In this document: positions 1-64,000 of the stretch, piece by piece
Layout of the letters: each line of letters opens with the position of its first letter
Numbering within the stretch: position 1 is the stretch's first letter
Assembly (NCBI RefSeq): GCF_900110485.1
Contig: NZ_FODY01000023.1
Coordinates: forward strand, 1 to 64,000
Direction: 5' to 3'
From: Propionispora vibrioides
GTDB lineage: Bacteria; Bacillota; Negativicutes; Propionisporales; Propionisporaceae
Length of the DNA: 64,000 nucleotides
Translations under genes and position numbers: made by a program
Notes under the pieces: model-generated
What the model saw: only the letters and a program-made list of their open reading frames with translations
The model's database searches: none
Told to the model about the DNA's origin: nothing

Positions 1-89
1 GTGAAGACATTCGCAAGAATCTCACCTTCTGAATGGAGGATAAAGCAGTCGTGCTTGTCCTTCGCCACATCAATTCCAACGCAAACCAT
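1..89 (-). CDS. IS110-family transposase, N-terminal fragment
   Basis: Reading from ATG at 89 to the window edge gives 29 codons with no stop. The protein starts MVCVGIDVAKDKHDCFIL, the typical beginning of IS110-family DEDD transposases; the Asp of GID is the first catalytic acidic residue of the RuvC-like domain. The ORF runs off the left edge, so nothing can be said about the second (Ser-containing) domain or whether the element is intact. A GGAGG ribosome site lies at about 97-101 (minus strand), 8-9 bases before the ATG. IS110 enzymes act with a bridge RNA encoded in the non-coding end of the element; the leader upstream of this start fits that arrangement. Confidence 0.8.
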   Translation of the reverse strand, partial: MVCVGIDVAKDKHDCFILHSEGEILANVF

Positions 90-94
90 AATGA

Positions 95-290
95 TACCTC
101 CGGTGTATGATGATTTGACGCTGTTTAGGCCCACAGCTCCCTCTGCTCTTGTAACCTCGTTCTAAATAAACCGTCAGGCGGTATCTAACTGATTAACAAT
201 TCTGCAAAGGGCTGTGGTTGGAGCCTTTCTGCAACCATCATGTGGTAGGAGAAATAAACCAATCCACAGCATCCTAAACATTGTAGCACA
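95..290 (-). ncRNA. Candidate bridge RNA / left-end non-coding region of the IS110 element
   Basis: About 260 bases without a gene separate the transposase start (89) from the next gene (353). On the transposase strand there is an extended -10 box TGCTACAAT (288-280), followed by a highly structured stretch: GCTGTGG/CCACAGC arms (270-264 with 217-211), an inner GGTTG/CAACC hairpin (236-232 with 220-216) and an ACCG-CCTGA-CGGT hairpin (180-168). Another hairpin, AGCCC/GGGCT, lies at 292-309. No -35 box stands at the proper distance, as expected if the -35 is supplied by the other end in the circular form. Placement is inference from the known IS110/IS621 layout; the outer boundary of the element was not found. 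Confidence 0.4.
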
Positions 291-352
291 TAGCCCTTGG
301 AGAGGGGCTCTAATCACTACTACTTTATAATACGAGGAGAGTTAACATAATT

Positions 353-889
353 ATGTTTTTAAACCAAAACCAATATTACCAAAATTATGACATTGGCGAC
401 TGGACGTACGGAACTCCCGATATTTTTTCCTGGGGCGAAGGAGCCAGATTAAAAATAGGTAAATTTTGCTCTATTGCCGACGGGGTGGAAATCATGTTAG
501 GCGGCGAACACCGCTCCGACTGGCTCACTACCTATCCATTTAATGTCCTTTTTGAAAAAGCCCAGGGGTTTACCGGCCATCCAAAATCAAAAGGCGATGT
601 CGTCATCGGCAACGATGTCTGGATTGGCCGAAAGGTCCTCATCCTTTCGGGCGTTACTATTGGCGACGGAGCTGTCATTGGCGCCCATAGCGTTGTGACA
701 AAACATGTCTCACCCTATTCGATTGTCGCGGGTAATCCCGCTAAATTTTACAGACTACGGTTTGATGAACAAGCAATCAAAGATCTCTTGCGAATAGCCT
801 GGTGGCACTGGCCCCTTGAAAAAATCGAGGAAGCCTGGCCTTTATTATTGTCAGGAAACGTAACTGATTTTATACAAACCTACGGCTGA
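353..889 (+). CDS. CatB/Vat-related O-acetyltransferase (hexapeptide repeat)
   Basis: A 178-aa left-handed beta-helix acetyltransferase. Residues 34-63 hold the family pattern IGKFCSIA..., followed by GGEHRSDW and YPF; His53 in that motif corresponds to the catalytic His of the xenobiotic/CatB acetyltransferases. Hexapeptide repeats continue through VVIGNDVWIG and GVTIGDGAVIGA to SIVAGNPAK (about 83-131), and a helical tail follows. Such enzymes transfer acetyl from acetyl-CoA to hydroxyls of sugars or antibiotics. The neighbouring glycosyltransferases make a sugar substrate as likely as a drug. The GAGGAG upstream is rather far (about 13 bases) from the ATG. It is transcribed toward the converging glycosyltransferase operon. 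Confidence 0.8.
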   Translation: MFLNQNQYYQNYDIGDWTYGTPDIFSWGEGARLKIGKFCSIADGVEIMLGGEHRSDWLTTYPFNVLFEKAQGFTGHPKSKGDVVIGNDVWIGRKVLILSGVTIGDGAVIGAHSVVTKHVSPYSIVAGNPAKFYRLRFDEQAIKDLLRIAWWHWPLEKIEEAWPLLLSGNVTDFIQTYG

Positions 890-940
890 CGTTTCCTCTC
901 GTATCACTGTCTTAACCTGGCATTTATACTGCGAACCGCT

Positions 941-2989
941 CTAAACGTCTGTCTTCAAATAAGTATCAACAAATACCCGGCGATAATCGTGATATCCATT
1001 GGTCAAACCGGTTATACCACAGTCATGAATACACCATGGCTGCTGTTGTCTGGGAATGACCACTTTATAGCCTGCTTTGATAAATTCCATACTTTGCGAA
1101 GTATCATAAAAATGCCAGCCGTTAAAAAGGTCTTCCCGCCAGGGCAAGTCATACTGGGTAATCATGAGCAAACCATCGATACACTGAACTTCCTGGTATT
1201 CCCCCTCTACGTCCTGAAAAGCAACCAGACCCATATATCCTTTGTGACTGTCAAATACTTTGCCATAGTTACAATTTGCTTCCCACCAGATTCCATTAGC
1301 CGGGACCTGCGCACTTCCGGCTACCCCGATCATGCCGATTTCAGGATTTTCAAAGATCTGCAGAATATCCCGAATAAGATTTTTATTAATAATAAATACA
1401 TCCTGATGCAAGTATACCTTATACTTGGCATCGGACTTACAAATCGCCTGGTTATAAGCACTGGCCATGGAAACACTGTCTTTTATGGACAATATCTCAA
1501 CCTCATAGCCTTCAGGAATTTCCAGATCCCTAATGTGAGAAAGACAAAATCGGTAAAAATTATCATCGTTCTCACAGGTAACAAAACAGATCTTATTCCT
1601 GTTTAAACCTTCTGCCGGACGAATTGGGGGCAACACAGCGGCAGGTTTACAAGCTTTGACGATATACTGATAGGCCCGGCACTCTTCCATGAGCCGGTTA
1701 TTGCCGGAAATACCGGTTAATGCCAAAATAAATTGCTGATCCGCTGCCGTTTCATATATGAAATTAGGACAGCAGGCATTCACTTTATAGCCGGTATTTT
1801 GAAACATTTTGTCAATCTCATATAATGTGAAAAAGCGCAGATGCGTTTTATCCAGGATACCGGCCTCTTCGTACGTCCAATAGCCCTGCAGCAGATTGCG
1901 CAGTACACTAAAATGCATGATATTGGGGATACTTGCCAGTATCTGGCCGCCCGGCTTAATATAAGCTTTAATGTTTTCCAATGCCTGCCAGGGGTTTCCC
2001 AAATGCTCTAACACGTCCGCCAAAATAACATAATCAAAATATTCCTCAGGATACGGTAATATTGTATTCTCAATATCAGCAGCTATCACCTCGGCGAATA
2101 ACTTGGCACTTAACGCAGCCTTTTCATTGAGCTCAATTCCATATAATTTTGCCTTCGGATAGCCGTCTTTAATCTTCATAAGTGTGGCGCCACAAGCACA
2201 GCCAATCTCCAAAACGGTAAGGGACTGGGTTTTAGGGTTTTCAATCAGATTGACGATATCCTGTCTGATTGTTGCCGAATATACCGGATTAAAGCCCCAT
2301 TTAGCAGCAAACTTGCTTAGCATATCGCGGTAGTCAACCGGCCCGGCCGGCGGCGCACCATTATGGTGCACAAAGGTATCCCGGCACAGCATCAGCTTAT
2401 GGCCGCTCGTTCTGATCCGGAAGCTATAATCATCGTCAGCTAGATAGCCGGAACTGAATATTTCGTCAAAGGGTCCAACCGAATCGATGACGGCTTTTTT
2501 GATCATCAGGCAAAATCCGGCAAGTTTAATCCGTTCTTCCCAGCAACTCGGGTTAGACAAGTTATATTTTTGTGCATAGCTATGCATTTCATCGATGCTC
2601 TGATAGCTGACCGGTACTGCCTGCGCATAGCCCCCATAATTGGTAACAGGAGCTACTGCGCCGATATATGGCTCACTATACAGGCAAGCGGTAAGATTAT
2701 CCAGCCAGTGCTGCGTTACGATTACATCACTCTCCAGCAGAACGATGGTTTCCCCTGCGGCCTTGGCAATTGCCTGGTTGCACCCATCAGTATAGCCCCT
2801 GCCTGTTTCATTGGTTATTATTTTTAAATCCGGCTGCTGACTAAGCCATTCCGCGGTTCCATCAGTCGAATGATCATCCACAACAATGAGTTCATAGCTT
2901 TCCTGCTCGGTATAATTTCGAATACTCACGATAGTTTGTGCCAGATATTGCAGTTGGTTGCAAGCCCAAATAATAATACTTGTTTTCAT
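941..2989 (-). CDS. Glycosyltransferase-methyltransferase-glycosyltransferase fusion
   Basis: A large multidomain protein, about 682 aa. The first ~220 residues are a GT2 (GT-A fold) domain starting SIIIWACNQ with a VDDHSTD motif and LLESDV as the probable metal-binding site. The middle (about 250-400) is a class I SAM methyltransferase with motif I VLEIGCACGA and a DYVILADVLEH motif. The last ~220 residues, starting near ICFVTCENDD, look like a second GT-A-type domain with YLHQDVFI. The frame is open to 3010, but ATG 2989 is preferred because GAGAGG lies 5 bases before it; the sequence ATGAAAACAAG is duplicated at both candidates. It is second in a minus-strand operon after the 3051-5273 gene, so it probably builds and methylates a surface glycan or glycosylates flagellin or S-layer. 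Acceptor unknown. Confidence 0.8.
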   Translation of the reverse strand: MKTSIIIWACNQLQYLAQTIVSIRNYTEQESYELIVVDDHSTDGTAEWLSQQPDLKIITNETGRGYTDGCNQAIAKAAGETIVLLESDVIVTQHWLDNLTACLYSEPYIGAVAPVTNYGGYAQAVPVSYQSIDEMHSYAQKYNLSNPSCWEERIKLAGFCLMIKKAVIDSVGPFDEIFSSGYLADDDYSFRIRTSGHKLMLCRDTFVHHNGAPPAGPVDYRDMLSKFAAKWGFNPVYSATIRQDIVNLIENPKTQSLTVLEIGCACGATLMKIKDGYPKAKLYGIELNEKAALSAKLFAEVIAADIENTILPYPEEYFDYVILADVLEHLGNPWQALENIKAYIKPGGQILASIPNIMHFSVLRNLLQGYWTYEEAGILDKTHLRFFTLYEIDKMFQNTGYKVNACCPNFIYETAADQQFILALTGISGNNRLMEECRAYQYIVKACKPAAVLPPIRPAEGLNRNKICFVTCENDDNFYRFCLSHIRDLEIPEGYEVEILSIKDSVSMASAYNQAICKSDAKYKVYLHQDVFIINKNLIRDILQIFENPEIGMIGVAGSAQVPANGIWWEANCNYGKVFDSHKGYMGLVAFQDVEGEYQEVQCIDGLLMITQYDLPWREDLFNGWHFYDTSQSMEFIKAGYKVVIPRQQQPWCIHDCGITGLTNGYHDYRRVFVDTYLKTDV

Positions 2990-3050
2990 ATATACCTCTC
3001 TTGTTTTCATCTTCTCCTACCCGCCTATGCTACTTTTTATTTTGCTCCAA

Positions 3051-5273
3051 TTAGCCAAAGCGGGAATGAACCAAGCCGGACCGGTGCTGAAAATAAGACC
3101 AAATAATATCCTGCTTATCCGCAGTTACCGTTTCAGTTGGAACAAGCTCGGCCGGAGTATGCTTCGCGGGAAGCAACGAATACAATGCTTCCAGATGAGC
3201 GTTCCAGCCATGGCAGCAATGGTGCCGTACGGAATTTTGCAAACGGCGGCTTACCGTGAAACGGTATTCCTCGTCAGTAAGCAAAGTGTCTAAACCGGCC
3301 AAAAGTTCTTCCTCCGTATTTACATGTGTTTTAACACCGTCCGGTGCCAAAATGCTGTCAAACTGCTCCGCAATGCAGTTGGCAAGCCCGATAACCGGGA
3401 TTCCTCTGGCGCCGGCCGTCAGCGCTTCCTCCGGCGCACCTAGCGGTACGGAATCCAAATAAATATCGGCGGCATTATAATAAAGGGCTGCATCAGCTGG
3501 GATACCGGCACAGCGGATGCACTGATTGCTTTCTTCCCGCAGCCGTTTCCACTCTTCCGACTCAGGCATACCGATAACCAGCAGAATAATTTCCGGTTGC
3601 CTGTCATGAATTTTCCTCAATAGTTTCATAAAGTCATATTCACCGCAAACAGTCGTGCGATAAGGCTGAGTTACCGTCAGGCAAATCAACTGACTGTCAG
3701 TAAACCCCAGCTCCCTTTTAGCCGCCAGCTTATCGCCGAGCTCCGGCAGCTCTTCCAACGGGAGCGGCAGCATACAGGAACGGGAAAAAACTCTCCTGTT
3801 TTGGCTGATCAACTGCCCTGAAGTCCAATGTTCGGCAACCAGATCGGCAGTACTCATGCCAAGTGTAAAACCCTGATCGGCATGGTTGACAAAAATTACC
3901 GGCACCTTGCCTGCCGTACCGAACGCAACAGCGGGCAGCGGATCATGAGGATGAATATGCAGGACAACCAGGTCGGCCCACATAGCAGCCAGGTCGCGCA
4001 GCAAAAGGGCTCTCTGACACAGGGATGCATTCATCTTGTCCAATGCCACGTACCAGCCGCCGGAACGCTGCGTCGCTGCGGCCAGCGCGGGAGGATTGGT
4101 ATCACTGTTTAAAGTGACCAGCACCGAATGCACCGAACCGGCATCCGCCGCCATCCACCGCTCCAGCACCTTCGTATGTCCCACTGCGGCATAACCCTGG
4201 CTCAGAATATGCAGCACCTGGCGCTTGCCGGCAGTTCGCTGCTGCAGCAGCGTCAAAGGAGTGGCCGGCCGCAACTGACTGTTGCCGGCAATTTTTCGCA
4301 AAACAGTTTCCAGCCTGGAGGAAACAAACAGTCCCGGATGGCAGTGATGGGCGTAATCGGCGGCTTGCATAACCAGGGTCAGCGCTTTTTCATAATTACC
4401 GGTCAGCAGGGAAAACTCCGCCTGACTGACCAGACAGGAAAACTTCCGGTACGCCGCCTGGATCACCTGCCGGAAATGGTTCACATCATGCTGATAAGCA
4501 AGCCATTTTTTTAAAACCGGATCCGCTACCGCCTGCGATGAAGGCCGGCTATGGGGATCATAACCCCACTTTTCGATAAATTTCTGTTTGTTGGTTTGCA
4601 GCAGCATGGTAAACTTTATCGACGGCTCTTTAAACGACACACTGCCAAAATGGTGAATAAAGACGTCCCGGCACAAAATCATCCGGTAACCTGCCTGCCG
4701 GATGCGCACACTATAATCGTCGTCCTCAAAATTTCCCGGTGAGAATATTTCATCCAGCAGCCCGACCGCCGCCACAACCTCCGCTTTGACAAGCAGGCAA
4801 TAGCCGACCAGTCGCTCCCGTTCTTCCCACAGCGACGGATCGGAATGATTCATCTGCCTGGCGAAGGCCATTAATTCTTCTATGCAGTTGTACTCGCAGG
4901 GAACATTCTGGAAATTGGAGCAGGAATTGGTCACAGCCCCTACAGCGCCAATATCGGCGGCACTAAATAAACAGGCCGACAAGTTACTTAGCCAGTCGGG
5001 TGTCACAATCGTGTCATTATTTAGCAGTAAAATATGATTACCTTCCGCCGCCCGGATGCCTTGATTGCAAGCCGCCGGAAATCCCGCATTTTCCTGGTTG
5101 CAAATAACGCGCAGATCCGGCTGATCCCGTAACCAGTCCACCGTACCGTCGGTAGAACCATTGTCAACGACAATCAGTTCATAAGTATTCACCGCAGTGT
5201 GCTGCCGGATACTGTCGATGCAAAGCTTGGTATAATCCAGTTTATTAAACGTTACGATAATCATGCTGATCAT
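3051..5273 (-). CDS. Two-domain glycosyltransferase (GT2 + GT-B type)
   Basis: About 740 aa. The N-terminal ~230 residues form a GT2 domain (SMIIVTFNKLDYTKLCI, VVDNGSTDGT, LLNNDTIVTPDWL) closely resembling the first domain of the next gene. A helical linker (about 290-370) follows, then a GT-B/GT4-like half with VLHILSQG, a CLTVTQPYRT stretch and a C-terminal DIYLDSVPLGAPEEALTAG motif typical of nucleotide-sugar binding. The frame extends to 5363, but AGAGGA sits six bases before ATG 5273, so that start is chosen (ATG 5279 is an alternative). It is the first gene of the operon and ends about 60 bases before the next start. A surface-glycan or protein-glycosylation role is inferred from domain content only. 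Confidence 0.8.
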   Translation of the reverse strand: MISMIIVTFNKLDYTKLCIDSIRQHTAVNTYELIVVDNGSTDGTVDWLRDQPDLRVICNQENAGFPAACNQGIRAAEGNHILLLNNDTIVTPDWLSNLSACLFSAADIGAVGAVTNSCSNFQNVPCEYNCIEELMAFARQMNHSDPSLWEERERLVGYCLLVKAEVVAAVGLLDEIFSPGNFEDDDYSVRIRQAGYRMILCRDVFIHHFGSVSFKEPSIKFTMLLQTNKQKFIEKWGYDPHSRPSSQAVADPVLKKWLAYQHDVNHFRQVIQAAYRKFSCLVSQAEFSLLTGNYEKALTLVMQAADYAHHCHPGLFVSSRLETVLRKIAGNSQLRPATPLTLLQQRTAGKRQVLHILSQGYAAVGHTKVLERWMAADAGSVHSVLVTLNSDTNPPALAAATQRSGGWYVALDKMNASLCQRALLLRDLAAMWADLVVLHIHPHDPLPAVAFGTAGKVPVIFVNHADQGFTLGMSTADLVAEHWTSGQLISQNRRVFSRSCMLPLPLEELPELGDKLAAKRELGFTDSQLICLTVTQPYRTTVCGEYDFMKLLRKIHDRQPEIILLVIGMPESEEWKRLREESNQCIRCAGIPADAALYYNAADIYLDSVPLGAPEEALTAGARGIPVIGLANCIAEQFDSILAPDGVKTHVNTEEELLAGLDTLLTDEEYRFTVSRRLQNSVRHHCCHGWNAHLEALYSLLPAKHTPAELVPTETVTADKQDIIWSYFQHRSGLVHSRFG

Positions 5274-5384
5274 ACGCATTCCTCTTTCCCTGCCGCCCAT
5301 TTTCGGGCATATTGTTATAGCACCATGCTGTATCATATGCCGGATACCGGTTTTAGTAACCACCGGCTTAATAATATGGCTGTC

Positions 5385-5435
5385 AAAAAAAGACCTGGCA
5401 GCCAGTACTCTTCAGTAGCACTGGCTGCCAGGTCT
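5385..5435 (-). terminator. Intrinsic terminator of the hsp20 gene
   Basis: A perfect 16-bp stem (arms 5391-5406 and 5420-5435, reading AGACCTGGCAGCCAGT and its complement) with a 13-base loop. On the minus strand it is followed by a run of seven T, so it terminates the hsp20 transcript. Confidence 0.85.
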
Positions 5436-5454
5436 TTCTTCAACCGTCCGTTTC

Positions 5455-5898
5455 TCAGCGGATGGTAATGGTTCTATTGTTGTCCGTTGCCGGCTCACGC
5501 TTCGGCAGCGTTACGGTCAGCACACCGTCTTTAAATTCGGCATCAATGGCCTCATCCCGGACGTTTTTAATATAAAAACTCCGGCTGTACTCTCCCTGGT
5601 GCCGCTCACGGCGTAAGTAATTTTCTTCCTGATCCGTCATTTCTTCCTGCCGTTTGGCGGAAATGGTCAGGTAATCGTTGGCAAACTGAATAGTAATATC
5701 TTCTCTTTTCATTCCCGGTAAGTCGGCACTGATAAGATAGGCATCCCGATTTTCCCGAAGGTCTACCCGGAAGCTGTTGCCTGCCGCCATAAAAGGAGCA
5801 AAGAAATCTTCCCGGAAGAATTGATCAAATAGGTGATTAAAAAAATCCTCCCTTGGTGCCATCTCATTCTTTCGGTTGAAAGGAACCAGATTAAACAT
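5455..5898 (-). CDS. Hsp20/alpha-crystallin small heat shock protein
   Basis: A 147-aa ATP-independent holdase that binds unfolding proteins in the cytoplasm. The alpha-crystallin domain spans about residues 42-138, with the conserved core YLISADLPGMKREDI and the downstream G-V-L-T-V element (DGVLTVTLPK). The C-terminal TITIR supplies the I-x-I motif used for oligomer assembly. The N-terminal region (LVPFNRKNEM) is typical of bacterial Hsp20. ATG has AAGGAG about 9 bases upstream. It is a single-gene unit with its own promoter, operator-like repeats and a strong terminator. Confidence 0.93.
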   Translation of the reverse strand: MFNLVPFNRKNEMAPREDFFNHLFDQFFREDFFAPFMAAGNSFRVDLRENRDAYLISADLPGMKREDITIQFANDYLTISAKRQEEMTDQEENYLRRERHQGEYSRSFYIKNVRDEAIDAEFKDGVLTVTLPKREPATDNNRTITIR

Positions 5899-5949
5899 AC
5901 TTACTCACTCCTTCCGCTATTTTAAGAAACCGTTTATCGGCTTGTCTTT

Positions 5950-5995
5950 ATTATAGCAAAAAGGCGATAAAGGTCAAAAGATCAAAAAGTCAAAT
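5950..5995 (-). promoter_or_regulatory. hsp20 promoter with triple GRTCAAAA repeat
   Basis: On the minus strand TTGACC (5977-5972) and TATAAT (5955-5950), spaced 16 bases and preceded by TGC (extended -10), form a strong sigma-A promoter. On the plus strand the -35 is covered by three tandem 8-bp units, GGTCAAAA, GATCAAAA and AGTCAAAT (5972-5995). They resemble the CtsR heptamer (GGTCAAA), but the period is 8 rather than the canonical 10. Heat-shock repression by CtsR or a similar protein is inferred. Confidence 0.6.
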
Positions 5996-6119
5996 TCACT
6001 TTTATAATATCGCAAGCTGCAGCATTACATAGAAATAGGTTTGTGGCACACAAAATTCAAATGATTTTCTCTCAATTTCTTACTTTTTTGCCGGCGGCTT
6101 TCCGCAACAGACTTTCAAT

Positions 6120-6239
6120 TTACGAATTGTGCTTTCTCCTGCGCGGATGCAGCGCCCGATTAAATAACGGCATGCAGACAAAGCTTAGCAGGAGAATAAA
6201 GATACCCAGCATGAACAGAACAATCTTTGCATTTTGCAC
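6120..6239 (-). CDS. Small single-pass membrane protein (39 aa, GTG start)
   Basis: A 39-codon ORF with GTG start at 6239 and AGAGGGGGG about 7 bases upstream. The peptide begins MQNAKIVLFMLGIFILLLSF, a hydrophobic segment long enough for one transmembrane helix, and ends with a basic tail (LHPRRRKHNS), so the C-terminus is predicted cytoplasmic. No family recognised. It is divergent from the XRE regulator at 6573 and shares with it a 332-base intergenic region holding a long perfect dyad, which suggests regulation by that protein. The excellent ribosome site and clean membrane profile are the main evidence; the short length keeps confidence moderate. Confidence 0.5.
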   Translation of the reverse strand: MQNAKIVLFMLGIFILLLSFVCMPLFNRALHPRRRKHNS

Positions 6240-6347
6240 ATACGTCCCCCCCTCTTTAAATTACTCCACATTCTATCAGCCTTGTTTTTGAATTTTCTTG
6301 TTTTTTACAACAAAATTTAAGGTAATCACCAATAAATTTGCAATTTT

Positions 6348-6387
6348 TTAAATCAAAAACAGGTTTTATTGCGTGTTTTTGATTTAA
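6348..6387. promoter_or_regulatory. 14-bp perfect dyad between divergent small ORF and XRE gene
   Basis: The arms TTAAATCAAAAACA (6348-6361) and TGTTTTTGATTTAA (6374-6387) are perfect inverted repeats with a 12-base spacer. The 6240-6572 gap otherwise holds a possible TATAAT at 6409-6414 without a good -35. The dyad could be an operator for the XRE protein or a stable hairpin in a leader. No other gene was found in this gap. Confidence 0.45.
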
Positions 6388-6572
6388 GAAAATCGCCGCG
6401 ACCCTCGATATAATATATGGGGGCGTGTCGGCAATCAGCAGCTTGCATTGTTGTTGCAAACACGTATGTTAGAACAATTCATAGGAACAAGCACTTCCCG
6501 GTTTTATTCCATGGAAGGAAATAACAACCGGAGAGTTGACAGACAAGTATCCAGGGAGGGAAATAACTAATT

Positions 6573-6905
6573 ATGAATCATTTTGGCCACTCCTTAAAGA
6601 CTTTACGTAGCGAAAAAAAGATCAGCCAACGCAAACTGGCTGAACTGGTTGGTATTAATTACACCTACATCAGTAAAATTGAAAATGGAGCACAGGAACC
6701 GCCATCGGAAGATACAATTATTAAAATTGCCCGGGTTTTAGGCGAAGACGCTGATGAAATGCTGATCCAGGCTAATAAAATCCCCAGTTATTTTCAAAAA
6801 ATGATTACCGAAAACAAAGAAGTGTCTTCATTTTTGCGCAAAGCCGCCACTCTCTCGCCACAGCAATGGGACAGCATTCATCGCATATTGGATGAAAGTC
6901 TATAA
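6573..6905 (+). CDS. XRE-family transcriptional regulator
   Basis: A 110-aa protein with an HTH_3 (Cro/C1) domain at about residues 6-62: LKTLRSEKKISQRKLAELVG, then INYTYISKIENG as the recognition helix, and SEDTIIKIARVLG. The C-terminal ~45 residues (SYFQKMITENKEVSSFLRKA) are helical and may dimerise or sense a ligand; no known sensor domain is recognisable. GGGAGGG lies upstream of the ATG. The small membrane protein (6239) is divergent, and an orphan winged-helix gene follows at 7074. A role in local autoregulation is inferred from the dyad upstream. Confidence 0.85.
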   Translation: MNHFGHSLKTLRSEKKISQRKLAELVGINYTYISKIENGAQEPPSEDTIIKIARVLGEDADEMLIQANKIPSYFQKMITENKEVSSFLRKAATLSPQQWDSIHRILDESL

Positions 6906-7073
6906 AAATTTAAACACCCTGGCAATTTTTTAAGGAAATTACAATATAACCGTGATATACTCGCTAATAATCAACCAGGCAGACAGTAAACTATCTGCCT
7001 TTCTTTTCGGCTCTATTGTTGAGTTGATTATCAACACATTTTTATATTTATGTCCGGTGAGAAAGGAGCAACT

Positions 7074-7484
7074 ATGAATACTATGATTTATCCGGCCGAG
7101 TTACTTTCCAACCAGCAATTTTCCCATACTTTGCAGGATATATGGCCAACCGCCGCCGATGGAGATCTGTGGCTGTCGGACGATGGAACGGCCGATTTGC
7201 TGCAGACCTGCCAATTGCAGGATTACCAAATCTGTCTTGCCAAAAAATCGGTTCATTACCAAAATACCCTTATTTCGCTGGCACCGCAGGAATATGAATT
7301 AATTTGTCTGCTGGCAATGAACCGGGGCAGGGTATTTTCACGGGATCAATTGATCAGACATCTTTGGGGCAGCAATTATTATGGTTCAAAACGCACCGTG
7401 GACAACCTGATCTGGCGAATCCGCACCAAATTGCCGGCTTTACGGCTTGAAACAGTATATGGCTATGGCTACAGGGTTAGCTGA
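7074..7484 (+). CDS. Orphan OmpR/PhoB-type winged-helix protein without receiver
   Basis: A 136-aa protein. The last ~75 residues form a Trans_reg_C winged helix: LAPQEYELICLLAMNRGRVFS, then RDQLIRHLWG, then RTVDNLIWRIRTKL and the wing VYGYGYRV. The N-terminal ~55 residues show no receiver signature, so it cannot be a classical phosphorylated response regulator. ATG 7074 is preferred over 7050 because AAAGGAG lies 7 bases before it. Its DNA-binding domain closely resembles that of the response regulator at 7978, suggesting duplication. No histidine kinase is nearby. It is followed by a strong terminator. Confidence 0.8.
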   Translation: MNTMIYPAELLSNQQFSHTLQDIWPTAADGDLWLSDDGTADLLQTCQLQDYQICLAKKSVHYQNTLISLAPQEYELICLLAMNRGRVFSRDQLIRHLWGSNYYGSKRTVDNLIWRIRTKLPALRLETVYGYGYRVS

Positions 7485-7487
7485 AAG

Positions 7488-7525
7488 ATACCCGGTATGA
7501 TCGGCGGATCATACCGGGTATTTTC
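7488..7525 (+). terminator. Intrinsic terminator after the winged-helix gene
   Basis: Perfect 15-bp arms (7488-7502 and 7507-7521, ATACCCGGTATGATC and its complement) with a GGCG loop, followed by TTT-C-TT. It separates the 7074 gene from the next transcription unit. Confidence 0.85.
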
Positions 7526-7667
7526 TTCCTTATCTGTTTTATTTTACATACTTTTTCGGAAGTTATTCGTAAATCACTAGTTATAATGTACATGCTACCA
7601 TAATTCTACATTTTGTTTAAAAATTCCCTTAAACCTGACAAACAATTTCGCGAATGGTGTGACAACG

Positions 7668-7943
7668 ATGAAGCTGCTCTTTATTCTCTATGTTATATTC
7701 GAAGTTCTTTTTCATACGGAAGTCTGTCTTGCCTATCCCGAGACGCCCTCCGCCGTCCGTGCGGAGACCAAAACCGAATGGATTTACCTGCCACCTGTTG
7801 ATCAGGAGACGCCTGCCGTTTTCTCGCAGATACTTCTCACCCGCTACAACTCCTTACCACCCCGTCAGGTTTTAGCAAAACCATTAAACCGTTTTCTCCT
7901 GATCATTTCCAAAGACCCCTTTAAAATAGAACTACTGTTTTAA
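7668..7943 (+). CDS. Hypothetical small exported protein
   Basis: About 91 aa starting MKLLFILYVIFEVLFHTEVCLA, a plausible signal peptide with cleavage after CLA. The mature part is short and rich in Pro, Leu and Arg, with no recognised domain. The ribosome site (GGTGTG) is weak, and an upstream in-frame ATG at 7659 is equally possible. It lies 35 bases before a response-regulator gene in the same direction and may be co-transcribed. It could also be spurious; codon statistics or homologues would be needed to decide. Confidence 0.4.
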   Translation: MKLLFILYVIFEVLFHTEVCLAYPETPSAVRAETKTEWIYLPPVDQETPAVFSQILLTRYNSLPPRQVLAKPLNRFLLIISKDPFKIELLF

Positions 7944-7977
7944 TCCTGTTATATTAAAATTCAAGCAGAGGTGTCCT

Positions 7978-8649
7978 ATGGGCTATACAATTTACTTAAT
8001 CGGAAAAAAACCTGATTTAAACCGCATCCTGACTACGTACTTGCAGGCCTATGGCTGGGCTGTCAAAACATTTCAGGACTATGCCAATGCCTTGCAGCAT
8101 GTTGCCGACGGCCCTGATCTATGGATTACGGATATGCCACCCTCACCGCCGGAAACAGCCGACAGCCTCGTCCGGAAATTAAAATCTCATAACAACGCGA
8201 TACCGGTCATTTTTGTCTTTGACCTGAAAGTAACGCTGGAAAAGCTGTTTGAACTCAATACGGAATGCGATGATTATGTGGTCAAACCCTTCTCGCCGCT
8301 GGAGCTAATTATGCGAACCCAAAAACTGCTGCAAAGACATAAAACCGAAAAAGCACCGGATCGCCCCAAAAGCATCCAGGCCGGCGAATATGAGATTCAT
8401 ATTCTGGAGAGACAGGTGACCCGCCAGGGAAAATCCATCACCTTAACCACCAAAGAATTTGATCTTTTATATCTGCTGGCCGCCAATCCCCGCCGGACTT
8501 TCTCCAAAGAACAATTAATCCAGGGTATCTGGGCCGACCATTATTGTGTTTCCGATCGGGCCATCTATGACTTAATCAGCCGTGTGCGGGCCAAATTAAA
8601 GGCGCTTAAAATAAAAACCATCTACGGTTACGGCTATCGAATTCAATGA
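7978..8649 (+). CDS. OmpR-family response regulator with degenerate receiver
   Basis: 223 aa. The receiver-like domain (1-120) keeps Asp52 in WITDMPP and the Lys of DDYVVKPFSP (about residue 102). It lacks the acidic pair normally found after the first strand (here LIGKKPD) and the Ser/Thr after strand 4 (VIFVFDL), so normal Mg-dependent phosphorylation is doubtful. The C-terminal winged helix (LTTKEFDLLYLLAANPRRTFS, VYGYGYR-like wing IYGYGYRIQ) binds DNA. AGAGG precedes the ATG. The gene directly precedes a Spy/CpxP-like protein gene, an arrangement like cpxR/cpxP, without any histidine kinase in the window. Regulation of envelope genes is inferred. Confidence 0.85.
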   Translation: MGYTIYLIGKKPDLNRILTTYLQAYGWAVKTFQDYANALQHVADGPDLWITDMPPSPPETADSLVRKLKSHNNAIPVIFVFDLKVTLEKLFELNTECDDYVVKPFSPLELIMRTQKLLQRHKTEKAPDRPKSIQAGEYEIHILERQVTRQGKSITLTTKEFDLLYLLAANPRRTFSKEQLIQGIWADHYCVSDRAIYDLISRVRAKLKALKIKTIYGYGYRIQ

Positions 8650-8664
8650 AAGGAGATGCATCCT

Positions 8665-9261
8665 GTGTTCAGGAAACTTGCATTCATTTTATTTTTTCTG
8701 CTGACTTGTCAGGCAGCCGTTCTTCCCGTTTGTTCCGCCGCGATCAATACGGCTAAACTCTCTCAGGAGGCGGCCTGGATCAGCCTTGATCTTCCGTTAG
8801 AACAGCGTAAGCAGATCGATGCCATTATTGCCGATACGCTAAAAGAAGCCTCATTAAACGGTTCGCCTACTGTTAAAACTCTGGATTTTTCTCAAATGTA
8901 TGCGCTTTCCAGTTATCTGAACGAAGTCAGTGATATCCGGGAAACCATCAGCGACCGGATTATGCAGGTCCTGACACCGCAGCAGCGGCGCCAAATGCAG
9001 GCCCAACTGGATAAAAAGAAAAGCTACAACGATCAGACCACCGCTCTCTTAATGACCCTGAATCTTACCGACAAGCAGCAGCTACTCATCATTAATTCCC
9101 TGCTGCAGTGTCAGCGGCAGGCACTGGCTATCGTAGCCAATCAGAAACTTTCCTGGGAGGACAGGAGAAAAAAACTGGAAAAATCCAATCCGCTCCGCCT
9201 GGTCAGCCGTATATTAACGAAAGCACAGCTCACCGATATGACCATCTGGTCTAAAATGTAG
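8665..9261 (+). CDS. Spy/CpxP-like periplasmic protein (LTxxQ motif)
   Basis: About 198 aa, secreted: residues 1-26 (MFRKLAFILFFLLTCQAAVL..CSAA) form a signal peptide. The mature protein is almost wholly helical and contains VLTPQQRRQM, the LTxxQ signature of the Spy/CpxP chaperone family, and a similar LNLTDKQQ later. GTG 8665 is chosen because AAAGGAG abuts the in-frame ATG 8656 and lies 9 bases before the GTG. It starts 15 bases after the response-regulator stop, so translation is probably coupled. Likely role: periplasmic chaperone or stress sensor that feeds back on the adjacent regulator (inference from Cpx/Spy systems). Confidence 0.65.
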   Translation: MFRKLAFILFFLLTCQAAVLPVCSAAINTAKLSQEAAWISLDLPLEQRKQIDAIIADTLKEASLNGSPTVKTLDFSQMYALSSYLNEVSDIRETISDRIMQVLTPQQRRQMQAQLDKKKSYNDQTTALLMTLNLTDKQQLLIINSLLQCQRQALAIVANQKLSWEDRRKKLEKSNPLRLVSRILTKAQLTDMTIWSKM

Positions 9262-9309
9262 CAAGCTTTCTCTACACTATATAAATTTTAGAAACGATGA
9301 GGTGGTGCC

Positions 9310-10158
9310 ATGTTTCAAGATTACGCTTCACAGCAAACGCAAAAAATCCATCCGACGGCGGTGGTTTCCCCGGGGGCCATTCTGGAAGATCAGGTCGCCA
9401 TCGGCCCCTATGCCGTTATCGGCGACCATGTCACACTTGGCCAGGGCACTATCGTCGGCGCCCACGCCGTCATTGACGGTTGGACTGTCATCGGTAAAGA
9501 CTGTGTCATTTGCTCAGGAGCAGCCATTGGCGGCCAACCCCAGGACATAAAGTTCGCCGGTGAAAAAAGCTATGTAATAATCGGCGATCACACCCAAATA
9601 CACGAATTCGCGACAGTCAACCGGGCAACCGGCGAAAAGCAGGAAACACGCATCGGCAATCATTGCCTGCTCCTGGCTTATAGCCATGTTGCCCATAACT
9701 GCAGCCTCGGCAATCATGTCATCTTATCCAATGCCGTACATTTAGCCGGCCATGTTGAACTGGCTGACAGGGTAACCATCGGCGGCCTGTCGGGGGTGCA
9801 CCAATTCGTAAAAATCGGCCGCAATGCCATGATTGGCGGAGCCTCCAAAGTAGTGCAGGACATCCCTCCCTTTATCACGGTTGACGGCAATCCCGCCCAG
9901 CCGGCAGGACTTAATACTGTAGGAATAATTCGTGCCGGCATCAGCGAGGAAACGCGCCGGACATTAAAAAGAGCCTACAAAATCCTCTACCTGTCCGGTC
10001 TGCGCCTTCCTGAGGCCATCGCTACTATGGAAAACCTGCTGTCCCCCTCCCCGGAACTCACCGCTCTTATCCATTTTTTGCGTCATACCGAACGGGGAAT
10101 TTGCCGGGGCTCCGTTCAGCAGCGACAAAAACGCATCGCCAGTTCATCGATTGGCTAA
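9310..10158 (+). CDS. lpxA: Acyl-ACP--UDP-N-acetylglucosamine O-acyltransferase
   Basis: First enzyme of lipid A synthesis: moves a 3-hydroxyacyl chain from ACP to UDP-GlcNAc in the cytoplasm. 282 aa, against about 260 in E. coli. Left-handed beta-helix hexapeptide repeats run from residue 12 to about 190. The signature GGQPQDIKF (74-82) is present, and AYSHVAHNC (123-131) carries the catalytic His (His129, matching E. coli His125). HQFVKIG and the DIPPF..VDGNPA segment precede the C-terminal helical ACP-binding part. The last ~20 residues (RGSVQQRQKRIASS) are an extra basic tail. It stands outside an obvious lpx/fab cluster, among envelope genes, so it may be a second copy. GAGGTGG precedes the ATG. 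Confidence 0.93.
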   Translation: MFQDYASQQTQKIHPTAVVSPGAILEDQVAIGPYAVIGDHVTLGQGTIVGAHAVIDGWTVIGKDCVICSGAAIGGQPQDIKFAGEKSYVIIGDHTQIHEFATVNRATGEKQETRIGNHCLLLAYSHVAHNCSLGNHVILSNAVHLAGHVELADRVTIGGLSGVHQFVKIGRNAMIGGASKVVQDIPPFITVDGNPAQPAGLNTVGIIRAGISEETRRTLKRAYKILYLSGLRLPEAIATMENLLSPSPELTALIHFLRHTERGICRGSVQQRQKRIASSSIG

Positions 10159-10181
10159 ATACAATAACTATGGAGGTTCCT

Positions 10182-10700
10182 ATGAAAGCAAACAAGCTAT
10201 TCTTTGGATTTCTATTCACCTGTCTCACGCTTCCCGCAGCGGCGGTCCTGGCCGCACCGGTACCGGTCACCGATGATTTGAATGAGCTCAATTCAGCCTA
10301 TGGCGTTATGCTGGGCACAAACAGCAACCGCTACTATATAGAAAACAGGGTGTCCGATACGTTGATTCTGGGCCTGCAGTCCACTTCCTGGCAAAAGGGG
10401 ACTTCAACCACCGACCTGTTCGGACAGATTCAGGGGCTCGACGGGACCGATGTCCTCATCGGTATCCGGAATTTCGATTCCAAGACCAAGGGCTTTATTG
10501 GCATGACCAAAACAATGCCTACTTCCTTGGACTGGAACACTTATGTGACCGCCGTTGTAGGCAAAGAATTTCAGGAAGTCGAAGCCGGTGCCATTTACAC
10601 GGTAACCCAGGATACCGACATAAATCTCAGCTATAATTTGTACCGATATCACGGCAACCATAGCAGCGTGAATATCGGCCTTACCTATAAAGCCTGGTAA
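10182..10700 (+). CDS. Predicted outer-membrane beta-barrel protein
   Basis: 172 aa starting MKANKLFFGFLFTCLTLPAA with a signal peptide cleaved near VLAAP. The mature part alternates polar and hydrophobic residues in short strands (DTLILGLQSTSW, DVLIGIRNFD, NTYVTAVVGKEFQEVEAGAIYTV split over several strands) and ends with SVNIGLTYKAW, a terminal aromatic as in many outer-membrane barrels. No specific family recognised. ATG 10182 is set by TGGAGG 7 bases upstream; the open frame before it overlaps lpxA and is not used. It lies 23 bases downstream of lpxA, hence probably the same operon, and ends at a terminator. Confidence 0.7.
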   Translation: MKANKLFFGFLFTCLTLPAAAVLAAPVPVTDDLNELNSAYGVMLGTNSNRYYIENRVSDTLILGLQSTSWQKGTSTTDLFGQIQGLDGTDVLIGIRNFDSKTKGFIGMTKTMPTSLDWNTYVTAVVGKEFQEVEAGAIYTVTQDTDINLSYNLYRYHGNHSSVNIGLTYKAW

Positions 10701-10710
10701 CCATAATGCA

Positions 10711-10760
10711 AAAAAAAAGCGGTTGTCACAGTCAACAGACTATGACAACCGTTTGTTGTT
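10711..10760. terminator. Bidirectional terminator
   Basis: The stem CGGTTGTCA (10720-10728) with TGACAACCG (10743-10751) is flanked by A8 on the left and a T-rich tail on the right, so it can end both the lpxA-side operon and the converging gene at 10759-11154. Confidence 0.8.
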
Positions 10761-11154
10761 ATAAGGCAACCGTTCTGGACGATCCCTTCATATCCCGGAA
10801 AGTCGCTTCGCCTTCGGCAACATAAAAAAGTTCAAAAACCGTATCATCCACACTATACATTTTCTTTAGTGTGGGCATAGCCTCCAAAGCCGCCTGCTTG
10901 GTTTGGGGCGTGGTGTCGAATACGGCCTTGCCACTGAGTCGCAGCCATTCGCCACTCTGCGAAGTTGTGCTGATCTCAAACAGGGGATTGTCCTTTAGCT
11001 GCCGGTATACAGGCTTTTGATTATTGGTGCCAAAATAGAGCTTTCCCTCAAATACCATGGCAAAACCGAAAGGACGCACCTTCGGAACATTTCCCTCCAC
11101 TGTGGCCAGATAAAACACACGATTGTCCAATAAAAACGCTAAAACCTCATCCAT
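10759..11154 (-). CDS. Pyridoxamine 5'-phosphate oxidase-like flavin-binding protein
   Basis: A 131-aa split-barrel protein of the PNPOx-like family. VFYLATVEGNVPKVRPFGF at the N-terminus and KLYFGTNNQKPVYRQL are the usual FMN-binding strands, followed by FEISTTSQSGEWLRLSG. These proteins bind FMN or F420/heme and often act as general reductases; the exact substrate cannot be told. GAGGGTG precedes the ATG. Single gene, converging with the lpxA unit onto a shared terminator. A second, differently built PNPOx protein lies at 25262. Confidence 0.85.
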   Translation of the reverse strand: MDEVLAFLLDNRVFYLATVEGNVPKVRPFGFAMVFEGKLYFGTNNQKPVYRQLKDNPLFEISTTSQSGEWLRLSGKAVFDTTPQTKQAALEAMPTLKKMYSVDDTVFELFYVAEGEATFRDMKGSSRTVAL

Positions 11155-11310
11155 GCCTTACACCCTCTTTTTTATAATTTTTTAACCGCCTTGCCTGTTT
11201 GCCGGGCTATCCCGCATTCCCGGCTATCCTGACCGTCCGCCGGCAGGACAGGTCCGGACAAAGAACTTAGGATTGTTCTCCTTCTCCTTTATTCCTTTGA
11301 TCGGCTGGCT

Positions 11311-11464
11311 GCCGGCAGAAAATTTCATATATCCAGCTTAGTATGGGCACCGCCTCTTTTAACTATGTGCCAACCCGACTGCTTGCCCGGACAGAACAGG
11401 CGGCGGTTGCTGACGGCAAAAACCAAAGCTTGCTGTCTATCAGGCATAAATTTTTTCTGCCGGC
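11311..11464. repeat. Long-range inverted repeat in a gene-poor stretch
   Basis: Between 11155 and 11557 no convincing gene is seen. GCCGGCAGAAAATTT (11311-11325) is mirrored by AAATTTTTTCTGCCGGC (11448-11464), about 120 bases apart. It could fold the leader of the small gene at 11558 or be the remains of a short mobile element. A Cys-rich 62-codon frame (11365-11553) crosses it but has no ribosome site. Confidence 0.3.
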
Positions 11465-11557
11465 AAGAGCTCTTGGGGGCGCTAAATACCGGCCAAGCCG
11501 CCACCTGCTGCATAGCCCTCGGAGACGGCGCAAATACTAAGAGCAGGAGGTGATCAC

Positions 11558-11674
11558 ATGGCACAGCAGGACAATAAGCAAAAACAGCAAAAGAATGCAC
11601 AAAACCAGAAACAAAACAAAAATCTGCAGGACTACGACAAATACATGGACAAGCCAAACCATCCCAATACGTAA
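11558..11674 (+). CDS. Tiny Gln/Asn/Lys-rich hydrophilic protein (38 aa)
   Basis: An ORF of 38 codons with an ideal ribosome site (CAGGAGGTGATCAC directly before ATG). The peptide begins MAQQDNKQKQQKNAQNQ and ends DKYMDKPNHPNT: very hydrophilic, no Cys, no hydrophobic core, about half Gln/Asn/Lys. Composition recalls small spore-associated or desiccation-type proteins, but no named family is recognised. The near-consensus Shine-Dalgarno suggests high expression. It is followed within 20 bases by a terminal-inverted-repeat element. Confidence 0.55.
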   Translation: MAQQDNKQKQQKNAQNQKQNKNLQDYDKYMDKPNHPNT

Positions 11675-11689
11675 AATACACCGCTGCCC

Positions 11690-11858
11690 TGTTAGTGGTC
11701 TGTCTACTTTGAAAGCATAAAAGAATTTGCGGGAATTTTTTCGCAAGGCGAGGCGAAGGAAGCGCACATATCAAATATATGTAAGCTGACGACAACAAAG
11801 CATTGCGGCCAAAGGACCGTAAAATAATTATGACTTCAAAGTAGACAGACCACTAAGT
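11690..11858 (+). repeat. Family A repeat element, copy 1 (22-bp perfect terminal inverted repeats)
   Basis: About 165 bp bounded by perfect inverted repeats 11692-11713 and 11835-11856 (outer part TTAGTGGTCTGTCTACTTT and complement), flanked by TA on both sides. Internal core: a hairpin ACATAT-CAAAT-ATATGT (11766-11782) followed by AAGCTGACGACAACAAAG. No coding capacity. MITE-like; the core recurs at 20102, 25796, 26657, 51558 and 58341. The right end lies 6 bases from the stop of the converging MFS gene. Confidence 0.8.
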
Positions 11859-11861
11859 TTT

Positions 11862-13100
11862 TCATTCACCGGCGTCTGGCAAGCGCGTTTTCTCCGATCC
11901 TAAAGCAAACAGCAGCATGCCCAGACAGACCAGAAGGCTGCCCAGTCCGTACATCGTGCCGTAGCCCCAATGTTCACCGACAATGCCTAACCCGACTGCC
12001 CCGGTAGTAATACCGATGTCCATAAAAGCCGTAAAAAAGGCAAGGGCGCTGGCCCGCTCATGCGGCAAAGTCCGGTCTACCACAAAGGCGTTCAAGGCGG
12101 GCATGAAAGCGCCGAAGCCCAGGCCGAAACAACCGCCAATAACGATAAGCAGCCGCTCACTGCTTAAAAAGGGCAAAAGACCGGTAGCCAAAGCCAAGAG
12201 TACCAAGAAAGGCAGAATGACGGCCTTCCGCCCGTAGCGGTCGGACAGCTTGCCGGCCACTACCCGGCTGACCAGCGTAAAGCAGGCATAGGTGGTAAAA
12301 AAAATGCCAAAGTTCGCAATACCCTGTTGTGGCGCATAGACAGGCAAGAAAGTGATGACCGTGCCATACACGGTGGAAGCAGTGAGAAAGGTAAACGAGG
12401 CCACCAGCACAGCCGGCTGTTTTGCCACTTGTTTGAGGCTTACCTTTTGCACCTGCGTCCCTTCGGGTTTCAATTCATCGACAAACATCACGGCTGTACA
12501 GGCCAGGCCGGCAATTATCAGCGAATAGGTAAACAGCCGGGAAAAATCATGGGAGCTGGCAATCACCAGACTGCCCCAGGCCGGAAACAACGCCATGGCG
12601 ATCACATTGGCCACGCCATACACCCCTATGACCTCACCCCGGCGTTTCGGTGGTGCCAGGTCGGCGATATAAGCGTAAGCCGCAGCCAGATAACAGCCAT
12701 GAGCCACGCCGTGCAGCAGCCGGAGGCCATATAAGGGAAGAATCTCCCGCGTAACTCCGTACAGAACGAACAACGCCGCAAAACAGCCCGCGCCCAGCAG
12801 CATCAGCCGTTTCCGGCCGTAACGGTCGGCCTGTTTGCCAAAATAGGGACGAAAAATAACGGAGGCCAGCGTAAATGCGCCCATAACCAGACCAATCTGG
12901 CTGGCCGTTCCGCCCAAACCGGCCACAAACTGCGGTATGGTCGGCAACAGTAAGTAAAAACTGCCAAAATACAAAAAGCCGGACAGGCAAAGCAGCACAA
13001 AATTTCTGGATAGTAAACTAAATTCGTCCAATTTCTCCCCCTCCGCTTTCAAGAAATTTTCTATCCCTTCATTTATGGCAAAAACAGGTAAGCTTAACAA
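11862..13100 (-). CDS. MFS transporter (12-TM drug/metabolite exporter type)
   Basis: A 412-aa major facilitator. Twelve hydrophobic segments are visible; loop 2-3 carries GKQADRYGRKRLMLLG and the second half GKLSDRYGRKAVILPF, the duplicated MFS motif A. Substrate not predictable. The frame starts at a TTG (13100) preceded by GGTGGAGGG; an internal TTG near 13037 with GGAGGGGGAG directly upstream would remove a ~20-residue hydrophilic extension and fits family length as well. It is divergent from the sulfonate-operon promoter at 13146. Its stop is next to a family A repeat. Confidence 0.85.
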   Translation of the reverse strand: MLSLPVFAINEGIENFLKAEGEKLDEFSLLSRNFVLLCLSGFLYFGSFYLLLPTIPQFVAGLGGTASQIGLVMGAFTLASVIFRPYFGKQADRYGRKRLMLLGAGCFAALFVLYGVTREILPLYGLRLLHGVAHGCYLAAAYAYIADLAPPKRRGEVIGVYGVANVIAMALFPAWGSLVIASSHDFSRLFTYSLIIAGLACTAVMFVDELKPEGTQVQKVSLKQVAKQPAVLVASFTFLTASTVYGTVITFLPVYAPQQGIANFGIFFTTYACFTLVSRVVAGKLSDRYGRKAVILPFLVLLALATGLLPFLSSERLLIVIGGCFGLGFGAFMPALNAFVVDRTLPHERASALAFFTAFMDIGITTGAVGLGIVGEHWGYGTMYGLGSLLVCLGMLLFALGSEKTRLPDAGE

Positions 13101-13145
13101 AATTGTATCCCTCCACCCCGCCTGTTGTCAATTCAGATAAAACTA

Positions 13146-13175
13146 TTGACAGACAAACGACTGCACTGCTATACT
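13146..13175 (+). promoter_or_regulatory. Promoter of the isethionate-type operon
   Basis: TTGACA (13146-13151), an 18-base spacer and TATACT (13170-13175) form a good sigma-A promoter. The start would be near 13182, leaving a leader of about 150 bases before the transporter ATG at 13334. Confidence 0.65.
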
Positions 13176-13214
13176 TTCTGTAATAAAATAATATTTTGAT
13201 TTAGTTGATCAGAA

Positions 13215-13272
13215 AGCCTGAAGACTAAAAATCCGCTGTATAATACAGCGTTTTTTGTCTTCAGGCTTTTTT
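13215..13272 (+). terminator. Nested leader terminator/attenuator
   Basis: Two nested hairpins. The inner one, CGCTGTA-TAA-TACAGCG (13234-13250), is followed by T6. The outer stem AGCCTGAAGAC (13215-13225) with GTCTTCAGGCT (13257-13267) is followed by T5. They lie between a promoter and the coding start, so they either attenuate the operon or end a ~90-base small RNA. No known riboswitch class is recognised. Confidence 0.65.
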
Positions 13273-13333
13273 GCATGTCCGGACTCTTTCAACCGGACAG
13301 AGAAAATGTTTATCAAATTCAAGGAGGATATTC

Positions 13334-14659
13334 ATGGGAAAGTTACAAAATGCAACAGCCATAAGAAAGGTGGTATTGGCCAGCCTGGTGGGCGCCACTA
13401 TCGAATGGTATGATTTTTTTCTGTACGGCGTAGTTGCCGGTATTGTATTCAATAAGCTGTATTTCCCCGCCAGCGATCCCCTGGTTGCCACCTTGCTGGC
13501 TTACGCCACCTTTGCCGTCGGTTTCATTACCCGTCCGTTAGGCGGCGTGATTTTCGGCCATTTTGGCGACAAAATCGGCCGGAAAAGCATGCTGGTCATG
13601 ACGCTGATGATTATGGGAGTTTCCACCGTATTGATCGGTCTTGTCCCTACTTATGCCCAAATCGGCATCTGGGCCCCCCTGTTGTTGCTGCTGCTGCGAG
13701 TGCTGCAGGGTATCGGTCTGGGCGGCGAATGGGGCGGCGCTGTACTGATGACTTTTGAATATGCTCCAGCCGGCCAAAAGGGCTACTATGCCAGCCTGCC
13801 GCAAATCGGCCTCTCCATCGGTTTATGCCTGGCCTCAGGCGTCGTCGGGTTGCTATCCTACGTCCTAACCGACGCCCAGTTTATGAGCTGGGGTTGGCGG
13901 GCGGCCTTCCTGTTCAGCTTTATTCTGGTGGTCATCGGCACCTGGATACGCGCCCACATTGCCGAAACACCGGACTTTAAACAGGTAAAAGCGGCCAAGG
14001 AAGAATCCAGACTTCCCCTGGCCGATATGTGGCGCCAATCCTCCGGCAATGTCCTGGCCGGCATGGGAGCCCGCTACATCGACGGTGTATTCTTTAATAT
14101 CTTCGGCGTATTTTCCATCAGTTATTTAACCCAGTCGCTTCATATCTCCCGGACCGATGCCTTGCTGGGAGTTATGCTGGCCGCGCTGGTCATGTGCTTC
14201 TTTATCCCCCTCTTCGGTCATCTGTCCGACCGCATCGGCCGCGCCAAAATCTATTGGATTGGCAGCCTGCTTACCGGCCTTTCCGTCTTTCCGGCCTTTT
14301 GGCTGCTAGCCAACAGTTCCGGTAATATAACGGCCATCTGGCTGGCCATCATTATCCCCTTCGGCATCCTCTACGCCTCGGTATACGGTCCGGAAGCCGC
14401 CCTGTTTGCCGAGCTGTTCGCCGCCCGACACCGCTATACCGGCATTTCCTTCGTCTATCAATTCTCCGGTATCTTCGCCAGTGGTCTGACGCCGCTGATT
14501 GCCGCCTACTTACTGCAATACAACCAGGGTGATCCGGCCCTGATCTGCGCCTATGTGCTCTTTTCCGGCCTGGTCAGCGCCGCAAGCGCCTACTGGATCG
14601 GTTCGCGCCAGACCAAAGCTGTCGCGTTGAAAGACTCTCTTAGCATTGCCAACTCATAA
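13334..14659 (+). CDS. MHS-family MFS transporter, probable isethionate/sulfonate importer
   Basis: 441 aa with 12 transmembrane segments. The start ASLVGATIEWYDFFLYG and the loop GHFGDKIGRKSMLVMTL are signatures of the metabolite:H+ symporter family (ShiA, KgtP, ProP relatives), which import organic acids. ATG 13334 is set by AAGGAGG upstream; the longer frame from 13271 runs through the leader terminator and is rejected. It is the first gene of an operon with a glycyl radical enzyme and its activase (gap 50 bases), so isethionate import is inferred; MFS importers are known in other isethionate and dihydroxypropanesulfonate clusters. Control is probably by the nested terminator in the leader. 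Confidence 0.85.
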   Translation: MGKLQNATAIRKVVLASLVGATIEWYDFFLYGVVAGIVFNKLYFPASDPLVATLLAYATFAVGFITRPLGGVIFGHFGDKIGRKSMLVMTLMIMGVSTVLIGLVPTYAQIGIWAPLLLLLLRVLQGIGLGGEWGGAVLMTFEYAPAGQKGYYASLPQIGLSIGLCLASGVVGLLSYVLTDAQFMSWGWRAAFLFSFILVVIGTWIRAHIAETPDFKQVKAAKEESRLPLADMWRQSSGNVLAGMGARYIDGVFFNIFGVFSISYLTQSLHISRTDALLGVMLAALVMCFFIPLFGHLSDRIGRAKIYWIGSLLTGLSVFPAFWLLANSSGNITAIWLAIIIPFGILYASVYGPEAALFAELFAARHRYTGISFVYQFSGIFASGLTPLIAAYLLQYNQGDPALICAYVLFSGLVSAASAYWIGSRQTKAVALKDSLSIANS

Positions 14660-14709
14660 TCAGGCCAGGGCATGGCCACACGCCCTAAAACCGAAAGGAT
14701 GAATATATT

Positions 14710-17187
14710 ATGTCTCTTGCTGTATTATCCCCGCAGGAACAGCGAATCCAGAGTGAAATAGCGGGAAAACCGCTGCCGTACCGCCGTGGCAGAACCCGTG
14801 ATATTTTAAATACCTTCCAGGATGTTCGCCCGCAGGTGGATGTGGAACGGGCCAAGTATTTTACCGAATCCTTCCGCCAAACTGAAGGCCAGCCGCTTAT
14901 TTTACGCTGGTCCAAAGCCTTATATCACATTGCGGAGCACATCACCGTTTACATTGACGACCACCAGCTTCTGGTCGGCCGCGGCGGCTCCCAGGGCCGT
15001 TACGGCATCCTGTATCCCGAGCTGGACGGTGATTTCCTCGGTCTGGCTATCGAACAAATGCCGACCCGGCAGGAATCACCCTTCACGGTATCACCGGCCG
15101 ACGCCCGGATTGTCATTGAAGAAATCGCCCCGTACTGGCAGGGAAAAACCTTTCATGAGAATCTGGCCAAAGCCCTGCCGGCAGAAACTCTGAAATATAC
15201 TTATGATCCCCAGGACCCGTTAAAATCCCGCTTTATTGTCAACGAAACAGCCTCGTTCCGTTCCTCCATCCAATGGGTGCACGACTATGAAAAAGTGCTG
15301 AAACGCGGCTTTGCCGGCCTCAAGGCGGAAGCAGCAGAAAAATTGGCCGGCCTTGACCCCTTAAGTCCGACCGATACGATGGAAAAAGCCCCCTTTCTGG
15401 AGGCTGTCATTATTGTCTGCGATGCCATTGTCCTCTGGGCCAGACGGCATGCCGACCTGGCTGAAGACCTGGCCGCCCGGGAAACCGACCGTCAGCGCCG
15501 GCAGGAACTGCTGCAAATCGCCGCCACCTGCCGCCATGTCCCGGAACAGCCGGCCCGTAATTTCCGGGAAGCCATGCAGGCCCAGTGGTTCACCCAGATG
15601 TTTTCCCGGCTGGAGCAAAAAACCGGCACCATTATTTCCAATGGCCGCATGGACCAATATCTCTATCCTTATTACCAACAGGACATCGCCGACGGAACTT
15701 TGACCGATGAAACTGTGCTTGAGTGGCTGGAATGCATGTGGCTGTCCATGGCCCAGTTCATTGATTTATATATTTCTCCCACCGGTGGCGCTTTCAATGA
15801 AGGCTATGCCCACTGGGAAGCAGTGACTATCGGCGGTCAGACACCGGATGGCCGCGACGCCACCAATGAGCTGACCTATCTGTTTCTCCAGTCCAAACGG
15901 GAATTTCCACTGCATTATCCCGACCTGGCCGCCCGGATTCACGGACGGGTTCCCGCCCGCTACCTGTATGAAGTGGCGGAAACCATCAAGGACGGCTCGG
16001 GCTTTCCCAAACTGATCAATGACGAGGAAGTGGTTCCTCTGCTGCTGGCCAAGGGGGCCGGCTTCAATGAAGCCTTTGATTACGCCGTATCGGGCTGCGC
16101 CGAGTGCCGCATGCCCAACCGAGATACCTACACCAGCCCCTGCGCCTACATCAACTTCCCGGCCGCCGTGGAAATGACGCTGTATAACGGCAAAATGAAG
16201 CTATACGGCGATGAAATCATCGGCCTGGCGACAGGCGATCCCCGTCTCTTTACCACCTGGGAAGAATTTTGGCAGGCCTATCTGGCACAGCATATCAACT
16301 TCTTAAAACACGCCTTTATCCAGCAGCATGTCATCATCGGCCTGCGGGTCCGGCATTTTGCCTGGCCGCTGGGTTCGGCCCTGCACGACCTCTGTCTGAA
16401 AGAATGCAAGGATATTCATGAACCGGTCATTCCCGGCGGCATTGATCTGGGCTACTTTGAATTTATGGGCTACGGCACCGTGGTCGATTCGCTGGCAGCC
16501 ATCAAAAAGCTGGTCTACGAGGACAAAAAGATAACTATGGCCGAACTCATTGACGGGCTGGAACATAACTTCGAAGGTCGGGAAATCCTTCGGCAACGGT
16601 TGCTGAACGCGCCGAAATACGGCAACGACGATGCCTATGCCGACGCTATCGCCAAAGAACTGGACCGCCAGTGCGTGATGTTTACCCAGCGTTACTCCCA
16701 AGAGCTTGGCGTACACCTTGATCTGCGGCTGGTTCCCTTTACCTCTCATGTACCCTTCGGCAAGGTGGTAAGTGCAACCCCCAACGGCCGCCGTGCCTAC
16801 ACACCGCTTTCCGATGGTTCCTCGGCCTCCCAGGGCGCCGATATCAATGGTCCCACGGCGGTGCTGCTGTCCAATTACAGCTCAAAAAATATGGATTTTC
16901 GCGAACGGGCTGCCCGTCTCTTAAATGTAAAGCTCAGCCCCTCCTGTGTAGCCGGTGAGGAAGGCACGGAAAAACTGGTTTCCTTTATCCGTACCTGGTG
17001 CGACCTTAAGCTCTGGCATCTCCAATTTAACGTAATTAACCGCGAAACATTGTTGGCCGCCAAGGCCGAACCGGAGAAGTACCGCAACCTGATTGTCCGG
17101 ATTGCCGGCTACAGCGCTTATTTCACCGACCTGTCCGCCGATCTGCAGGACGATCTGATCGCCCGGACAGAACACGCGGCAGTATAA
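14710..17187 (+). CDS. islA: Glycyl radical enzyme, probable isethionate sulfite-lyase
   Basis: 825 aa, pyruvate formate-lyase superfamily. Glycyl loop [10 protein letters not shown] puts the radical on Gly800; the catalytic pair is Cys463 and Glu465 in SGCAECR. Arg184 and Gln188 (FRSSIQW), Trp369 (YAHWE), Arg673 and Phe677 (DLRLVPF) each sit exactly five positions before residues I recall for Bilophila IslA (R189, Q193, W374, C468, E470, R678, F682, G805). This constant offset supports cleavage of isethionate to acetaldehyde and sulfite. A close relative such as dihydroxypropanesulfonate lyase cannot be excluded without alignment. AAAGGATG precedes ATG. Followed after 24 bases by its activase. 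No sulfite reductase is in the window. Confidence 0.8.
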
Positions 17188-17211
17188 GAATTTAATCATT
17201 GAGGGGTCAAC

Positions 17212-18147
17212 ATGTCTGATGCTAATCTAGCCGGCCAAAACGGCATTGTTTTTAATATCCAACGCTATTCCGTGCATGACGGCGCCGGCATTCGCACCGT
17301 GGTCTTCCTCAAAGGCTGCCCGCTTCGCTGCCGTTGGTGCAGCAATCCGGAGTCCCAGGAACGGGCACCGGAGCTAGCCTATAATAAAAAGAAATGCCTT
17401 GGCCGAACACTGTGCGGCAGTTGCCAGGCTGTCTGCCCGCACGGAGCGCTGACGGACGGCGAGAACGACAAAATCGCCTGTCGGCGCGCTCACTGCCAGC
17501 GCTGCTTTTCCTGCGTGGCCGACTGTCCATCAACCGCCCTCCATATTCTGGGCAAAACCATGACGGTAGCCGAAGTCATGAAAGTAGTGGCAACAGACAG
17601 CGCCTTTTATTTCCGTTCCGGCGGTGGCCTGACCATCAGCGGCGGCGAACCGCTCATGCAGTCCGGTTTCGTAACGGCCTTGCTGCGGGAGGCCAAACGG
17701 CACCGCATTGACGTTACCATAGAAACCTGCGGTTATGCCGACTGGGCTGCCCTGGCGGAGGTCGCCGGTCAGCTTAACCGGATTATCTTCGACATAAAAT
17801 CGCTGGATGCAGCAAAGCACCGATTTTATACCGGTGCCTCCAATGCCTTGATTTTAGATAACTTTATGAAATTGAGGGAAACGTTTCCCGGACTGGATAT
17901 TCTGATCCGCACCCCGGTCATTCCCGGCTTTAACGATTCGCCGGATGAGATTCACGCCATTCGGGATTTCATCGGCCGCTTCGCCCGTGTCCGTTATGAA
18001 CTGCTGCCCTATCACCGCCTGGGACAACCAAAATATACTTTTCTGGGTCGGGATTACCCGCTGGGCGACCGGCTGCTGCCGGAGGGAAAAATGGCGGAAC
18101 TATCTGCCGTGCTGCAGCCGCCACAGTTTACAACCACAACCGGATAA
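17212..18147 (+). CDS. islB: Glycyl radical enzyme activating protein (radical SAM)
   Basis: 311 aa. GCPLRCRWC gives the CX3CX2C radical-SAM cluster (Cys36, 40, 43). Two ferredoxin-like cysteine sets follow at about 62-75 (KCLGRTLCGSCQAVCPHGAL) and 90-105, as usual in activases of non-PFL glycyl radical enzymes. The SAM-binding GGE is in TISGGEPLMQ (about residue 145). It generates 5'-deoxyadenosyl radical to install the glycyl radical on the 14710-17187 product. GAGGGGTC precedes ATG. Last gene of the operon; a hairpin follows at 18171. Confidence 0.92.
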   Translation: MSDANLAGQNGIVFNIQRYSVHDGAGIRTVVFLKGCPLRCRWCSNPESQERAPELAYNKKKCLGRTLCGSCQAVCPHGALTDGENDKIACRRAHCQRCFSCVADCPSTALHILGKTMTVAEVMKVVATDSAFYFRSGGGLTISGGEPLMQSGFVTALLREAKRHRIDVTIETCGYADWAALAEVAGQLNRIIFDIKSLDAAKHRFYTGASNALILDNFMKLRETFPGLDILIRTPVIPGFNDSPDEIHAIRDFIGRFARVRYELLPYHRLGQPKYTFLGRDYPLGDRLLPEGKMAELSAVLQPPQFTTTTG

Positions 18148-18167
18148 TAAGTTAAATTTACCGCCAA

Positions 18168-18200
18168 AGGGGAAGCTGCCGCTTCCTCTTTATTTTTACC
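18168..18200 (+). terminator. Probable terminator of the isethionate-type operon
   Basis: GGGGAAGC-TGCC-GCTTCCTC (about 18171-18190, one G-T pair) followed by TTTATTTTT, 25 bases after the activase stop. Confidence 0.65.
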
Positions 18201-18255
18201 CGGAGCATTTTTCCAGCTATTTCTTATACTTATAAAGACAAAAGCGTCAGTCCAG

Positions 18256-19383
18256 CTACTCTTCTGTCAGGCGGTCCATACGGAAGTATTGCACCAGCTT
18301 CATGAATGGGGGCAAGTGCAGCGGATCTTCGGCCATGCCGAACAAATGACTGGCACAGTGACAGTCGGAACAGCCAAAACCATCAACCTGCCAGTCGGCG
18401 ATGTCACTGATCCCCCTGGCCAACTCGTGCTCCAGATTTTCCGAACTGCGGATAGGTATGGCTGCATGAAACTCGCTATGCTCCCGCAGATAGTCAATGT
18501 GCCAGTGATATTTCTTACGTTTTCGCTGATGCCGCGCCAGCCGTTTGGCCAAATTGGCCTTGGCCGAACCGACGTAAATATAATATCCCTGTTTAAAACG
18601 CAGCAACCCCTTGCTGCCGATCAGAATATCCCGGTCCGCCAACAGACGGATAACAAACAGATAGCAGCCGCTGTCACGGACTTCCCGTTCCAGCACGTCC
18701 CAGGGAATGGTAAGGGATCGCACCTGCCCGGGCAGGGAAAAATCCTTCTGCCAATTGATCGCTACCGCCATAAACATCACCTTATGGTGCAAACTCAAAA
18801 AAGTCCTGGCAAATTCCAGATCCGTATGATAATCCGGCAGGAAATATGCCGCCCGGTCCCATTGTACAAGAAAGAGCACTCCTACCCGGTAGCCCTCGTC
18901 GGCCAGGCGGGCCAGCTCCAGCATATGCCGGCGGCCCCGTTCTGTAACTGCGTCGGGAAACATGGCCAGGCTTCTACCAAATAAGGTACATGATTTAACC
19001 TCCAGAATAAACTGCTCTTCCCCCTTCCCCAGCAGCAAATCGAAACGGCTGTGCCCAAAGGGGACTTCCCGCCGCAATACCCGCCACCCGGCAAGCTGAG
19101 GAATACACTGGCGGTCAATTAATGTTTCGGCGACCAGGTTGCTGTAGTGAGTATCCAGCATAACCGGCACTCCTTCCCGCTCAATGCCGATGACTTTAAA
19201 CCCGGTCTTTTTAGCTTTTCCCGCCGACGGTACAAGATACAAGAGCGTACCGGGAAATAAAAGCTCCCACATTCTGCCGGGATTAGGCAAATGGGCAAGC
19301 TGAGACGCACCGTCAAACTCACACAACACAACAAACCGGTTTATTCTGCTCTGAAACCGGGCCTCAATAATCTCAGGATACAA
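18256..19383 (-). CDS. sfsA: SfsA nuclease fused to a GIY-YIG (DUF123) domain
   Basis: About 375 aa, against ~235 for ordinary SfsA. Residues 1-225 are SfsA: YPEIIEARFQSRINRFVV, HLPNPGRMWELL, and the nuclease-like SRFDLLL..FILEVKSCTL segment with V-T-E-R-G-R-R-H. From about 238 a DUF123 GIY-YIG domain follows (GCYLFVIRL, GYYIYVGSA as the GIY-YIG element, RLARH, WHIDYL). TTG 19383 is chosen because GGGAGGAAGAGCC precedes it and the protein then begins as SfsA homologues do; the longer GTG start has no ribosome site. SfsA is a DNA/RNA-binding nuclease; the fusion suggests a two-headed nuclease in repair or RNA turnover (inference). Convergent with the isethionate-type operon. Confidence 0.9.
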   Translation of the reverse strand: MYPEIIEARFQSRINRFVVLCEFDGASQLAHLPNPGRMWELLFPGTLLYLVPSAGKAKKTGFKVIGIEREGVPVMLDTHYSNLVAETLIDRQCIPQLAGWRVLRREVPFGHSRFDLLLGKGEEQFILEVKSCTLFGRSLAMFPDAVTERGRRHMLELARLADEGYRVGVLFLVQWDRAAYFLPDYHTDLEFARTFLSLHHKVMFMAVAINWQKDFSLPGQVRSLTIPWDVLEREVRDSGCYLFVIRLLADRDILIGSKGLLRFKQGYYIYVGSAKANLAKRLARHQRKRKKYHWHIDYLREHSEFHAAIPIRSSENLEHELARGISDIADWQVDGFGCSDCHCASHLFGMAEDPLHLPPFMKLVQYFRMDRLTEE

Positions 19384-19462
19384 GGCTCTTCCTCCCTCGA
19401 AAACCACTCTACTTATAAATCCGGTTGCTATCCTTCAAAAATATGTATCGTCTCTGCCGGCT

Positions 19463-20059
19463 CTATGCCGGAACACCGTTTTTAAACACGACCAATTCCC
19501 CCTTGCCTACCGGCACCAGAACAGTTTGATATTGGGGATTGGCTTCAATCATCGCCTGAAACTGACTAAGCTCCTGCCGGTGCGATACGGCATTATCAAC
19601 AACCAATAAGCCGCCCGGTTTAAGTATCCGGCTGATATCCTCCCACAGAGAGCAGTATTCACTTCGCTTGGCATCCAGAAAGATAAACTGGCTGACGGCT
19701 GAATCCGTCGCCGCCAGATAGGCGGCGGCATCCATCGTATGAATGGTCACATAAGCCGCCAGACCAGCCTGGGCAATATTTCTCCTGGCCATTTCGACTT
19801 TAGCCGCCAGTAATTCAACGGTTGTTACATGACCGCCTGTCACTTGGGCCGCTTCGGCCAGCCATATAGTTGAATAACCGTTAGAGGTCCCGATTTCCAA
19901 TATTGCTTTTGCCTGGGTGGACTGAACTAAAATGGCAAGAAACCGCCCCGTATCTTCCGTGATATTTAACATTTTGGCCTGCCGGTCTGTCTGGGCGGCA
20001 TCATTCACCACCCCTTGCCGTTCCAATTCTTTAAGAAATTCGTATACCCGGGGGTTCAC
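19463..20059 (-). CDS. Class I SAM-dependent O-methyltransferase
   Basis: 198 aa, O-methyltransferase family 3 (catechol/caffeoyl-CoA type). Motif I AILEIGTSNGYSTIWLA (about 52-68) binds SAM; HVTTVELLAAKVEMA gives the acidic residue for the ribose; QFIFLDAKRSEY and GGLLVVDNAVSH carry the metal/catalytic Asp and Asn. Substrate unknown. GTG start with AAGGAGG upstream. Ends ~80 bases before the SfsA fusion start on the same strand; upstream lies a family A repeat and the ABC exporter operon. Confidence 0.85.
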   Translation of the reverse strand: MNPRVYEFLKELERQGVVNDAAQTDRQAKMLNITEDTGRFLAILVQSTQAKAILEIGTSNGYSTIWLAEAAQVTGGHVTTVELLAAKVEMARRNIAQAGLAAYVTIHTMDAAAYLAATDSAVSQFIFLDAKRSEYCSLWEDISRILKPGGLLVVDNAVSHRQELSQFQAMIEANPQYQTVLVPVGKGELVVFKNGVPA

Positions 20060-20101
20060 GCTGGTTCCTCCTTTGGCGGCGCTTGGTCCGCTCTTTATAC
20101 C

Positions 20102-20263
20102 AGCGCCTCATCCGGCGAAAATCTGTAGTGGCTCATCGGCCTTTTTGCCGTCAGTTTTCGTTGTCGTCGGCTTACATATGACCGATATGCGCGCCTCCTC
20201 CGTCTTGCCTGACGGCAAAAATGCTCAATGCCATACTACGTTTTTCCACCGGATGAAGCACTA
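20102..20263 (-). repeat. Family A repeat element, copy 2
   Basis: The ends GCGCCTCATCCGG (from 20104) and CCGGATGAAGCAC-TA (to 20263) are inverted repeats; the 26657 copy is closely similar. On the minus strand the core is GCATAT-CGGTC-ATATGT then AAGCCGACGACAACG. The right end begins at the TA of the ABC gene's TAG stop codon (20261-20263), so the G of TAG is the first base of the element. Confidence 0.75.
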
Positions 20264-22105
20264 GAGACTTTTAAACTGATTATTGAACATGCGGTAATAG
20301 CTTCCTTGGCTGGCTAACAAAGCTTCATGCCGGCCTGCTTCCACAACTTCCCCGTGATCAATAACCAGAATCATATCGGCCTCACGGATGGTATTCAGTC
20401 TATGCGCAATAATAAAGGTCGTCCGGTCTTTTCTAATATCAAACAACGCATCCTGTATTTGCAATTCCGTACGGGAATCAATGCTGCTTGTCGCCTCATC
20501 AAGGATCAGTATGGACGGCCCCACCAGTATGGCCCGGGCAATGGCCAGCAATTGTTTTTGCCCCTGACTTATATTCTCGCCATTTTCCGTCAGCAGCGCA
20601 TCATATTGACCGGGAAGCCGTCTGATAAACGAGTCGGCATGAGCTCTGACGGCAGCGGCCTTCACCTGCTCATCTGTCGCGTCCGGCTTCCCATATTTGA
20701 TATTGTCCCTGACCGTTCCCGTAAACAAATACGTATCCTGCAAAACAATGCCGAAACACCGGCGCAAACTGTCCCTTGTATACTCCCGTAGATCGGAGCC
20801 ATCCAATAGAATTCGCCCGCCGGTAACATCATAAAACCGGGTAAGCAGATTAATAACCGTCGTTTTGCCGGCGCCCGTGGGCCCGACAAAAGCCACCGTG
20901 CTGCCCGGTTCGGCAGTAAAATTCACATTTTTTAAGATAGGCGCCCCGGGTCGATAAGCAAAACTGACATTATCAAATTGTACATGGCCCGCCGGATTTT
21001 CCAGTCTTTTCGCTCCCGGCCGGTCGACAGGCTCTTCCTGTTCATCGAGAATTTCAAACACTCGCTCGGCACCGGCAACACCGGATTGGAGAGTATTGAA
21101 GATATTGGCCAGATCATTTAAAGGTCTGACAAATTGCCGCGAATAACCAAGAAAACTGGCAATGACGCCAACGGTAACAACATCCCGGATGGCAAGAATA
21201 CCGCCGACAATGGCAATCACGGTAAACCCGATATTATTGATTACATTCATAATCGGCATGAGAAAACCGGACCAAATCTGTGCCTTAACACCCACCGTAC
21301 ATAGCGCCTGATTTACCTGCCTGAATTCGGCAATCACTTTGGCTTCATGGTTAAAGGCTTTGATCACCGGAATGCCCGAAATAGACTCTTCTGCTTTGGC
21401 ATTCAAATGCCCCAGTTGAGTCTGCTGCTCCTTAAACAACTTACCGGTTTTCCGGGAAATTGTCTTTGTCAGCAACAGGACCAATGGCACCGTAACCAGA
21501 CTGGCCAAGGTGAGCAGCGGGCTCAAAACAAGCATCATAAGCAAAGAACCTGACAGAACAATGACTCCCGAGATGAATTGAACCAGCGACTGAGATATGG
21601 CACTGCTTACATTGTCCAGGTCATTGGACAACCGGCTCATCAGTTCACCATGGGTATGGCCGTCAAAAAAGGCAATAGGCAACTGCTGCAGCTTACCAAA
21701 CAGCGTCGTGCGCAATCCTCCCACCGCGCGCTGCGCCACTCCGGCCATTAACCAGCTCTGACCAAATGAAAGCACCCCATCCGTTACATAGGTCAGCAGT
21801 AATACACACAGCAGCAACCCCAGCCGGTCAAAATCGATCTGCCCACCGGCAGCAGAAATAGTATCCACAGCCAGACCAATGAGATACGGACCGGCCAGCA
21901 TCAGCGCTGCATCGATTAAAATAAAAATGACGAGCACAAGCAATTGGCCTTGTTCCTGCTTAAGATAAAGCCATAATCGCTGCAGCGTCCCCTTAAAGCT
22001 TTTGGGTTTCGGGACAGTACCGTTCACCCTTTTGCCCAGCCGGCCGAAAGCCGGCGGTTGGTAGCGGGATGTATCGGCCTTGTTCCGATCATTTTCTGAC
22101 GGCAT
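20261..22105 (-). CDS. ABC exporter half-transporter (heterodimer partner B)
   Basis: 614 aa: a cytosolic N-terminal stretch (1-50), six transmembrane segments (about 55-335) and an ATPase domain from ~365. Walker A is GPTGAGKTT, Walker B ILILDEATSSID with the catalytic Glu, and the H-loop is IIAHRLNTI. The signature is ISQGQKQ rather than LSGGQ. With the partner at 22089-23843, which has a complementary set of changes, this looks like a heterodimeric type IV exporter (BmrCD/TM287-288 type) for drugs or lipids. It overlaps the partner by 17 bases. The stop codon coincides with the end of a repeat element. Confidence 0.9.
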   Translation of the reverse strand: MPSENDRNKADTSRYQPPAFGRLGKRVNGTVPKPKSFKGTLQRLWLYLKQEQGQLLVLVIFILIDAALMLAGPYLIGLAVDTISAAGGQIDFDRLGLLLCVLLLTYVTDGVLSFGQSWLMAGVAQRAVGGLRTTLFGKLQQLPIAFFDGHTHGELMSRLSNDLDNVSSAISQSLVQFISGVIVLSGSLLMMLVLSPLLTLASLVTVPLVLLLTKTISRKTGKLFKEQQTQLGHLNAKAEESISGIPVIKAFNHEAKVIAEFRQVNQALCTVGVKAQIWSGFLMPIMNVINNIGFTVIAIVGGILAIRDVVTVGVIASFLGYSRQFVRPLNDLANIFNTLQSGVAGAERVFEILDEQEEPVDRPGAKRLENPAGHVQFDNVSFAYRPGAPILKNVNFTAEPGSTVAFVGPTGAGKTTVINLLTRFYDVTGGRILLDGSDLREYTRDSLRRCFGIVLQDTYLFTGTVRDNIKYGKPDATDEQVKAAAVRAHADSFIRRLPGQYDALLTENGENISQGQKQLLAIARAILVGPSILILDEATSSIDSRTELQIQDALFDIRKDRTTFIIAHRLNTIREADMILVIDHGEVVEAGRHEALLASQGSYYRMFNNQFKSL

Positions 22106-23843
22106 GCCGGTTCAGCCCCTTCCCCATCTGCGACTGGAATATTTCCTGGTATACCTGACAGGTTTGGAGCAATTCCCCGTGCGTGCCTGCCCCCACGATC
22201 TGCCCGTCATCCATGACCAGGATTTTGTCCGCCGCTATAACTGAGGTTATACGTTGCCCGACCAGGAAGCAAGCGGCCTGGCGGGCGTATTGTCTTATAG
22301 CCTGGTTTATTTTCCCTTCCGTCTCGCCGTCGACCGCACTGGTGCAATCGTCCAGGATTAGAATCTCCGGCTTTCTTACCAACGCCCGGGCCAACGACAC
22401 CCGCTGTTTTTGCCCGCCCGAAAGATTCACACCGCCCTGCCCCAGTTGAGTTTGATATCCTTCCGGCAAGCGGCTGATAAACTCATGGGCCTGGGCAAAC
22501 ACGGCCGCCGCTTCGATTTCGGCTACACTGGCTTCTTCCTTGCCCCACCTGATATTATCCATAATGGTACCTGTAAACAATACCGTCTGCTGCGGCACAA
22601 TCGCTATCTTTTCCCTTAGCTCCGCCGGATTGACCTGGCGGACATCGATCCCGTTAACCGCTACAAGACCGGCCGTAGCATCATAAAAGCGCGGGATCAG
22701 ATTCACCAAACTGGTTTTTCCCGCCCCGGTTGTACCAATAATACCGACTACCTCGCCCGGTCGGCAAACAAAGCTTATATTTTTGAGAACGGTGTCATCC
22801 GAAGCTTGGTCATAGGAAAAATAAACATGTTCAAAGCTAACCGTTCCCCGGACGACTTCCTCTGATTCACCGGAGCTGCCCTCCCTGATCCAGGCCATAC
22901 CCGGTTGCCGGACCAACACTTCTTCAATCCGCCGGGCTGAGGCCTCGGCCCGGACAAACATATTAAAAACCATAAAAATAATCATGAGGGAGAATAAAAT
23001 CTGCGTCATATAGTTGATAAACGCCACAATCTGCCCCACTTGCATTTGACCACTGTTAACTCCCTGAGAGCCCAGCCAAAGCACGGCCACAATGCCTATA
23101 TTTAAAGTCAGGGAAACGCCCGGGCTAAACAGGGCCATGGCTCGCATGGCCAAAATCGTGCTGCCTTGCAGGTTTTGATTCACCTTGGAAAACTTATCGG
23201 CTTCATAATCGAAGCGGTTAAAAGCTTTTACTACCCGGACACCTGACAGATACTCCCGCAAGACACCATTCATCTTGTCGATGGCCGCCTGTACCTTGAC
23301 AAACAGGGGGAAGCCCACTTTCATATTAAGCATGATCAGCAGCCCGACAAGCGGAACCACGGTTACTAAAACCAGTGACAGATGCATATTCAAATTCACG
23401 GCCATAATTATACCGCCGATGCACAGTATGGGAGCCTTGACAAAAATCCGCATCAGACCGTTAACAAAGTTCTGGACCTGTACAACATCATTGGTCAGCC
23501 GGGTCAGCAAAGAAGACCTGTCCAGTTGATTGATGGTAGAAAAAGACAGGCTATGAATCTTTTCATAAAGCTCCAGCCGCAAGTCGGCCCCCAGCCGCTG
23601 CGACACCCGGCTGGAAATGATATTGCGCACTGAAGCGAACACAGCGCCAAGAGCCGTAATGCCCAGCATAGCACTTCCCATGTGCAGGATATAGGTTAAG
23701 TTTTTTTCGGCTACGCCGACATCAATAATCCTGGACATAATGGTCGGCTGCAAAAGATCGCATACCGCCTCTAACGTCACAAAAGCAACAGCCACCAGAA
23801 ACTGCCTTCCATACTTTCTTCCATATGCATCTACCAATATCAC
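22089..23843 (-). CDS. ABC exporter half-transporter (heterodimer partner A)
   Basis: 584 aa with six transmembrane helices and an ATPase domain (from ~345). Walker A GTTGAGKTS and signature NLSGGQKQR are canonical. The Walker B reads ILILDDCTSAVD with Asp instead of the catalytic Glu, and the H-loop reads LVGQRITS with Gln in place of His. This is the non-catalytic site pattern of heterodimeric exporters, so it probably pairs with the following gene. GTG start with GAGGTAG upstream. First gene of the two-gene operon; divergent from the MFS gene at 23999. Confidence 0.9.
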   Translation of the reverse strand: MILVDAYGRKYGRQFLVAVAFVTLEAVCDLLQPTIMSRIIDVGVAEKNLTYILHMGSAMLGITALGAVFASVRNIISSRVSQRLGADLRLELYEKIHSLSFSTINQLDRSSLLTRLTNDVVQVQNFVNGLMRIFVKAPILCIGGIIMAVNLNMHLSLVLVTVVPLVGLLIMLNMKVGFPLFVKVQAAIDKMNGVLREYLSGVRVVKAFNRFDYEADKFSKVNQNLQGSTILAMRAMALFSPGVSLTLNIGIVAVLWLGSQGVNSGQMQVGQIVAFINYMTQILFSLMIIFMVFNMFVRAEASARRIEEVLVRQPGMAWIREGSSGESEEVVRGTVSFEHVYFSYDQASDDTVLKNISFVCRPGEVVGIIGTTGAGKTSLVNLIPRFYDATAGLVAVNGIDVRQVNPAELREKIAIVPQQTVLFTGTIMDNIRWGKEEASVAEIEAAAVFAQAHEFISRLPEGYQTQLGQGGVNLSGGQKQRVSLARALVRKPEILILDDCTSAVDGETEGKINQAIRQYARQAACFLVGQRITSVIAADKILVMDDGQIVGAGTHGELLQTCQVYQEIFQSQMGKGLNRHAVRK

Positions 23844-23998
23844 GTTTCTACCTCAATTCAAGCCGTTTTTGCAGCGTTTATTTCAGTCTGCTATACATAG
23901 CAATGGCTAACCTGGATTAAAAGGGTTTCTTTTCTTAAGAGACGAAGTACTTTTATATGACCGAAAGGTGATCATGCCGGACAAAAGGGAGTGCACTG

Positions 23999-25204
23999 AT
24001 GAAATCTGATGACACAACAGTATTAACTATAAAATATGCGGGCCTGCAAGGTCTTTATTGGATGTCCTTCTGTTCTGTTTACAGCTTCGCCTCCGTCTTC
24101 CTGCTGTCACAGGAATTCGAAAACCAGCAAATTGGATTTTTACTGGCCCTTGCCAATATCCTATCGGTCATTTTGCAGCCAACTATCGGTTCCTGGCTTG
24201 ACAGGACCGGGAAGCTTTCTTTAAAGGCGGTCGTTTCCTGTCTAACGTTGAGCAATATGGCGTTGTTGACCGGCCTCCTGCTCTCTTCCGGCCATCTTGT
24301 CTGGAGCGCTGTCCTGTATGGCGGCGCCGTTACCCTGACACTGACGATACAGCCTCTGTTGAATTCCTTTATCTTTGAGTATATCAATGAAGGCCATGCG
24401 GTCAACTATGGCCTCACCCGCGGCATCGGTTCGATCTCCTTTGCCTTCCTGTCGTTATTGCTGGGACTGCTAACCACAAAAACCAATCCCTATATTCTTC
24501 CCCTGGCCGATATTGCCCTACTCACGTTTTTTCTCCTGCTTGTCCAAACCTTTCCCTTAACGGAAGCACAAAAAAGGCAGAAACATCTGCCTGACCCGCC
24601 CGATAGCCGGGGGACTGTCTGTAGCTATGCCGGCTTCGCCAAATCATATAACCGTTTTTCCCTATTCTTGCTAGCCTTAACCTGCCTCTTCATTTTCCAC
24701 ACGATCACCAACACCTATTTATTGCAGATTATGAAGCAGATTGGCGGCCAAGACAGCGATTTCGGCCTGTCGCTCACCATAGCCGCCGTCTGCGAATTAC
24801 CTGCCATGCTGGGTTTTGGTCTTTTAGTAACCAAATATACCAGCGGTACACTGCTAAAAGTCGCCGGTTTCTTCTATGTCATACGCAGTCTGCTGTTTTT
24901 AACGGCAAGCTCGGTGCTGATGATCAACTTTGCTCAGCTTTTCCAGGGACTTTCTTTTGCTCTTTATACGCCTGCCTCGATTTATTATGTCAATGAACTA
25001 ATGAATGACAAAGACAAAGTAAAAGGCCAGACCTTTATTGTGGGAGCCACCACGCTGGGAAGCGTGTTCGGCAGCATGACCGGTGGCTGGCTGCTGGATC
25101 ACGCCAGCGTGCAGGCTATGCTGCTCCTCGGTATGGCCGCCGCTCTGGTCGGCAGCCTCTTACTCTTCTATTCGGTTAAAAGCGACCTGCAGGGGAAAAG
25201 TTAG
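23999..25204 (+). CDS. MFS_1-like major facilitator transporter
   Basis: 401 aa with 12 predicted helices, of the MFS_1-like/nucleoside-sugar symporter type (YWMSFCSVYSFASVFL, GSWLDRTGKLSLKAV as loop 2-3, RGIGSISFAFLSLLLG). The second half has YTPASIYYVNELMN and GATTLGSVFGSMTGGWLLD, typical of this group. Substrate unknown. GGGAG lies 8 bases before the ATG. The TAG stop is shared with the start of a 53-base repeat remnant. Confidence 0.85.
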   Translation: MKSDDTTVLTIKYAGLQGLYWMSFCSVYSFASVFLLSQEFENQQIGFLLALANILSVILQPTIGSWLDRTGKLSLKAVVSCLTLSNMALLTGLLLSSGHLVWSAVLYGGAVTLTLTIQPLLNSFIFEYINEGHAVNYGLTRGIGSISFAFLSLLLGLLTTKTNPYILPLADIALLTFFLLLVQTFPLTEAQKRQKHLPDPPDSRGTVCSYAGFAKSYNRFSLFLLALTCLFIFHTITNTYLLQIMKQIGGQDSDFGLSLTIAAVCELPAMLGFGLLVTKYTSGTLLKVAGFFYVIRSLLFLTASSVLMINFAQLFQGLSFALYTPASIYYVNELMNDKDKVKGQTFIVGATTLGSVFGSMTGGWLLDHASVQAMLLLGMAAALVGSLLLFYSVKSDLQGKS

Positions 25205-25254
25205 TACCGCGTAACCTTCATTATGCCTACAGTTTTAGGATTGACAAGGTATTA
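25202..25254. repeat. Miniature family A3 remnant
   Basis: Starts TAGTACC in the stop codon of the MFS gene and ends TAGGATTGACAAGGTATTA. Both ends match the terminal repeats of the 51558 copy (TAGTACC...TCAATCCTA), but the ~110-base core is missing, so it looks like an internally deleted element. Confidence 0.5.
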
Positions 25255-25261
25255 GGTTCTC

Positions 25262-25729
25262 TTATTGTCTGGCTTTGCCGCTCATATGGCTGATCTCCAG
25301 TTTCAGTACGGTCGTCTTAGCCAGCGCCCGGTCAATATATTGCAGCCCTGACTCATAATAGTCGGGGCTGTATTTTTTGATCAGCGCAATCAGTCCCTGC
25401 CGCTTTTCCTCCGGGTCGTCGATCACCGTCATCCGGCCAAACACAATAGCCGATTTATACTTGGTGGAAAAAGCCGCCGGCAATAGCTCCACAGCATCGG
25501 CCACGGTAAAACAGACGCTGGCATTATGCCGCAGATTGTTCAGTTTCTTTCCCTCCGGGGCACAGTGAAAATAAATTACTCCCGGCACATAAGCAAAGCT
25601 CATGGGTACCGCATAAGGAGTATGGTCCTCACTCACCGTCGCCAGTGTTCCCACTTGCGCCGTTTCCAGCAATTGCTGCGTATCCGTCTCCTGCATCGCT
25701 CTGTCGTTCCGTCTCATCTCACTAAACAT
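25262..25729 (-). CDS. Pyridoxamine 5'-phosphate oxidase family protein (NimA-like)
   Basis: 155 aa. VGTLATVSEDHTPYAVPMSFAY (split strands), VIYFHCAPEGKKLNNL and ASVCFTVAD form the FMN-binding split barrel; the AFSTKYKSAIVFGR segment is typical of the NimA/5-nitroimidazole reductase-like subgroup. The conserved histidine of HCAPEGKK is present. Probably a flavin- or heme-dependent reductase; substrate unknown. GGAGGAGAG precedes ATG. Single gene. Confidence 0.88.
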   Translation of the reverse strand: MFSEMRRNDRAMQETDTQQLLETAQVGTLATVSEDHTPYAVPMSFAYVPGVIYFHCAPEGKKLNNLRHNASVCFTVADAVELLPAAFSTKYKSAIVFGRMTVIDDPEEKRQGLIALIKKYSPDYYESGLQYIDRALAKTTVLKLEISHMSGKARQ

Positions 25730-25795
25730 AGTCTCTCCTCCAGCTTCTCCAGCATTGTTATCACAAGTATGTACCGTAAAATCAAGTGTCAGCGG

Positions 25796-25872
25796 CAGTA
25801 CCTTATCAGCCTTAATCCAATGGATACTGACAGTCTATTTTCCGCATCCCTTCGTTGTCGTCAGTCAGCCTG
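25796..25872 (-). repeat. Family A3 repeat, partial copy
   Basis: The stretch matches the right two-thirds of the 51558 copy in reverse: terminal GTACCTTATCAG, then ATACTGAC.GTCTATTTTCCGCA and CCTTCGTTGTCGTCAGTCAGC. Similarity stops near 25872, at the 3' end of the DUF169 gene, whose stop codon lies inside the repeat. Confidence 0.65.
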
Positions 25873-26607
25873 CTGTCGCTTCAGCCGCGTCAACACTTTT
25901 TGCCACGCAGGTTTTTCGAAGAAGCTGCCAGGCACATTGTCCTCCAACTCCCGGAACATGGCATAGGGTACGGCAAAGGACAGCATATCCGGCCCTACCA
26001 TGGGGCGTACGGTAATATCAGTCAGGCCTACTACGGCCCGGGGATTATCTTTTTTCGTTTCCCCGTAAGGGATGAGAAAGACCGACTGACAGCCGGAGCC
26101 AAAGGGCAGCAGGACATTTTCTATCCCTGGCCGGCTATAGTTGGCCAATACGGCCAGCGCCGACAGTTGATCCACATTGACATAAAAAACAACCAACACC
26201 GGTGGCTCCTCGGCAGCAGTTACCTCTGACAGCGGCTTAAACACCACATAAGGAAACGGGAGATCCGTGATGGGCAGACATTCCACAAAATCCCGTCCCA
26301 GTTCCGGCGTTTTGAGATAACCTTCCCCTTCAAACAGGCCCTCCTTGCCTACCGATAAAAAATACTCGATTCCACCGGGATAATTGGGAAATTGCCCGAA
26401 GCCCAGTCCGGCTTTGCCCCCCAGACAGACGGTTGTCTGACGCTCAAAAACGGCTGTCTTTCCCTTGGCGGCCGCGATAAACAGCGGAATGATACAGCTC
26501 CATTGGCCTTCCTTCCCCTGCAGCGCGCCAGCCGGTTTTTCATTACGCAGTAGTACCGCCACCGGTTGATACCGTAATTCCAGAGCTTTTACTAAACAGC
26601 TTTCCAT
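25861..26607 (-). CDS. DUF169 family protein
   Basis: 248 aa of the DUF169 (ArCR) family: RYQPVAVLLRNEKPAGA at the N-terminus, CLGGKAGLGFG, VEYFLS-like glycine-rich middle, PYVVFKPLSEV, VNVDQLSALAVLANYS and the C-terminal DMLSFAVPYAMFRELEDNVPGSFF. Function unknown; family members occur in anaerobes, often near redox or C1 genes. TGAGGGG precedes ATG. The final residues (QAD-stop) are encoded by a repeat that appears to have joined the 3' end, so the native C-terminus may have been a few residues different. Confidence 0.85.
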   Translation of the reverse strand: MESCLVKALELRYQPVAVLLRNEKPAGALQGKEGQWSCIIPLFIAAAKGKTAVFERQTTVCLGGKAGLGFGQFPNYPGGIEYFLSVGKEGLFEGEGYLKTPELGRDFVECLPITDLPFPYVVFKPLSEVTAAEEPPVLVVFYVNVDQLSALAVLANYSRPGIENVLLPFGSGCQSVFLIPYGETKKDNPRAVVGLTDITVRPMVGPDMLSFAVPYAMFRELEDNVPGSFFEKPAWQKVLTRLKRQQAD

Positions 26608-26656
26608 GTCGTTCCCCTCACTTTATTTTAGTTCCTTAACAACCGTCGGTAAACCC

Positions 26657-26823
26657 TAATGCTTCATCCCGCGAAAATCTGTAGTAGCTCATCGGCCTTT
26701 TTGCTGCCAGTCTTCGTTGTCGTCGGCTTACATATGGCCGATATGCGCGCCTTCTCCACCTCGCCTGACAGCAAAAATTCTCAATGCCATACTACCTACA
26801 TTTTTCCACCGGATGAAGCACTA
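26657..26823 (-). repeat. Family A repeat element, copy 3
   Basis: Flanked by TA on both sides (26657-58 and 26822-23) with terminal repeats GCTTCATCC / GGATGAAGC. Strong similarity to the 20102 copy; the minus-strand core is GCATAT-CGGCC-ATATGT then AAGCCGACGACAACGAAG. The remainder of the gap (26824-26990) shows no gene. Confidence 0.78.
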
Positions 26824-26990
26824 GGCAACTAAACAAAAGCACAACGATGGGTAAATCTGTCTCCTACACTGTAATTAACCATTCCCAGCTATAACCCTCT
26901 AAATAAAAACATGTTTCTATTCCGTTATTTTATCCAGCAACCTACAACCCATGCCTTTTCCGTCAAAGTATGAAAAAACGCCAAATCCGG

Positions 26991-27893
26991 TTACCTTACT
27001 TCAGCCGCCCTGCCTTCATCAGCCAGGATTACATTTTCCAGCGCCAGCAGCGGCGGCGACATCCATTTATCACGATGAAACAGCATTTGCGCCTGAATTG
27101 GAATATCAAGCCCCGCCACAGGCAAGACTGCCAGTTCGCCGCGCTGCAGCTCTTCCTGTACAACAATTTCAGGCAGCAGCGAAATCCCCAGTTCATATTT
27201 AACGCATTGCTTGATTGATTCCAGACTGCCGAATTCCAAAATGGTGTTAGCCTCAATCCGTTCTTTTTCCAAAAGATGCTTCAAATCTACCGGATAACCG
27301 CAATACCCTTCGGGCAGCAAAAAGGTTTGACCGTTTAACTGCTGAACCGACAGCGTCTTTCCGGTGGCCAATTCATGCTGCGGCGCCGCAACCAGCACCG
27401 TCTTGCCGCTGAACAGGCTTTTTTGCCGCAATTGAGGTTGTCCGGCTTCATCCTGCAGACCAAAAGCCACATCAATACTATTTTGTTGCAACCACTGGGG
27501 AAAATCAATGCAATTGCCTACTTTCAGGTTGACCTGCACCTGCGGATACAAGGTTCTGTACCGTTTCAGCAAGGGCGGCAGCCAAAAAGCACAAAGCGTC
27601 TCAGCGGCTCCTACCACAATCGAACCGGCAAACACCACATCCTCGCGAAAAGCCTGTCTTGCCGCCTCGGCTTCCCGCACCATACGTTCGGCAAAAGGTA
27701 AGAAGATTTTCCCCCGGTCGGTCAAAAATACTTTCCGTCCGATACGTTCAAATAGTTTCACATTCAGGTATGATTCCAGACTGTGGATATGCTCGGATAT
27801 GGTCGACTGAGAGTAGTTTAGTGTCCGGGCGGTCTCACCGAAATGCAACAGGCGGGCAACAGTTATAAAGGTAATCAGATGTTTGCTGTCCAT
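26991..27893 (-). CDS. LysR-family transcriptional regulator
   Basis: 300 aa from ATG 27893 (GGAAGTG upstream; an earlier in-frame ATG at 27923 lacks a good site). The HTH (residues ~1-60) includes HLITFITVARLLHFGETART and YSQSTISEHIHSLE; the effector-binding domain starts near FAGSIVVGAAETLC. It is divergent from the YjeH-like amino acid transporter at 28020, which it probably controls. The 126-base shared region carries an ATCAT-N7-ATGAT dyad with the T-N11-A pattern of LysR sites. Confidence 0.9.
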   Translation of the reverse strand: MDSKHLITFITVARLLHFGETARTLNYSQSTISEHIHSLESYLNVKLFERIGRKVFLTDRGKIFLPFAERMVREAEAARQAFREDVVFAGSIVVGAAETLCAFWLPPLLKRYRTLYPQVQVNLKVGNCIDFPQWLQQNSIDVAFGLQDEAGQPQLRQKSLFSGKTVLVAAPQHELATGKTLSVQQLNGQTFLLPEGYCGYPVDLKHLLEKERIEANTILEFGSLESIKQCVKYELGISLLPEIVVQEELQRGELAVLPVAGLDIPIQAQMLFHRDKWMSPPLLALENVILADEGRAAEVR

Positions 27894-27949
27894 ATCATCA
27901 CTTCCATCGTTTTTTTCGATCATTATCTTTTAAACAATCGAATTATCAC

Positions 27950-27966
27950 ATCATTACTTTTATGAT
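27950..27966. promoter_or_regulatory. Candidate LysR operator
   Basis: ATCATTACTTTTATGAT, a dyad ATCAT-N7-ATGAT located midway between the divergent LysR and transporter genes. Confidence 0.4.
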
Positions 27967-28019
27967 ACGATATAGTAAATCCTGTTGCAATCCAATTCTT
28001 ATGTAAGGGAGCGCCCTCT

Positions 28020-29279
28020 ATGCAACCGCAAATAAAATTAAAAAAAAGCATTACCTGGCTGCAAGGTTCGGCTTTAACGGTCGGAGCCGTTCTCGGCGCC
28101 GGTATCCTGGTTCTGCCGTCCATCACGGCAACGATGGCCGGCCCGGCCTCACTCATCAGCTGGCTGCTTATGGGGCTGCTATCGCTGCCCATGGTTATTG
28201 TCATTAGTCTGATGTCCTCCCGCTTTCCCGATTCGGGAGGTATGGCAACCTATGTCCGGCAAGGGTTCGGTGATTTTCCCAGCCGCCTTACCGGCGTACT
28301 CATGCTGACTGCTATGCCCTTTGGCATGCCCGTTACGGCTTTGATCGGTGCCCATTACCTGGCTAGTGTCTTCGGCTGGTCAGAGGCAGGCATTCACGCT
28401 GCAGCGGCCGGTATGCTGCTACTGGCCATTGCCCTGAATTACCGGGGTATTGAGTTGTCCGGCCGTACCCAGTTAGGTGTGGTATCCGTGATCCTGCTCA
28501 TTCTCGCTTTTGCTGTTTTGTCTGCTCTGCCCGCCATTAAGCATTCGGCCTTTCTTCCTTTGCTTCCCCATGGCTGGACTGCCGTTGGTGAAGCCATGTC
28601 ATTAATCTTTTTTGCTTTTATCGGCTGGGAAATGATCGGAAATTTAGCGGAGGAATTTAAAAACCCAACCAAAGATATCCCTATCAGCCTGGGCATCTCG
28701 GTTATTCTTGTTAACCTGTTATATCTTGCCGTGGCATTTGTCACGATCGGCAGTAATGTGTACCATTCCGAGACACCGCTCACCGCCATGGTCACACTGA
28801 TATCCTACCGGTGGGGGAGCATGGCCGGGATAGTGGTAGCCATTTTAGGCTTTATTGCCTGCTATTGCCCTGTCCAGACCTTTATCGCCGGCTTCTCCCG
28901 CCTGGTATATGCCCAGGCCAGGGACGGACATTTCCCGCCCCACTTCGGCCAGTTGCATACCAAATTTCAAACGCCCCATATCGCACTGCTGGCCTTTGCC
29001 CCACTCTATTTGCTCATATTGTCGTTAAGCTACGTACTGTCCTGGGACCTGAAAGCACTGATCAATCTGCCCTGCGCTAATTTTCTTATCGTATACCTGC
29101 TTGGCATGCTGGCCTCAGCCCGCATTCTTTCCGGCAAAGCAGCCAAACTGTTGGCTTGGTTTAGCGCATTTGTATCGGGCATAGTCTTTTTATTCTCCGG
29201 TTGGGCGATCTTGTATCCCCTTGGCATAGCAGGTCTGCTGTCTTTACGGCAGTTTCGTGCCCGGCTTAAGCCGAACTGA
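28020..29279 (+). CDS. APC-family amino acid transporter, YjeH-like exporter
   Basis: 419 aa with about 12 helices. VGAVLGAGILVLPSI is the APC helix-1 signature; FPDSGGMATYVRQGFG, AEEFKNPTKDIP and FSRLVYAQARDGH match the E. coli YjeH group (methionine/branched-chain amino acid exporter). Export rather than import is inferred from this similarity and from the divergent LysR arrangement usual for such exporters. AAGGGAG precedes the ATG. Confidence 0.83.
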   Translation: MQPQIKLKKSITWLQGSALTVGAVLGAGILVLPSITATMAGPASLISWLLMGLLSLPMVIVISLMSSRFPDSGGMATYVRQGFGDFPSRLTGVLMLTAMPFGMPVTALIGAHYLASVFGWSEAGIHAAAAGMLLLAIALNYRGIELSGRTQLGVVSVILLILAFAVLSALPAIKHSAFLPLLPHGWTAVGEAMSLIFFAFIGWEMIGNLAEEFKNPTKDIPISLGISVILVNLLYLAVAFVTIGSNVYHSETPLTAMVTLISYRWGSMAGIVVAILGFIACYCPVQTFIAGFSRLVYAQARDGHFPPHFGQLHTKFQTPHIALLAFAPLYLLILSLSYVLSWDLKALINLPCANFLIVYLLGMLASARILSGKAAKLLAWFSAFVSGIVFLFSGWAILYPLGIAGLLSLRQFRARLKPN

Positions 29280-29306
29280 TTGCGTTTGCGGTATGCCATA
29301 CTGCCC

Positions 29307-30029
29307 TTATCGGAAATCGGCTTGGTTACCCAGCATTTTTTGTACCCAGGCAAAGGCATGCTTCGCCGAAAACTCGGCCATTCCCTTTTTATACAATACA
29401 TCGGCTTTTTGGAAGCTGGCGGGCAGCGGCTGCACCGGGGGGAAAGGGAAAGAAATACAATACATCCCGGCCTGTTTAGCCGCCTCCACACCATACTGCG
29501 AATCTTCCAGCACCAGGCAATTTTCCGGCGGCACCCTAAGCCGTCTGGCCGTTTCCAGAAAAATATCGGGAGCCGGTTTTCCCTTCGCCACTTCCTCCGC
29601 CGAAACAAACAATTGAAAATAAGAAGCAATGCCGGTAATTGAGGCCAGTAACTCAATAACCTCTACAGAAGAGCCCGAAGCAATGGCCATCGGCATGTTT
29701 TCCGCCTGCAAACGCCGCAAGAAAGAAAACATTTCCGGAAAAACCTTGGTATTCTCTCTGGCGATATCCAGATAGTAACGGTTCTTCTTTTCCATTAAAC
29801 TTTCCAGAGATTCGGTAATTTGAAAACTCTGCTTAATCTCTTTTATCATATCCAGCGAACTGATACCAACGTATTTAAGACCCATTTCCTCGGTAAAATC
29901 AATATCATATTCCTTTAGCAATTTTTTATCGCTCTCATAATAGTTAGGTTCACTGTCAATCAAGGTACCGTCCAAATCAAAAATAACCGCTTTAATCGGC
30001 ACTCCCGGATTGTTCTGCCCTTTTGTCAT
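29307..30029 (-). CDS. HAD-superfamily hydrolase (beta-phosphoglucomutase-like)
   Basis: 240 aa from ATG 30029 (GGGAGGG upstream; the frame continues to 30122 without a ribosome site). Motif I AVIFDLDGTLIDSE contains nucleophile Asp18 and Asp20; motif II AIASGSS; motif III/IV KGKPAPDIF and LVLEDSQYGVEAAK. The helical cap (about 28-90) puts it in subfamily IA with sugar phosphatases and mutases. Exact substrate unknown. Converges with the YjeH-like gene; the stretch 30030-30166 holds nothing recognisable. Confidence 0.9.
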   Translation of the reverse strand: MTKGQNNPGVPIKAVIFDLDGTLIDSEPNYYESDKKLLKEYDIDFTEEMGLKYVGISSLDMIKEIKQSFQITESLESLMEKKNRYYLDIARENTKVFPEMFSFLRRLQAENMPMAIASGSSVEVIELLASITGIASYFQLFVSAEEVAKGKPAPDIFLETARRLRVPPENCLVLEDSQYGVEAAKQAGMYCISFPFPPVQPLPASFQKADVLYKKGMAEFSAKHAFAWVQKMLGNQADFR

Positions 30030-30166
30030 AGCTACCCTCCCGTTTATTAAGCCGGCCGGCTGCCGCCGTATAGCCTTCTTTCTCCTATTGTAACAGACCG
30101 CGCAGAGCGTCGTAAACAACACCTGTAAACACTTGAGTATTTTACTGCCGGGACTGACACCGGCAT

Positions 30167-30205
30167 AAAAACATCCCGCAGGGAAATCCCTCCGGGATGT
30201 TTTAG
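30167..30205 (-). terminator. Terminator after the cyclopropane synthase gene
   Basis: Arms AAAACATCCCGCAGGG (30167-30183 region) and CCCTCCGGGATGTTTT (30188-30203) with an AAAT loop; T-rich on both strands. It lies just past the cfa-like stop (30236). Confidence 0.8.
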
Positions 30206-30235
30206 GTTTCTCGCGGCAAAGCGCGAACCACCGGT

Positions 30236-31417
30236 TTATTCAGCATAAACATGTTCATAAGTCAGGGGAGTCTCGTTATTAATCCCTTTGGAAAATAGCA
30301 ATTGATGGATATCCAGCCCTGACACCCGGAAAGCAGAGGCGCAGCCTCTTAAATATAGCTCCCACATACGGATAAACCGTTCATCAAATTTTTGCCGGAT
30401 AAGATCTTTTTTCTGCGCGAAGTTTTCATACCAGCGATCCAGCGTCATGGCATAATGCAGGCGCAGGCTTTCCAACTGCAGCAAATGAAAATCATATTCC
30501 GGCAGCAGCCACACCGTCTCCCGCAATGATGGAACATACCCTCCCGGGAAAATATACTTGGCAATCCAGGGATTGGTCACTTCCTCAAACATACCTGTAA
30601 TAGAATGCAGCAAAGATAGACCACCGGGAACCAGCAAGTTATGTACCTGTTGCATATAGCGTCCTAAATTCGCTCTTCCCACATGCTCAAACATGCCGAC
30701 ACTGACAATTTTATCAAACTGTTCTTTTCGCGGATCGACCTCCAGATAATGCCGCAGCTCGACCTGGACCTGATCCTCCAGCCCCAACTCGGCGATCCGT
30801 CGCTTAGTGCCTTCATATTGCTCGGTACTTAGGGTAATACCGGTCGCCTTCACCTGATATTGCTGGGCGGCCCGGATAATCAGCCAGCCCCAGCCGCAGC
30901 CAATATCCAGCAGCCGCTCTCCCGGTTTAAGGTTCAGCTTTTTCAATATATGATCAATTTTCTGTAGCTGCGCCTGCTGCAGGGAATCTCCCGGTTCTTT
31001 AAAATAGGCGCAGGAATAACTCATCGTTTCATCCAGCCAGAGGGAAAAGAAATCATTGCCCAAATCATAATGATGCTCAATATGCTCCTGCTGTACCTTA
31101 CAATCCACAGTGCCGGGGTTCAAAACCCCCTGTCGTTCCAGTGGCTGAGGCTGGGTGTTCAGCATAACGATACGAATGATATCGTCCATCGAGCCCTCCA
31201 GGTCGATCAGCCCGTCCATATAGGCTTCTCCCAGGGCCAGCACCATATCCTCCGTATTGAACTTTATGGGCGGCTCCTTATGAAAAATCACTTTAAAGGA
31301 CGGCGGTTCACCGCCATAGGACTCTTCCTCCCCATCCCAGAATACAACGGAAAATCCACCTTTTTTCCAGGTTTTCAGCAAAAGTTTCAGTGCCATTTTT
31401 TTCAACAACCCAATCAC
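30236..31417 (-). CDS. Cyclopropane-fatty-acyl-phospholipid synthase family protein
   Basis: About 393 aa. The N-terminal lipid-binding part (FSVVFWDGEEESYG, DGLIDLEGSM) is followed by the SAM methyltransferase core LLDIGCGWGWLIIRAA (about 175), then GITLSTEQYE, VSVGMFEHVG and FIFPGGYVPS-type sequence (YIFPGGYVPSLRE). These are the usual CFAS motifs. It would add a methylene to unsaturated membrane phospholipids. Start uncertain: GTG 31417 has GGAG 9 bases upstream; the frame opens at GTG 31492, and ATG 31396 is also possible. Confidence 0.88.
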   Translation of the reverse strand: MIGLLKKMALKLLLKTWKKGGFSVVFWDGEEESYGGEPPSFKVIFHKEPPIKFNTEDMVLALGEAYMDGLIDLEGSMDDIIRIVMLNTQPQPLERQGVLNPGTVDCKVQQEHIEHHYDLGNDFFSLWLDETMSYSCAYFKEPGDSLQQAQLQKIDHILKKLNLKPGERLLDIGCGWGWLIIRAAQQYQVKATGITLSTEQYEGTKRRIAELGLEDQVQVELRHYLEVDPRKEQFDKIVSVGMFEHVGRANLGRYMQQVHNLLVPGGLSLLHSITGMFEEVTNPWIAKYIFPGGYVPSLRETVWLLPEYDFHLLQLESLRLHYAMTLDRWYENFAQKKDLIRQKFDERFIRMWELYLRGCASAFRVSGLDIHQLLFSKGINNETPLTYEHVYAE

Positions 31418-31720
31418 CCCATGTATCTCCAAAATATTAAACCCAAAGCGGTAAAACAGGCAGTTCAAAAATATCCGGAAATCCTGTAGCACGACAAAGC
31501 AACATCGCTGTTACGAAACCTATATTGCCCACTTACCACTGATTATACGCTTCTCCTCCGACCCTATCAATTAAACAAAAACAAGATAAGGAAAGATTTT
31601 ACAGGCATTCTTGACTTTCTGCCGTCTAAATCGGACTTTCTCTTCCATTTTGCCCAAAAATCGCCTAAAAACACGGCAAAATTACTCTTTCCTCTGTAGC
31701 GGATAAACATTGTCCAAATA
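31418..31720. other. Gene-free stretch upstream of the cyclopropane synthase
   Basis: AT-rich region (apart from the possible N-terminal extension to 31492). No coding frame, repeat or clear promoter pair was recognised. Confidence 0.4.
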
Positions 31721-31761
31721 AAAACTGCCGGCTGTGACCACTTTCGTGATCGCCGCCGGCA
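31721..31761 (-). terminator. Terminator of the PagL-like gene
   Basis: TGCCGGC (31726-31732) pairs with GCCGGCA (31755-31761), with an inner imperfect stem around a TTTC loop; on the minus strand it is followed by T5. Confidence 0.65.
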
Positions 31762-31878
31762 ATTTCTTTATTTTCTACTTTCCCTTATCCCTTTTCAGCA
31801 CATCCTAAATGATCGAACCGGCCACTGTTTATCGTTGATCAGTTATTTCCCGATGGGCCGGCCATCCTCTGTTTATTC

Positions 31879-32442
31879 TTAAAACTTGCTGGTTACGCCC
31901 ATGGATACGCCGTGCGCATTATACGAGGGATTATGACCACGATAACCACCATTGGAAACATGCATGAACATGTAGCCAACATTCAGCGAGGTATTCTCGT
32001 TAAACTTATAAACGAACTGCGGGCCTGCCCGCCACATAAAGTTATAGTACCGCCCACCGGCCGGAAAGATTTTGTCATACACGATAAAGCCACCGCTCAT
32101 ATCAAATGCCACCGCTAGCTTGCCGGAAAGCTCCCGCTCGTTGCGCACCAGATAAACAGGTCCGATACCGGTTGCGCTACTGTCCTGATCCTGCCGCGTA
32201 TAGTCTATGCTGCCTTGGGGACGGGTGATGGTGATGCCCCGGTAGACGGACCGGCTACCCTTCTCCGAAATCTTTTGCAGAACATGCAGCGATACCGTAT
32301 CCAGATCGCGGTTTGCTTTCATGGGCGTTAAATAATCCCAGTCCAGCTCCAGTTTGGCGTCCGCCGCATAGCCAATGGGTCTTCCCGCCATAAAAGCCAA
32401 TAGCACAGTCAGTACGATAACCGGATAAAAATATTTACGCAC
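31879..32442 (-). CDS. PagL-like lipid A 3-O-deacylase / acyloxyacyl hydrolase family protein
   Basis: 187 aa with a signal peptide (VIVLTVLLAFMAGRPIGYA) and an outer-membrane barrel-like mature part ending GVSMGVTSKF with a terminal Phe. The FMHVSNGGYRGHNPSYN segment matches the HxSN..NP catalytic region of PagL-type deacylases, with the His and Ser of the triad. At the spacing where I expect the acidic third residue there is an Asn, so activity should be checked. GTG start with GGGAG upstream. Together with lpxA it shows that the organism makes lipid A. Confidence 0.72.
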   Translation of the reverse strand: MRKYFYPVIVLTVLLAFMAGRPIGYAADAKLELDWDYLTPMKANRDLDTVSLHVLQKISEKGSRSVYRGITITRPQGSIDYTRQDQDSSATGIGPVYLVRNERELSGKLAVAFDMSGGFIVYDKIFPAGGRYYNFMWRAGPQFVYKFNENTSLNVGYMFMHVSNGGYRGHNPSYNAHGVSMGVTSKF

Positions 32443-32581
32443 AATATGACGCTCCCTATGTAAAAATTTTCTTGCTGCGTCCTGTTTTTTCTGCAGAACA
32501 TGTTAGATATTCTAGGTAGCGGAGCATTTTCCTGTCGCCCTATCAATGTATTGTAAAAATTCCGGCATACCCGGCTGCATC

Positions 32582-33691
32582 TCAGGCTTCGCTTAAGTGC
32601 ACTTGATTGCGTCCCCAGCGTTTGGCCTGATAGAGTGCTTCATCCGCCCGGTTTAATGCCTCGGCAAAGGACCGGTCTTTATCGCAAACCTCGGTTACAC
32701 CGATGCTCACGGTAGTTTGCAGCATCCTTTTATTAAAAAAAGCTTTGTTTTGCTCACAGGAATAACGGATCTTCTCCGCAACCTCATTAGCAAAATCCAG
32801 ACAGGTAACAGGCAATATCAGCGCAAACTCTTCGCCACCCAGTCGGCCCATGATATCGCCAGCCCGTGTATGCTGCAATATCAGCTTGGAAAAGGACAAT
32901 AAAAAAGCATCGCCTGCGGCATGGCCGAATTTATCATTCAAATTCTTAAAAAAGTCCAAATCCAGCATAATCAGCGCAAAAACCTCTTGATTTTCCTGAA
33001 ACCGGTTGAATAATTCCTCACCCAACTGAAAAAACTTACGCCGGTTGAAAGCACCTGTCAGGCAATCGGTATAGGCGGACTTCTCCAGTTCCAGGCGCAG
33101 GTTTTGTTCTTTTACCAACGCATAATAATGTTCATGACGAAAGGCACAAAGTTTTACCGCAATAACAAGACCTAAGATAAACGAAAGCACATAAGCACAA
33201 GTGATGACTTCCCAGGACAAGGTATACGGAGAATTTCTTAAAAAAGCTGCGATAGCCAAATCAATGATGACCTGGCAGCCGGCCAAGACAGCTTTTTTCC
33301 CTACCGCGCCCGGAAAATAGATCAATATTAAAAGAACAATCAAAGGGTCCAGATAAGTAAAATTGATGTTGTCGGCTTGCCTGGTCAGATTCACGTAGGC
33401 AAGCAGCAAAACCAGTAAGACAGACCAACCATACACCAACCGCTCATGCTGCTGATAGGATTTTATCCGCCGCAAAAAAAACAGACAGCCTACCGACAAT
33501 GCCGTAAAGATCAGACGGACCAAAACAGTCTGATAAAACAGCAAGCCTGTCCCTAAAAAAACATAATCATTGATGACGAATAGGAGACAGAAGCAAATAG
33601 CAACCACAATCCCGGTTTTCGTATTTGCTACGTCCTCCTTTAAATAAAATTGCTCTACCGCACTGTCAGTATACCGAATAAACCTGGACAT
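32582..33691 (-). CDS. Membrane-bound diguanylate cyclase (GGDEF)
   Basis: 369 aa from ATG 33691 (GAGGAATC upstream; the frame opens at 33796). Six hydrophobic segments occupy about residues 25-180. A GGDEF domain follows with TDCLTGAFNRRKF, LDLDFFKNLND and the active-site RLGGEEFALIL. RAGD five residues before GGEEF is the RxxD inhibitory site, so product feedback is expected. It makes c-di-GMP in response to an unknown membrane signal. Single gene, followed closely by none on the same strand. Confidence 0.92.
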   Translation of the reverse strand: MSRFIRYTDSAVEQFYLKEDVANTKTGIVVAICFCLLFVINDYVFLGTGLLFYQTVLVRLIFTALSVGCLFFLRRIKSYQQHERLVYGWSVLLVLLLAYVNLTRQADNINFTYLDPLIVLLILIYFPGAVGKKAVLAGCQVIIDLAIAAFLRNSPYTLSWEVITCAYVLSFILGLVIAVKLCAFRHEHYYALVKEQNLRLELEKSAYTDCLTGAFNRRKFFQLGEELFNRFQENQEVFALIMLDLDFFKNLNDKFGHAAGDAFLLSFSKLILQHTRAGDIMGRLGGEEFALILPVTCLDFANEVAEKIRYSCEQNKAFFNKRMLQTTVSIGVTEVCDKDRSFAEALNRADEALYQAKRWGRNQVHLSEA

Positions 33692-33825
33692 GTCACGATT
33701 CCTCACTAATCCGCTATTTACTTCCATTATACCGCACTGCATTGTCGAAATTCGGATAAAAAGCTCGAAATCGAGTTTATTTTTTTTCATCGGCAAAAAT
33801 CTTTATTGCGCCTGCCTGTCACCCT

Positions 33826-35106
33826 CTACTCCAGCATGATTTGCAGGATTTCCGCATCGGTCGCCCGCATGCCGCGCGAAGCCAGCCGGCCCACAGCGGC
33901 AATGGTTTCTTCCACATCGTGTTTGATAATTCCCTGACCGGCCTGATATTGGCTGCCCCGCCGGGCCAGCGTATGCGCCATATAGGCAGCGTCCAGGCAG
34001 GAAGCTATCTTGGCCGCACAGGACGGTTTTGCGCCGTCACAGACAATACCGGGCACATTGGCCAGCATATTGTGGATGGTCTGATTGATTTGCCGCAAAT
34101 TGCCTCCCGCCAAATAGGTAATCGCAGCACCGCTGGAACAAGCTGCGCTGACGGCACCGCAAAAGGCAGACAAACGACCAATAGAAGTCTTTTGGTGAAT
34201 GGTTAATAAATTGGAAAGTACCAAACCGCGATACAGCCTTTCTTCCGGCAATTGCTGCTCGCTGGCATACACAATCACCGGAACAGTACTGGCAATCGAT
34301 TGATTCCCGCTGCCGGAATTGGTGATAACGGGCAGCATGCAGCCCCCCATTCTTGCCTCCGAAGCGGCGGCTGCATAAGCTTTTATCTTACACAGCACCT
34401 GATCGCCCTGTCCGCTGTCCAGCAAGGTACGGCCTATTCTCACCCCATAGGCCCCGCACAGCCCCGCTTCGGCCAGAGCCATGTTGCAGGCAACCTGCCT
34501 GGTAATAATCCCTTTTACCCACTCCAACGGCACCTTGCTGGCAAACCGGTAAATGTCCCGCACTGTGAGCAGGGAGCGGTCGGTCGTTACCCCTTCGTTT
34601 ATACGCGTTTCCGCCGCTTCCTGCTGCAGGAGTTGTCCATTCTTTTCGATCCGGCATATATGAGTGTGCGTATTCTTTAATTCCACGGTAACGGTATCCG
34701 ATCCGGACGACAAGTGTAAAATGAGGTGCAGGTTAATGTCTGTATTCAGTAGTCTGATGTCGCCAAATTGATTTTTCTCCAATTGCTTAACCTCTGCCAT
34801 ACCGGCCGGCGTCATATGAGCCAGCACCTCCAGACGCTCGGCGGCCTTGCCGCCCACCAGCCCGGCCAGCATGGCCGCCCGAATCCCCGCAAGTCCACCG
34901 GTATTGGGTATGACCACACTTTTAACATTTTTCACTATATTACCGCTGCATTCCAGTATGGCTTTTTCCGGAAAACTCCCCAGAACCTCCCGGGCTTTGG
35001 CGGCGGCATAAGCAATGGCAATCGGCTCAGTGCACCCCAAAGCCGGCACCAGTTCTTCCTTCAATATCTCAAGATAATTTTCAAATAATGTCCTGCCTTT
35101 ATTCAT
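33826..35106 (-). CDS. L-cysteine desulfidase (UPF0597/YhaM family)
   Basis: 426 aa. LVPALGCTEPIAIAYAAA (Cys25) and the C-terminal CDGAKPSCAAKIASC hold the conserved cysteines that bind the iron-sulfur cluster in L-cysteine desulfidase and related serine-dehydratase alpha-like folds; ITNSGSGNQSIAST is another family hallmark. Predicted reaction: L-cysteine to pyruvate, ammonia and sulfide. AAAGGAG precedes ATG. It has a textbook sigma-54 promoter at 35158-35173, and the gene of a sigma-54 activator lies just upstream, so induction by a thiol or amino-acid signal is likely. Confidence 0.88.
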   Translation of the reverse strand: MNKGRTLFENYLEILKEELVPALGCTEPIAIAYAAAKAREVLGSFPEKAILECSGNIVKNVKSVVIPNTGGLAGIRAAMLAGLVGGKAAERLEVLAHMTPAGMAEVKQLEKNQFGDIRLLNTDINLHLILHLSSGSDTVTVELKNTHTHICRIEKNGQLLQQEAAETRINEGVTTDRSLLTVRDIYRFASKVPLEWVKGIITRQVACNMALAEAGLCGAYGVRIGRTLLDSGQGDQVLCKIKAYAAAASEARMGGCMLPVITNSGSGNQSIASTVPVIVYASEQQLPEERLYRGLVLSNLLTIHQKTSIGRLSAFCGAVSAACSSGAAITYLAGGNLRQINQTIHNMLANVPGIVCDGAKPSCAAKIASCLDAAYMAHTLARRGSQYQAGQGIIKHDVEETIAAVGRLASRGMRATDAEILQIMLE

Positions 35107-35157
35107 AAGCTGTTTCCACTCCTTTACAAAATCAAAGCATCATTTCCCTTTTTCATT

Positions 35158-35173
35158 AGCAAAAAGCATGCCA
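35158..35173 (-). promoter_or_regulatory. Sigma-54 (-24/-12) promoter of the cysteine desulfidase
   Basis: TGGCATGCTTTTTGCT on the minus strand: GG and GC separated by exactly 10 bases, as required for RpoN. The start would be about 35147, 40 bases before the ATG. Confidence 0.8.
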
Positions 35174-35236
35174 TATTTCACAAAAACAGCTACTAATTTG
35201 TCGAACCCTTTATTTCCCGGGTAATACGTCAATCCG

Positions 35237-35261
35237 CAAACGATCAGTTTAGGTTCGTTTG
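35237..35261. promoter_or_regulatory. Candidate upstream activator site
   Basis: CAAACGA-N11-TCGTTTG, a perfect 7-bp dyad about 90-115 bases upstream of the predicted sigma-54 start, a usual distance for enhancer-binding proteins. Confidence 0.5.
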
Positions 35262-35262
35262 C

Positions 35263-35304
35263 TAAAAAAAAGCAACCGGTCTTCGCAAGTTTGCGAAGAC
35301 CGGT
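35263..35304 (-). terminator. Terminator of the sigma-54 activator gene
   Basis: Perfect 14-bp arms (35275-35288 and 35291-35304, ACCGGTCTTCGCAA and complement) followed on the minus strand by T8. It insulates the activator gene from the desulfidase. Confidence 0.85.
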
Positions 35305-35385
35305 CTAAACAACACTAGGCTGGCAGCCTGCCAACGGTTGTTTGTAATAGTGAGAACGATTTCTCACCATTGAGAAACCACAAGC

Positions 35386-36834
35386 CTAATGAAGCTGATA
35401 TTTATCCAATTTCCGATATAGTGTAGCCAGACTGATCTTTAGCTGCTCCGCCGCTTTTTTCTTAGCCGCCAGGGTAGCTCCCGGTGCAACATACGTCTTG
35501 AGCACTTGTTTTTCGTATGCCGCCAGTTGTTCCTCCAAGCCGCCGGCAAAACCGTGCTCGTCCTGATCAGCCAGCAAATCAGCCGGCAGCTCCCGCAAGG
35601 CCAGGATTTCCCCCCGCGCCATAGTTACCATATATTCCAGAGCATGTTCCAGTTGACGGATATTGCCGGGCCACGGATAGCTTACCAGCCAGCGCCGCAG
35701 GCTTTCTTCCAGCCGCAGGTTTCCCCTGTTTAAATTCCGGGCAAAATTCTCCAAAAAATGGTCAAGATAAAGTGGTATATCAGCCGGCCGTGAACGCAAG
35801 GGCGGAATGGTCAGCGGAATAACATTCAGGCGATAATAAAAATCCTCACGAAAGCCGCCTTCTTGCATCATTTTTTCCAGATTCCGGTTGGTGGCGGCAA
35901 TAATCCGCACATCGACCGGCAGCGGCTGTATGCTGCCAATGCGTTCAATCGAGCGCTCCTGAATAGCCCGCAGCAATTTAGGCTGCAGCGCCAGCGGTAA
36001 ATCACCGATCTCATCCAAAAACAACGTACCTTTATCCGCCAGCTCAAACTTTCCTTTTTTGCCGGCTTTGTTGGCGCCGGTAAAGGAACCCGCCTCATAG
36101 CCGAACAGTTCACTTTCGAATAAATTTTCCGGTACGGAAGGGCAGTTCACCACAACAAAGGGTTGGTCCTTACGTCCGCTTTCCGCATGAATGGCCTTGG
36201 CCAGCAATTCCTTCCCGGTGCCGCTTTCCCCCCGGATGAGAACGGTCGCATTGCTGATGGCCACCTGCTGTGCCCTTTGCAGCAATTGAACAAAGGCCGC
36301 ATCGCGGCCCAGCAACCCGCCGAACACATACTTTCCATTTATTGTTTCCAACGCTTCCTGTACCTGATGCTGCAGCCGCCATTGGTCATCCAGCATGAAC
36401 AGCTTGCTTTCCAGCAGGCTGCTCATATGGCCCAGGAAAACGAAAAACTTAGCCGAATTGCGCGTTAAACGCTCTCGTTGTTCGGCGGTGAAGGCGATTA
36501 CGCCAATCACCCCAACCGTCTGTCCGTGCTTTTTGATCGGAAAACCCATCGTGGCAAGCTCCTGGCAACAAAAAGCAGTGGTACAGTTTTTACAGGCACT
36601 GTTATCACCGGTGCCGGGAATAAAACCGGGCTTGCCGGTGGCCAGCACTTCACGAAAAAAAGCTCCGTCAGGAATCGGTTGACCAATGCTCTCGGCGTGC
36701 AGGCCGGTCCCGCCAATCCTGACACCCTGTTCGTCAATAATCGTAACGGCTATTTCCAGAACGTCAGTGATAGTTTCGGCATATTCCTGGACAAACGGCT
36801 GAATATGGGCAATGCCGGAACTGCTCTTTTTCAT
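35386..36834 (-). CDS. Sigma-54-dependent transcriptional activator (GAF-AAA-Fis)
   Basis: 482 aa from ATG 36834 (AAGGGG and GGAAGG upstream; the frame is open to 37068). The N-terminal ~200 residues form a GAF-like sensor (TDVLEIAVTIID, MGFPIKKHGQTVGVIGVIAF) with a cysteine cluster CKNC..FCC that could hold a metal or respond to thiols. The AAA+ domain has Walker A GESGTGKE, the sigma-54 contact loop GSFTGA (variant of GAFTGA) and Walker B GTLFLDEIGDLP. The C-terminus is a Fis-type HTH (AAEQLKISLATLYRKLDKY). Divergent from murI and directly upstream of the cysteine desulfidase with its sigma-54 promoter, its likely target. Confidence 0.92.
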   Translation of the reverse strand: MKKSSSGIAHIQPFVQEYAETITDVLEIAVTIIDEQGVRIGGTGLHAESIGQPIPDGAFFREVLATGKPGFIPGTGDNSACKNCTTAFCCQELATMGFPIKKHGQTVGVIGVIAFTAEQRERLTRNSAKFFVFLGHMSSLLESKLFMLDDQWRLQHQVQEALETINGKYVFGGLLGRDAAFVQLLQRAQQVAISNATVLIRGESGTGKELLAKAIHAESGRKDQPFVVVNCPSVPENLFESELFGYEAGSFTGANKAGKKGKFELADKGTLFLDEIGDLPLALQPKLLRAIQERSIERIGSIQPLPVDVRIIAATNRNLEKMMQEGGFREDFYYRLNVIPLTIPPLRSRPADIPLYLDHFLENFARNLNRGNLRLEESLRRWLVSYPWPGNIRQLEHALEYMVTMARGEILALRELPADLLADQDEHGFAGGLEEQLAAYEKQVLKTYVAPGATLAAKKKAAEQLKISLATLYRKLDKYQLH

Positions 36835-37278
36835 ACCCCTTGCCACCTTCCATACATTCGCACAAATATAATAAGACATATTCGCCTGCGCTCCGGCGCT
36901 TTCCTGCCCGTCAAATCCTTGGCAAATATTGTATCGACTGCCGTTGTTGGGTATAATGATAATAGTCTTTGGATTTGGACAGGTAAAGGCTGGAAGGGCA
37001 TAATATAATAAGTCGCTTAAAAGATGCTCACTGCCGATCACAGCGGAATTGCCGATAATAACCTGCATTCCAACCCAGGGTGTGTGCTTACACTATCCAA
37101 AACGTTCCCTGACGGCGCTGCCATACTTCATTAAAATTTCAGGGAATAGGAGCCATTGTTCCTGCAAAATTTCGCGTGCCCTTTAGGGCATGCCTCGTTT
37201 GGCGCAAAAAACATTCGCTATAGATCATTCCGTCAGTTTGAAAACACGTCCTAGAATAAACAAGTGAGGTAGAAACAT
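36835..37278. other. Intergenic region between the activator and murI
   Basis: 36835-37068 continues the activator frame without stops, but no ribosome site supports an earlier start. 37069-37278 holds a TGCCC-TTTA-GGGCA hairpin (37177-37190) and otherwise no recognised element. Confidence 0.4.
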
Positions 37279-38085
37279 ATGAAGATAGGCTTTTTTGATT
37301 CTGGTATAGGTGGTATGACCGTGCTGTATCATGCTTTGCGCTTACTGCCCAAGGAAGATTACATATATTACGCTGACACAAAGCATGTGCCATATGGCGA
37401 AAAGTCCAAGGCAGACGTAAGAAAATATATATTTGAAGCAGTGGACTTTTTAGTGCGGCAAGGCATCAAGGCTCTGGTTATCGCCTGTAATACAGCTACC
37501 AGCGTCGCCGCCCGGGAATTGCGTGAAAAGTACGATTTCCCCATTATCGGTATCGAGCCGGCCGTTAAGCCCGCTATCTTGAAAAGTCAGGAAAGGGGCC
37601 GCCGGGTCCTGGTTTTTACGACCAGCCTTACTCTGCGGGAGGAAAAATTCAATAACCTGGTTGCCAGGCTCGACGAAGACCATATTGTCGACGGGCTGGC
37701 TCTGCCCGGTCTGGTGGAATTTGCCGAACGGTTTGAATTTAGCGAAGCTGTAGTGCGCCCCTACCTTACGGCGAGATTAGCCCCTTACAAACTGGCTGAG
37801 TATGGCACCGTCGTTCTGGGCTGTACCCATTTCCCCTTCTATAAAGACACCATGCAAACGATCTTTACCCCCGAAGTGGATATCATTGACGGTGGCAAGG
37901 GTACAGCCGAAAACCTCGCCCGGACCTTGCAGAAAACCAGTCAGCTCCAGCAAGGCACCGGCTCTGTTGAGTATTACATGTCAGGGAGCAAAGTTCAGGA
38001 CCCCCAACTCTTGCAGCAATATGCCCGCTTACTGGAAAGACTGCATATTCTCGATAACCTGCAGGCTCCTATTTCTCATAAATAA
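37279..38085 (+). CDS. murI: Glutamate racemase
   Basis: 268 aa. Converts L- to D-glutamate for peptidoglycan in the cytoplasm. IGFFDSGIGGMTVL (3-16) binds substrate, Cys70 in VIACNTATS and Cys182 in LGCTHFPF are the two catalytic bases, and YADTKHVPYG is a further family block. GAGGTAG precedes ATG. Single gene ending at a hairpin terminator. Confidence 0.96.
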   Translation: MKIGFFDSGIGGMTVLYHALRLLPKEDYIYYADTKHVPYGEKSKADVRKYIFEAVDFLVRQGIKALVIACNTATSVAARELREKYDFPIIGIEPAVKPAILKSQERGRRVLVFTTSLTLREEKFNNLVARLDEDHIVDGLALPGLVEFAERFEFSEAVVRPYLTARLAPYKLAEYGTVVLGCTHFPFYKDTMQTIFTPEVDIIDGGKGTAENLARTLQKTSQLQQGTGSVEYYMSGSKVQDPQLLQQYARLLERLHILDNLQAPISHK

Positions 38086-38153
38086 AACTTTCATTACACC
38101 TCTTCTTAACCCGCTGTCACTTCGGAAGCGTCAGGACCGTCCCCTTAGCTTAG

Positions 38154-38180
38154 AAAAATGCCGCCATGGCATTTTTTCTT
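38154..38180 (+). terminator. murI terminator
   Basis: AAAAATGCC (38154-38162) pairs with GGCATTTTT (38168-38176), followed by TTCTTTTTTT. Confidence 0.7.
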
Positions 38181-38218
38181 TTTTTGCAGCACATAGCTTA
38201 TATTTGTGTTAAAATAAC

Positions 38219-38302
38219 TAATGGTTTGACTGCTTGGAAAGCGTAAAAGAATGCGTGGGAAAAAGTCTGTGAGGTCATTATGCTTTCAGACAGACCGGAT
38301 AT
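38219..38302 (+). repeat. Family A1 repeat, internally deleted copy
   Basis: The left part (TA-ATGGTTTGACTGCTT, then GGAAAGCGTAAAAGAAT) aligns with the left end of the 11690 copy, and the right part (ATTATGCTTTCAGACAGACC) with its right end; the hairpin core is missing. It lies immediately upstream of the TRIC-like gene. Confidence 0.55.
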
Positions 38303-38330
38303 ATTACAGGTATGAAAAGAGGAAGAAGCA

Positions 38331-38981
38331 TTGATAACCGCTTGGACTATATTTGAAATTATGGGCATCGTGGCTTTTGCCGTTTCCGGTGCCTTAACGG
38401 GAATACAAAAAAGGCTGGATGTCTTCGGCGTACTGGTGCTGGCCATAACAACCGCCATCGGCGGCGGGATACTGCGGGACGTTGTTATCGGCAATACGCC
38501 GCCGTTAACTTTCCGGGACCCTACCTTTTTTATTATCAGCTCGCTGGTTACCTTGGTTGTATTTTTTACCTACCGCTGGCTGGAGCAATATAAAAATACC
38601 ATTCAGGTATTTGATGCCATCGGTTTGGGAGCGTTTACCGCCACCAGCGCCAAACTGGCGCTGCAGCACAATCTGGACTCTTTATTTATTGTTACTACCA
38701 TCTCGGTTATTACCGGCATCGGCGGCAGCGTCATCCGTGATGTGATTGTGAAGGAAATTCCCTATGTATTCCGTCAGGAAGTATATGCGATCACCACCAT
38801 CATGGGGGCCATGACCTTTTATTACTCCCAGATGTATCTTGACGGCCCGTTGCCACTATATCTCAGCTTTCTGATTACGACCGGGCTTCGCCTGTGTTGC
38901 ATCAAATACGGCTGGAATTTCCCGGTCCTCGGCGCTGCGGAAAAGACAATCCCAATTGAGCAAGAACCGGAACACGAATAA
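38331..38981 (+). CDS. TRIC/UPF0126 cation channel family membrane protein
   Basis: 216 aa with about seven helices arranged as two repeats of a three-helix unit, each with a glycine-rich turn: TTAIGGGILRDVVIG and TGIGGSVIRDVIVKE. These are hallmarks of UPF0126 (YadS/YicG), now placed with TRIC-type cation channels. TTG start at 38331 with AGAGGAAG upstream. An upstream family A remnant may carry or block its promoter. Confidence 0.88.
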   Translation: MITAWTIFEIMGIVAFAVSGALTGIQKRLDVFGVLVLAITTAIGGGILRDVVIGNTPPLTFRDPTFFIISSLVTLVVFFTYRWLEQYKNTIQVFDAIGLGAFTATSAKLALQHNLDSLFIVTTISVITGIGGSVIRDVIVKEIPYVFRQEVYAITTIMGAMTFYYSQMYLDGPLPLYLSFLITTGLRLCCIKYGWNFPVLGAAEKTIPIEQEPEHE

Positions 38982-39022
38982 AAAACTACCGGGAGCTATT
39001 GTCCGCGCTTCCGGTAGTTTTT
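38981..39022. terminator. Bidirectional terminator
   Basis: AAAAACTACCGG (38981-38992) with CCGGTAGTTTTT (39011-39022). It serves the UPF0126 gene and the converging 39066-57956 block. Confidence 0.85.
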
Positions 39023-39065
39023 TATTTGCGGCTTCTTCACCTCCGTATTGGTTCTTTAGCATATA

Positions 39066-41096
39066 TCAGGCTTTAGCGCCTACGATCCGGGCATCGGCAA
39101 CAGCCAGGCCCTCCGGGAAAACAAACACCGGATTTAAATCGGCCTCCCGGATATCTTCATAGTGGAACGGCAATTGGGAAAACGCTGCAATCGCATCGGC
39201 CAATGCATCCAGATCGGCTTTGGCCTGTCCGCGGACCCCCTGGAGAATCGGATAGGTACGAATACTTGCTATCATTTCCCTTGCTTCTTCCCTGCTAACA
39301 GGAGCTACCCGCAAAGCGATGTCCTGCAACACTTCCGTATAAATTCCCCCTAAGCCAAAGGCAAGCACCGGCCCGAACTGAAGATCACGGGTCAACCCTA
39401 AAATCACTTCCCGGCCACCCTTTAACATAGGATAGATGATGACGCCGCAAAAATCACAGCCGGCCGTGGCTGTCTGTATCGTCTGAAAAGCCTGGGCGGC
39501 CTTATCGTCACTGTCGATATTCAGCACCACGCCGCCACAGTCCGATTTATGCAGAATATCCGGCGAGACCACCTTCATAACCACTGGATATCCTAAAGTG
39601 TGACAGCCGTCAAGTGCTTCTTCTCTGGTCTTGGCAAAATAATACTCCGGTATAGGGATGCCATTCTTTTGCAATAAAGCCATGGCTTCCGGCTCCAGCA
39701 AAGACGGTTTACCTGCCAGGCACCGCTCATCGCCAGCAACCGCCGGTACTGTCAGTTGCCTGGTTTTATAGGCTTCATACTCCGCCATATAGGCCAGAAC
39801 CCGCACAGCCCGCTCGCCGGAGGGAAAAACAGGCAGTCTGTGATTCCGCAGGAAATGCAGGCTTTCACTTAAGTCGGAGCCAACCTGAAGCACCGAAACA
39901 ACCGGCTTGCGGCTGCCGGCCGCCGCTATCGCGACACCCTCGGCAACCGGCATGGCCCTCAGGTAGGGAGTGCCAATATACAGTACCAGTGCTGCATCAT
40001 ATTCTTTGAGCGCCTGCTCCAGGCTTTTTTGATATTCTTCCCCGGTACCCTCCACCGTGAGATCAATCGGGTTTCTCACACCGGCATGAACAGGTAAAAA
40101 CGCCTGCAGTGCGGCCTTTAAATCCGGACTGGGATCAGCCACCACCAACCCCGCTTGATCAGCCTTATCGGCCGACATAACACCGGGACCGCCGGAATTT
40201 GTCAAAATCATTACCTTCTTCCCCGACAACGGCGGCAGGTAGGAAAAGCCATTGCACAAATCCAGCATTTCCTCAAGGCTTTCCACCCGAATCGCCCCGG
40301 CCTGCTTTAAGGCAGCATCAAACACCTTATCCGACCCGGCCATTGAGCCGGTGTGGGAAAGCGCAGCCCGTTGACCGGTATCGGTACGGCCGGACTTTAC
40401 TACGATAACCGGTTTTTTTAAAGTTACATCTCTTACCACCCGCATAAATTCACGGCCTTGTGTAACAGTCTCCAAATAAAGAGCGATAACGTTGGTCTCC
40501 TTATCCTCTTTTAAATATTGCAGCAGCTCAATGACACTTAAATCCGGACCGTTACCAAAGCTCACAAACTTGGAAATCCCCAGGCCCTGCTCTTTAGCCA
40601 GAGCCATAAAAACGCCGCCTACCGCCCCGCTTTGGGAAATCAGTGCAATATTGCCTTGTGGCGGGCTGGTTTCCAAAGTGGCAACCAGCTTGCTCTGCGT
40701 ACTGACCAGCCCGGCACAGTTGGGCCCGATAAAACGTATCCCGTATTGTCTGGCAACTGCCAGCACTTCCTCTTCAGCAGCAGCATTGCCGATTTCAGAA
40801 AATCCTGATGTAATAATTACCGCCGCCTTGACCCCGGCTTTACCGCAATCAGTCAGGACATTCTTGACCGTTGCCGCCGGAGCGGCGATAACCGCCAGAT
40901 CGACCAGATTCTTAAGCGGCGCAAACGAACTCACACCCGGTACAGGGCCAACCCCCGCTCCTTTGGGATTGACCGCATAAATATTTTCACAGCCGCCCTC
41001 GATCAGACGGTGAATCAACACATTGGCCAGTTTTCCGGGAGAGGCCGATCCGACCACAGCTACGCCGCGCGGTGAAAACAGTGCTTGATATTCCAT
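39066..41096 (-). CDS. ADP-forming acetate/acyl-CoA synthetase (fused alpha-beta)
   Basis: 676 aa. The N-terminal CoA-binding domain (GVAVVGSASPGKLANV) is followed by a succinyl-CoA-synthetase-like domain with RAALSHTGSMAGSD containing the phosphorylated His, and a C-terminal ATP-grasp domain (from ~460; VVMKVVSPDILHKSD, GGREVILGLTRD). It converts acyl-CoA + ADP + Pi to acid + CoA + ATP. It lies directly downstream of iorBA (15 bases), so arylacetyl- or similar acyl-CoA from 2-oxoacid oxidation is the likely substrate. GGAGGTG precedes ATG. Last gene of the block. Confidence 0.92.
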   Translation of the reverse strand: MEYQALFSPRGVAVVGSASPGKLANVLIHRLIEGGCENIYAVNPKGAGVGPVPGVSSFAPLKNLVDLAVIAAPAATVKNVLTDCGKAGVKAAVIITSGFSEIGNAAAEEEVLAVARQYGIRFIGPNCAGLVSTQSKLVATLETSPPQGNIALISQSGAVGGVFMALAKEQGLGISKFVSFGNGPDLSVIELLQYLKEDKETNVIALYLETVTQGREFMRVVRDVTLKKPVIVVKSGRTDTGQRAALSHTGSMAGSDKVFDAALKQAGAIRVESLEEMLDLCNGFSYLPPLSGKKVMILTNSGGPGVMSADKADQAGLVVADPSPDLKAALQAFLPVHAGVRNPIDLTVEGTGEEYQKSLEQALKEYDAALVLYIGTPYLRAMPVAEGVAIAAAGSRKPVVSVLQVGSDLSESLHFLRNHRLPVFPSGERAVRVLAYMAEYEAYKTRQLTVPAVAGDERCLAGKPSLLEPEAMALLQKNGIPIPEYYFAKTREEALDGCHTLGYPVVMKVVSPDILHKSDCGGVVLNIDSDDKAAQAFQTIQTATAGCDFCGVIIYPMLKGGREVILGLTRDLQFGPVLAFGLGGIYTEVLQDIALRVAPVSREEAREMIASIRTYPILQGVRGQAKADLDALADAIAAFSQLPFHYEDIREADLNPVFVFPEGLAVADARIVGAKA

Positions 41097-41111
41097 GGTT
41101 ACGACACCTCC

Positions 41112-41729
41112 TTATGCTAAAATATCCACATTCTCCTGAGTTACGGCTTTCACCCCTGCCTGAAAAGCAAACAGGTTCTGCTCCGCCGCTTTCGGCCAGC
41201 GCCCAGCAATGTCTTCCTTTACCTCTTCCGCCGTAAATCCCAGTTCAGCCCCGGTACTGCCAAAAATAGCACCCATTACAAACAGATTGTCCCGTACCGG
41301 CCTCCCCTGAAACTCCGGGAGAAGCTCAGGCGACAGATAATGCAGTTTACCGCCGGCATCCTTCACTTCCCTGCCCACCTGTGACAGCGAGGGATAAGGC
41401 GCTCTACCAAGCATAACGGCGGCAGGCTCCCATTTCGAACCGTACAGCAAGAAATCTGCACCCGGTTTTAGATAGCGAATGGCTTTTAGCGATTCCGACA
41501 ACTCCATGGATATAACCAGATCGGCTTCCTGCTGCGGGATATTGGGGCCAACGGCCTTGCGACCCAGACGGAGCTGCGCTTTGACAAAACCGCCGCGCTG
41601 TGCCATCCCTTTTGTCGGATAAAAATTACAGGAAATCCCCTTCTTAAACGCCACACTGGAAATAATTTCGGCGATGGTCAACACCCCTTGACCGCCAACG
41701 CCCACAATATAAATATCACAGCTCATCAT
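41112..41729 (-). CDS. iorB: Indolepyruvate:ferredoxin oxidoreductase beta subunit
   Basis: 205 aa, the gamma-type domain of 2-oxoacid oxidoreductases: DIYIVGVGGQGVLTIAEIIS at the start, YPTKGMAQRGGFVKAQLR in the middle. It works with the 41716-43593 alpha subunit, overlapping it by 14 bases (translational coupling). AAGGAGGG precedes the ATG. The complex oxidatively decarboxylates aryl-2-oxoacids to acyl-CoA, reducing ferredoxin. Confidence 0.93.
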   Translation of the reverse strand: MMSCDIYIVGVGGQGVLTIAEIISSVAFKKGISCNFYPTKGMAQRGGFVKAQLRLGRKAVGPNIPQQEADLVISMELSESLKAIRYLKPGADFLLYGSKWEPAAVMLGRAPYPSLSQVGREVKDAGGKLHYLSPELLPEFQGRPVRDNLFVMGAIFGSTGAELGFTAEEVKEDIAGRWPKAAEQNLFAFQAGVKAVTQENVDILA

Positions 41730-43593
41730 ATTTGCCCTCCTTTACTATAGCCGCTGTAGGACAAACGGCCATACAGAGGCCGCAGCCATTGCACTGCGCC
41801 TGATCTATCGCAACGGCAGCCTCGCCCAGACTGATTGCCGGACAACCGGTGATAACAATACAGCTTTTGCACTTGGTGCAAGCTTCCATTTTTACGGTTA
41901 CCGGTTCGTAAGCAACTTTACGGCGGGAAGCCTGAATGGCACATTCGCGCCGGGCCAATATAACTTTGACTCCAGAGAGGCCGATTGATTTTTCGATAGC
42001 CGCCGTGGTGGCCTTTAGATCATAAGGATCAACTATAGTCAAGTGATCCACACCCAATCCGGCAATCACTTTCGCCAAATCAAGCTGCCGACAGGAAGTC
42101 TGCTGATAATCGAGAATAGTGCCCGGATTAACCTGCATGCCGGTCATGGCCGTCCAACCATTATCCATCACGATAACTGTCAAATTTACATTATGTTGAA
42201 TGGCATTGATCAAGCCCGGAATACCCGCATGAAAAAAGGTAGAATCACCGATAGTAGCCAGTACTGGCTTTGCCACACCGCCGTAAATAAACCCCTGGGC
42301 CATCGGGATGCTGGCGCCCATGGACACTTCGGTCCAAAGCGTGTTGAATGGCGGGTTGATGCCTAATATGGTACAGCCGATATCACCGGTAACGATGATT
42401 TCACTGCTTTTATACTTTAGATTGCGGATGGCTTTATTAATAGCCATATAGGTGCCGCGATGCGGGCAACCGGCGCAGGTGGTGATCGGGCGGGCGGCGG
42501 CATGTTGTTCCGGTTGCATGTCCGGCGCCAATGCTTCCTGCGGACAAGCCAGGTTAAGTGCCTTACAAATTCCCTGCAAAATCAGTTTTGCATCGTACTC
42601 ACCGATGCGGCTGAAAGTTGCATCATTTTTACCGACAATAGTAACCTTAACACCCAGTTTATAGGCTTCCATGTACAGACGATTTTCCAGTAAAGGCTCC
42701 AGTTCCTCGGCAACCAGCACGGTGGAACAGTGGGACAACAGCTCCTTCATCTCATCCACCGCAAAGGGAATGGTATGAGTGAGCTGCAAAGTGGAAGGTT
42801 CCGGCAGCGAAAGCTGCAGTTCGTCGGCAAGACTGAGCGCCTCATCCACATAGCTGTTTACAACACCGACTGAAACGATCCCCAGGCCGCCCGGCTGCTT
42901 GGCCAGCTTCAGACGATCCCAGCGCGCGGCGGTGATCTCTTGCTTGGCCTTGTCCAACCGCTCCAGCAATTCACGGTGCTGAGTCATGGCGATAACCGCT
43001 CCGGCCTTGGTGTATTTGGCAATATTTCTCTCCAACCCAGGGTTTTTATTCGCCGGCAGAACCCGTTCTTCCACCTCCACCATGCCGTGAGACTGGGCAA
43101 CATTGGTTGTCGAACGGATAAAGACCGGCGACTGGATAGCTTCCGACAAGACAAAGGCATACTTGGTTAAATCATAAGCTTCCTGCAATGTCCCCGGTTC
43201 CAGCATCGGCATATCCGCCATAACGGCAAAATCGCGGGAATCCTGCTCACACATGCCGGCATTTACACCCGGATCGTCCGCTACATAAATAACCAAGCCA
43301 CCGGTACAGCCCGAATAGGCAATACCAATAATGGAATCATACGCCACATTGACTCCCGACATTTTCATGGTGCACATAGCCCTTGAACCGACCATTGCAC
43401 TGGCAGCGGCTACTTCAAAAGCCACCTTTTCATTGGTACTCCACTCAACGCTGGTTCCGGGAAGTTCTTTATTCCAGAGACTGGCAATCACTTCCGTCGA
43501 AGGAGTCCCCGGATATCCCGCTATTACTTTGACGCCGGCACGCAAGGCACCTAAGGCGATGGCTTCATTCCCACTGACCATTTTCGCTGTCAT
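41716..43593 (-). CDS. iorA: Indolepyruvate:ferredoxin oxidoreductase alpha subunit
   Basis: 625 aa. The N-terminal PFOR-like domain has AGYPGTPSTEVI; the thiamine-diphosphate domain has GDIGCTILGINPP and IGDSTFFHAG...DNGWTAMTG. Two [4Fe-4S] clusters lie at the C-terminus (CTKCKSCIVITGCPA and CNGCGLCMAVCP). Accepts arylpyruvates in characterised members; imidazolepyruvate from histidine would be a reasonable extra substrate here, given the hut neighbours (inference). AAGGAGG precedes ATG; a family B repeat lies between it and the next gene upstream. Confidence 0.94.
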   Translation of the reverse strand: MTAKMVSGNEAIALGALRAGVKVIAGYPGTPSTEVIASLWNKELPGTSVEWSTNEKVAFEVAAASAMVGSRAMCTMKMSGVNVAYDSIIGIAYSGCTGGLVIYVADDPGVNAGMCEQDSRDFAVMADMPMLEPGTLQEAYDLTKYAFVLSEAIQSPVFIRSTTNVAQSHGMVEVEERVLPANKNPGLERNIAKYTKAGAVIAMTQHRELLERLDKAKQEITAARWDRLKLAKQPGGLGIVSVGVVNSYVDEALSLADELQLSLPEPSTLQLTHTIPFAVDEMKELLSHCSTVLVAEELEPLLENRLYMEAYKLGVKVTIVGKNDATFSRIGEYDAKLILQGICKALNLACPQEALAPDMQPEQHAAARPITTCAGCPHRGTYMAINKAIRNLKYKSSEIIVTGDIGCTILGINPPFNTLWTEVSMGASIPMAQGFIYGGVAKPVLATIGDSTFFHAGIPGLINAIQHNVNLTVIVMDNGWTAMTGMQVNPGTILDYQQTSCRQLDLAKVIAGLGVDHLTIVDPYDLKATTAAIEKSIGLSGVKVILARRECAIQASRRKVAYEPVTVKMEACTKCKSCIVITGCPAISLGEAAVAIDQAQCNGCGLCMAVCPTAAIVKEGKYDEL

Positions 43594-43635
43594 AATAAAA
43601 ACCTCCTTATGCTTTCTGCACCCGTTTATTTCTCT

Positions 43636-43801
43636 TTGGAAACCCTGATTTGAGGAGCCTGCCGGACTGGCGAGAGATTTTTTCGGCTGGCGAGAAAGTA
43701 AAACCGCAGGATAGCGATCCCTATTTCAAGGTTTTACTAACGCAGCCAGATGGAAAAAGATCGGTCAGGCCGGGCAGTGTGAATAAATCAGTGGTTCCCT
43801 A
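43636..43801 (-). repeat. Family B repeat element, copy 1
   Basis: About 165 bp aligning along its whole length with 59589-59757 in reverse. Ends TTTGGAAACC...GGTTCCCTAG. Core shared by both copies: GTAAAACCGCAGGA, AGCGATCCCTATTTCAAGG. The right end coincides with the TAG stop codon of the dehydrogenase gene (43799-43801). Confidence 0.75.
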
Positions 43802-44767
43802 GATTGCAACAACATCCGCCGTAGGTTCTCCCGCCAGAACTTTCGCCGCATTGTCTGCCGCCCGGTATTTCAGTTCAGCAAGCGCCTCTTCCGATAAATA
43901 GGAAATATGAGGGGTCACTAAAATCTGCGGGCAGCGCAAAATGACATCACGACGATCAGGCGGTTCCTGCTGCAGCACATCCAGCACAGCTCCGGCAATC
44001 TTCTTTTCCCGGACTGCCTGTAGCAGATCTTTCTGGTTTACCACACCGCCGCGCGACGTGTTGATAAAATAGGCAGTCGGTTTCATTTTATTAAAATCTT
44101 TATAGGAAAGGAGCGAAGCCGTAGCCTCGGTAAAAGGAGTGTGCACACTGACATAGTCAGCCTGAGCCAGTCCCGTATCGAAGTCCACATTTTCGACTCC
44201 GTATGTTTTCGCTGTTTCCGTCGTCAAATGCGGGCCGTAAGCCAGCACTCTCATCCCTAGAGCTTTTGCCTTCCTTGCTGTCATCCAGCCGATTTTGCCA
44301 AATCCGATAATAAAGAGCGTTGATTTGCTGACCCGCTTTACCGGGTGGTTAACGGCCTGTGCCCCCCATAAGCCCTGTTTGATCGGCAACTGCCAGTCAG
44401 TCAGTTGTTTATTGAAATGATAGATGCTGGCCATCACATAATCCGACAGGTCTTCATTACAATACCCCGGCACATTGGTAACCAGAATTCCTTTATCTTT
44501 AGCACTTCTTACATCTACCTTGTCATAACCGGCGCCATATACCGCAATGACTTTACAGTTTTCTAATTCTTTAATGACATCCGCCGACATAGCAATATTA
44601 ACCTGGCAGATAATGGCATCTGCCTTTTTCCCGAAATCAGCCAGATCGGCAGCAAACTGCTCTCCGGAAAACCGAATGGTACAATCAGGAAATTTACGGG
44701 CTAAAACATCTTTCTCAGTTTCATAATCAGGCCACTCTTCATCAATAATCCAAATAAGCGGTTGCAA
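43799..44767 (-). CDS. D-2-hydroxyacid dehydrogenase (CtBP-like), copy 1
   Basis: 322 aa from TTG 44767, which has GGGAGG 8 bases upstream; the GTG at 44776 abuts that site. N-terminus PLIWIIDEEWPDYE is shared with copy 2. The NAD-binding fold carries GFGKIG; catalytic Arg in INTSRGG, Glu in QQEPP and His in TPHISY are present. About half of the residues match the 51806-52780 protein, so it is a paralogue. Possible substrates include 2-oxoglutarate or imidazole/indole-pyruvate; none is proved. Third from the end of the hut block. Confidence 0.88.
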   Translation of the reverse strand: MQPLIWIIDEEWPDYETEKDVLARKFPDCTIRFSGEQFAADLADFGKKADAIICQVNIAMSADVIKELENCKVIAVYGAGYDKVDVRSAKDKGILVTNVPGYCNEDLSDYVMASIYHFNKQLTDWQLPIKQGLWGAQAVNHPVKRVSKSTLFIIGFGKIGWMTARKAKALGMRVLAYGPHLTTETAKTYGVENVDFDTGLAQADYVSVHTPFTEATASLLSYKDFNKMKPTAYFINTSRGGVVNQKDLLQAVREKKIAGAVLDVLQQEPPDRRDVILRCPQILVTPHISYLSEEALAELKYRAADNAAKVLAGEPTADVVAI

Positions 44768-44817
44768 AGCCTTCACCTCCCACTAATACACTCGTAAACA
44801 CAATGACCTGCCGCGCA

Positions 44818-45447
44818 CTATCCATCTTTTCTCTCTTTATAAATCGTAGTAATCACACCTTTGGCAGGCTTCCTATCCCGGTTAACCAAAATGACAGACG
44901 GAGTTTCTCCCTGTCCGGCCTCAATTCGGCAAACATCGCCGGCCCTGAGCCGATAATTCCGGCCATCCACACTGACAGTCAAACCGCCCTGCCAAACATA
45001 TAAAACCAGGATACCGGTCTCACCGGTAATATCCTGATCAAATGTAAGCCGCTGCGGCTCCTGTCCTGTAAGAAAAAGCGGAGCAACGCTGCCGCGATAA
45101 GGCGTACGGGTCATCAGGTTAAAATCGGTTGCCCGGCCATAACAATGGGTCCGCCAGTCTCCCCAAAACGTATCCTGCGTAAATGGCCGCAGAGCTGTCT
45201 CATAATGCCCCTCATGGACCAGCCGGACCTGGCCCCGCAATAAGAGCAGGATTCTTTTTACCTCAGGCAAGGCTGTAAAAATCGATTCCGGATCATCTAC
45301 CGTTGCCACGCTCAGGCGCCAGGAAAAATTTCTTTCCTGATAGGAAGCTCCGGGCGGATCGATTAATAATTCGGTGGTCGCACCGCCCGACCAGGCTGTG
45401 GTTTTACACTCATGACCTCGTACAATGCTGACAAAATGGTTATGCAT
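44818..45447 (-). CDS. hutD: HutD/Ves family protein
   Basis: 209-aa cupin-like HutD protein: [38 protein letters not shown] and [14 protein letters not shown] are the standard motifs. HutD binds small molecules such as formylglutamate and has been proposed to limit hut expression in Pseudomonas; an enzymatic role is not established. ATG overlaps the upstream ATPase gene by 8 bases. It supports the view that the ABC transporter genes belong to histidine/urocanate use. Confidence 0.9.
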
Positions 45448-46228
45448 GGATACTCTTCACGCTTTCTTCGTGGATTAATTCCATAGCCTGCCGTTTGTAT
45501 TCAATAAACTGCTCCGATATTTTCACGTGATAATCGCGGGGTCTGGGCAGCTCCACATTAATAATTTCCTTAATCGATCCTGGCCGCGAGGTCATCACCA
45601 CCACCCTGTCTGCCAGGAATACGGCTTCTTCAATATCGTGGGTAACCATCAGAATGGTTTTGGGATATTTTTGCCATACATCCAGCAGCAGTTCCTGCAT
45701 CAGGCCACGAGTTTGCATATCCAAAGCCCCAAAGGGTTCATCCAGCAGCAGAATTTCCGGATTGTTGGCCAGCGCCCGAGCCAGTGCTACCCGTTGCTTC
45801 ATTCCGCCGGACAACGCCTTCGGATAGGATTTTTCAAAGCCTCGCAAACCCACAATATCCACATAGCTCCGGGCAATGTCCCGGCGTTCTTGCTTGGGCA
45901 TCTGTTTCTGCGTCAAACCGTATTCAATATTCTCCTCAACCGTCAGCCAGGGAAATAACGTATAGGCCTGGAACACCATACCCCGGTCGGCGCCCGGCTC
46001 TTTAATTTCTTTCCGATCAAGAATGATTTGTCCCCTGGTCGGTTTGGTCAAGCCGCCCACCATTCTGAGCAGCGTGGATTTGCCACAGCCCGACGGTCCC
46101 AATATGGAAACAAACTCGTTGGGGGCAACACTCAAATAGGTTTCGTCCAGCGCCGTTATGGTTTTTCCCTGTGTTTCAAACTCTTTGGTCACACCATAAA
46201 CCACCAAATAATCATGGCTCGTTTCCAT
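45440..46228 (-). CDS. ABC transporter ATP-binding protein (NitT/TauT type)
   Basis: 262 aa. Walker [11 protein letters not shown]-loop [10 protein letters not shown], signature [15 protein letters not shown], Walker [12 protein letters not shown] and H-loop MVTHDIEEA are intact. Closest type: TauB/SsuB. It energises import with the permease (46264-47085) and the distant binding protein (50501-51523). AGGAGTG precedes ATG. Overlaps hutD. Confidence 0.92.
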
Positions 46229-46263
46229 CTAACTCACTCCTAACTTGGCTTCACCATTACGGC

Positions 46264-47085
46264 TCAGCTCCAGGGAAATAATTTGCGCTGCAGCATTTTA
46301 AAGCAATAATCAAAGGCCAGGCCAATTAAACCAATAGACAAAATGCCGACAAATATATTGGCCGTTGACAGCATCCGCTGTGATTGAATAATCATATAGC
46401 CAATACCGGAAGAAGCACCAACCAGTTCGGCCACAATCACATAGGTCCAGGCCCAGCCCAGCACCATGCGTACTGCGTCCAAAATAGCCGGCATACTGGC
46501 CGGCAGGATAATTTTCCAGAGCACTGCCGCCTTGGAAGTTCCCAGGGTATAGGCAACTTCAATTAAATCACCGGAAACCTTTCTGGTAGCCACGGCCACC
46601 ATTAAGACCAGTTGCGGCAGACTGCCGGTAATAATAACAGCAATCTTCTCCGGTTCATCCACACCGATCCACAAAATGAACAGCGGAATAAACGCCGATG
46701 CCGGCAGATAGCGGACAAAGGACATAATCGGCTCCAGCAAGGCTTCCACCGGGGTATAGGTTCCAATCAGAATGCCCAGCGGTACAGCCACCATGGCGGC
46801 GATAACAAACCCGGCCATAACCCGGATAATGGTAATAAGAATATCCTGACTATATCCCAGTTCGGCAAACAGCTTTACTGCAGCCTGCGCCGCTGCCGTT
46901 GGCGTAGGCATGAACAGAGCATCGACCATACCGCTATACGTCAACAGGCCCCACAGGATAAACACCGCGCCAAACGTAGCGGCGCCTAAAACAGCATATA
47001 CCTGCGGCGTGATGCTTTGCCGCGGGGTAAATGAATCTTTAATCGTGGAGAACAGAGCTTTATCTTCACTGTTATACTTAACCAT
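46264..47085 (-). CDS. ABC transporter permease (NitT/TauT type)
   Basis: 273 aa with six membrane segments and the EAA loop EVAYTLGTSKAAVLWKIILP. ATG 47085 follows AAAGGAGCGG; the longer frame to 47133 overlaps hutI. Partner of the adjacent ATPase. Presence between hutI and hutD suggests uptake of histidine, urocanate or a related ring compound, although NitT-type transporters elsewhere carry nitrate, taurine, pyrimidines or thiamine precursors. Confidence 0.92.
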   Translation of the reverse strand: MVKYNSEDKALFSTIKDSFTPRQSITPQVYAVLGAATFGAVFILWGLLTYSGMVDALFMPTPTAAAQAAVKLFAELGYSQDILITIIRVMAGFVIAAMVAVPLGILIGTYTPVEALLEPIMSFVRYLPASAFIPLFILWIGVDEPEKIAVIITGSLPQLVLMVAVATRKVSGDLIEVAYTLGTSKAAVLWKIILPASMPAILDAVRMVLGWAWTYVIVAELVGASSGIGYMIIQSQRMLSTANIFVGILSIGLIGLAFDYCFKMLQRKLFPWS

Positions 47086-47108
47086 AAACTCCGCTCCTTT
47101 CGCTACTT

Positions 47109-48359
47109 CTACCTGTTTGTACATAGCAAACACCCTTTTTTGATTACTTTTTGCACAACGTTGATACCCGTATGATAGATTAAAAATTTGTAGCTCGGAT
47201 ACTTTAAGATCAGCAGGTCGGCCTGCTTCCCTGGCTCAATACTTCCTAGCCGTTCCGCCCGGTTCAAGGCGGCGGCGCCGTTCAGTGTCAGGGCCGTAAG
47301 CGCCTCTTCCGCCGTCATTTTCATCTTGATACAGGCCAGGGCCAAAAGCAGCGGCACCGAATAGCTAAAACAACTTCCCGGATTGAAATCACTGGCCAGG
47401 GCCACCGCACATCCGGAATCAATCATGCTGCGGGCTGCCGCAAAGGGCTCATTCAAACAAAAAGCCGTACTGGGCAGCAAGGTGGCAATCACCCGGTTGC
47501 GGGCCAACGCCTGTATTCCGTCCTTAGAAGCATGCAATAAATGCTCGGCAGAAACGGCTTGCAATTCACCGGCCAGCTCAGCCCCGCCCAGCGAGCAAAT
47601 CTCATCGGCATGAAGCTTAAGACCAAAGCCTAATTCCCGGGCTTGCAGCAACAATCGCCGGGACTGTTCCAGTGAAAAAACACCCTGCTCGCAAAACACA
47701 TCACAAAACTCAGCCAAACCTCTTTCCTTGACGACAGGCAGCACCTCTGCCAATAAAAAGTCAATATAGGACTCCTCCCGGCCGCGATATTCCGGCGGAA
47801 CAGCATGGGCTCCCATAAACGTGCTAACCAGTTCCAGTGGATGGTCCTGCGCCAACGCCTGCATGACAGTCAACTGTTTGAGCTCCGTTTCCCGCTCCAG
47901 ACCGTAACCGCTTTTGCCTTCTACCGTGGTGATCCCGAACGCCAGCATGGCGTCCAGACGATCTTTTCCCAGCCGGTATAATTCCTCTCTGCCGGTTTGC
48001 CGGGTATGCCGTACCGTACTGCCGATACCGCCGCCGGCAGCCATAAGTTCCATATAAGTACTGCCTGTAAGTCGTAGCATAAACTCATCCGCCCGGTATC
48101 CGCCAAATAGGAAATGAGTGTGCGAGTCCACGAAACCGGGAATGACACTCTGACCAGCGGCATCAATCCGCTCATACTGACGCAGATCATACCGGGAGGC
48201 AATCACCGCCGTCTGGTCTACCGCCTGAATCATTCCATCCTCAATCACAACGGAAGCATGCTCTATCCGGCTAAGATCATTCATCTCCCGACCGAATTTA
48301 GCCTGCCCTCCCACCGGCGTCACTACTTCCGCGGCATTTTGTATGACTACACCTTTCAT
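47109..48359 (-). CDS. hutI: Imidazolonepropionase
   Basis: 416 aa, amidohydrolase superfamily. Opens the imidazolone ring of 4-imidazolone-5-propionate to N-formimino-L-glutamate. Metal ligands in DSHTHFLFGG, KLHADEI and ASDFNPGS; family blocks YAVPPEYRGREE-like AHAVPPEYRGR and KSGYGLE are present. ATG 48359 lies 7 bases after the hutU stop, whose end provides GGAAAG as ribosome site, so translation is coupled; the frame upstream to 48401 overlaps hutU. Confidence 0.95.
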   Translation of the reverse strand: MKGVVIQNAAEVVTPVGGQAKFGREMNDLSRIEHASVVIEDGMIQAVDQTAVIASRYDLRQYERIDAAGQSVIPGFVDSHTHFLFGGYRADEFMLRLTGSTYMELMAAGGGIGSTVRHTRQTGREELYRLGKDRLDAMLAFGITTVEGKSGYGLERETELKQLTVMQALAQDHPLELVSTFMGAHAVPPEYRGREESYIDFLLAEVLPVVKERGLAEFCDVFCEQGVFSLEQSRRLLLQARELGFGLKLHADEICSLGGAELAGELQAVSAEHLLHASKDGIQALARNRVIATLLPSTAFCLNEPFAAARSMIDSGCAVALASDFNPGSCFSYSVPLLLALACIKMKMTAEEALTALTLNGAAALNRAERLGSIEPGKQADLLILKYPSYKFLIYHTGINVVQKVIKKGCLLCTNR

Positions 48360-48366
48360 AACAGCA

Positions 48367-50394
48367 TCATTCTTTCCAATATTTTTTGACCTGCTTCGCA
48401 ACCAACTGATCGTCAGCTACATAGGGCAGCGTGATTTGGCTTACCCCCCGGTACCTCTGATTGTACTCCAGGGAGGTTGCGATGGAATGCTCGTTACGGG
48501 CCCAGTTGCGCCGGGCAACGCCGCCCATAACATCCCACAGCATGGCGCTTTTGATAATCTCATCCACCCGGGTACTGCCATCCAGGACCAGGCCAAACCC
48601 ACCGTTAATAGATTTGCCAATGCCCACGCCACCGCCGTTATGCAGGGCAATCAGGCTCATCCCTCTTGCCGCATTCCCGGCGTAACACTGAACTGCCATA
48701 TCGGCCATGACATTACTGCCGTCCTTGATATTGGCCGTCTCTCTAAACGGTGAATCAGTACCGCTGACATCGTGATGATCACGGCCCAGCATAACCGGCC
48801 CGATGTCCCCCTTGCGAACCAGTTCATTAAACTTAAGAGCGACAGCCATTCGGCCCTCGGCATCCTGATATAGAATCCGGGCCTTAGTGCCAACTACGAG
48901 TCGATTCTTTTCGGCATCCCTGATCCAGTTGTAATTGTCTCTATCCTGATAGCGCCGGGAAGGATCTATACATTCCAGCGCCGCCTGATCAGTCTTTAAC
49001 AAATCACTTTCCTTGCCGCTTAAGCATACCCAGCGAAACGGTCCGTAACCGTAATCAAATAGCTGCGGTCCCATAATGTCTTCCACATAGGATGGGTAAA
49101 CAAAACCGTCTTTTTCGTCCCTGCCGTTTTTGGATATTTCTTTTACGCCGGCATCATAGACAGCTTTCAAAAAAGAATTTCCATAATCAAAAAAATACGT
49201 CCCCTGAGCGACACAGGCTTTAATCAGCTCATAATGCCTTTGCAGCGTTCGATCTACCAATTGCTTAAACCGTATCCGGTCCTTGCTTAATAACTCGGTA
49301 CGTTCGGCGAAGGAAATTCCCTGAGGACAATAGCCACCTTCATATACAGCATGACAGGAGGTTTGATCGGACAGGATGGGGATTTTAATCTTACTGGCTA
49401 CCGCATATTCCAGCAAATCGACAATATTGCCGTGATAGGCGATGGACAGGGCTTTTTTCTCCCGCATGGCCTGAGCAGCCCAGGCAAACACTTCCGCCAA
49501 ATCGCTGGATGACTTTTGTATCCAGCCTTGCTGCAAACGGGTATGGATCCTGGATTCATCCACCTCGGCAATAATGCCCACACCGTTGGCAATCTCAATA
49601 GCTTTAGGTTGTGCCCCGCTCATCCCGCCAAGACCGGAGCTGACAAACAACAACCCTCTTAAATCACCGTCAACCGGAACCTGATAATGCATACGGCCGA
49701 CATTAAGCAACGTGTTATATGTGCCGTGGACAATGCCCTGCGGGCCGATATACATCCAGCCGCCGGCGGTCATTTGCCCGTAATTGGCTACTCCCATTTG
49801 CGCTGCCGTTTCCCAGCTTTCCTGATTGTCGAACATACCAACCATCATCGAATTGGTAATAATAACCCGTGGAGCGCCGGGATGCGACTTAAACAGTCCC
49901 AGGGGATGTCCGGACTGTACCACCAGTGTCTGGTCTTGTGTCATGCTCTCCAGATATTTTTTTATGAGCCGGTATTGCATCCAGTTCTGACAGACGCTAC
50001 CCGTTTCACCATAGGTGACCAGTTCATAGGGATACAAAGCCACCTCAAAATCCAGGTTATTGTCCATCATCACCTGGAAAGCCTTTCCCTCCAGACAGCA
50101 TCCCTTGTATTCCGTGACCGGACGGCCATAGATTCTGCCGGACGGTCGAAAACGATAGCCGTATATTCTGCCCCGGTTGATCAGTTCATCTAAAAACTCG
50201 GGAATTATTTGCTCATGATACTGAGGCTCAATATAGCGCAACGCATTTTTTAACGCGATCTCCGTCTGTTCCTTGGATAAGTTGAATTTTCTGGCCGGTG
50301 CCCTGCGGATATGGGGGGCGAATTCCGGCATATCCGGCAGAGCTTCATCAAGCCTGATCTGCATGGCGTCTTTAATCTGCTTTTGATAAGCCAT
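48367..50394 (-). CDS. hutU: Urocanate hydratase
   Basis: 675 aa, somewhat longer than the ~555-aa proteobacterial enzyme but typical of the long anaerobe type. Hydrates urocanate to imidazolonepropionate using tightly bound NAD+. YIGPQGIVHGTYNTLLN, SGLGGMSGAQPKA and SDQTSCHAVYEGGY are clear urocanase blocks; LIALHNGGGVGIGKSINGGF lies in the C-terminal part. AGGAGG precedes ATG. No hutH (histidine ammonia-lyase) is in the window, so urocanate may come from outside or from a distant gene. Confidence 0.95.
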   Translation of the reverse strand: MAYQKQIKDAMQIRLDEALPDMPEFAPHIRRAPARKFNLSKEQTEIALKNALRYIEPQYHEQIIPEFLDELINRGRIYGYRFRPSGRIYGRPVTEYKGCCLEGKAFQVMMDNNLDFEVALYPYELVTYGETGSVCQNWMQYRLIKKYLESMTQDQTLVVQSGHPLGLFKSHPGAPRVIITNSMMVGMFDNQESWETAAQMGVANYGQMTAGGWMYIGPQGIVHGTYNTLLNVGRMHYQVPVDGDLRGLLFVSSGLGGMSGAQPKAIEIANGVGIIAEVDESRIHTRLQQGWIQKSSSDLAEVFAWAAQAMREKKALSIAYHGNIVDLLEYAVASKIKIPILSDQTSCHAVYEGGYCPQGISFAERTELLSKDRIRFKQLVDRTLQRHYELIKACVAQGTYFFDYGNSFLKAVYDAGVKEISKNGRDEKDGFVYPSYVEDIMGPQLFDYGYGPFRWVCLSGKESDLLKTDQAALECIDPSRRYQDRDNYNWIRDAEKNRLVVGTKARILYQDAEGRMAVALKFNELVRKGDIGPVMLGRDHHDVSGTDSPFRETANIKDGSNVMADMAVQCYAGNAARGMSLIALHNGGGVGIGKSINGGFGLVLDGSTRVDEIIKSAMLWDVMGGVARRNWARNEHSIATSLEYNQRYRGVSQITLPYVADDQLVAKQVKKYWKE

Positions 50395-50500
50395 CTGGTC
50401 TTGCCTCCTCAGCTATGCATTGAATCTGGGCGTGCCTGCCACGGAGAAACGATAAGGGTTTTAAAACCGCGTCATTTCTCCGCAAACCTGCACGGCCTGT

Positions 50501-51523
50501 TTATTTGACTATGAAGCTGCCATTGATCATTTCGTCAAGATTGGGTTTTTCCTGAATCAGTTTTTCCTTCAGCCACAAGTCGGCGGCCTTTTCACTCACT
50601 TCGTAAATCAGGCCTTTCTTACCGTCAGTGCCGAAATAAGTCTTATTGCCGGCCTGATCATAAAACTCTACATCAGGCAGCGATTGGGTAAACTCTTCAA
50701 CCGACTGGCCCATAGCCTTGGCCATAATTTTATTGGCATCCTCCGGATTGGTCTTCATATATTCAATGGCGTCATACCAGCCCTTTACAATACCTTCCAC
50801 ACTGTCCGGGTATTTATCGACAAAATCCTTGCGTAATGCCAGGGAATCCACAATGACCCCGGGAGTTTCCTTGCTGGAAACCAGCACATGACCGAAACTT
50901 GTTTTGGTAGCATTGGTCAGCCAAGGCTGCCAGGTTACGGCCGCGTCAATTTTGCCGGCTACAAAGGCTGCCCCGGCATCACCGGCCGTCATGCTCTGAA
51001 CCTTGATGTCATTGAAGCTTAAGCCTTCTTTACCCAGTAAATACTGGAACCAGAAGTAGCTGGCACCACCGGTGGTGTCCAACCCAACCGTTTTGCCTTT
51101 TAAATCCTTCAGGCTGGCGATTTCCTTTTTAGCCACCACACCGTCACCGCCGCTGGAAGTATCCAGCGCCAGCATCTGAACGATTTTAATGCCGGCTGCC
51201 TGGGTCATAACCTGGGTATCCACCGTACTGGCCATCCCTTGAATTTTGTCAGCCGCCAGGGCGGTCTTTCTGTCGCCGGCGCTTTGAATGGTTTGCATCT
51301 CTACATCAACACCATGCTTCTTAAAGAATCCTTTTTCTACGGCTACATACAGCGGCGCGTAGCCAATCCAGGAAGAAGCGCCAATTTTCACCGTACCGTT
51401 GTAGGCTTTGGCGGCTGTTTCCGCCGGCTTCGTTTCCTTACTACCGCCGCAGCCGGCAAACAACGCAGCGACAAGCGCAAGGACCATCACCAGAGAGAAT
51501 ACGTTTCTAAATGATTTACACAT
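50501..51523 (-). CDS. ABC transporter substrate-binding lipoprotein (NitT/TauT type)
   Basis: 340 aa. Signal peptide with lipobox LFAGCGG (lipidated Cys near 25). Family pattern KIGASSWIGYAPLYVAVEKGFF, then TVGLDTTGGASYFWFQYLLG and AVTWQPW. ATG 51523 has GAGGGG upstream; the GTG at 51532 is too close. It captures the substrate for the permease/ATPase at 45440-47085, though separated by hutU and hutI. The placement of hut enzymes between transporter parts supports a dedicated urocanate/histidine-type ligand. Confidence 0.9.
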   Translation of the reverse strand: MCKSFRNVFSLVMVLALVAALFAGCGGSKETKPAETAAKAYNGTVKIGASSWIGYAPLYVAVEKGFFKKHGVDVEMQTIQSAGDRKTALAADKIQGMASTVDTQVMTQAAGIKIVQMLALDTSSGGDGVVAKKEIASLKDLKGKTVGLDTTGGASYFWFQYLLGKEGLSFNDIKVQSMTAGDAGAAFVAGKIDAAVTWQPWLTNATKTSFGHVLVSSKETPGVIVDSLALRKDFVDKYPDSVEGIVKGWYDAIEYMKTNPEDANKIMAKAMGQSVEEFTQSLPDVEFYDQAGNKTYFGTDGKKGLIYEVSEKAADLWLKEKLIQEKPNLDEMINGSFIVK

Positions 51524-51557
51524 ACTGCACACCCCTCTTATTTTTTGATTATCTTTC

Positions 51558-51719
51558 TAGTACCCTGTCAATCCTAACACTGTAGAATCATGGCGAAGCT
51601 ATTTTTTGCAAGACAAGGGGGAGGAAGGAAGCATACCGGTAGTATGCTGACTGACGACAACGAAGGCTTGCGGAAAATAGACCGTCAGTATTCACGGGAT
51701 AAAGGTTGATAAGGTACTA
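51558..51719 (+). repeat. Family A3 repeat element
   Basis: 162 bp with TA-bounded terminal repeats TAGTACC..GTCAA / TTGAT..GGTACTA. The core hairpin GCATAC-CGGTA-GTATGC (51631-51647) precedes TGACTGACGACAACGAAGG. It lies between the binding-protein gene and the dehydrogenase, within the co-directional block. Confidence 0.75.
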
Positions 51720-51805
51720 TCCCTGAAACCTGAACTGAGAAAGGCCGTTCACCTCCTTCGCACTGGCAAATTATCAAACGGGGAATAGGACTTGGGGTTG
51801 GACTT

Positions 51806-52780
51806 TTAGGGATTCACAAGATCGGCAGGAATTTCTCCTTTTAGCATGGTAATGATATTGCCCACCACCCGCGTCTTAAGTTCGGTATACGAATCTATCG
51901 AAATGTAGGAAATATGTGGTGTAACCAGGATTTTGTCACAGTGAAGGATGGCTTCATCACCCTTAGGCGGCTCATTGGCAATCACGTCTACGGCAGCGCC
52001 GGCGATGCTGCCGTCCTGGACCGCTTTGATCAGGTCGTCTTCCACCAAAATCCGGCCCCGTGCCGTATTGATGAGATAGGCTGTCGGCTTCATCAGCTTA
52101 AACTCCCGGTAAGCAAGCAACCCTTCGGTTTCCGGAATATAAATGGCGTTTACACTGACAAAATCGGCCTGCGCCAGACCTGCCGCCAATTCTACCTTTT
52201 CCACGCCGCAGGCCGCCATCGTTTCCCGACTCACATACGCATCATGGGCCAGTACTTCCATATGGACGGCTTTTGCCCGGGCGGCCACCACCCGGCCAAT
52301 ACGACCGAACCCGACGATCAGCAGCTGGGAGCCCTTTATTCGACGTACAGGCTTGGCAACCGCCTGCGCGCCCCATAGTCCTTGCGCCATACTGTCGGCA
52401 TAAGTAGTGAGACGCTTATTAAAGTGATAGATGGCAGCCAATACATAGTCGGCAAGATCTTCGGCGCAATAGTTGGATACATTGGTCACTTTTATGCCTC
52501 TGGCCTTTGCCGCCTGGATATCGACCCGGTCAAAACCGCCGCCATATACCGCGATTGCTTTACATTTCGGCATTTTCTCCAGCATAGCTGCCGTAATGTA
52601 GGCATATACCTGACAGATGACGGCGTCCACCTGATCGCCAAACTCGGTCAAATCGGCGGCTATATCATAGGTTGAATATTTTATCGTACAGTTCGCATAG
52701 GCCTTGTTCAGAATTTCTTTCTCTATTTCATAATCAGGCCATTCTTCATCAATGATCCAGATCAACGGATTGCTCGACAT
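51806..52780 (-). CDS. D-2-hydroxyacid dehydrogenase (CtBP-like), copy 2
   Basis: 324 aa. PLIWIIDEEWPDYE start, GFGRIG dinucleotide fold, catalytic Arg in INTARGR, Glu in ANEPP, His in TPHISY. Paralogue of 43799-44767. AGGAGGC precedes ATG; 10 bases after the aconitase-X small subunit, so same operon. Reduction of a 2-oxoacid (or oxidation of the D-hydroxyacid) made or used by aconitase X is plausible. In Acidaminococcus a related dehydrogenase makes (R)-2-hydroxyglutarate from 2-oxoglutarate, which would fit glutamate fermentation. Confidence 0.88.
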   Translation of the reverse strand: MSSNPLIWIIDEEWPDYEIEKEILNKAYANCTIKYSTYDIAADLTEFGDQVDAVICQVYAYITAAMLEKMPKCKAIAVYGGGFDRVDIQAAKARGIKVTNVSNYCAEDLADYVLAAIYHFNKRLTTYADSMAQGLWGAQAVAKPVRRIKGSQLLIVGFGRIGRVVAARAKAVHMEVLAHDAYVSRETMAACGVEKVELAAGLAQADFVSVNAIYIPETEGLLAYREFKLMKPTAYLINTARGRILVEDDLIKAVQDGSIAGAAVDVIANEPPKGDEAILHCDKILVTPHISYISIDSYTELKTRVVGNIITMLKGEIPADLVNP

Positions 52781-52789
52781 AGCTGCCTC

Positions 52790-53200
52790 CTATTTTTGCC
52801 GGACGGTAATCGTCCCTTTATCCGCATCGACTTCGACCCAGTCGCCATTTTGGGCGGCAGTGTAAAAAGCCGTTTCCACACAGTCTACCATTGGCGTTTC
52901 CATGATGATAGCACTGGCCACCAGCGTGGTATCGGGATTTCTAATAATCAACGCTTTCGGTTCGGTGCCTTTCATTTTTAACTGATACAGGCCGTCCGCC
53001 TGCACCACCGAACTGCCTTTCCCGTTAGGAAACACCAGTACTTTACCGGCTATCGACTGTCCCTCCAGGCAGTGATTCTTTTCAATAACAATGCCTGTCT
53101 GAGGATCAACCAGATAGAAGCAAAAATCATCACTGGAGAATAATACCTCTCCCGAAGCCTTGCCTTCGGAAATTTTATGACAGCTAAATACCTGTTCCAC
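52790..53200 (-). CDS. Aconitase X small subunit (DUF126, swivel domain)
   Basis: About 136 aa, DUF126. SGEVLFSSDDFCFYLVDPQTG, GQSIAGKVLVFPNGKGSS and ALIIRNPDTTLVASAI are typical of the small AcnX subunit. The large-subunit stop and this GTG overlap as TAGTG (an in-frame GTG at 53206 is closer to the ribosome site and less likely). It forms the hydro-lyase with the next gene. Confidence 0.9.
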   Translation of the reverse strand: MEQVFSCHKISEGKASGEVLFSSDDFCFYLVDPQTGIVIEKNHCLEGQSIAGKVLVFPNGKGSSVVQADGLYQLKMKGTEPKALIIRNPDTTLVASAIIMETPMVDCVETAFYTAAQNGDWVEVDADKGTITVRQK

Positions 53201-54402
53201 TAGCACTCACCTCTCAATGCAATTTCAACCGATTCTTCCAGGCGGCGAATTACGAAAGACATATCGCGGCGCCGGGTATAGTAGGCACATTTCGGTGAAT
53301 CGGTAACGCCTTTTTTCCCATAAAGGAAATGCCAACAGGGCTGATCCATACAGGTGTCCTGCGCCAAATCGCCACCGGCCGCCTGCAAAATCTCCAGATA
53401 CCCCATTCGCCTGGCCAGTTCGGTTGTCAGCGAGGACGTCATAATCCAGAGAGGAACGGCCAGCTTTTTCCCTTTTACCAGGTTTGCCACTGTAGCCACC
53501 TGATTGATAGTAAAATGCGGACAACCAAAGAGCGCAAAATCGATTTTTCCGCCTTCATCAGTCAAGGCATCGTGCATTTCTTTCAAATCCTGGTTGGTAA
53601 TAGTAACCACTTCCGGCGGTTTGTCACCCTGGAAGGCAGCCTCCAGCGTTTTTGCCTCAGGCGTTACCCCGACAATATGATACAAGGCCACGTTACCGCC
53701 GGTATTAAGCTGTGCTCCCAAATTCATCAACGACTCCGGCTTGGGCTGTAAGGGCAGTCCGCTGAACACAGGGATTTTAAAGCCGGTTTTCTTCGGTGTC
53801 ACATAGCCCAGCAGTTGGTAATCAAAATCACTCTTGATATCGGCCTCCACTTCCACCAGGATTTGCCCCTTGCGATTTTCTTCCAGCAAATAACCATATA
53901 AAGGCGCCACGCCGGTCACGGCAGCACACAGGGCGCTTTGCGCCGCTTCCCGGTTGGTTCTGGCACCATACACCGAATTGATAAACGGCGTGGCGCTGGA
54001 TTCGGAATAGGCGGTAATTTCCCCAAAACGCGGCACATTTTTCTCCAGATAGGGTGTACAGTTGTAAGTCAGTGTAGCACCAATCTTCCGGTAGGCTTCC
54101 CGCGTCCTTTTGATAATAGCTTCATCCTCCGGCGCAATGGTCGTGATCCCCTGAAAATACTCCAGATTAAATCCAGGGTTTACCGTCGGCGAAACCCGGC
54201 AAACCGCCCCACCGGCAACCAGTTTTTCCACAAACCACAAATCAGCCTCCTGATTGCTTAACGCGACATGCGTCCGGGAAACGGGCACCATCCTGTCCGC
54301 ATGATACGCTTCACCAATAGCCACCTGAATTTTCATAGCCAGAGCTGTTCCGGCACCGTATTTGCCGTCCAGCATGGCTTGCTCTTCTTGGGTTAATTTC
54401 AT
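53200..54402 (-). CDS. Aconitase X large (catalytic) subunit
   Basis: About 400 aa, DUF521/AcnX family. ATG 54402 follows GGAGGGG by 6 bases. Conserved Cys in TYNCTPY, the SESSATPFINSVYGART block, FALFGCPH and DTCMDQPCWHF carry probable iron-sulfur ligands. Characterised relatives are cis-3-hydroxy-L-proline dehydratases and mevalonate-5-phosphate dehydratase; separate large and small subunits as here are one known arrangement. Neighbours (deiminase-like and M20 hydrolases, D-2-hydroxyacid dehydrogenase, hut genes) do not match either known role, so the substrate is open. Confidence 0.9.
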   Translation of the reverse strand: MKLTQEEQAMLDGKYGAGTALAMKIQVAIGEAYHADRMVPVSRTHVALSNQEADLWFVEKLVAGGAVCRVSPTVNPGFNLEYFQGITTIAPEDEAIIKRTREAYRKIGATLTYNCTPYLEKNVPRFGEITAYSESSATPFINSVYGARTNREAAQSALCAAVTGVAPLYGYLLEENRKGQILVEVEADIKSDFDYQLLGYVTPKKTGFKIPVFSGLPLQPKPESLMNLGAQLNTGGNVALYHIVGVTPEAKTLEAAFQGDKPPEVVTITNQDLKEMHDALTDEGGKIDFALFGCPHFTINQVATVANLVKGKKLAVPLWIMTSSLTTELARRMGYLEILQAAGGDLAQDTCMDQPCWHFLYGKKGVTDSPKCAYYTRRRDMSFVIRRLEESVEIALRGEC

Positions 54403-54432
54403 CTCGTTCCCCTCCATCTAAAAATTCATTTA

Positions 54433-55761
54433 CTACTCTTCAAATTTATCCATAACCCGTTCAACCGCCTGAAGAATTGCCTGTTCTGTCACGGTAAGCA
54501 GCTTGCCGTCCCTCACACAGACTCTGCCGTCAACCACCACAGAACGAATGGCCGTAGGCTGCATAGAATAGACGATGTTCGGAAGCAGCTGTTCACCGGA
54601 ACGGGAAATCGGGCGCATAGAAAGATCGGCCGTGGAAATTCCAACAAAGTCGGCCTTATGGCCTGTTTGAATGCTGCCAACCGGCAGATCCAGTACCGTA
54701 GCACCGCCGATTGTTCCCATGGCAAACGCCTGCTGGTGAGTCACCGACATGGCGTTTAACGTATTGGCTTTCTGCAGCAGGGCCACCATCCGCATTTCCT
54801 CAAAAACACTGATCCGGTTATTGCTGCAAGCCCCATCGCTGCCCAGGCCGATGCCGACACCGGCCCGCATCATTTGGGGAATGTTGGTAATTCCGTCGGC
54901 CAAGAACATATTGCTGGAAGGGCAATAGGCCAGCCTGCCGCCCTTGACGCCCAGTGTCTCAATCTCGCTGTCACTTAGCCATACACCGTGAATGATGACC
55001 ATATTATCGTCGACAACGCCGATCTTATCTAAAAGCTCAATCGTCCGCAGGCCGTACTTTTGCCGTACTTCCTCCACTTCAAACATTTCCTCGGCCACAT
55101 GAATATGAAACGCTGTGTTCAATTCCTTAGCCAGGCGGTACCCGGCCTGAATCATTTCCAGGGAAGCAGCATGCAAGCTGTGCGGCGCCGGAACGATCGT
55201 TACCATATCCTGATCGGCATACCGGAAAGCCAATTGCCGGGTATGCTCCACAGCCTCGGCAACCGATTCCAAATAACCCTGCGGTGCTCCGTTCCAGTCA
55301 TACATGGTACGGGCCAGGCAGAGGCGGATGCCGATATCCCTAGCTGCCCGGATAACCGCTTCATCGCTTTCCGTGCCGTTATTATGAACATAAAAGAAAT
55401 CACTTACGGTAGTAACACCGCAGCGCAGCATCTCGCCAAAGGCAAACAACGCTCCGGTGTAAATGTCCTCGGTTGTCAAGCGAGGCGAGAACTTATATAA
55501 CGCGTTATCACGCCATTCCAAAAACGGCCGGTCGGCGGCGATGCCGCGCAGCAGGCTTTGAAAAGAATGATTGTGGGCATTCACCGTTCCCGGTACCAGA
55601 ATCATATCTTCCCATACTTCCACAACAGCGTCCCGGTGTTTATCCACCATACTTTGCACCGGCCCAATATCGCTAATGAAAGTATCACTAACCAACACGG
55701 CCATATTTTTCTGAAAGTTATTCTTAACGTAAACATACTCCGGTATATAAAGACGCTTCAT
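54433..55761 (-). CDS. Amidohydrolase (HutF/SAH-deaminase-like), candidate formiminoglutamate deiminase
   Basis: 442 aa, amidohydrolase superfamily with one-metal ligands: NAHNHSFQSLLRG (HxH), HIHVAEEMFE (His), MVIIHGVWL (His) and GLGSDGACSNN (Asp). The overall type is that of S-adenosylhomocysteine/guanine-like deaminases and HutF. Given hutU and hutI downstream, conversion of formiminoglutamate to formylglutamate plus ammonia is a reasonable proposal, but a purine-type deaminase is possible. AAGGAGCTG lies before ATG, which directly follows the M20 stop (TGAATG). Confidence 0.85.
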   Translation of the reverse strand: MKRLYIPEYVYVKNNFQKNMAVLVSDTFISDIGPVQSMVDKHRDAVVEVWEDMILVPGTVNAHNHSFQSLLRGIAADRPFLEWRDNALYKFSPRLTTEDIYTGALFAFGEMLRCGVTTVSDFFYVHNNGTESDEAVIRAARDIGIRLCLARTMYDWNGAPQGYLESVAEAVEHTRQLAFRYADQDMVTIVPAPHSLHAASLEMIQAGYRLAKELNTAFHIHVAEEMFEVEEVRQKYGLRTIELLDKIGVVDDNMVIIHGVWLSDSEIETLGVKGGRLAYCPSSNMFLADGITNIPQMMRAGVGIGLGSDGACSNNRISVFEEMRMVALLQKANTLNAMSVTHQQAFAMGTIGGATVLDLPVGSIQTGHKADFVGISTADLSMRPISRSGEQLLPNIVYSMQPTAIRSVVVDGRVCVRDGKLLTVTEQAILQAVERVMDKFEE

Positions 55762-57063
55762 TCAATTCAGCTCCTTATCGAGAATCAATACAGCCTGTAG
55801 CAGTGCGTTGCCGGCTTTGATAATGTCCCTCATATCCGTTTTCTCTTCCGGGCAATGACTTTTTCCATTAATACTTTGGACAAACAGCATACCGGTTTTA
55901 GTAAAATTGACCATATGAGCCGCATCATGACCGGCCATACTGACCAGACTTACACACGGTTCCTCCAGTTTGCGGAGACTTTTATTCAATACGTCGATAA
56001 TCTGCCGGTCCATGGCCACCGCCGCCTGGTCAAGAATCACTTCCCGCCGGATAACGACCTTTCGCTGTTTCTCAATCTGTTCCGCAATCCGGTCTAATTC
56101 CCTGATAAACTGCTTACTGACCGCGGTTTGCGAGGTTCTAAATTCCAGAATAAGCTCGACCTCACCGGGAACAATATTGGCCGCATTGGGGAATACCTCC
56201 AGTGAACCAATGGTCCCAACCACATCCTCGCTATTACATTGTTTAACGTATTCCTCAAATTCCAGAGAAAAGGCTGACGCCGCCATGAGAGCATCTCGCC
56301 GGTCCGACATAACCGTCGTCCCGGCATGGTTGGCTTCGCCGGTAATAGTGATTTTTTCCCGGTAGATTCCGGTAATATGCGTTACAATTCCCAAGGCCAG
56401 TTGTTTATCAAACAAACGCCGTCCCTGCTCAATATGGCATTCCAAAAAAGCACTGATTTCCCCGGGCCGCAGGCGATCCTCCTCGACCATCTCCAGATCA
56501 CCGCCTGCTTTTGCCACAGCAGCCTGTAGGGAGCTTTGATCAATCTTACTTACTACTTTAATTAAGATATCCTTGCCCAGCTTGCCGGAAATAGTCTTGC
56601 TGCCCAAGGTGGACAGCCCATAGGGATTGGGTTCCTCACCGGCGAAGGAAACCACGGTCAGCGGATGCCGCAGGCTTATACCGTTTTCCTTTACCGTCTG
56701 CAATACCTCGGTGGCCAGTAAAACACCAAGAGCCCCGTCATAAGCCCCGCCATTGGGGACGGTATCATGGTGAGAACCAAGTACAATAGGCGGTAGCGAC
56801 TCACAGCCGGACAAAACTGCCCACATGTTGGCGATAGCATCCATCCTGGTCGAAATACCGATTTCCTTTTCCCACAAAGCCTGCAAAAACTCCCGCGCAT
56901 TTAAATCGGCTTCACTGCCGAAGGGACGGTCAATACCGCCAGTTTCTTGATTAGCGCCGAAAACAGCCAGTGACTTTAAGTTATTTTCCAGCCTACCCGC
57001 ATTAATCTGATAACAGGTCTCCAGTGTTTGCTGATTTCTTATACATGCTTTCAAGTTAATCAC
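55762..57063 (-). CDS. M20-family amidase (N-carbamoyl-amino acid hydrolase / allantoate amidohydrolase type)
   Basis: 433 aa. Di-metal ligands in LGSHHDTVPNGGAYDGALG, the FAGEEPNPYG glutamates and the late SMAGHDAAHM histidine; HIEQG and GEANHAGTT are hallmarks of the HyuC/AllC group, which release ammonia, CO2 or formyl from N-substituted amino acids. In this operon it could hydrolyse N-formyl- or N-formimino-glutamate in place of HutG (inference). GTG start; the upstream site is weak. First structural gene after the RpiR regulator. Confidence 0.88.
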   Translation of the reverse strand: MINLKACIRNQQTLETCYQINAGRLENNLKSLAVFGANQETGGIDRPFGSEADLNAREFLQALWEKEIGISTRMDAIANMWAVLSGCESLPPIVLGSHHDTVPNGGAYDGALGVLLATEVLQTVKENGISLRHPLTVVSFAGEEPNPYGLSTLGSKTISGKLGKDILIKVVSKIDQSSLQAAVAKAGGDLEMVEEDRLRPGEISAFLECHIEQGRRLFDKQLALGIVTHITGIYREKITITGEANHAGTTVMSDRRDALMAASAFSLEFEEYVKQCNSEDVVGTIGSLEVFPNAANIVPGEVELILEFRTSQTAVSKQFIRELDRIAEQIEKQRKVVIRREVILDQAAVAMDRQIIDVLNKSLRKLEEPCVSLVSMAGHDAAHMVNFTKTGMLFVQSINGKSHCPEEKTDMRDIIKAGNALLQAVLILDKELN

Positions 57064-57080
57064 TCATTTCTATCGGGAAA

Positions 57081-57956
57081 TCATTCATCAAATTTCTGAT
57101 AATAAATATTTCTCGTTGCTTCCAGTTTTTCTAAAGCATTTAAGCGCTGGTCCAGACCGCTGATCCGTTTGGCCACATCTCTGAGCAGCAGGTTAAGAAA
57201 AATCATCGGCGTGCTGTAAATATCAAAAATCGAAGAAACCGTAATCGGTACATGGATAATGGGGCTGGCTAGCTGGGAAACCGGCGATATGATGCTGTCG
57301 GTTATTGCAGCAATGGCAAAACCCCGTTCCTTCAGTTCCTGTAACTTTTCAATGAGGATATTAGGATACCGGGGAAATACGATGGAAAAGATCAGGGTCT
57401 TCCCCGGTTTCTCCAGAGCCAGCGTATCCCATTCCGGATGGTGTGGCGTAAGCTGCACAACATTGCTGCGTATTTTATTTAATATGTAGAACGTGTAAGG
57501 CAGCATCGTTGCCGACATCCGGGCCGACAACAGTACAATTTTCTCGGCCGCCACCAGTTGCTGTACCAGTGCGTCATAGGCCTCCTGGCTTAAAATCGAC
57601 TCCAATTCGTCGATATTCTTATGTTCCATGTCCAGTATATTGCGAATCTTATTGTTGTTCCCGTTTTGCGAGATGTACTGCAGCCGCTGCGGTGCGGTAA
57701 TTTCCTCACTGACAAACTTTTGCAGACTCCGCAGAAAATCGTTATAACCCCGGTACCCTAGGGCGCTGCAAAACCGTGAAACACTTCCCTGGCTGATATT
57801 GGCTTCCGCCGCCAATTCCCCGGCAGTCATAAAAATAATACTCATATAGTTTTTTTCAATATAACTCGCCAGTTTCTCATAAGTGGGAGAATCCTGTGAG
57901 ATATCAACCATTTTCTGGATCAGGTTCTGTAATTCTTTAATCCGCGTTACGACCAT
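57081..57956 (-). CDS. RpiR-family transcriptional regulator (HTH + SIS)
   Basis: 291 aa. HTH_6 domain at 1-77 (FMTAGELAAEANISQGSVSRFCSALGYRGYNDF, given in parts: TAGELAAEA, SQGSVSRFC) and a SIS domain at ~125-260 (IVLLSARMSATM, DTLALEKPGKTLIFSIVFPR) that usually binds phosphosugars or amino-acid-derived ligands. AAGGAGG precedes ATG. It is first in the 19-kb minus-strand block and 18 bases before the M20 gene, so it probably controls its own operon. Confidence 0.9.
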   Translation of the reverse strand: MVVTRIKELQNLIQKMVDISQDSPTYEKLASYIEKNYMSIIFMTAGELAAEANISQGSVSRFCSALGYRGYNDFLRSLQKFVSEEITAPQRLQYISQNGNNNKIRNILDMEHKNIDELESILSQEAYDALVQQLVAAEKIVLLSARMSATMLPYTFYILNKIRSNVVQLTPHHPEWDTLALEKPGKTLIFSIVFPRYPNILIEKLQELKERGFAIAAITDSIISPVSQLASPIIHVPITVSSIFDIYSTPMIFLNLLLRDVAKRISGLDQRLNALEKLEATRNIYYQKFDE

Positions 57957-58033
57957 GCTACAGCCTCCTTATGTTAAGTAAGAATGATGAATCCATTCAC
58001 AATCAAATAAATAATAATGACGTCATTCATATT

Positions 58034-58073
58034 GGTGTAAAAAAAATCACTTCAAGCAGATTATTTTTACACC
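58034..58073. promoter_or_regulatory. Inverted repeat upstream of rpiR-type gene
   Basis: GGTGTAAAAAAAATC and GATTATTTTTACACC (one mismatch) 78-117 bases before the regulator ATG; a candidate operator. The 57957-58529 gap otherwise holds two hairpins and a family A repeat, listed separately. Confidence 0.4.
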
Positions 58074-58078
58074 AAAAA

Positions 58079-58112
58079 GGCGCTTAAAAGACCATACGGT
58101 CTTCTAAACGCC
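58079..58112 (-). terminator. Hairpin with T-tail upstream of the RpiR gene
   Basis: GGCGCTTAAAAGACC / GGTCTTCTAAACGCC with an ATAC loop; on the minus strand it is followed by T5. Probably ends transcripts coming from 59561-58530. Confidence 0.65.
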
Positions 58113-58168
58113 CTTGTTCAGAATTACTATGTGATTTTTTGTTTTAAGGAATATGTCCTATAAACAAA

Positions 58169-58204
58169 AATGTCCAAAAATATATTTACATATTTTTGGA
58201 CATC
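58169..58204 (-). terminator. AT-rich palindrome, second possible terminator or operator
   Basis: ATGTCCAAAAATAT-ATTTAC-ATATTTTTGGACAT, perfect 14-bp arms; on the minus strand T5 follows. Could instead be a protein site because of its symmetry. Confidence 0.45.
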
Positions 58205-58340
58205 ATCGTCACAGAATTTATTATTTGCTTATAAACTATCACACTCAATACGCTTTGTCAACCAAGACATAGTATTTTATTGAAATAAGTTCGCTCCAAA
58301 TCATAGTTTTCTAAAAAGTCGGCCAACTGTTGCTTGCTCT

Positions 58341-58495
58341 TACTACCTTCTCAGTCCTAATGTTATAAAATAATGGTTGGTCTATTTCGCAACACACGGC
58401 GAAGATAGTAAGCCTACCGACATGCGGACTGCAACAACGAAGGTTTACAGAAAATAGGCATCAGTATTCACAGAATTAGCGCTGATAAGATATTT
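58341..58495 (+). repeat. Family A3 repeat, diverged copy
   Basis: Aligns end to end with 51558-51719: TACC.TCTCAGTCCTAATG, GCAACAACGAAGG, AGAAAATAGGCATCAGTATTCAC, GCTGATAAG. Its internal hairpin is partly degraded, so it is probably an older copy. Confidence 0.6.
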
Positions 58496-58529
58496 GCCAT
58501 CTGTTTAGAACCGATCAATTCGGGCCTCA

Positions 58530-59561
58530 TCAAGACAGGTTTAGTTTCTTAACGGCCCACTCCGCCATTTTCCTTACCTTAGCATGACTGTTGTTACACG
58601 CAGCGTAAATAGCCTCTTTATACTTTTCCTGATATTCGTTTACCATTGCGTTAATCACATTAACTTTCCACTTCCAGACATCGTCTTTTGTGATATAAAA
58701 AAACTTGGCTGTCAGGATTTGCTGAAGAAGCTCATAATCCATGCTAAGAATTTTTTCCAGGGAAATATGCTCGCTTATTTCCGCTAAGAAAGGAAATTCC
58801 CCTGTTGCTTCCCAGCGGTTTTTATTCATCGGACAAACGTCCTGGCAAGCATCGCATCCATAAATCCAGCCGCCCATTTGAGCATTATACGTTTCTTGCG
58901 GCAGGTCCCGTCCGCCAAAGGTAGTGAGGAAAGAAATACAGGATAATGGGTTCATCGTATACGGTTTTGCTAACGAAGCGGTGGGACAGGCTTTGACGCA
59001 CCGGTTACAATGCTCGGAGCAGGCCTTTACCGTTGGTGTATCGATCAATTCCAGCTCCTGGTCAATCAACCAGGCTTCTAAATGGACCCACGATCCGGAT
59101 TCGGTATAAAAGAAATTATTTCTGCGAACTATGCCAAGCCCGGCTTTTACCGCAGCCCAACGAACCGCCGTGATGCCAAATTTCCGCTTCGCTTCCGTTT
59201 TAAGCCCCATTTTTTGCATAGCTGCTTCAAATTGCAAGCTGGCCTGGTATCCGGCGGTGTGCTCATCTATTCTGCTGTCAAATAAGTAGGCTTTGCCGAC
59301 CAACCCTTGCAGATGATCAGGCATCTGGTATTTTCCGTATTGCTCCACGCAAACAACAACTGATTTTGCCCAGGAATAGGTATCCTGCAAATGAGCAAAG
59401 CCTCTAAAACGTTCGTAGAAGGGTTTGGTCTGCGGCAGATACTCCATCCGTTCATTGAGTTTATCCTCATAACCGGCCATATCCGCTATTTTAATAATGC
59501 CGCACTTTTCATACCCCACAGCCAGTGCCGCACTCTTGATTTGAAATGCTAAGGAGTCCAT
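58530..59561 (-). CDS. Epoxyqueuosine-reductase-like iron-sulfur protein
   Basis: 343 aa with the QueG-type plan: an N-terminal cobalamin-binding-like domain (GITAVRWAAVKAGLGIVRRN, given partly), then two [4Fe-4S] motifs CSEHCNRCVKACP and CDACQDVCPM, then a HEAT-like C-terminus (NSHAKVRKMAEWAVKKL). It is more distant than true QueG, so reductive dehalogenase-like or other corrinoid redox chemistry is possible. Downstream of the flavin oxidoreductase on the same strand, with a family B repeat between them. Confidence 0.8.
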   Translation of the reverse strand: MDSLAFQIKSAALAVGYEKCGIIKIADMAGYEDKLNERMEYLPQTKPFYERFRGFAHLQDTYSWAKSVVVCVEQYGKYQMPDHLQGLVGKAYLFDSRIDEHTAGYQASLQFEAAMQKMGLKTEAKRKFGITAVRWAAVKAGLGIVRRNNFFYTESGSWVHLEAWLIDQELELIDTPTVKACSEHCNRCVKACPTASLAKPYTMNPLSCISFLTTFGGRDLPQETYNAQMGGWIYGCDACQDVCPMNKNRWEATGEFPFLAEISEHISLEKILSMDYELLQQILTAKFFYITKDDVWKWKVNVINAMVNEYQEKYKEAIYAACNNSHAKVRKMAEWAVKKLNLS

Positions 59562-59588
59562 TTCTCTAACACCCTTTCTATTAATACC

Positions 59589-59757
59589 TTAAGGAACCAC
59601 TGATTAATTCACACTGCACATCCTGGCGGATCTTTTCCGTCTGACTGCGTCAGCAAAACCTTGAAATAGGGATCGCTATTCCTGCGGTTTTACTTCCTTA
59701 CCAGCCGAAAAAATCTCTCACCAGGCCGGCAGGCTCATTTAATCAGCGGTTCCTTAA
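59589..59757 (+). repeat. Family B repeat element, copy 2
   Basis: 169 bp with terminal repeats TTAAGGAACC-x-CTGATTAA and complement, TTAA at both outer ends. Core: AAAACCTTGAAATAGGGATC and TTTTACTTCC. The right end overlaps the TAA stop of the oxidoreductase (59754-59756). Confidence 0.8.
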
Positions 59758-60857
59758 GTTCTTGCGCTTGTTTTTTGTCTGCCATTAAAAACACATGTCG
59801 TGCCTCCTATACGGAAACATTGGTTGCATGATACGCACTTTGCCTGACCACGGTCACCTTTTTGCCACCGGTTGATCAGGTCGCTCTCACGAATCAGCGG
59901 CCGACAGAGAGCAAAGTATTCCAGCCCAGTTTGATTGAGAATCTCCGTCAATGAAGCAAATTCACGGTTACCGCCTACTAATATTACCGGTACGCTAATT
60001 TGTCGCGCAATTTCAACCGCATAAGGCTGAAAGTAGGATTCTTGCTCCGCTGTCTTAATCATCCGTATCGTCCCCTCATTCGGGCGCGACGAACCTATCC
60101 CGCCACTGATTTCAATGGCGCCAATTCCCATTCGGGCTAATGTCTCACATATATATCTGCAGTCGGCAAAACTCATCCCCTGCTCCATAAAATCATCACA
60201 GTTGATTTTAACGAGAACCGGATAGTCAGGACCGACCTTCTCCCTGATCGCCTCATATGTTTCCAGAAGGATTTTCGCCCTATTGCCGATACTGCCGCCA
60301 TAATCATCGGTTCTGCGGTTATAATAGGGGGTTAAAAACTTGCTTAACAGGTACCCGTGCGCCCCATGTAGCTGGACACCGTCAAATCCGGCTTGCTTTG
60401 CCCTGAGAGCTGCGTCAGCGAAAGCCATTTGTACAAAGTGAATATCCTGCACCGTCATTTCTTGCGGAGTCGTTTTGTAGCGTAAATCTTCCACAGCGCT
60501 CGGCCCCCACATTACTTTGTCATCTGTACGGGAAGTCTGAGATCCCATACATACAAGCTGCATAATGATCCTCGTATCATGCCGGTGGCACATCTTGGTT
60601 AGCTTTTCATATTCAGCAATAAATGAGTCGTCATAAATACCCATTTGACGTGGCAGTGGTTCTTCTAAATCGCTCACATACGTAAGACCGGTGATAATCG
60701 TGCCAACTCCACCCTTAGCCAAATCTTCGTACACCTGGAATAGCTCTTCGGTCATGTGCCCGCTCTTATCGGCAAAACCATCATATGTTGCCGACCGGAC
60801 AAACCGGTTTTTCAGCCTCATTCCTGCCAATGAAGTTTGATCAAACAATGATTTCAT
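59754..60857 (-). CDS. NADH:flavin oxidoreductase (old yellow enzyme family)
   Basis: 367-aa TIM-barrel FMN enzyme. LKNRFVRSAT binds FMN; GVQLHGAHGYLLSKFL and YNRRTDDYGGSIGNR are classical; PVLVKINCDD and VILVGGNRE follow. A C-terminal CVSCNQC..C set may bind a [4Fe-4S] cluster, as in 2-enoate-reductase-type members. Probably reduces an enoate, enone or toxic electrophile. AAGGAGCG precedes ATG. A MarR-type palindrome lies upstream at 61054-61073. Confidence 0.92.
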   Translation of the reverse strand: MKSLFDQTSLAGMRLKNRFVRSATYDGFADKSGHMTEELFQVYEDLAKGGVGTIITGLTYVSDLEEPLPRQMGIYDDSFIAEYEKLTKMCHRHDTRIIMQLVCMGSQTSRTDDKVMWGPSAVEDLRYKTTPQEMTVQDIHFVQMAFADAALRAKQAGFDGVQLHGAHGYLLSKFLTPYYNRRTDDYGGSIGNRAKILLETYEAIREKVGPDYPVLVKINCDDFMEQGMSFADCRYICETLARMGIGAIEISGGIGSSRPNEGTIRMIKTAEQESYFQPYAVEIARQISVPVILVGGNREFASLTEILNQTGLEYFALCRPLIRESDLINRWQKGDRGQAKCVSCNQCFRIGGTTCVFNGRQKTSART

Positions 60858-61053
60858 TTTGATTCGCTCCTTTTTATTGATTGGGATACCTCAGAGCGCC
60901 CCTTGCCGGATATGGCCAAATCTATAAGCCATCCTCCAATATGTGCGCATCATAGATTCGAATTTTAGAAAATATCAGTATCCCTTAACCAACCAACTCA
61001 CATACAAACGGCTTAATCTATCCGGTACCGCTGGGTTTACACTACGCCTCATC

Positions 61054-61073
61054 TTATGTGTATATACACGTAA
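61054..61073. promoter_or_regulatory. MarR operator, site 1 (before the oxidoreductase)
   Basis: TTATGTGTATATACACGTAA, an 18/20 palindrome with core GTGTATATACAC, identical to the core of site 2. It stands between the MarR gene stop and the oxidoreductase start. The 60858-61053 stretch shows no gene. Confidence 0.7.
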
Positions 61074-61115
61074 TTACGAATAGGTTATTCCCACCCGCCT
61101 TATATATAGTATCTC

Positions 61116-61559
61116 TTAAGGTACAAGCGCTTCCAGCTTTGACAACAGTTGTGTGAGTTTTGCCAAATCCGCTTCCCCCATATACTCTTCTATAGACTTT
61201 TGCGCCTCTTTCCAGAGCGTCCAGCCCCTTAACACTGCAGCTTTACCGCCTTGCGTCAGCATGATCTCCCGGGTCCGCGAATCTTTCCCAGGCTTAACAG
61301 TGATCAGTCCGCTATCGATTAAAGGTTTCATATTCCTGCTTAGAGTAGTCCGGTCAATGCGCATGATTCGGGCCAATTCACTCATTGTAATATGTTCCGC
61401 TACTTCAAGATGCCGCAATAATCCCAACTGAGCCGTAGTAAGTCCGCTGGGGGTCAATACTTCATCATAAAATTGGGTTACCGCGTGAGCAGCCCTGCGT
61501 ATATTCATACAATTGCACGGGCTGGGATGTTTCGGATAAACTTCATTAATGTGCTTCAT
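61116..61559 (-). CDS. MarR-family regulator, probable repressor of the oxidoreductase operon
   Basis: 147 aa with winged helix: GLTTAQLGLLRHLEVAEHITMSELARIM, RIDRTTLSRNMKPLIDSGLI and the wing KPGKDSRTREIMLT. ATG 61559 is chosen (AGAAGGTGG upstream; the GTG 61568 abuts the site). CNCMN near residue 20 contains paired cysteines that could sense electrophiles or oxidation, fitting control of a flavin oxidoreductase. Its own promoter region carries a copy of the GTGTATATACAC palindrome, so autoregulation is likely. Confidence 0.88.
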   Translation of the reverse strand: MKHINEVYPKHPSPCNCMNIRRAAHAVTQFYDEVLTPSGLTTAQLGLLRHLEVAEHITMSELARIMRIDRTTLSRNMKPLIDSGLITVKPGKDSRTREIMLTQGGKAAVLRGWTLWKEAQKSIEEYMGEADLAKLTQLLSKLEALVP

Positions 61560-61589
61560 AACAGCCACCTTCTACAATACAAACAATAA

Positions 61590-61609
61590 TTAAGTGTATA
61601 TACACATTT
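61590..61609. promoter_or_regulatory. MarR operator, site 2 (autoregulatory)
   Basis: TTAAGTGTATATACACATTT with the 12-bp core GTGTATATACAC (61594-61605), 35 bases upstream of the MarR start. Confidence 0.7.
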
Positions 61610-61727
61610 ATAATTATATTATTTCTTCCGACACGCGTCAAGCATCTACAGCAAGATTCCTCTGGCGAACTGGGCCAATGGCTAAATAACGCATGATTCC
61701 GCAAGTTGAACACACGTCCCAAAAACA

Positions 61728-62192
61728 TTAATGATTTTCTTCCGAAAATTGATTTGCTTGTTTAAGAATATTGCTGCCCACTTTTTCAATTAAATTCAGC
61801 AGCGTTTCTCTGTCCTGTTTGCTAAAACCGTCCAGCATAGTTTGATTCCAGGCGTCCAGAATAGCAAACAACGCCGGTTTGATGGCATCAGCCTTATCCG
61901 TTGTGTAAATATTATAAGCCCGTTTATCAGTTTCGCTCACTTTTCTAATTACATAGTTCTCATTGACCAGCTTGGCCACCGCTCTGGCTGTTGTCGCTTT
62001 GTCAATCTTAACCATATCGGACAGTTGTTCCTGACTAATTCCGTTATTTTCAAACAGATTAATCAAAAAAATATACTGTCCACTTCCCAAATTGTACTTT
62101 TTTAATTGAGCATTAAAAAAAATCTGGCTATACCGGTAAATCAGTGATACATGCTTTCCGAATCTGTCTTTAATCAAAATAGCTGCCCCCAA
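61728..62192 (-). CDS. MarR-family regulator linked to an efflux gene
   Basis: 154 aa (TTG 62192 or TTG 62177, the second with GGGGGCAGC upstream). Winged helix: GSGQYIFLINLFENNGISQEQL, VKIDKATTARAVAKLV and wing KVSETDKRAYNIY. It follows the DHA2 efflux gene on the same strand by 80 bases, a common efflux/regulator pair. The palindrome of the neighbouring MarR gene is not found upstream of it. Confidence 0.88.
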   Translation of the reverse strand: MGAAILIKDRFGKHVSLIYRYSQIFFNAQLKKYNLGSGQYIFLINLFENNGISQEQLSDMVKIDKATTARAVAKLVNENYVIRKVSETDKRAYNIYTTDKADAIKPALFAILDAWNQTMLDGFSKQDRETLLNLIEKVGSNILKQANQFSEENH

Positions 62193-62271
62193 AATAGCAT
62201 CGTTCCCGCTGCTTCTTCAACTACATAAAAATTATATAAATATCCGCCGGCAAAGTAAAGAAAAAGTATTT

Positions 62272-63692
62272 TCAAGCCGACTTCTGCAAATAGCTCCTCC
62301 GTTTAAACGATACAGCAGCACCGATTCCCGCCAGACAAGCCGCCACCGCAATAGCGGTATGATACCCTGCCAGAAAACCGGCAAATTGGCCACCCGCCGC
62401 CGCAACCTGTCCCAGCGCTTGCTGGCTGCGGTTTTCAAAAACCGCCACCGCTACTGCCACACCGCTTACCATCCCCACATTACGGACAAGTGAGTTAATT
62501 CCCCCCACCAACCCTACCTTTCCCGGCGGGGCGGCGCTCAACACACTATGATTGTTTGGCGCCTGAAACAGCCCATTGCCAATGCCGATCACTACCTGGC
62601 TGCCTATCACTTGCCAGATAGCGGCCTGTTCATTCAAAGAAGCGAGATAAAACAAACCGCTCATCGTAACAAATAAGCCTGTCGCAGTCATTGTGGCAGG
62701 ATTGGTCTTTTCCGAAAGATAGCCGCTGACCGGTGCGATCAGTGCAATGCACAAGGGTAGCGGCGTATAATGACCAAGCCGATCTGTACCGGCGTTGCCT
62801 GCAATACCTGATCCAAATAAAAAGGAAGCAAAATATTGTTGGCAAATAACGCCATATAAGCCAGCATAGCCGAAATCGTTCCGGACAGCAACGACTCATT
62901 CTTAAACAAACTCAGCTCAATCATCGGATATTCTTTACGAACTTCACACCGAAAGAACAACCAAAATGCCGCGATAGCCACCAACAAGCTACCGACCGTC
63001 AGGGGAGAACGCCACCCCCATTCCTGGCCATGGCTGATGACCAACAGCAATGTTGTCATAGCCAAAGCAAATAAAACTGCTCCCGCGTAATCAAAGGGTT
63101 TCTGCCCCTGACTTTTTTCCCATGGTAAAATCATATAGCCAAACAACAAAGTAACAAGTCCAATCGGGATATTAATATAAAAAATTGACTGCCAGACAAA
63201 ATGGCCAATCAAAATTCCGCCCAAACTGGGACCGGCCAATGAGCCTAGTGCTACAAATGTGCTGTTTATCCCCATTGCCCTCCCCCGCTCAGTTCCCGGA
63301 AAGGCAGTACTGACAATGGCCAACGCATTGGCCATCAGCATGGCAGCGCCAATAGACTGCAGTATTCTGGCAAGCACCAGGGACCAAATCGTTTCGGCCA
63401 TACAACATAGAAAAGAACCGGCTACGAATACTCCCATACCAGTTAAATAAATCTGCCGTTTGCCATGCAAGTCGCTTACCTTACCAAAGAGCGGTAAAAA
63501 ACTGGATATGCCTAAAAGGTAAGCCGAAACCACCCACTGCACCAGAGAAAGGGTTACCTGTAGTTGGGCTCCAATAGCCGGCAAAGCGACATTGACAATT
63601 CCGGCGTCCAAAGTGGCCATAAATGTCCCCAGCGACGTAACCCCCAGAATCATCCATTTGTAATACTTCTCTTGCTTGATCAATTTTTTCAT
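62272..63692 (-). pseudogene. DHA2-family (EmrB/QacA-like) MFS efflux transporter, frameshifted
   Basis: Two overlapping frames make up one 14-helix transporter of about 470 aa. The N-terminal part (63692 to about 62755; TLDAGIVNVALPAIG, LFGKVSDLHGKRQIYL, FPGTERGRAMGINS) and the C-terminal part (about 62760 to 62272; CIALIAPVSGYLSEKTNP, IGNGLFQAPNN) are both well preserved. The join, around 62750-62765, reads ATTATACGCCGCTACCC, where loss of one base or gain of two breaks an expected I-M-P-L-P-like run. Start ATG 63692 has AAGGAAGG upstream. Either a recent inactivation or a sequencing error. Confidence 0.8.
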
Positions 63693-64000
63693 TCCTTCAT
63701 CGCCTTCCTTGCTTTTCGTCAGGGTATGTCTTCTCAAAAACCAGCAGAGTGGTCAATGGTAAGTATTTTTTCGTCAGACTAGATAAAAATGGGAGAAATA
63801 ATGACTCCTATTTCCAAAGCACTAACGAGGCAGGGTACAAAGAGCACCGTCGATGAGCGTTTGGATCGTTTGAACACATACCTTGGCTGTAGGCTGGGCA
63901 GATATGAGAAACGACAGGAATCCCCCCCTGTCGTTTCTCACCATTCCTAATACAGCTATTTTTGTTGCATAGTTTAATCCAATGGTTTTTCCGTGGCTAA
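63693..64000. other. Right-edge gene-free stretch with a strong hairpin
   Basis: Holds a perfect 14-bp hairpin at 63905-63940 (TGAGAAACGACAGG and complement) without a T-run. The last 27 bases on the minus strand read LATEKPLD-stop and could be the end of a gene lying outside the window. Confidence 0.35.

Follow-up and report, generated by a model that had tools for sequence, protein, structure and literature searches.

Two related questions are raised by the genes at positions 7074–10700 of the Propionispora vibrioides DNA analysed here (the window, 64,000 nucleotides): (i) can an OmpR-type regulator with a degenerate receiver govern an envelope gene set without a kinase of its own and (ii) what would an LpxA protein contribute to such a set. 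The preliminary description placed five genes here in one direction, and all five are present on the + strand where it had put them; a small exported open reading frame (ORF) among them had been overlooked. Below, G000 is the organism's own genome, G001 and G002 are two Propionispora congeners, C23 is the window's contig and C6 is another contig. The features are as follows.

6573–6905, + strand: Cro/C1-type HTH regulator, 110 aa (HTH_3, 3.4e-15), first gene of the conserved block
7018–7035, no strand assigned: inverted repeat GTTGAGTTGATTATCAAC, putative operator upstream of the wHTH gene, inside a 22-bp block (7014–7035) identical in G001
7074–7484, + strand: receiver-less winged-helix (OmpR/PhoB DNA-binding) protein, wHTH, 136 aa, paralog of the response regulator (PF00486 only, 3.9e-20)
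7485–7524, + strand: intrinsic terminator-like hairpin (18-pair stem, 4-base loop, T tail) between the wHTH gene and the response regulator operon
7555–7576, + strand: 11-bp tandem direct repeat TTCGGAAGTTA-TTCGTAAATCA, putative response regulator site in the operon promoter, overlapping a 27-bp block (7548–7574) identical in G001
7582–7587, + strand: –10-like TATAAT, 5 bp past the repeats and with no good –35; TATAAT also in G001
7598–7621, + strand: 24-bp block with the same sequence in G001, lying past the –10-like site and before the first ORF
7659–7943, + strand: small ORF for an exported protein with a signal-like N-terminus; 94 aa, or 91 aa if the ATG at 7668 is the start
7978–8649, + strand: atypical OmpR/PhoB-type response regulator (RR) with a pseudo-receiver (PF00486, 4.6e-20; PF00072, 29.2 bits, just below the 30.2 cut-off)
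8665–9261, + strand: Spy/LTXXQ-type periplasmic protein; the GTG start at 8665 fits AGGAG, and an ATG at 8656 is also possible
9310–10158, + strand: LpxA2, a UDP-GlcNAc O-acyltransferase paralog (TIGR01852, 325.6 bits; cut-off 231.05)
10182–10700, + strand: exported small outer-membrane β-barrel protein (10 strands predicted; pLDDT 88.7, pTM 0.81)

The cluster is not a chance arrangement, because the whole gene order is retained in G001 at ∼60% identity, where synonymous sites have reached saturation but the proteins have changed far less; given this saturation, the comparison of cassette genes between G000 and G001 is one of pS with pN only. The Cro/C1-type gene occupies the equivalent position in G001 with 76.9% identity. 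The small exported ORF has a 104-aa counterpart in the equivalent slot, is weakly conserved between the two genomes and gave no family in profile searches. G002 has no cassette.

Conservation of this order across the Negativicutes, raised as a possibility in the preliminary description, holds for part of the cluster. The full order was seen only in Propionispora (one of the two congeners), and the Spy–LpxA2 core is shared by 13 of 300 Negativicutes genomes from eight genera, with a Spy-family gene adjoining LpxA2 in every case. Of the 300 genomes, 13 contain both a second LpxA and the Spy family, compared with 3 and 5 genomes that have just one of them (Fisher 2.3e-16, a test that treats related genomes as if they were independent). 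Eleven of the 13 cassettes (six of eight genera) have an OmpR-type RR no more than about 3.2 kb away; from the density of Trans_reg_C genes (18 in 4.43 Mb), we estimate a chance expectation of ∼3.5%. The cassettes of G020 and G114 have no RR within the 18 kb examined. The Spy–LpxA2 envelope gene set thus recurs across Gram-negative Firmicutes, and our search of the open-access literature found no paper naming it in the title or abstract opening.

Lipid A synthesis begins with LpxA, which is usually encoded once: of the 291 genomes that match strongly, 275 have a single copy. The possibility of a second lpxA in the genome had been raised, and a canonical copy is indeed found elsewhere. The direct link to lipid A synthesis originally proposed has to be revised accordingly: the window protein is an accessory paralog and not the housekeeping enzyme. 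LpxA2 proteins form a single, separate, fast-changing clade (support 100/100). At the positions we take to be the active-site set (Q73, D74, H122, H125, H144, H160 and Q161), at least one of the seven residues is lost in 8 of 13 LpxA2 proteins and in none of 22 LpxA1 proteins; the window copy and four others retain all seven. Three Sporomusa copies have lost the catalytic histidine (H125P), and their frames are open and under purifying selection, with dN/dS of 0.22–0.32 versus 0.03 for LpxA1. An isoenzyme role therefore cannot apply to the whole clade. That an old second LpxA clade is coupled to a putative periplasmic chaperone, and has a decayed active site in several lineages, suggests a level of lipid A control so far unrecognised in diderm Firmicutes.

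The assignment of the neighbouring gene as a Spy/CpxP-like LTxxQ protein stands at the level of the family. LT..Q motifs are present at residues 106, 137 and 187, and the top PDB match of the family profile is Escherichia coli Spy (1.9e-5), not CpxP. PF07813 is matched weakly by 7 of 12 family members (best E 9e-4), and the window protein alone gives no PF07813 match and reaches NCBIfam Spy only at E 0.015; membership in the Spy/CpxP LTXXQ family (PF07813) is thus assigned from sequence to the family as a whole. The predicted structure is helical (pLDDT 87.6). Its N-terminal half scores Z 7.1 against Salmonella STV, 7.0 against CnrX and 5.6 against both Spy and CpxP, with FadR-type helical proteins at 5–6 too, and Foldseek returned no match with E under 0.001. 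A lipoprotein reading of the cysteine ending the signal region was rejected: no lipobox is apparent by eye and the cysteine is absent in Lucifera. The barrel gave no family in profile searches, and the Foldseek matches of its model are small barrels, namely KdgM (1.9e-5) and the designed TMB10 (4.2e-5).

The RR has a Trans_reg_C domain above the cut-off (71.9 bits) and full-length matches to OmpR-family models. As the preliminary description had it, the receiver lacks the acidic pair and the Ser/Thr switch: these are replaced by G9/K10 and F81, so that three of five key residues are lost, with D52 and K103 retained. All five are kept in each of the 15 other RRs of the genome that were tested. 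PMC12632262 defines an atypical RR (pseudo-receiver) as one missing at least one of D, DD, T and K, terms under which the window RR is atypical through loss of DD and T, and it calls the switching of pseudo-receivers a mystery. The wHTH protein groups with the atypical RR clade in a tree of DNA-binding domains (100/99), and the receiver has been lost outright twice in that clade, in the window wHTH and at a hook operon of G001. The window RR and its wHTH paralog belong to a Negativicutes clade sited mostly at flagellar hook operons, and the cassette RRs of other genera fall mostly in a second flagellum-linked clade; orthology between them was rejected, as the clades are separate (100/100 and 100/98). 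The Pelosinus cassette RRs, in another clade, likewise lack both the Asp (replaced by Y) and the Thr/Ser (T replaced by I or L), and the Pelosinus stretches examined yielded no kinase. Cassette regulators from two RR clades have lost receiver function, which provides a natural series for the question of pseudo-receiver switching, running from a canonical RR with its histidine kinase through a canonical RR alone, an Asp-less RR and a pseudo-receiver to a receiver-less protein. The association with flagellar loci raises the possibility, open to testing, that flagella and the outer membrane are coupled.

The lack of a linked histidine kinase is borne out on contig C23, which carries none of the 27 HisKA matches in the genome; none was detected in the examined G001 stretch either. 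From sequence, the best candidate for an unlinked cognate kinase is encoded at 145725–146999 of C6, where it adjoins flagellin and two canonical RRs with all five residues. In G012 and G029, the gene for a close relative of the window RR directly follows that of a full-length histidine kinase, and among the G000 kinases compared, the C6 protein is the best match for this kinase, as it is for the cassette kinases of G042 and Lucifera.

Because of the strong hairpin at 7485–7524, the wHTH gene and the remainder are probably not one transcript, and a single transcript from wHTH to the barrel was rejected; a scan for terminator-like hairpins found four such sites in the region versus 4.9 expected in shuffles. 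The tandem repeat is a putative regulator site. Its 20-mer occurs once, with no mismatches, in each of G000 and G001 and is absent from the cassette-less G002. No second site was found in G000 or G001 at up to three mismatches, where the control (the pattern reversed) itself had 1 and 3 chance matches, and a wider regulon signal was rejected on these grounds. In relatives, a search of the flagellar loci did not turn up the repeat.

We judge it somewhat better than even that the cluster has a regulator that acts on its own promoter and needs no phosphorylation, and that this regulator governs a Spy-like chaperone, an LpxA isoenzyme and a barrel. Phosphorylation-independent control had been proposed at the outset, and it is still the best reading in light of the degenerate receiver, the missing linked kinase and the joining of a Spy-type protein and LpxA in one conserved cluster. 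The Spy-like chaperone, LpxA2 and the small barrel would form an accessory outer-membrane cassette of Sporomusa-type Negativicutes, which in Propionispora may be transcribed with the small exported protein and its own RR from the promoter-like site at 7555–7587. The RR would dimerise without phosphate, bind the pair of 11-bp repeats standing where a –35 region would be expected and switch on the operon that encodes it. How active it is would depend on its amount or on some other signal, conceivably envelope stress, rather than on a linked kinase. The wHTH protein, from a separate transcript, could compete or co-operate at such sites. The chaperone and barrel would protect the periplasm and outer membrane, and the LpxA isoenzyme, if catalytic in the window, would change lipid A at the first acylation step. 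Several observations count against this reading: the cassettes of G020 and G114 manage without a nearby RR, the isoenzyme role fails in Sporomusa and the conserved repeat, which the search did not turn up at the relatives' flagellar loci, could serve another factor.

The retained D52 and K103 would also allow phosphorylation, and ordinary two-component control, with the C6 kinase acting on D52 in trans to couple the cassette to flagellar or envelope state, would fit both the gene order of G012 and G029 and the kinase similarities of G042 and Lucifera. We nevertheless regard it as unlikely, since the Mg2+-binding acidic pair and the Thr/Ser are both missing, the C6 kinase already has two intact partners and the wHTH paralog has no receiver to phosphorylate. 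Kinship with CpxR, implied by the label 'Cpx-like', does not survive comparison. For the RR, the CpxR model of NCBIfam comes in at about 21st place (70.4 bits versus a cut-off of 341), below PhoB, BaeR and many others, and the best models, those for PhoB (112–120 bits), are likewise under their cut-offs. A true CpxR/CpxP module missing its kinase would account for an LTXXQ-type protein adjoining an OmpR-family RR, but we consider it extremely improbable given this score, the kinase-free contig, the placement of the RR in a flagellar-hook-linked clade and a family profile that finds Spy rather than CpxP.

The remaining alternatives concern LpxA2 itself. Instead of being an alternative acyltransferase, it may modulate LpxA1 without catalysis or by forming hetero-trimers, with lipid A flux tuned through the cassette; the skewed loss of active-site residues and the maintenance of the H125P copies under selection favour this, but the five intact proteins, that of the window included, could be catalytic, and we hold it to be rather unlikely here. 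A broader version, decidedly doubtful, would make the cassette a lipid A rheostat in which LpxA2 is mainly a regulatory trimer partner of LpxA1 (catalytically dead in Sporomusa), co-expressed with chaperone and barrel under regulators drawn repeatedly from a flagellum-linked set of RR, histidine kinase and atypical RR, which would coordinate the composition of the outer membrane with the assembly of flagella. That LpxA2 is a spare duplicate in a chance neighbourhood with no regulatory meaning appears very improbable. Other LpxA duplicates do exist, in G048, G333 and G341 and in Geobacter sulfurreducens (PMC3087551), but the G048 and G341 copies fall outside the cassette clade in the tree (from which the truncated G333 copy was left out) and that clade spans eight genera in constant company with Spy.

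In enterobacteria, BaeSR and CpxAR control spy regulons. The cluster shares with them an OmpR-family regulator and a Spy-type putative periplasmic chaperone, but differs in having no linked kinase, a pseudo-receiver, the regulator within the cluster and an added LpxA paralog and barrel. HP1043 is an atypical OmpR/PhoB regulator. Another, ChxR, is active without phosphorylation and recognises direct repeats as well as sites within its own promoter (PMC3960148). The window RR is like both in its degenerate receiver, and its putative promoter repeat recalls those of ChxR, but it represents a separate Negativicutes lineage, keeps the Asp and has a receiver-less paralog nearby. Paralogous lipid A acyltransferases for different conditions are described for Francisella (LpxD1/LpxD2) and E. 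coli (LpxP) in PMC4688374 and PMC3087551; here, by contrast, the paralogy lies at the first enzyme, and the Sporomusa paralog lacks the catalytic histidine. Compared with canonical LpxA (E. coli 1lxa/2jf2), LpxA2 belongs to the same sequence family and the window copy has the tested active-site residues in common with it, but LpxA2 constitutes a separate, fast-evolving clade encoded outside the lpx operon.

The best explanation of this gene block, held with slightly better than even confidence, is an envelope cassette that encodes its own regulator, one acting independently of phosphorylation. Contig C23 of a 4.43-Mb genome carries the window, in which the block is laid out as follows.

Features of the gene block (window coordinates)
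6573–6905, Cro-type HTH gene
7074–7484, winged-helix (wHTH)-only protein
7485–7524, hairpin with T tail, directly 3′ of the wHTH gene
7659/7668–7943, small exported ORF
7978–8649, atypical response regulator (RR)
8656/8665–9261, Spy-like protein
9310–10158, LpxA paralog (LpxA2)
10182–10700, barrel protein

The RR, Spy-like, LpxA2 and barrel genes look like a single transcript because the gaps between them are short (6 or 15, 48 and 23 bases, respectively). The hairpin is one match of a terminator scan whose overall hairpin count was not above that of shuffled sequences. Two blocks lying 3′ of the hairpin and 5′ of the small ORF, of 27 (7548–7574) and 24 (7598–7621) bases, are identical in the congener G001. 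The 27-base block covers most of TTCGGAAGTTA-TTCGTAAATCA, an 11-bp direct repeat whose last two bases differ in G001 and which is located 5 bases upstream of a TATAAT. Direct repeats such as this are bound by OmpR/PhoB proteins, and we regard it as a putative site. The 20-mer of the repeat has one perfect match each in the window's own genome and G001, and is absent from a second congener, G002, at up to 3 mismatches. The identical 24-bp block follows the promoter-like site and precedes the first ORF.

The preliminary description suggested looking for conserved gene order in relatives, and such order holds in part: the whole order recurs in G001 and the Spy–LpxA2 pair in 13 genomes, but G002 has no Spy, no second LpxA and no RR of the window RR's clade. 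An HSP20-type small heat-shock gene (5455–5898), divergent from the block, has a 70%-identical counterpart upstream of it in G001, where an extra YjbH-like protein (PF06082, 6.4e-13; L063 6590–7219), not seen in the window, lies 3′ of the barrel.

The Spy-like model is helical (pLDDT 87.6, pTM 0.81), and VIA-align of its N-terminal half ranked Spy-superfamily proteins first with Z 5–7, scores that by themselves are weak evidence where proteins are helical; we judge the profile match to Spy to be the stronger evidence. The predicted barrel has 10 strands and matches small outer-membrane barrels.

Of 380 Negativicutes genomes searched with a profile built from Spy-like proteins (A1), 18 contain the family; a second strong LpxA match was found in 16 of 300. 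Both features occur in 13 genomes spanning 8 genera (G000, the window's own, with G001, G014, G020, G026, G037, G042, G055, G110, G114, G334, G336 and G338), and the two genes are neighbors in every one. Named bearers are Propionispora sp. 2/2-37, Lucifera butyrica, Anaerospora hongkongensis, two Pelosinus and two Sporomusa. A second LpxA without Spy is present in G048 (a relative of its own LpxA1), G333 (a truncated copy that the LpxA tree omits) and G341 (identical twins, in tandem at C1 1851299–1853136). Spy without a second LpxA is found within other gene sets in G068, G073 and G332, as a weak match adjoining an RR–histidine kinase (HK) pair in G106, and in G065, a Pelosinus relative whose cassette has decayed (L079; LpxA2, Spy and wHTH pieces of 100, ~60 and 63 aa). 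A second kind of cassette (L076, L078, L148) combines a Spy-like protein, a 145–156-aa protein and a same-family barrel, with no LpxA2.

LpxA2, rather than the absent kinase, is the cassette's most surprising part. The second lpxA for which a search had been suggested does exist: the canonical LpxA1 lies at C4 216594–217352, adjoining lpxC/fabZ-like and lpxI-like genes. All 13 cassette copies group together (100/100) in a 39-row LpxA tree. Invariant columns number 62 among the 13 LpxA2 versus 133 among 22 LpxA1; LpxA2 copies evolve faster. Seven active-site residues (Q73, D74, H122, H125, H144, H160 and Q161) are all kept in the window copy, G001, G114, G042 and G338, whereas at least one is lost in the remaining 8 of 13 LpxA2, compared with none of the 22 LpxA1. 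Three Sporomusa copies (G110, G334, G336; L074, L142, L143) carry Pro at His125, which we take to be the catalytic base, and have altered Q73/D74. In Sporomusa, LpxA2 remains subject to purifying selection (dN/dS of 0.22 and 0.32 in two pairs) and is likely a pseudoenzyme.

Alignment of the window RR with 44 other RRs bears out the proposed degenerate receiver: the acidic pair is replaced by G9 and K10 and the Thr/Ser position by F81, with D52 and K103 present. All five residues are present in the 15 other OmpR-type RRs of the genome within the aligned set. The RR's clade (10 RRs, 100/99, in one tree; 11, 100/100, in another) is atypical throughout, with Asp at the second acidic position in none of 10 examined and Glu in two. 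The wHTH protein looks like an RR that has lost its receiver, since it groups with this clade in a DNA-binding-domain tree (100/99) and keeps a DLWL.D stretch that resembles the third receiver strand, where the RR has DLWITD.

In 11 of 13 cassettes, Spy–LpxA2 has an OmpR-type RR no more than ~3.2 kb away (exceptions, G020 and G114). Eight of 10 non-Propionispora cassette RRs share one clade with the own-genome C6 RRs and the G012 flagellar RR (100/98), and both G042 cassette RRs fall just outside it. A true HK accompanies the cassette in Lucifera and G042, and a REC-HisKA-HATPase protein in G110 and G334 (the latter by blastp). With four kinases of the window's own genome as blastp queries, none was detected at the cassettes of G014, G336, three Pelosinus or either Propionispora, in agreement with the earlier claim of no linked kinase. 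In Pelosinus cassette RRs, Tyr replaces Asp and Ile/Leu replaces Thr. Because the Pelosinus and Propionispora RRs are degenerate, belong to different clades and have no detected kinase, we infer that degenerate, kinase-less control arose at least twice. The Bae and Cpx systems control spy; the cassette resembles that control in its logic, and the suggested Cpx-like character is not one of kinship.

Members of the window RR's clade adjoin hook and filament-cap type genes in G020, G033 and G106 (flagellar names being our reading of N-terminal sequences, not a family search). In G012 and G029 they lie 3′ of a full-length kinase and immediately 5′ of flgD/flgE/flgK-like genes, the G012 order being canonical RR, HK, atypical RR, flgD; the neighbors in G021 are not clearly flagellar. 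G001 has a separate, second receiver-less member immediately 5′ of a flgD-like gene. This 115-aa winged-helix protein (L200 5249–5596, G001:C10), which precedes flgD/flgE/flgK-like genes, has no counterpart at the corresponding place in the window's genome, whose hook operon contains no atypical clade member. The C6 flagellar cluster of that genome opens with RR, HK, RR and flagellin (145070–149567), and its RRs share 54–64% identity with those of the Lucifera, Sporomusa, Pelosinus and G014 cassettes. The canonical RR–HK–RR set (145070–147984; L181, L208) stands immediately before flagellin.
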